NCBI GenBank assembly: GCA_900765525.1
Contig: CAAFRY010000088.1
Span: forward strand, 1 to 14,475
DNA length: 14,475 nucleotides
Direction of reading: 5' to 3'
Source: an uncultured Blautia sp.
Lineage (GTDB): Bacteria; Bacillota; Clostridia; Lachnospirales; Lachnospiraceae
Part shown: positions 1 to 14,475 of the stretch, piece after piece
Layout: every line of letters starts with the position of its first letter
Position numbering within the stretch: position 1 is the stretch's first letter
Program-made: the position numbers and the translations under genes
The notes under the pieces: model-generated
What the model was told of the DNA's origin: nothing
The model's input: only the letters and a program-made list of their open reading frames with translations
The model's database searches: none

Positions 1-20
1 AAGCGACCCAACCCAGGCGG

Positions 21-48
21 AGAATCCTGCAAAGCAGGCTTCTTTTTT
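21..48 (+). terminator. Hairpin with T tract before trpE (probable trp attenuator)
   Basis: AGAA-T-CCTGC pairs with GCAGG-C-TTCT around an AAA loop (nine pairs with one T/C mismatch) and is followed by a run of six T, which is the form of an intrinsic terminator. It ends 56 bases before the trpE ATG, and no promoter is visible in that gap. It is therefore more likely an attenuator inside the trp leader than the end of an upstream gene, though the latter is not excluded. The 20 bases before it carry no recognisable T-box consensus and no run of Trp codons; the sensing part of any leader lies outside the window. Confidence 0.55.
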
Positions 49-104
49 GAGATGTCCGATGGTGCCAGCTGCCTCTCTTTCACAAAAATAAGGAGGACAA
101 AATT

Positions 105-1565
105 ATGCAGAGACCTGATTTGAAAACCGTAGAAAAACTGGCGGAGCATTATTCTGTAATTCCTGTCTGCAGAGAGATATTTGCAGACAGTACCACACCT
201 ATTGCCGTTCTGAGAAAGCTTTCCGCAAAAAGCAGCCGCTATTTTCTTCTGGAGAGTGTGGAGGGAGGAGAAAAATGGGGACGTTATTCTTTTCTGGGCT
301 GGGACCCAAAGCTTCGTGTGACTTGCAGGAAAAAGGAAACCCTTGTGACCAGAGGAGAACAGAAAAAGATTTACCGGGATAAAAATCCTATGGATGTTAT
401 CCGGGATATTTTAAAGGAATATAAATCACCTGTGCTTCCCGGAATGCCTCCCTTTACCGGAGGATTAACCGGATATTTTGCTTATTCCATGATTGGCTAC
501 CAGGAGCCGGTGCTGCACATAAAAAATGAGAAGTTTCCTGATATGGATTTGATGCTTTTTGATAAAATTATTGCTTATGACCATTTAAAGCAAAAAATCT
601 TGCTTATCGTTAATATGAAAACGGATTTCCCCGAAGAAAATTATAAAAAGGCAATAGAGGATTTGACAGCTATGGAGGCTCTCTTAAAAGAGGAGCTGCC
701 AGAGGAGGAGCCGGTTGTAAAGCAGAAAGAGGGTTTTTCCTGCACCACCTCCCGGGAGGAATATTTCCGTATGGTAGAGAAAGCAAAAGAGCATATCCGC
801 AGGGGCGATATTTTTCAGGCAGTTCTGTCACGGCAGTTTCAGCGGCCGGCAGCAGGAAGCCTGCTGAACCCCTACCGGATACTGCGGACCACCAATCCAT
901 CCCCTTATATGGTTTATTTCCACACAGAAGAAACAGAGCTTATGAGTACTTCACCGGAAACTCTGGTAAAGCTTTATAACGGAGTCGTCACTACTTTTCC
1001 GGTGGCGGGAAGCCGTCCAAGGGGAAGGGATTCCCAGGAGGATGAAAATCTGGAGAGAGAACTTTTAAAGGATGAAAAAGAGCTGTCAGAGCATAATATG
1101 CTGGTAGACTTAGGACGGAACGATATAGGAAAAATCAGTCGTTACGGCTCTGTCAAGGTGACAGAGTACATGGCAGTCCACAAATACTCCAAGATTATGC
1201 ATATCTGCTCTAAGGTAGTGGGAAATCTGGAGCCGGGAAAGGATGCTCTGGATGCTATTGAAGCAGTGCTTCCTGCGGGAACCTTGTCCGGGGCTCCTAA
1301 GATTCGGGCCTGCCAGATTATAGAGGAGTTAGAAAAGGAAGAAAGAGGCATCTACGGAGGTGCTATCGGATACATTGATTTTGCGGGAAATATGGATACC
1401 TGCATTGCCATCCGCATGGCGGTAAAAAAGGACGGAATGGTCTATGTACAGGCCGGCGGCGGTATTGTAGCGGACAGTGTTCCCCAGAAAGAATATGAGG
1501 AATCGGCCAATAAGGCGGCTGCAGTGATGCAGGCGGTTCTGCAGGCAGAGGAGGAAGTATTATGA
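105..1565 (+). CDS. trpE: Anthranilate synthase component I
   Basis: This is the large subunit of anthranilate synthase, which turns chorismate plus ammonia (delivered by TrpG) into anthranilate and pyruvate in the cytoplasm, the first committed step to tryptophan. The 486 residues match the usual TrpE length. The N-terminal part carries the LLES motif (residues 48-51) with a following serine at 62, the element that binds tryptophan for feedback inhibition. The C-terminal chorismate-binding domain shows DIFQAVLSRQF, STSPETLV, PVAGSRPRG, DLGRNDIGKI, LPAGTLSGAPK, YGGAIGYIDF and QAGGGIVADS, all family hallmarks. The start is well supported by AGGAGG eight bases upstream. The stop overlaps the next start as ATGA, implying translational coupling to its glutaminase partner. 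PabB and isochorismate synthase are less likely given the LLES motif and the operon. Confidence 0.97.
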   Translation: MQRPDLKTVEKLAEHYSVIPVCREIFADSTTPIAVLRKLSAKSSRYFLLESVEGGEKWGRYSFLGWDPKLRVTCRKKETLVTRGEQKKIYRDKNPMDVIRDILKEYKSPVLPGMPPFTGGLTGYFAYSMIGYQEPVLHIKNEKFPDMDLMLFDKIIAYDHLKQKILLIVNMKTDFPEENYKKAIEDLTAMEALLKEELPEEEPVVKQKEGFSCTTSREEYFRMVEKAKEHIRRGDIFQAVLSRQFQRPAAGSLLNPYRILRTTNPSPYMVYFHTEETELMSTSPETLVKLYNGVVTTFPVAGSRPRGRDSQEDENLERELLKDEKELSEHNMLVDLGRNDIGKISRYGSVKVTEYMAVHKYSKIMHICSKVVGNLEPGKDALDAIEAVLPAGTLSGAPKIRACQIIEELEKEERGIYGGAIGYIDFAGNMDTCIAIRMAVKKDGMVYVQAGGGIVADSVPQKEYEESANKAAAVMQAVLQAEEEVL

Positions 1566-3175
1566 TACTTGTGATTGATAATTACGACAGCTTTACTTAT
1601 AACCTGGTGCAGTATCTGGGAGCCATGACTCCTGATATACAAGTAATACGAAATGACCAGATTTCCCCGGAGGAGATAGAAAAGCTTTCTCCCTCCCATA
1701 TTATTCTCTCCCCTGGTCCCGGTTATCCCGGGGAAGCGGGAATCTGCCTGGAAGTGATACAAAGGTTTCAGGGGAAGGTTCCCATTCTGGGTATTTGTCT
1801 GGGCCATCAGGCTATATGCCAGGCTTTTGGAGGCACCATCGCTCCGGCGGGAAAGCTGATGCACGGGAAGAAAAGCCGGATTACATTAAATCCTGACTGC
1901 CCCTTGTTTCAGGGAATGGGAAGGTCTATAGAGGCGGCCAGATACCATTCCCTGGCAGTGAAGAGAGAGTCCCTACCCCAATGCCTGGAGATAATAGCAG
2001 AATCCGGGGATAAGGAGGTGATGGGAGTGAAACACAGGGAATATCCTGTATATGGGCTCCAGTTTCACCCGGAATCCATTCTTACGGAAAAAGGAGAAAA
2101 AATTCTAGAAAACTTTTTAAAAATAAAGACGGAGAAGGAGGACAAAATTATGATTAAAGAAGCCATTCACACCTTGATGGAGGGACAGGATTTAAGCTTT
2201 GATACAGCAAAAGCAGTTATGGAAGAAATGATGGAAGGAAGAGCCACCCAGGCCCAGATGGGAGCTTTTCTGGCCGCCCTCAGAATGCAGGGAGAGAGCA
2301 TAGAGGAAATCACGGCTTTTGCAGAAGTGATGCGGGAAAAGGGAATAAAAATACGGCCCGAGAGAGAGGTTATTGACATTGTAGGAACAGGGGGAGACGA
2401 GGCAGGAACCTTTAATATTTCCACAACCTCGGCTTTCGTGGTGGCTGCAGCAGGAATTCCGGTGGCCAAACATGGAAACCGCAGTGTTTCAAGCCGCAGC
2501 GGAGCGGCAGATGTTTTGGAAAATCTGGGGGCAAACGTAAACCTGGATGCGAAACAGAACGAGACGATTCTAAACCACACCGGCATGTGCTTCTTATTTG
2601 CACCGGTCTACCATTCTTCCATGAAGTATGCGGCCCCTGTGAGAAAAGAAATGGGAGTGCGGACTGTATTTAACATTCTGGGGCCTTTGTCCAATCCGGC
2701 GGCAGCCACCATGCAGCTTTTAGGCGTATATGACAAAAAGCTGGTAGAGCCTTTGGCTCAGGTTCTGGGAAATTTGGGAGTTACCAGAGGCGTGGCGGTC
2801 TGCGGCGCTGACGGACTGGATGAAATCACGCTCACCGGAGAGACTCTGGTGTGCGAAATCCGTTTTGGGAAAACCAGAAGCTATACTATCACCCCGGAGC
2901 AGTTTGGCATGAAGCGCTGCCAGCTTCAGGAGCTGGTAGGAGGGGACCCTAAGGAAAACGCCGGGATTACCAGAGATATTCTCTGTGGAAAAGAAAGGGG
3001 CCCAAAACGGGATGTGGTGCTGCTGAATGCAGGAATGAGTCTGTATCTTGGAATCGACGGCATTACCCTGGAGGAAGGGGTTAAAATGGCGGCGGAAATC
3101 ATTGACAGCGGCAAGGCGAAAGAGAAACTGGAAGAGTTTACCGCAGCCACAAGAGAATATGAGGTGAAAGCATGA
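1562..3175 (+). CDS. trpGD: Fused anthranilate synthase glutaminase (TrpG) and anthranilate phosphoribosyltransferase (TrpD)
   Basis: This bifunctional 537-residue protein joins two steps. Residues 1 to about 187 form a class I glutamine amidotransferase that feeds ammonia to TrpE: nucleophile Cys79 in GICLGHQ, His169 and Glu171 in QFHPES, plus PGPGYP at 51-56. Residues 197-537 form TrpD, which adds phosphoribose from PRPP to anthranilate: GTGGDE at 275-280 and KHGNRSVSSRSG at 303-314 are the anthranilate/PRPP-binding signatures. Each half has the usual stand-alone length, and the linker is only the translated former intergenic region. That linker encodes EKEDKI from a ribosome binding site and is followed by Met197, so a free TrpD may also be made. 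It overlaps trpE and trpC by ATGA at both ends. TrpG-TrpD fusions are known from enterobacteria; this one looks like a simple loss of the trpG stop. Confidence 0.95.
   Translation: MILVIDNYDSFTYNLVQYLGAMTPDIQVIRNDQISPEEIEKLSPSHIILSPGPGYPGEAGICLEVIQRFQGKVPILGICLGHQAICQAFGGTIAPAGKLMHGKKSRITLNPDCPLFQGMGRSIEAARYHSLAVKRESLPQCLEIIAESGDKEVMGVKHREYPVYGLQFHPESILTEKGEKILENFLKIKTEKEDKIMIKEAIHTLMEGQDLSFDTAKAVMEEMMEGRATQAQMGAFLAALRMQGESIEEITAFAEVMREKGIKIRPEREVIDIVGTGGDEAGTFNISTTSAFVVAAAGIPVAKHGNRSVSSRSGAADVLENLGANVNLDAKQNETILNHTGMCFLFAPVYHSSMKYAAPVRKEMGVRTVFNILGPLSNPAAATMQLLGVYDKKLVEPLAQVLGNLGVTRGVAVCGADGLDEITLTGETLVCEIRFGKTRSYTITPEQFGMKRCQLQELVGGDPKENAGITRDILCGKERGPKRDVVLLNAGMSLYLGIDGITLEEGVKMAAEIIDSGKAKEKLEEFTAATREYEVKA
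2135..2152 (+). promoter_or_regulatory. Internal ribosome binding site and start for the TrpD half of trpGD
   Basis: AAGGAGG followed by ACAAAATT and an in-frame ATG (codon 197) lies exactly at the domain boundary. The 18 bases are identical to those at the trpE start (90-107). The site is optimally spaced, so it could start a separate TrpD of 341 residues inside the fused gene. Sequence and spacing are seen directly; use of the site is inferred. Confidence 0.65.
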
Positions 3176-3948
3176 TATTAGAAAAAATCGGGGCAGCCAC
3201 CAGAGTAAGAGTGGAAAAACAAAAAGAAATCCTGCCGCTGAGTATGTTGAGAGAGCAGGCAGAAAAAACAGAAGCAAAACAAGGAAAGTCTTTTTATCAG
3301 GCTCTCACAGGAGAAGAAATGGCCTTTATCTGTGAAGTAAAAAAGGCCTCTCCCTCCAAGGGGATAATTGCCAAAGAATTTCCTTACCTGGAAATTGCCA
3401 GAGAATATGAAGAGGCAGGAGCAGCAGCTATTTCCTGCCTTACAGAGCCGGAATTTTTCCTGGGGAAGGATGCCTATCTCAGGGAAATCAGCAGCCAGGT
3501 TTCCATACCCGTACTGCGGAAAGATTTTACCATTGACGAATATCAGATTTATGAGGCAAAGGTTCTGGGCGCCGGGGCTGTACTTTTGATTTGTTCCCTT
3601 TTGGAAGAAAAGACACTGGCCAGGTATCTGGAAATTGTCCGGAGTCTGGGACTTTCCGCTCTGGTGGAGGCCCACGACAGAGAAGAAATCCAGATGGCCC
3701 TTCAGGCCGGCGCACAAATTATCGGAGTGAATAACCGAAATCTGAAAGATTTTACGGTCAGCCCCCACAACTGTCTGGCTCTCAGAAGCTATGTGCCCGG
3801 AGATAAGGTGTTTGTGGCAGAGAGCGGCATCCGCACCAGGGAAGAGGTAAAACAGCTGGAGGAAGCAGGGGTGTCAGCGGTTCTGATTGGAGAAACTTTA
3901 ATGAGGAGCCCGGATAAAAAAGCTATGCTCCGGGAACTCAGGGGGTAA
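3172..3948 (+). CDS. trpC: Indole-3-glycerol phosphate synthase
   Basis: This enzyme closes the indole ring, converting 1-(2-carboxyphenylamino)-1-deoxyribulose 5-phosphate to indole-3-glycerol phosphate with loss of CO2 and water. The 258-residue single-domain (beta/alpha)8 protein shows the family signature CEVKKASPSKG (Glu55, Lys57, Ser60), the general-acid lysine in LRKDF (Lys117), LVEAHD (Glu166), GVNNRNL, and the phosphate-binding ESGI and IGETLM loops near the C-terminus. The ATG overlaps the trpGD stop and has GAGGTGA just upstream. In enterobacteria TrpC is fused to TrpF; here the two are separate genes five bases apart. Confidence 0.97.
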   Translation: MILEKIGAATRVRVEKQKEILPLSMLREQAEKTEAKQGKSFYQALTGEEMAFICEVKKASPSKGIIAKEFPYLEIAREYEEAGAAAISCLTEPEFFLGKDAYLREISSQVSIPVLRKDFTIDEYQIYEAKVLGAGAVLLICSLLEEKTLARYLEIVRSLGLSALVEAHDREEIQMALQAGAQIIGVNNRNLKDFTVSPHNCLALRSYVPGDKVFVAESGIRTREEVKQLEEAGVSAVLIGETLMRSPDKKAMLRELRG

Positions 3949-3953
3949 GGAAT

Positions 3954-4571
3954 ATGATAAAAGTGAAAATCTGCGGCATCAAAACCAAGGGAGAGGCGGA
4001 AATTTTAAACCGGTGGCAGCCGGATTTTGCTGGTTTTGTTTTCGCTGAGGGAAAACGTCAGATTTCCCTGGAAAAGGCAATAGAATTAAAAGCAATCCTC
4101 TCTCCTCAGATAAAAACCGTAGGTGTGTTTGTAAATGCGCCCTTGGAGCAGGCAGTCCGGGCTGCCGAAAGAGGAGCCATAGATTTTATCCAGCTTCACG
4201 GACAGGAAGAGGGCTCTTATATGGAAGCCCTGAGAAATTATACAGATAAGCCTCTGATAAAAGCTTTGAGAGTAAGGACCAGAGAAGATATTTTGCAGGG
4301 GGAAAAGCTGCCTTGTGATTATCTTCTTCTGGATACTTATGTGAAAGGAAGCTGGGGAGGCAGCGGCCAGGCTTTTGACTGGAGCTTGATTCCCCCCATA
4401 GAAAAACCCTATTTTCTGGCAGGAGGCCTGACAGGAGAAAATGTGGAGCTGGCCATGAGTCTTGCAGCTCCTTTTGCCCTGGATGTAAGCAGCGGAGTGG
4501 AAGGTCCTGATGGTAAGGATGAGGAAAAAATAAGAGAATTTATAGATAAAGTGAGGAAGAATCATGAGTAA
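3954..4571 (+). CDS. trpF: Phosphoribosylanthranilate isomerase
   Basis: TrpF catalyses the Amadori rearrangement of N-(5-phosphoribosyl)anthranilate to the substrate of TrpC. The 205-residue TIM-barrel protein has the general-base cysteine in KICGI (Cys7) and the general-acid aspartate in LLLDTY (Asp127), together with GFVF near residue 27, the loop motif [21 protein letters not shown] and DVSSGVE, which bind the substrate phosphate. Length is normal. It starts five bases after trpC behind a modest AAGGA site and overlaps trpB by eight bases, so it is probably translated in a coupled way with its neighbours. Confidence 0.96.
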
Positions 4572-5748
4572 AGGAAGATATGGAATTTACGGAGGACAGT
4601 ATATACCGGAAACCCTGATGAAGCCGGTGGAAGAGCTTTTACAGGCTTACGAGGCCTGCAAAAAAGACCCTCAGTTTCAGAAAGAATTAAAGGAGCTTCT
4701 GCAGAATTATGCAGGAAGGCCTTCTATGCTGTATTATGCAGAAAAAATGACAAAGGACCTGGGAGGAGCCAGGATATATTTAAAGCGAGAGGACTTAAAC
4801 CACACAGGCTCCCACAAAATAAATAATGTACTGGGGCAGGTCTTGCTGGCCAAAAAAATGGGAAAGACCAGAATCATAGCAGAGACGGGAGCAGGACAGC
4901 ACGGTGTGGCAGCAGCTACGGCAGCCGCTCTTATGGGAATGGAATGTGAAATCTTTATGGGGGAGGAAGATACCAAAAGGCAGGCCTTAAACGTGTTCCG
5001 GATGGAGCTTTTGGGGGCTAAGGTACATGCTGTAACAAGTGGAACAGGCACTTTAAAGGATGCGGTAAATGAGGCTATGCGGGAGTGGACCAGAAGGATG
5101 GAGGATACTCTTTATGTGCTGGGTTCTGTTATGGGCCCCCATCCCTTCCCTATGATGGTAAGGGATTTCCAGAAGGTTATCGGAGAAGAGATTAAGGAAC
5201 AGTTATTAGAAAAAGAAGGCAGGCTGCCGGATGCAATCCTGGCCTGTGTGGGAGGGGGCAGCAATGCCAAGGGAGCCTTCTACCCTTTTATCCAGGATGA
5301 GCAGGTACAGCTTATCGGCTGTGAGGCCGCAGGTCTGGGAATTGATACGGATAAAAATGCAGCCACTATGAGCTGCGGAAGCACGGGAATTTTTCACGGC
5401 ATGAAATCTGTATTTTGCCAGGACCAGTACGGACAGATAGCTCCGGTGTATTCAATTTCCGCAGGACTGGATTATCCGGGAATCGGTCCGGAACACGCCT
5501 ATTTGGCAGAGATTGGCCGGGCGGTGTATGTGCCGGTAACAGACCGGGAGGCAGTGGAGGCCTTTGAATACTTATCCAGAACAGAGGGAATCATCCCTGC
5601 CATAGAGAGCGCCCATGCAGTGGCTTACGCCAGAAAACTGGCTCCCACCATGGATAAAGATAAGATTATGGTAGTAAATCTTTCAGGAAGAGGCGACAAG
5701 GATGTGGCCGCAATAGCAAGATACAGAGGAGTGGAGATATATGAGTAG
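4564..5748 (+). CDS. trpB: Tryptophan synthase beta chain
   Basis: TrpB joins indole, channelled from TrpA, to serine using pyridoxal phosphate and gives L-tryptophan. The 394-residue protein begins with the typical [14 protein letters not shown]. It has the PLP Schiff-base lysine in HTGSHKINN (Lys85), the catalytic glutamate in AETGAGQHG (Glu107), the cofactor phosphate-binding GGGSNA loop, and the C-terminal LSGRGDKD. It is a TrpB1-type protein by length and N-terminus, as expected when trpA is adjacent. The start overlaps the end of trpF by eight bases, and the stop overlaps the trpA start by eight bases, an arrangement that favours balanced synthesis of the alpha2beta2 complex. Confidence 0.97.
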
Positions 5749-6523
5749 GATTACAGAAGCATTTCAGGATAAAAAAGCCTTTATACCTTTTGTCACAGCA
5801 GGAGACCCTTCCCTGGAGGTGACAGAAAAACTGCTTTATGCCATGGACCAGGCAGGAGCGGATGTTATAGAAATCGGGATTCCTTTTTCTGACCCCACGG
5901 CGGAAGGCCCGGTGATACAGGAGGCCAACGAAAGGGCCTTAAAAGCCGGCTGTACTACGGACAAGCTGTTTGACATGCTGGCCCAGGCAAAAGAAAAGGT
6001 GAAAGCCCCTATGGTTTTTCTTACTTACTTAAATCCTATTTTTACTTATGGCAAGGAAAAATTTATGGAAAAATGCAGGGCCTGCGGTATAGAAGGCCTG
6101 ATTGTGCCAGATATGCCCTTTGAGGAAAAAGAGGAACTGGCAGGGGTGTGCCGGGAATACGGCATTGATATTATTTCTCTCATTGCACCTACCTCCAGGG
6201 AGCGGATTGCTATGATAGCAAGAGAGGCCCAGGGCTATATTTACTGTGTATCCTCTCTGGGTGTTACGGGAATGAGGAGCCAGATTACCACGGACATTGG
6301 AAAAATGGTGGAAAAGGTGAGGAAGGTTACAAAAGTTCCCTGTGCTGTAGGCTTTGGAATTTCCACTCCAGAACAGGCCCGGGAGATGGCAGGGCTTTCC
6401 GACGGAGCAATTGTAGGCAGTGCCATTGTGAAGATTATAGGAGAATATGGAGATGCCTGTGTTCCCTATGTGGCAGATTATGTAAAAAAAATGAAAGAAG
6501 CCGTGGACTGCAGTGCAAAATGA
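5741..6523 (+). CDS. trpA: Tryptophan synthase alpha chain
   Basis: TrpA cleaves indole-3-glycerol phosphate to indole and glyceraldehyde 3-phosphate and passes indole to TrpB. The 260-residue TIM-barrel protein shows PFVTAGDPS, the catalytic glutamate in [11 protein letters not shown] (Glu44, equal to Glu49 of Salmonella), [25 protein letters not shown] and GAIVGSAIV. One feature stands out: the second catalytic acid, Asp60 in Salmonella within ADGP, is a glutamate here (Glu55 in TAEGPVIQ). Glutamate keeps the charge, so the enzyme is probably still active. It is the last gene of the operon; no clear terminator follows it. Confidence 0.96.
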
Positions 6524-6546
6524 TGTTAAAAGTTTATCAAAACCTA

Positions 6547-6575
6547 TTGAAAAATCAGGGAAAACAAGGTAAAAT
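6547..6575 (+). promoter_or_regulatory. Sigma-A-type promoter of the decarboxylase operon
   Basis: TTGAAA (6547-6552), a 17-base spacer and TAAAAT (6570-6575) closely match the housekeeping consensus. The expected transcription start is near 6582, immediately before the first hairpin of the leader. It separates the decarboxylase operon from trpA, although read-through from trp remains possible because no terminator lies between them. Confidence 0.7.
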
Positions 6576-6581
6576 TAGACT

Positions 6582-6780
6582 CGGCAGAAATTGGTTTTGC
6601 TTATGTATCGTGATGAAGGAAACCAAGAGGTGATTTCTGCATATGTGCCGGATGAAACACATTATTAGTGCAGAAATCCCGGTAAACGACAAAGAAAGAC
6701 AGCAAAATCCCGGTTCAAAAGAAAGGGAGGAATGCTGTCTGTATTTGCCGTAAAAAATATAAAAAATGGAGGGCTGATTC
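6582..6780 (+). ncRNA. Structured 5' leader of the decarboxylase operon (candidate cis-regulatory RNA)
   Basis: About 200 nt separate the predicted transcription start from the first ATG, and much of this can pair. Hairpin A (6584-6640) pairs GCAGAAAT with ATTTCTGC and TGGTTT with AAACCA. Hairpin B (6633-6677) reuses the same ATTTCTGC arm, pairing it with a second GCAGAAAT at 6670 and ATATGTG with CACATTAT with one bulged base. A and B cannot form together. Further on, CGGTAAA (6680-6686) can pair with TTTGCCG (6744-6750) around an inner hairpin AGACAGCA/TGCTGTCT (6697-6740), itself containing TCCC/GGGA. The ribosome binding site GGAGGG (6768-6773) lies after these helices. I match it to no known riboswitch class; the RNA function is inferred. 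Confidence 0.45.
6670..6714 (+). repeat. Direct repeat GCA(G)AAATCCCGGT in the leader
   Basis: GCAGAAATCCCGGT at 6670-6683 recurs as GCAAAATCCCGGT at 6702-6714, differing by one base deletion, with the two start points 32 bases apart (about three DNA turns). A third GCAGAAAT is at 6584 and its reverse complement at 6633. They may be protein-binding sites or parts of RNA helices. Confidence 0.5.
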
Positions 6781-8217
6781 ATGAGTAGTACAGCACAAAG
6801 CTTAGCAAGTAAGAGAATTGCTTCTTTACTTGATGAGAACAGTTTTGTTGAAATCGGCGGTTATGTAACAGCAAGAAATACAGATTTCAACTTATCTGAA
6901 AAAGAAACACCGGCAGATGGCGTCATCACCGGATACGGCGTGATTGACGGAAGCCTGGTTTATGTGTACAGCCAGGATGCTTCCGTGTTAAACGGCTCTA
7001 TCGGTGAGATGCATGCGAAAAAAATCGTAAATCTGTACGACCTGGCGATGAAGACAGGTGCGCCGGTTATCGGTCTTGTGGACTGTGCGGGACTGAGACT
7101 GCAGGAGGCCACTGACGCTTTAAATGCCTTTGGCGAAATTTACACAAAGCAGGTAATGGCTTCCGGCGTGATTCCTCAGATTACAGGTATTTTCGGAACC
7201 TGCGGCGGCGGTCTGGCCGTTGTACCCGCTCTTACCGACTTTACTTTTATGGAGGAGAAGAAGGGAAGACTTTTTGTCAATGCTCCTAACGCATTAGAGG
7301 GAAATGAAATTTCAAAATGTGACACCTCCAGCGCAGCATACCAGAGCCAGAATGCAGGTCTGGTAGACGTACTGGGAAGCGAAGAGGAAATCCTGGCTCA
7401 GATGAGAGAACTGGTATCCCTGCTTCCTTCTAACTATGAGGACAATTCCGCTTATGTGGAATGTACCGATGATTTGAACAGAGTATGCCCGGATTTGGCA
7501 AACTGCGTGGGAGATACCTCCATCGCTCTTTCCCAGATTGGGGATAACAACGAATTCTTCGAGGTAAAAGCAGCTTACGCTAAGGACATGGTTACCGGAT
7601 TTATCCGCTTAAACGGAGCTACTGTAGGCTGTGTGGCAAACAGAAGTGAAATTTACAACGAAGAAGGCGAGAAGACAGACAGCTTTGACAATGTACTGTC
7701 TGCAAGAGGATGTAAGAAAGCAGCAGAATTTGTGAAATTCTGTGATGCATTTGACATTCCGGTTCTCACTCTTACAAATGTTAAAGGATATAAGGCTACC
7801 AAGTGTTCTGAGGCTAATATGGCAAGAAATGCAGCAGAGCTTACCAACGCCTTTATCAGCGCAACCGTTCCAAAGGTCAACGTAGTAATCGGAGAGGCTT
7901 TCGGAAGCGCATATCTGACTATGAACAGCAAATCCACAGGAGCTGACATGGTATATGCATGGCCAAGTGCCCAGATTGGTATGATGGATGCTAAGCTTGC
8001 AGCTAAGATTATGTATGCAGATGCTGACGTTAATACTATTAACGAGAAAGCTGCTGAGTATGCAATGCTGCAGTCCAGCGCTGTATCTGCTGCAAGAAGA
8101 GGCTATGTTGATACGATTATCGAGGCTGAGGATACCAGAAAATATGTGATTGGTGCTTTTGAGATGTTATTCACAAAGAGAGAGAATCGTCCAGACAAAA
8201 AACACGGCACGGTTTAA
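6781..8217 (+). CDS. mmdA: Acyl-CoA carboxyltransferase subunit (methylmalonyl-CoA decarboxylase alpha / transcarboxylase 12S type)
   Basis: Proteins of this family move a carboxyl group between an acyl-CoA (such as methylmalonyl-CoA) and biotin on a carrier protein. The 478-residue protein has both crotonase-like halves. The N-half shows SQDASVLNGSIGEMHAKKI (64-82), SGVIPQITGIFGTCGGGLAV and PALTDF. The C-half shows GFIRLNGATVGCVAN, AAEFVKFCDAFDIPVLTL, ATVPKVNVVI and YAWPSAQIGMM. It is somewhat shorter than the usual roughly 510 residues and diverges at places normally near-invariant: DSGGARIQEG is DCAGLRLQEA, PGFLPG is KGYKAT, and YGGAY is FGSAY. The true acyl-CoA substrate is therefore uncertain. 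GGAGGG eight bases upstream supports the start. The gene leads an operon with OadG-, biotin-carrier-, OadB- and OadA-like genes, which points to a Na+-coupled complex in the cytoplasm at the membrane. Confidence 0.85.
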   Translation: MSSTAQSLASKRIASLLDENSFVEIGGYVTARNTDFNLSEKETPADGVITGYGVIDGSLVYVYSQDASVLNGSIGEMHAKKIVNLYDLAMKTGAPVIGLVDCAGLRLQEATDALNAFGEIYTKQVMASGVIPQITGIFGTCGGGLAVVPALTDFTFMEEKKGRLFVNAPNALEGNEISKCDTSSAAYQSQNAGLVDVLGSEEEILAQMRELVSLLPSNYEDNSAYVECTDDLNRVCPDLANCVGDTSIALSQIGDNNEFFEVKAAYAKDMVTGFIRLNGATVGCVANRSEIYNEEGEKTDSFDNVLSARGCKKAAEFVKFCDAFDIPVLTLTNVKGYKATKCSEANMARNAAELTNAFISATVPKVNVVIGEAFGSAYLTMNSKSTGADMVYAWPSAQIGMMDAKLAAKIMYADADVNTINEKAAEYAMLQSSAVSAARRGYVDTIIEAEDTRKYVIGAFEMLFTKRENRPDKKHGTV

Positions 8218-8231
8218 GCGAGGTGAGGCAT

Positions 8232-8993
8232 ATGAAGCATACATGGAAAAAATTAGGTGGATTAGTATCAATCGGAGTTCTTGCACTTTCATTGTCAGCC
8301 TGCGGTTCAGATGAAGAGGGAATCAACGCTACTGTGATGGAGAACCTGTATATGACTACCACAGGCACTGTTGAAACTCTGGTGGCCTACGATGCGGCTA
8401 CTATGGAGCAGGCCATAGAAGAAAATCCGGGTATGGATGACTTTACAAAGGCAGCCTTTACTTCCTGGATGGATTCTCAGGAAGAGCTGGGAGCTTATGT
8501 TGGGTATGAAGACGTTGCTCCGGAGGATGCAGTGAAGAAAGACGGCACCAATTATGTGGTGGAACTGGACGGAACCTTTGAAAACGGAGCTGCGGATATC
8601 GAAATGGTTTACGATATGAAAATGCAGCCGAAAAGTATTGGCTTCAGTAAGGTTTACACCACAGCTGAGAAACTGCAGTCAGCCGGTATGAATACCTTGG
8701 TAGGCCTTGGAACCGTGTTTGTTATCCTGGTGTTCCTGACCTTTGTTATTTCTCTTCTGAAATACGTTCCGGTTTGGGTGGATTCCTTCGGAAAGAAGAA
8801 AAACCAGGAACCGGCTCCTGTACCAGTACCTGCGGCTCCTGCACCTGCTGAGCCTGTGGAAGAGGAGGAGCTGGCAGACGACGGTGCCCTGGTGGCTGTA
8901 ATTGCGGCGGCTATCGCAGCTTCCGAAAACATGTCAACGGACGGATTTGTAGTGCGCTCTATCAGAAAATCAAAGAAAAACAATTGGCGATAG
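8232..8993 (+). CDS. oadG: OadG-type gamma/delta subunit with lipoprotein N-terminus
   Basis: This is the small membrane subunit that assembles Na+-translocating decarboxylases. I place the start at ATG 8232, not GTG 8223, because the GAGGTGA ribosome binding site (8220-8226) overlaps the GTG and is well spaced for the ATG; this gives 253 residues. The N-terminus is a lipoprotein signal peptide with lipobox LSAC (Cys24). An acidic extracytoplasmic domain of about 125 residues follows, then one membrane helix (about 155-177) with a Lys-rich cytoplasmic side, a Pro/Ala linker (194-208), and the OadG C-terminal signature DDGALVAVIAAAIAA ending in FVVRSIRKSKK. Classical OadG proteins are under 100 residues, so the lipid-anchored outer domain is an addition. 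N-out/C-in topology agrees with both ends. Confidence 0.82.
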   Translation: MKHTWKKLGGLVSIGVLALSLSACGSDEEGINATVMENLYMTTTGTVETLVAYDAATMEQAIEENPGMDDFTKAAFTSWMDSQEELGAYVGYEDVAPEDAVKKDGTNYVVELDGTFENGAADIEMVYDMKMQPKSIGFSKVYTTAEKLQSAGMNTLVGLGTVFVILVFLTFVISLLKYVPVWVDSFGKKKNQEPAPVPVPAAPAPAEPVEEEELADDGALVAVIAAAIAASENMSTDGFVVRSIRKSKKNNWR

Positions 8994-9017
8994 AATAAGT
9001 CATAGGAGGATATAAAT

Positions 9018-9389
9018 ATGAAATCTTATACAATCACAGTAAATGGCGTTGCATATGACGTAACAGTAGAAGAGGGCGCAGGAAGCCCTGCTCCTGCAGC
9101 TGCACCAAAGGCGGCTCCAAAGGCAGCACCTAAAGCAGCTCCAGCAGCAAAACCTGCAGCAGCGGCTGCAGCCGGAGCAATTGAAGTGAAAGCATCTGTA
9201 CCAGGTAAGGTTTGCAAGGTAGAGGCAAATGTAGGCCAGGCTGTAAAGGCCGGCGATGCAATCATCGTTCTGGAAGCTATGAAGATGGAAATTCCTGTTG
9301 TAGCTCCTCAGGACGGAACAGTTGCAGGCATCAATGTGGCAGTAGGCGATTCAGTAGAAAACGGTGATGTACTGGCATCCATGAACTAG
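9018..9389 (+). CDS. Biotin carboxyl carrier protein of the decarboxylase complex
   Basis: This small (123 residues) free carrier shuttles CO2 bound to biotin between carboxyltransferase and the membrane beta subunit. It corresponds to the transcarboxylase 1.3S subunit, MmdC, or the C-terminal domain of OadA. The N-terminus MKSYTITVNGVAYDVTVEE is typical, followed by a flexible Ala/Pro/Lys linker (about 24-53) and a biotinyl domain (about 54-123) with EAMKME, whose Lys89 is the biotinylation site, and a half-domain repeat around GDSVENGDVLASM. AGGAGGA lies eight bases before the start. Biotin must be attached by a ligase encoded elsewhere. No biotin carboxylase is nearby, which argues against an ATP-driven carboxylase. 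Confidence 0.93.
   Translation: MKSYTITVNGVAYDVTVEEGAGSPAPAAAPKAAPKAAPKAAPAAKPAAAAAAGAIEVKASVPGKVCKVEANVGQAVKAGDAIIVLEAMKMEIPVVAPQDGTVAGINVAVGDSVENGDVLASMN
9105..9140 (+). repeat. Tandem 12-bp repeat encoding PKAA three times
   Basis: Three imperfect in-frame 12-base units encode PKAA-PKAA-PKAA in the swinging linker of the biotin carrier. The units differ at synonymous positions, so the repeat is not a very recent expansion. Copy number could vary between strains and change linker length. Confidence 0.75.
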
Positions 9390-9419
9390 AATTTGCATAC
9401 GCCGTGTAAATTCCCAATG

Positions 9420-9474
9420 GCAGGCACATGCCTGCGAGAAAACAACAGAAGAGCCTGTGGTGTTTTTCTGTTGT
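9420..9474 (+). other. Two hairpins between the biotin carrier and oadB genes
   Basis: The 113-base gap before the oadB start holds GCAGGC-ACAT-GCCTGC (9420-9435) and a 9-bp stem ACAACAGAA/TTCTGTTGT (9442-9474). Neither is followed by a T run, so they are not clear terminators. They may stabilise or process the mRNA so that soluble and membrane subunits are made in different amounts. GCCTG at 9453 can also pair with CAGGC at 9421, giving an alternative fold. Confidence 0.5.
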
Positions 9475-9502
9475 CCTGAATAAATAAATGGGAGGTAAAA
9501 AA

Positions 9503-10651
9503 ATGACTAACATTGCAGATGTAGTGTCAAACCTGATTGGGCAGACAGCTTTTATGAATCTGACAGTGGGAAATCTGATAATGATTTTAGTGGCCTTTAT
9601 CTTTTTGTTCCTGGCTATTAAAATGGGATTTGAACCACTTCTGCTTGTGCCCATTGCGTTTGGTATGCTTTTAGTAAATATCTATCCGGATATTATGGCC
9701 AGTGCGGAGGAGACCTCTAACGGCGTGGCCGGACTTCTCCATATCTTCTATATCCTGGATGAATGGAGTGTTCTTCCGTCCCTGATTTTCCTGGGCGTAG
9801 GCGCCATGACCGATTTCGGTCCTCTGATTGCCAATCCCAAGAGCTTCCTCATGGGTGCGGCTGCCCAGCTTGGTATCTATGTAGCTTATTTCCTGGCAAT
9901 CTTCATGGGATTCAACGGAAAGGCAGCTGCAGCTATTTCCATTATCGGAGGAGCTGACGGACCTACCTCTATTTTCCTGGCAGGTAAACTGGGACAGTCA
10001 GGACTTATGGGAGCCATTGCGGTGGCCGCATATTCCTATATGTCTCTGGTACCGATTATCCAGCCGCCAATCATGAAACTCCTTACAACAGAAGAGGAGA
10101 GAAAGATTAAGATGGAGCAGCTTCGTCCGGTTTCCAAGCTGGAGAAGATTCTGTTCCCAATCGTTATTACCGTTGTTGTTTGTCTGATTCTGCCTACAAC
10201 AGCACCTCTGGTAGGTATGCTGATGCTTGGTAACCTGTTCCGTGAATCCGGTGTGGTTAAGCAGTTGACAGAGACGGCTTCCAATGCCCTGATGTATATC
10301 GTAGTTATCCTTCTGGGAACCTCCGTAGGTGCTTCCACAAGCGCAGAGGCTTTCTTAAAGATGGATACTATCAAGATTGTAATCCTGGGTCTGGTAGCTT
10401 TTGCATTCGGTACAGCGGGAGGCGTTCTCCTTGGAAAACTGATGTGCAAGCTGACACACGGCAAGATAAATCCACTGATTGGTTCCGCAGGTGTATCCGC
10501 AGTTCCTATGGCTGCCCGTGTATCCCAGAAGGTGGGAGCTGAGGCAGACCCTACCAACTTCCTGCTGATGCATGCAATGGGACCAAACGTTGCGGGCGTT
10601 ATCGGTACGGCCGTTGCGGCGGGAACATTTATGGCTATCTTTGGTGTATAA
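9503..10651 (+). CDS. oadB: Na+-translocating decarboxylase beta subunit
   Basis: This integral membrane protein decarboxylates carboxybiotin and pumps Na+ out of the cell. I place the start at ATG 9503 because GGGAGGT (9489-9495) is an ideal ribosome binding site for it and overlaps the earlier ATG at 9488; the protein then has 382 residues. It is very hydrophobic with about ten membrane segments. [12 protein letters not shown] (Asp152) matches the region of the essential Asp203 of the Klebsiella beta subunit. [17 protein letters not shown] has Asn323, Gly327, Ser332 and Arg339, with the same spacing as Asn373, Gly377, Ser382 and Arg389 of that protein (numbers from memory). OadB, MmdB and GcdB are close relatives and cannot be told apart by sequence alone. 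Confidence 0.95.
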
Positions 10652-10685
10652 AGCCATAGAGTGAATAAAAATGGAGGAAAAAAAG

Positions 10686-12098
10686 ATGGCAGAAGTAGTA
10701 AAAAAACCTATTAAAATTACTGAAACAATTCTGCGTGACGCACACCAGTCTCTGATTGCAACAAGAATGACCACAGAGCAGATGCTGCCAATCGTAGATA
10801 AACTGGATAAAGTGGGCTATCATTCCGTAGAGTGCTGGGGCGGCGCTACCTTTGACGCTTCTCTTCGTTTCTTAAAGGAAGACCCATGGGAAAGACTGCG
10901 CAAGTTCCGTGACGGTTTTAAAAACACAAAGCTGCAGATGCTGTTCAGAGGACAGAATATTCTGGGCTACCGTCCTTACGCAGACGATGTGGTAGAGTAT
11001 TTCGTACAGAAGTCTATTGCAAACGGTATTGATATTATCCGTATTTTTGACTGTCTCAATGATTTGAGAAATCTTCAGACAGCTGTAAAAGCAGCGAATA
11101 AGGAGAATGGACATGCACAGGTTGCCCTGTCCTACACTCTGGGAGATGCTTACACCCTGGATTATTGGGTAGATATGGCTAAGAAGATTGAAGATATGGG
11201 AGCTAATTCTATCTGTATCAAGGATATGGCCGGCCTTCTTCTTCCGTATGCGGCCACTGAGCTGGTGACAGCCCTGAAAGAAGCCGTGGATATTCCTATC
11301 CAGCTTCACACCCACTACACTTCAGGCGTGGCTTCCATGACCTATTTAAAGGCTGTAGAGGCAGGTGTAGACGTAATCGACACCGCTATGTCTCCATTTG
11401 CTCTGGGTACTTCCCAGCCGGCTACAGAGGTTATGGTGGAAACTTTCAAAGGAACACCTTATGACACTGGTTTTGACCAGCAGCTCCTGGCAGAAATCGC
11501 AGATTACTTCCGGCCTATCCGTGACGAGGCTCTGGATTCCGGACTGCTGAACCCCAAGAACCTGGGCGTAAACATCAAGACTCTGCTGTATCAGGTACCG
11601 GGCGGTATGCTGTCCAACCTGACCTCTCAGTTAAAGGAGCAGCATGCAGAGGACAAGTTCTACGATGTTCTGGAAGAGGTTCCGAGAGTAAGAAAAGACC
11701 TGGGCGAGCCTCCTCTGGTTACACCTTCTTCCCAGATTGTGGGAACACAGGCTGTGTTCAACGTAATCATGGGCGAACGCTACAAAATGGTTACAAAGGA
11801 AACCAAGGATGTGTTAAGCGGCAAGTACGGCGCTACCGTAAAGCCATTTGATGCAGAGGTTCAGAAGAAATGCATCGGAGATGCAGAGGTTATTACCTGC
11901 CGTCCTGCAGATTTGATTCAGCCTGAGCTGGATACTCTGAGACAGGAGATGGCTCAGTGGTCCGAGCAGGAAGAGGACGTATTGTCCTATGCTCTGTTCC
12001 CACAGGTAGCTACAGACTTCTTCAAATACAGAGAGGCACAGCAGACAAAGGTAGACCCGAAAGAAGCAGACACAGAAAACGGAGCATATCCGGTATAA
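10686..12098 (+). CDS. oadA: OadA / transcarboxylase 5S-type carboxyltransferase without biotin domain
   Basis: This subunit transfers a carboxyl group between oxaloacetate (or pyruvate) and biotin. I choose ATG 10686 (470 residues) over the in-frame ATG at 10671, since GGAGG (10673-10677) is properly spaced only for the later one. The DRE-TIM-like barrel shows TILRDAHQSL (Asp18, metal ligand), ECWGGATFD (49-57), the lysine in CIKDMAG (Lys179) that is carboxylated in the family, and LHTHYTSG (metal ligands His208 and His210). PGGMLSNL and TPSSQIVGTQA follow in the conserved C-terminal domain. It ends after a hydrophilic tail and has no biotinyl domain, so it must use the separate carrier. It is the last gene of the operon, just before a strong terminator. 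Pyruvate carboxylase subunit B is an alternative name, but no subunit A is present here. Confidence 0.93.
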   Translation: MAEVVKKPIKITETILRDAHQSLIATRMTTEQMLPIVDKLDKVGYHSVECWGGATFDASLRFLKEDPWERLRKFRDGFKNTKLQMLFRGQNILGYRPYADDVVEYFVQKSIANGIDIIRIFDCLNDLRNLQTAVKAANKENGHAQVALSYTLGDAYTLDYWVDMAKKIEDMGANSICIKDMAGLLLPYAATELVTALKEAVDIPIQLHTHYTSGVASMTYLKAVEAGVDVIDTAMSPFALGTSQPATEVMVETFKGTPYDTGFDQQLLAEIADYFRPIRDEALDSGLLNPKNLGVNIKTLLYQVPGGMLSNLTSQLKEQHAEDKFYDVLEEVPRVRKDLGEPPLVTPSSQIVGTQAVFNVIMGERYKMVTKETKDVLSGKYGATVKPFDAEVQKKCIGDAEVITCRPADLIQPELDTLRQEMAQWSEQEEDVLSYALFPQVATDFFKYREAQQTKVDPKEADTENGAYPV

Positions 12099-12116
12099 TA
12101 AAAGAAATAAGAAAAG

Positions 12117-12156
12117 AGAGGAAGTTCGGATGTTATATTCGGGCTTCTTCTTTTTT
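12117..12156 (+). terminator. Intrinsic terminator of the decarboxylase operon
   Basis: AGAGGAAG-TT-CGGAT pairs with ATTCG-GG-CTTCTTCT (15 pairs including G-T wobbles) around the loop GTTAT, and the stem runs directly into six T. It starts 18 bases after the oadA stop. The A-rich 5' flank may also make it act on the opposite strand, but no minus-strand gene ends here. Confidence 0.85.
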
Positions 12157-12196
12157 CCTTGTACACTGAAGGGAGATTTTTTTCATAATTTTTTTG

Positions 12197-12225
12197 CTGA
12201 AACTTCCCGGATTTTGTGCTATGAT
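12197..12225 (+). promoter_or_regulatory. Extended -10 promoter of the RpiR-family gene
   Basis: TGCTATGAT at 12217-12225 is an extended -10 element (TG-N-TATGAT). Seventeen bases upstream lies a weak -35, CTGAAA (12197-12202). Two runs of seven T at 12177-12195 precede it and could act as an UP element. The predicted transcription start is near 12232, at the beginning of the palindrome. Confidence 0.6.
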
Positions 12226-12229
12226 AAAC

Positions 12230-12284
12230 CATGGGGCTGTTGCATTAAATAATCTTAAATTCATCTTAATGCCACAGCCCCATG
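12230..12284. repeat. 55-bp near-perfect palindrome in the RpiR-gene leader
   Basis: The arms CATGGGGCTGTTGCATTAA (12230-12248) and the complementary 12266-12284 pair over 19 positions with one mismatch, around a 17-base AT-rich loop. No T run follows. It fills most of the predicted 5' untranslated region and ends 16 bases before the ribosome binding site GAGGGA (12301-12306). It could be a 5' mRNA hairpin, an operator, or a small MITE-like element. Confidence 0.8.
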
Positions 12285-12312
12285 TCAAAGAATAAACAAA
12301 GAGGGAATAGAC

Positions 12313-13230
12313 ATGGGCAACACGGAACATTTACTCAGCAGAATAAACAGACAGTATCAAAGTTTTAGCAAAGGACAGAAAAAGCTGGCCTCTTATATTG
12401 TAGATAATTATGATAAGGCTGCTTTTTTTACGGCGGCTAAGCTGGGAGAGACAGTGGGTGTCAGCGAATCTACGGTGGTAAGATTTGCTATTCATCTGGG
12501 CTATAAAGGCTATCCGGAATTTCAGAAGGCTTTGGAGGAATTGGTGCGGAATAAGCTGAATTCTATCCAGAGAATGGAGGTTACCTATGGTAAGGTGCCT
12601 CAGTCGGAGATATTGGATACTGTGCTGCACTCTGACATTGATAAAATCAAGCTGACCCTGGAGGGAATAGACCATGAGGCTTTTGAGCAGGCCATTGAAA
12701 CCCTGCTGCAGGCCAGGGATATTTATATTGTGGGAATCAGAAGCTGCGCCCCTCTTGCTGCTTTTATGGGATTTTATTTTAATTTAATTTTTGACCATGT
12801 GCGTCTGTTAAATACCAGTAATTCCAGTGAGCTTTTTGAGCAGATGATACACATAGGGGAGAAGGACGTGATTATCGGTATCAGTTTCCCCAGATACTCT
12901 ATGCGGACCCTGAAGGCTCTGGAATTTGCTAATAACCGAAAAGCCAAAGTCATCACTCTTACAGATAGTATCCATTCTCCCATCAATCTCTATTCCTCCT
13001 GCAATCTTATAGCCAGAAGCGATATGGCTTCTATTGTAGATTCTCTTGTAGCGCCTCTGAGTGTGGTAAACGCTTTGGTGGTGGCTCTTAGCATGAGGAA
13101 GCAGTCTGAGGTAGTGGAGACCCTGGAATCCCTGGAAAAGATATGGGACGAATATCAGGTATATAACAGCGATGAAATCAATTTAGCAGATAATGATGAC
13201 ATTCAGCTGCTGGAGCCCAGGGCCGAATAA
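12313..13230 (+). CDS. MurR/RpiR-family transcriptional regulator (HTH plus SIS domain)
   Basis: RpiR-type proteins bind DNA through an N-terminal helix-turn-helix and sense a sugar phosphate through a SIS domain. Here the HTH_6 domain covers about residues 1-80, with the recognition region AKLGETVGVSESTVVRFAIHLGYKGYPEF. The SIS domain covers about 125-255 and shows IVGIRSCAPLA (139-150) and ISFPRYSMRTLKAL (190-203), the ligand-binding loops. At 305 residues the protein is slightly longer than usual, with an acidic C-terminal tail. GAGGGA six bases upstream supports the ATG. It has its own promoter and no sugar-metabolism genes beside it, so its target and effector cannot be deduced. It may control itself through the palindrome in its leader. 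Confidence 0.92.
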   Translation: MGNTEHLLSRINRQYQSFSKGQKKLASYIVDNYDKAAFFTAAKLGETVGVSESTVVRFAIHLGYKGYPEFQKALEELVRNKLNSIQRMEVTYGKVPQSEILDTVLHSDIDKIKLTLEGIDHEAFEQAIETLLQARDIYIVGIRSCAPLAAFMGFYFNLIFDHVRLLNTSNSSELFEQMIHIGEKDVIIGISFPRYSMRTLKALEFANNRKAKVITLTDSIHSPINLYSSCNLIARSDMASIVDSLVAPLSVVNALVVALSMRKQSEVVETLESLEKIWDEYQVYNSDEINLADNDDIQLLEPRAE

Positions 13231-13259
13231 AAACCGGCAGGGGATGAAAGGAGTTTTTT

Positions 13260-14475
13260 GTGGCAAAAATACTGATTATCGGAGGCGGTGCGGCAGGAAT
13301 GGCCGCTGCCGTTTTTCTTGGAAGAAAAGGACATCAAGTCCACGTTTTTGAAAAAAATGAGAAATTGGGAAAGAAACTATTTATCACAGGAAAGGGCAGA
13401 TGTAATCTGACAAATTCCTGTGACCAGGAGACCTTTTTTAAGTCTGCGGTAACTAATCCGAAATTCCTCTACAGTGCTTTCTACGGCTTTACTAACCAGG
13501 ATGCCATTTCCTTTTTTCAGGAGCTGGGACTGGAAGTGAAGGAAGAGAGAGGCGGAAGAATTTTTCCTGTTTCCGACCATTCCTCTGATGTGATTCGGGT
13601 TCTGGAAAAAGAGATGGAGCGGTGTCATGTAAAGGTCCATCTGAAAACCCAGGTAAAGGAGCTGCTGCTGGAATCCGCCCAGGAAGGCGCCAGAGTAACC
13701 GGAATAAAACTCCAGGATGGAGCAGAGATAAAAGGAGATAAGGTTATTGTGGCTACCGGAGGGTGTTCCTACCAGGCTACCGGCTCTACGGGAGACGGAT
13801 ACCTTTTTGCCCAGCAGGCAGGGCTTCAGGTTAGTCCTTTGCTCCCGGCGCTGGTGCCTCTGGAAACCAGGGAGGAATATGTGACAGCCCTTCAGGGACT
13901 GGCATTAAAAAATGTGGAGCTTACCATAAAAGACGGAAAAAAGGTTTTGTACCAGGATTTTGGGGAGCTTTTGTTTACCCACTTCGGAATTTCCGGTCCC
14001 CTGGTTTTGTCAGCCAGCTCCTATGTGGGCAAGAGGCTGACAAAGAAAGCGCTGGAAGGATATATTGATTTAAAACCCGCTCTCTCCCTGCAGCAGTTAG
14101 ACATCCGGCTTTTGCGGGACTTTGAAGCTGCCCCCAATAAGGAGTTTAAGAATGTACTAAACGGCTGGTTCCCCGCAAAGCTGTATCCGGTTATGCTGGA
14201 GCTGGGAGGAATTCCCCCTAAAAAGAAAGTAAATGAAATCACCAGAGAGGAAAGGCGGATTTTTCTGGAAAAGGTGAAAAACTTTCCTCTTACCATTACA
14301 GGAACCAGAGATTTCAGGGAGGCTATCATTACCCAGGGCGGTGTGATGGTGAAGGAAATAAATCCTAAGACCATGGAGACCCGGCAGGTGAAGGACTTAT
14401 ACTTTATCGGAGAGGTTCTGGACTTAGACGCCGTCACAGGAGGTTTTAATCTGCAGATAGCCTGGTCTACTGCAA
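13260..14475 (+). CDS. HI0933/BaiN-family NAD(P)/FAD-dependent oxidoreductase (3' end outside window)
   Basis: This is a two-domain flavoprotein whose physiological substrate is mostly unknown; a relative, BaiN, has been linked to bile acid metabolism in Clostridium scindens, but most members are not. The start is GTG 13260, supported by AAAGGAG six bases upstream and by the dinucleotide-binding motif ILIIGGGAAGM right after it. Family hallmarks are LFITGKGRCNLTN (41-52 region), ATGGCSYQATGSTGDGY, LLFTHFGISGPLVLS, TQGGVMVKEINPKTME and GEVLDLDAVTGGFNLQ. The frame is open to the window edge for 405 codons, and the last motif normally lies close to the C-terminus, so only a short tail is missing. 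No terminator lies between it and the RpiR gene 29 bases upstream, so they are probably co-transcribed. Confidence 0.9.
   Translation, partial: MAKILIIGGGAAGMAAAVFLGRKGHQVHVFEKNEKLGKKLFITGKGRCNLTNSCDQETFFKSAVTNPKFLYSAFYGFTNQDAISFFQELGLEVKEERGGRIFPVSDHSSDVIRVLEKEMERCHVKVHLKTQVKELLLESAQEGARVTGIKLQDGAEIKGDKVIVATGGCSYQATGSTGDGYLFAQQAGLQVSPLLPALVPLETREEYVTALQGLALKNVELTIKDGKKVLYQDFGELLFTHFGISGPLVLSASSYVGKRLTKKALEGYIDLKPALSLQQLDIRLLRDFEAAPNKEFKNVLNGWFPAKLYPVMLELGGIPPKKKVNEITREERRIFLEKVKNFPLTITGTRDFREAIITQGGVMVKEINPKTMETRQVKDLYFIGEVLDLDAVTGGFNLQIAWSTA

Follow-up and report, generated by a model that had tools for sequence, protein, structure and literature searches.

The window analyzed here is a 14,475-nt stretch of DNA from an uncultured Blautia sp. 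that harbors a trp operon and a five-gene decarboxylase operon, with a leader of 198 nt between the promoter and the latter (Table 1). The decarboxylase operon consists of genes for MmdA-like, OadG-like, biotin carrier, OadB and OadA-like proteins and is predicted to specify a Na+-pumping biotin-dependent decarboxylase. OadB (476 vs. 191) and OadA (770 vs. 718) passed their curated cut-offs, and the score of MmdA (426) was below the methylmalonyl-CoA decarboxylase cut-off of 999. Na+-pumping decarboxylases can feed the sodium gradient in anaerobes, and Blautia is a common gut genus.

The promoter search returned a single site (TTGAAA-17-TAAAAT, ending at 6575), with 1.3 expected in shuffled sequences, and the identical −10 element together with the sequence downstream of it was found again in relatives. 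As the promoter ends at 6575, transcription is predicted to start at about 6582–6583. This agrees with the original prediction, which had placed the start directly before the first hairpin; arm 0 of this hairpin begins at 6584, and the predicted RNA 5′ end is CGG or GG.

Only 23 bases (6524–6546) lie between trpA and the −35 element, and no terminator-like site was found within 6400–6850 of the window; hence, trp transcription may continue into the decarboxylase operon. The sequence ATGTTAAAAGTTTATCAA (6523–6540) matches a Rex-type operator (TTGTTAA-N4-TTAACAA) at 12 of 14 positions. Matches of 11 or 12 positions, many of them just upstream of the promoter, occurred in 37 of 78 related upstream regions vs. 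4.3 expected from shuffles, pointing to possible redox control of the decarboxylase operon. The 78 regions belong to the best 80 of 552 loci; L014 and L080 start at the gene and were excluded. At the other end of the window, the RpiR-type gene is followed by an open frame (13260–14475) that by eye resembles an NAD(P)/FAD-type flavoprotein and runs off the window.

Table 1. Coordinates of genes, promoter and pairing arms in the window
Feature	Position	Strand	Remarks
trp operon	105–6523		upstream neighbor of the decarboxylase promoter
Promoter	6547–6575	+	−35 TTGAAA 6547–6552, 17-nt spacer, −10 TAAAAT 6570–6575; recurs in relatives
Arm 0, GCAGAAATT	6584–6592	+	5′ strand of P1a, partner arm i
P1b 5′ strand, TGGTTT	6592–6597	+	partner 6620–6625 (AAACCA)
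P1b 3′ strand, AAACCA	6620–6625	+	
AAGAGG, Shine-Dalgarno-like, in P1 bulge	6625–6630	+	AGGAGG in L115–L118
Arm i, GATTTCTGC, shared arm	6632–6640	+	partner arm 0 (fold A) or arm iii (fold B)
Arm ii, GCCGGAT	6647–6653	+	partner arm iv (P3)
Arm iii, GCAGAAATC	6670–6678	+	partner arm i (P2)
Arm iv, CCGGT	6679–6683	+	partner arm ii (P3)
Third hairpin, P4	6686–6751	+	arms 6686–6704 and 6733–6751
Shine-Dalgarno sequence of mmdA, GGAGGG	6768–6773	+	
mmdA-like carboxyltransferase gene	6781–8217	+	operon gene 1
RpiR-type regulator gene	12313–13230		directly 3′ of the decarboxylase operon

Pairing arms of the leader

The leader had been proposed to contain one arm shared by two mutually exclusive hairpins, and the repeat search recovered exactly this arrangement. 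The segment ATTTCTGC (6633–6640) is complementary to GCAGAAAT, which occurs as a direct repeat at 6584–6591 and 6670–6677. The upstream inverted match covers 8 nt and the downstream one, formed by GATTTCTGCA (6632–6641) and TGCAGAAATC (6669–6678), 10 nt, both at 100%. The proposed extensions, TGGTTT (6592–6597) with AAACCA (6620–6625) and ATATGTG with CACATTAT, are present as well and both are used in the computed folds. To this picture we add a fourth arm, as 6647–6651 can pair with 6679–6683. In the following, the helices are called P1a (arms 0 and i), P2 (arms i and iii) and P3 (arms ii and iv).

Dinucleotide shuffling of the 250-nt leader produced a shared-arm 8-mer in 4 of 20,000 trials, and shuffling of the entire 14-kb window did so in 4 of 200; thus, its chance occurrence is rare in a leader and not impossible somewhere within 14 kb. 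The segment 6575–6790 has a folding z-score of −5.24, which none of 200 shuffles reached, although part of it is due to the third hairpin (P4), located outside the shared-arm element. Hairpins with a similar stem sequence (ACAGCA/TGCTGT) also occur in the B. hansenii group, 3′ of the element. AAATCCCGGT and its 3′ flank are repeated inside the third hairpin (6674–6694 and 6705–6725, 76% over 21 nt), a repeat that was not found in the aligned relatives.

Occurrence of the element in Blautia

A search for homologous leaders upstream of mmdA had been suggested as a check. Such leaders were found with a covariance model (R1) built from 12 sequences aligned with MAFFT; at P3, this alignment was partly wrong for L113, L101, L119, L115, L116 and L118. 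Among the 20 genomes in the genus of B. hansenii (G004), 12 possess the element, which is about 105 nt long and always situated 5′ of mmdA. When 397 genomes sampled from the family were searched under stricter filters, the one positive was G004, the only Blautia among them. Over 66 loci, R1 yielded 17 matches, 13 of them distinct. The mmdA relatives considered were the best 80 of 552 loci from one scan of named genomes.

On the mmdA tree, from which L119 and L120 were omitted as partial genes, presence and absence of the element require two changes. The element-less clade around G002 (seven rows in the tree, eight genomes in the model search) is the sister group of the window. This distribution suggests that the element was gained once, at the base of Blautia, and was lost once, in the G002 clade. 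All eight Blautia genomes lacking the element also have a decayed arm 0, reading GCACGTT, GCACATT or GCATGTT. The model search of the 20 Blautia genomes gave a single strong copy per genome, before mmdA, arguing against a multi-copy or mobile element; weak additional matches in G020 (E 0.64) and G017 (E 0.90) were taken for chance.

Conservation of the helices

The shared arm with both of its matches is kept in 11 of the 12 element-bearing relatives, the later match being lost in one (L113). Counted over the 13 distinct rows, one arm is complementary to two others in 12, including three with one base unpaired. The proportion of paired cells is 100% for P1a and 87.3% for P3, numbers that are favored by the fitting of the alignment (A3) to the P1a and P3 pairs of R1; for P2, which is absent from the model, it is 97.1% with the two extension pairs included. 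When the 3′ partner was slid by 1–3 columns as a control, pairing fell to 20–51%. The arms changed 0.26 times per column on the mmdA tree vs. 2.26 times for the loops (p = 1.7e-8, with columns taken as independent, the topology entered by hand and L119 placed beside L101).

Covariation among relatives had been named as a test of the helices, and its outcome was mixed. The arms are nearly invariant and two-sided changes are few; P1a is universal in the element, while the P2 hairpin is lost in L113. The P3 column 74/108 varies on both sides (G-C 6, U-A 2, A-U 1, other 3). The P2 extension column 66/96 shows U-G 4, C-G 3 and U-A 3, but was not counted as two-sided by the tool, which measures from U-G. 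The covariation score was seldom reached in column shuffles (6 and 1 of 500), whereas two-sided pairs and pair types were no higher than in shuffled columns, both in the test of P1a/P3 (351 and 309 of 500) and in that of P2 (373 and 299 of 500). L113 has ACCAGAA as arm ii, fully complementary to UUCUGGU as its partner, so both P3 strands have changed together; P2 carries two mismatches there, and P1a is kept. In L115–L117, P2 is short of one base. By hand, P3 could also be traced in L101, L119 and L115–L118 if a bulge is allowed (e.g. ACC-GGAUU with AAUCC-A-GGU); part of this pairing counts as unpaired in the fitted alignment. The changes thus lend some support to P3.

Sequence conservation extends beyond the element. 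The sequence CGGCAGAAATTGG, directly following the −10 element, is also found upstream of mmdA in other Lachnospiraceae, where it lacks a partner arm. For this arm-0 motif with its −10 element, scores of at least 10 of 13 were reached in 36 of 78 upstream regions (from the best 80 of 552 loci, with L014 and L080 left out because they begin at the gene) vs. 1.9 expected from mononucleotide shuffles; four of the 36 carry the element and in two the motif is positioned elsewhere (L059, L074). The conservation of arm 0 without partner in other genera argues for another function of this arm, older than the element. An extended form of the motif matched 22 times across 13 genomes, with 11 of the sites at mmdA and 11 elsewhere carrying 2–3 mismatches; its reversed control matched 4 times. 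A shorter pattern gave mostly noise, and a regulon of this motif was rejected.

The partnerless copies of arm 0 would fit an explanation in which a regulator that binds DNA or RNA near the transcription start recognizes one sequence present three times, as arm 0, arm i (inverted) and arm iii, the hairpins being a by-product of their orientation. The RpiR-type gene would be a candidate source of such a protein, since it follows the operon in all eight Blautia loci examined, whether the element is present or absent. However, G002 retains this gene without having the element, and the gene was not seen in the two loci examined from other genera, the motif-bearing ones of Lactonifactor and B. wexlerae. 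Co-occurrence thus gives no support for RpiR as a partner of the leader element. Further, arm changes outside L113 mostly preserve pairing (L105, L108, L101 and L119 have G in place of A opposite U), the P3 strands of L113 were altered jointly, and the extended motif is scarce outside mmdA. We therefore regard protein recognition sites as a distinctly unlikely explanation of the arms.

Two predicted competing folds

Fold A consists of P1a and P3, fold B of P2. Fold B leaves P1b intact, and P3 is possible there as a pseudoknot, as arm iv abuts arm iii without a gap and the linkers in the window are about 6 and 16 nt long; its energy was assessed as a duplex estimate. With either fold imposed, the window element has energies of −27.1 (A) and −30.1 kcal/mol (B). 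In 10 of the 13 distinct elements, A minus B ranges from −1.8 to +4.3 kcal/mol, so that the folds are within 5 kcal/mol of each other, whereas A is strongly favored in L101 (−5.9), L119 (−6.3) and L113 (−17.3 kcal/mol). Folding of growing prefixes, which are minimum-energy structures without kinetics, proteins or pseudoknots, produced A first in all 13 elements. B appeared in 11 of them as arm iii emerged; once the element was complete, six were in B and seven in A.

These results agree with the competing-helix part of the original prediction, i.e. the two pairings exist and both are kept in most relatives. The arrangement had also been likened to the architecture usual for riboswitches and attenuators. 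No expression platform of the common type and no strongly conserved loop resembling a ligand pocket were found, and the restriction to a single genus likewise gives the riboswitch reading no support. The element is likely a lineage-specific bistable leader RNA, as judged from the modeled folds.

A simpler view is that of a passive 5′ structure, in which stable hairpins (P1 and P3, or P1b and P2) protect the mRNA and the second pairing is tolerated without being regulated. That fold A is possible in all 13 elements and strongly favored in L113, L101 and L119 suits this view, as does L113, which lacks P2 and still has P1a and P3. RNAalifold, moreover, proposed P1 alone on the alignment, with no two-sided change. 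By eye, hairpins also start the leaders of other Lachnospiraceae: those of L053, L054, L055, L043 and L060 begin with short hairpins of unrelated sequence, e.g. TGCGAAAA...TTTTCGCA, perhaps a convergent 5′ structure before mmdA. A passive role would, on the other hand, leave unexplained why GCAG of arm iii, which lies beside the P3 part and is not needed for P3, is kept in 10 of 13 elements and changed in a pair-preserving manner in two more. Columns 99–101 change less often than the loop (1.0 vs. 2.4 changes per column, p = 0.04, based on three columns), and the near-equality of A and B in 10 of 13 elements likewise speaks against the passive view. A purely passive structure appears somewhat doubtful to us.

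Possible outputs of the leader

Terminator-based attenuation in the window was rejected, since no hairpin with a U-run was found in 6400–6850. Masking of the ribosome-binding site as the main output was rejected as well: for the leader plus 60 nt, a change from A to B shifts the unpaired probability of the mmdA GGAGGG by no more than 0.19, and the start codon is 0.68–1.00 open with either fold imposed. In the unconstrained ensembles of L115–L117 the ribosome site is 0.36–0.41 open, less than under imposed A or B, which points to a further pairing in these leaders.

Translation of a short upstream ORF, with AGGAGG and ATG around arm i, could in principle select the fold through the position of a ribosome. 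L115–L117 contain AGGAGG, an ATG 10 nt further on and a 16-codon ORF, L118 has an ATG followed by a stop, and a 36-codon ORF stands behind AAGAGG in the window. In eight of the 13 elements, however, arm i is without such an ORF; five of these are devoid of any Shine-Dalgarno-matched ORF and three have GTG ORFs of 5–7 codons further on. As the upstream ORFs occur at arm i in only 5 of 13 elements and differ in frame or peptide, a conserved leader peptide over the shared arm was rejected; with no terminator found in the window either, leader-peptide control is highly improbable. The arrangement in L118 (1163–1297), AGGAGG and then ATG-TAA, is a start-stop upstream ORF within the element.

The folds differed most in how far they expose the 5′ end of the mRNA. 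In all 13 elements, its first nucleotides are 0.07–0.15 unpaired under imposed A; under imposed B, the values are 0.49–0.86 in 10 of 13. The 5′ end stays hidden under B in the window (0.11), L101 (0.19) and L113 (0.20). In the window it is predicted to be concealed by other pairing; in a separately computed fold of the window, GGCAGA pairs with UUUGCC (6744–6749).

A model for the leader

We tentatively propose that the leader alternates between folds A and B through the shared arm i and thereby sets the exposure of the 5′ end and, hence, the lifetime of the mRNA. In fold A, pairing would begin with nucleotide 2 or 3 of the predicted RNA. In fold B, arm i would be taken by arm iii, freeing arm 0 and exposing the 5′ end. 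By analogy with Bacillus subtilis, this exposure would determine mRNA survival via RppH and RNase J. RppH of B. subtilis requires a 5′ end with a minimum of two unpaired nucleotides and G in the second position, and 5′ hairpins are described to protect mRNAs (PMC3997798). We infer actual switching of the RNA, and mRNA decay as its output, from the A/B difference at the 5′ end in combination with the RppH rules and the lysC precedent discussed below. Conservation of the arms and the near-equal energies count in favor of the model, as do the passage of the prefix folds through A and B and the decay of arm 0 in the element-less Blautia genomes. The main result against it is the fold of the window itself; the broken P2 in L113, the hidden 5′ end in L101 and L113, the preference for fold A in 3 of 13 elements, the thin strict covariation, the RNAalifold proposal of P1 alone, the partnerless arm 0 elsewhere and the derivation of the RppH rules from Bacillus count against it as well. 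On balance, we consider this exposure model possible, yet short of probable.

In a more far-reaching version, the element would represent a new class of riboswitch restricted to Blautia, whose P2/P3 pseudoknot would respond to Na+ or a carboxylate by pulling arm i off the 5′ nucleotides of the mRNA, gating the access of RppH and RNase J. If true, it would constitute ligand-gated 5′-end protection without terminator or ribosome-site masking; we rate it a long shot. Na+ would be a fair candidate for the signal, because Na+-I riboswitches occur with oxaloacetate decarboxylase genes elsewhere. Exposure of the 5′ end as output, if true, would be an unusual mode of action for a leader RNA. The small leader RNA, seemingly arisen once in Blautia atop an older promoter-proximal motif, also offers a case for the study of regulatory-RNA origins.

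Relation to known leader RNAs

The original prediction had matched this leader to no known class. In agreement, there were no Rfam matches at the gathering score in the window and 18 related loci, but sub-threshold matches only. An Rfam scan of 20 further loci gave one match, a TwoAYGGAY RNA (RF01731, 81 bits) at 2118–2285 of L072, upstream of the mmdA promoter region in a Lachnospiraceae genome. Among the best-ranked titles in the open-access literature, we found no description of this leader or of decarboxylase operon control in Blautia, and the available portions of PMC11204068 and PMC5171806 contain nothing on this operon in Blautia.

Na+-I riboswitches (DUF1646 motif) are a family included in Rfam. 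According to PMC9337991, they control Na+-pump genes, including the oxaloacetate decarboxylase gene pycB in one species. The control of Na+-pump genes would be common to both, whereas the Blautia element is confined to one genus and, as stated, without Rfam match in the window and the 18 loci. In the E. coli lysC riboswitch, leader folds hide or expose RNase E sites (PMC7509114). Alternative leader folds that alter mRNA decay are thus a shared trait, for Blautia as the proposed output. In contrast, the ligand of lysC is known and translation is blocked too, while the ribosome site is predicted to change modestly in Blautia. With the 5′-terminal stabilizing stem-loops of mRNAs (PMC3997798), the leader shares a hairpin that starts at the mRNA 5′ end, which for Blautia is predicted; it differs in that the 3′ arm of its hairpin has a near-equal downstream partner in 10 of 13 elements.

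In trp-type attenuators, arms 1:2 and 3:4 pair in one state and 2:3 in the other. The Blautia leader resembles them in having four arms, a shared arm and mutually exclusive helices in an operon leader. It differs in its alternative pair, which is 2:4 with a possible pseudoknot, and in having neither a terminator (in the window) nor a conserved leader peptide. We place this element among the bistable leader RNAs, as a variant outside any named family.
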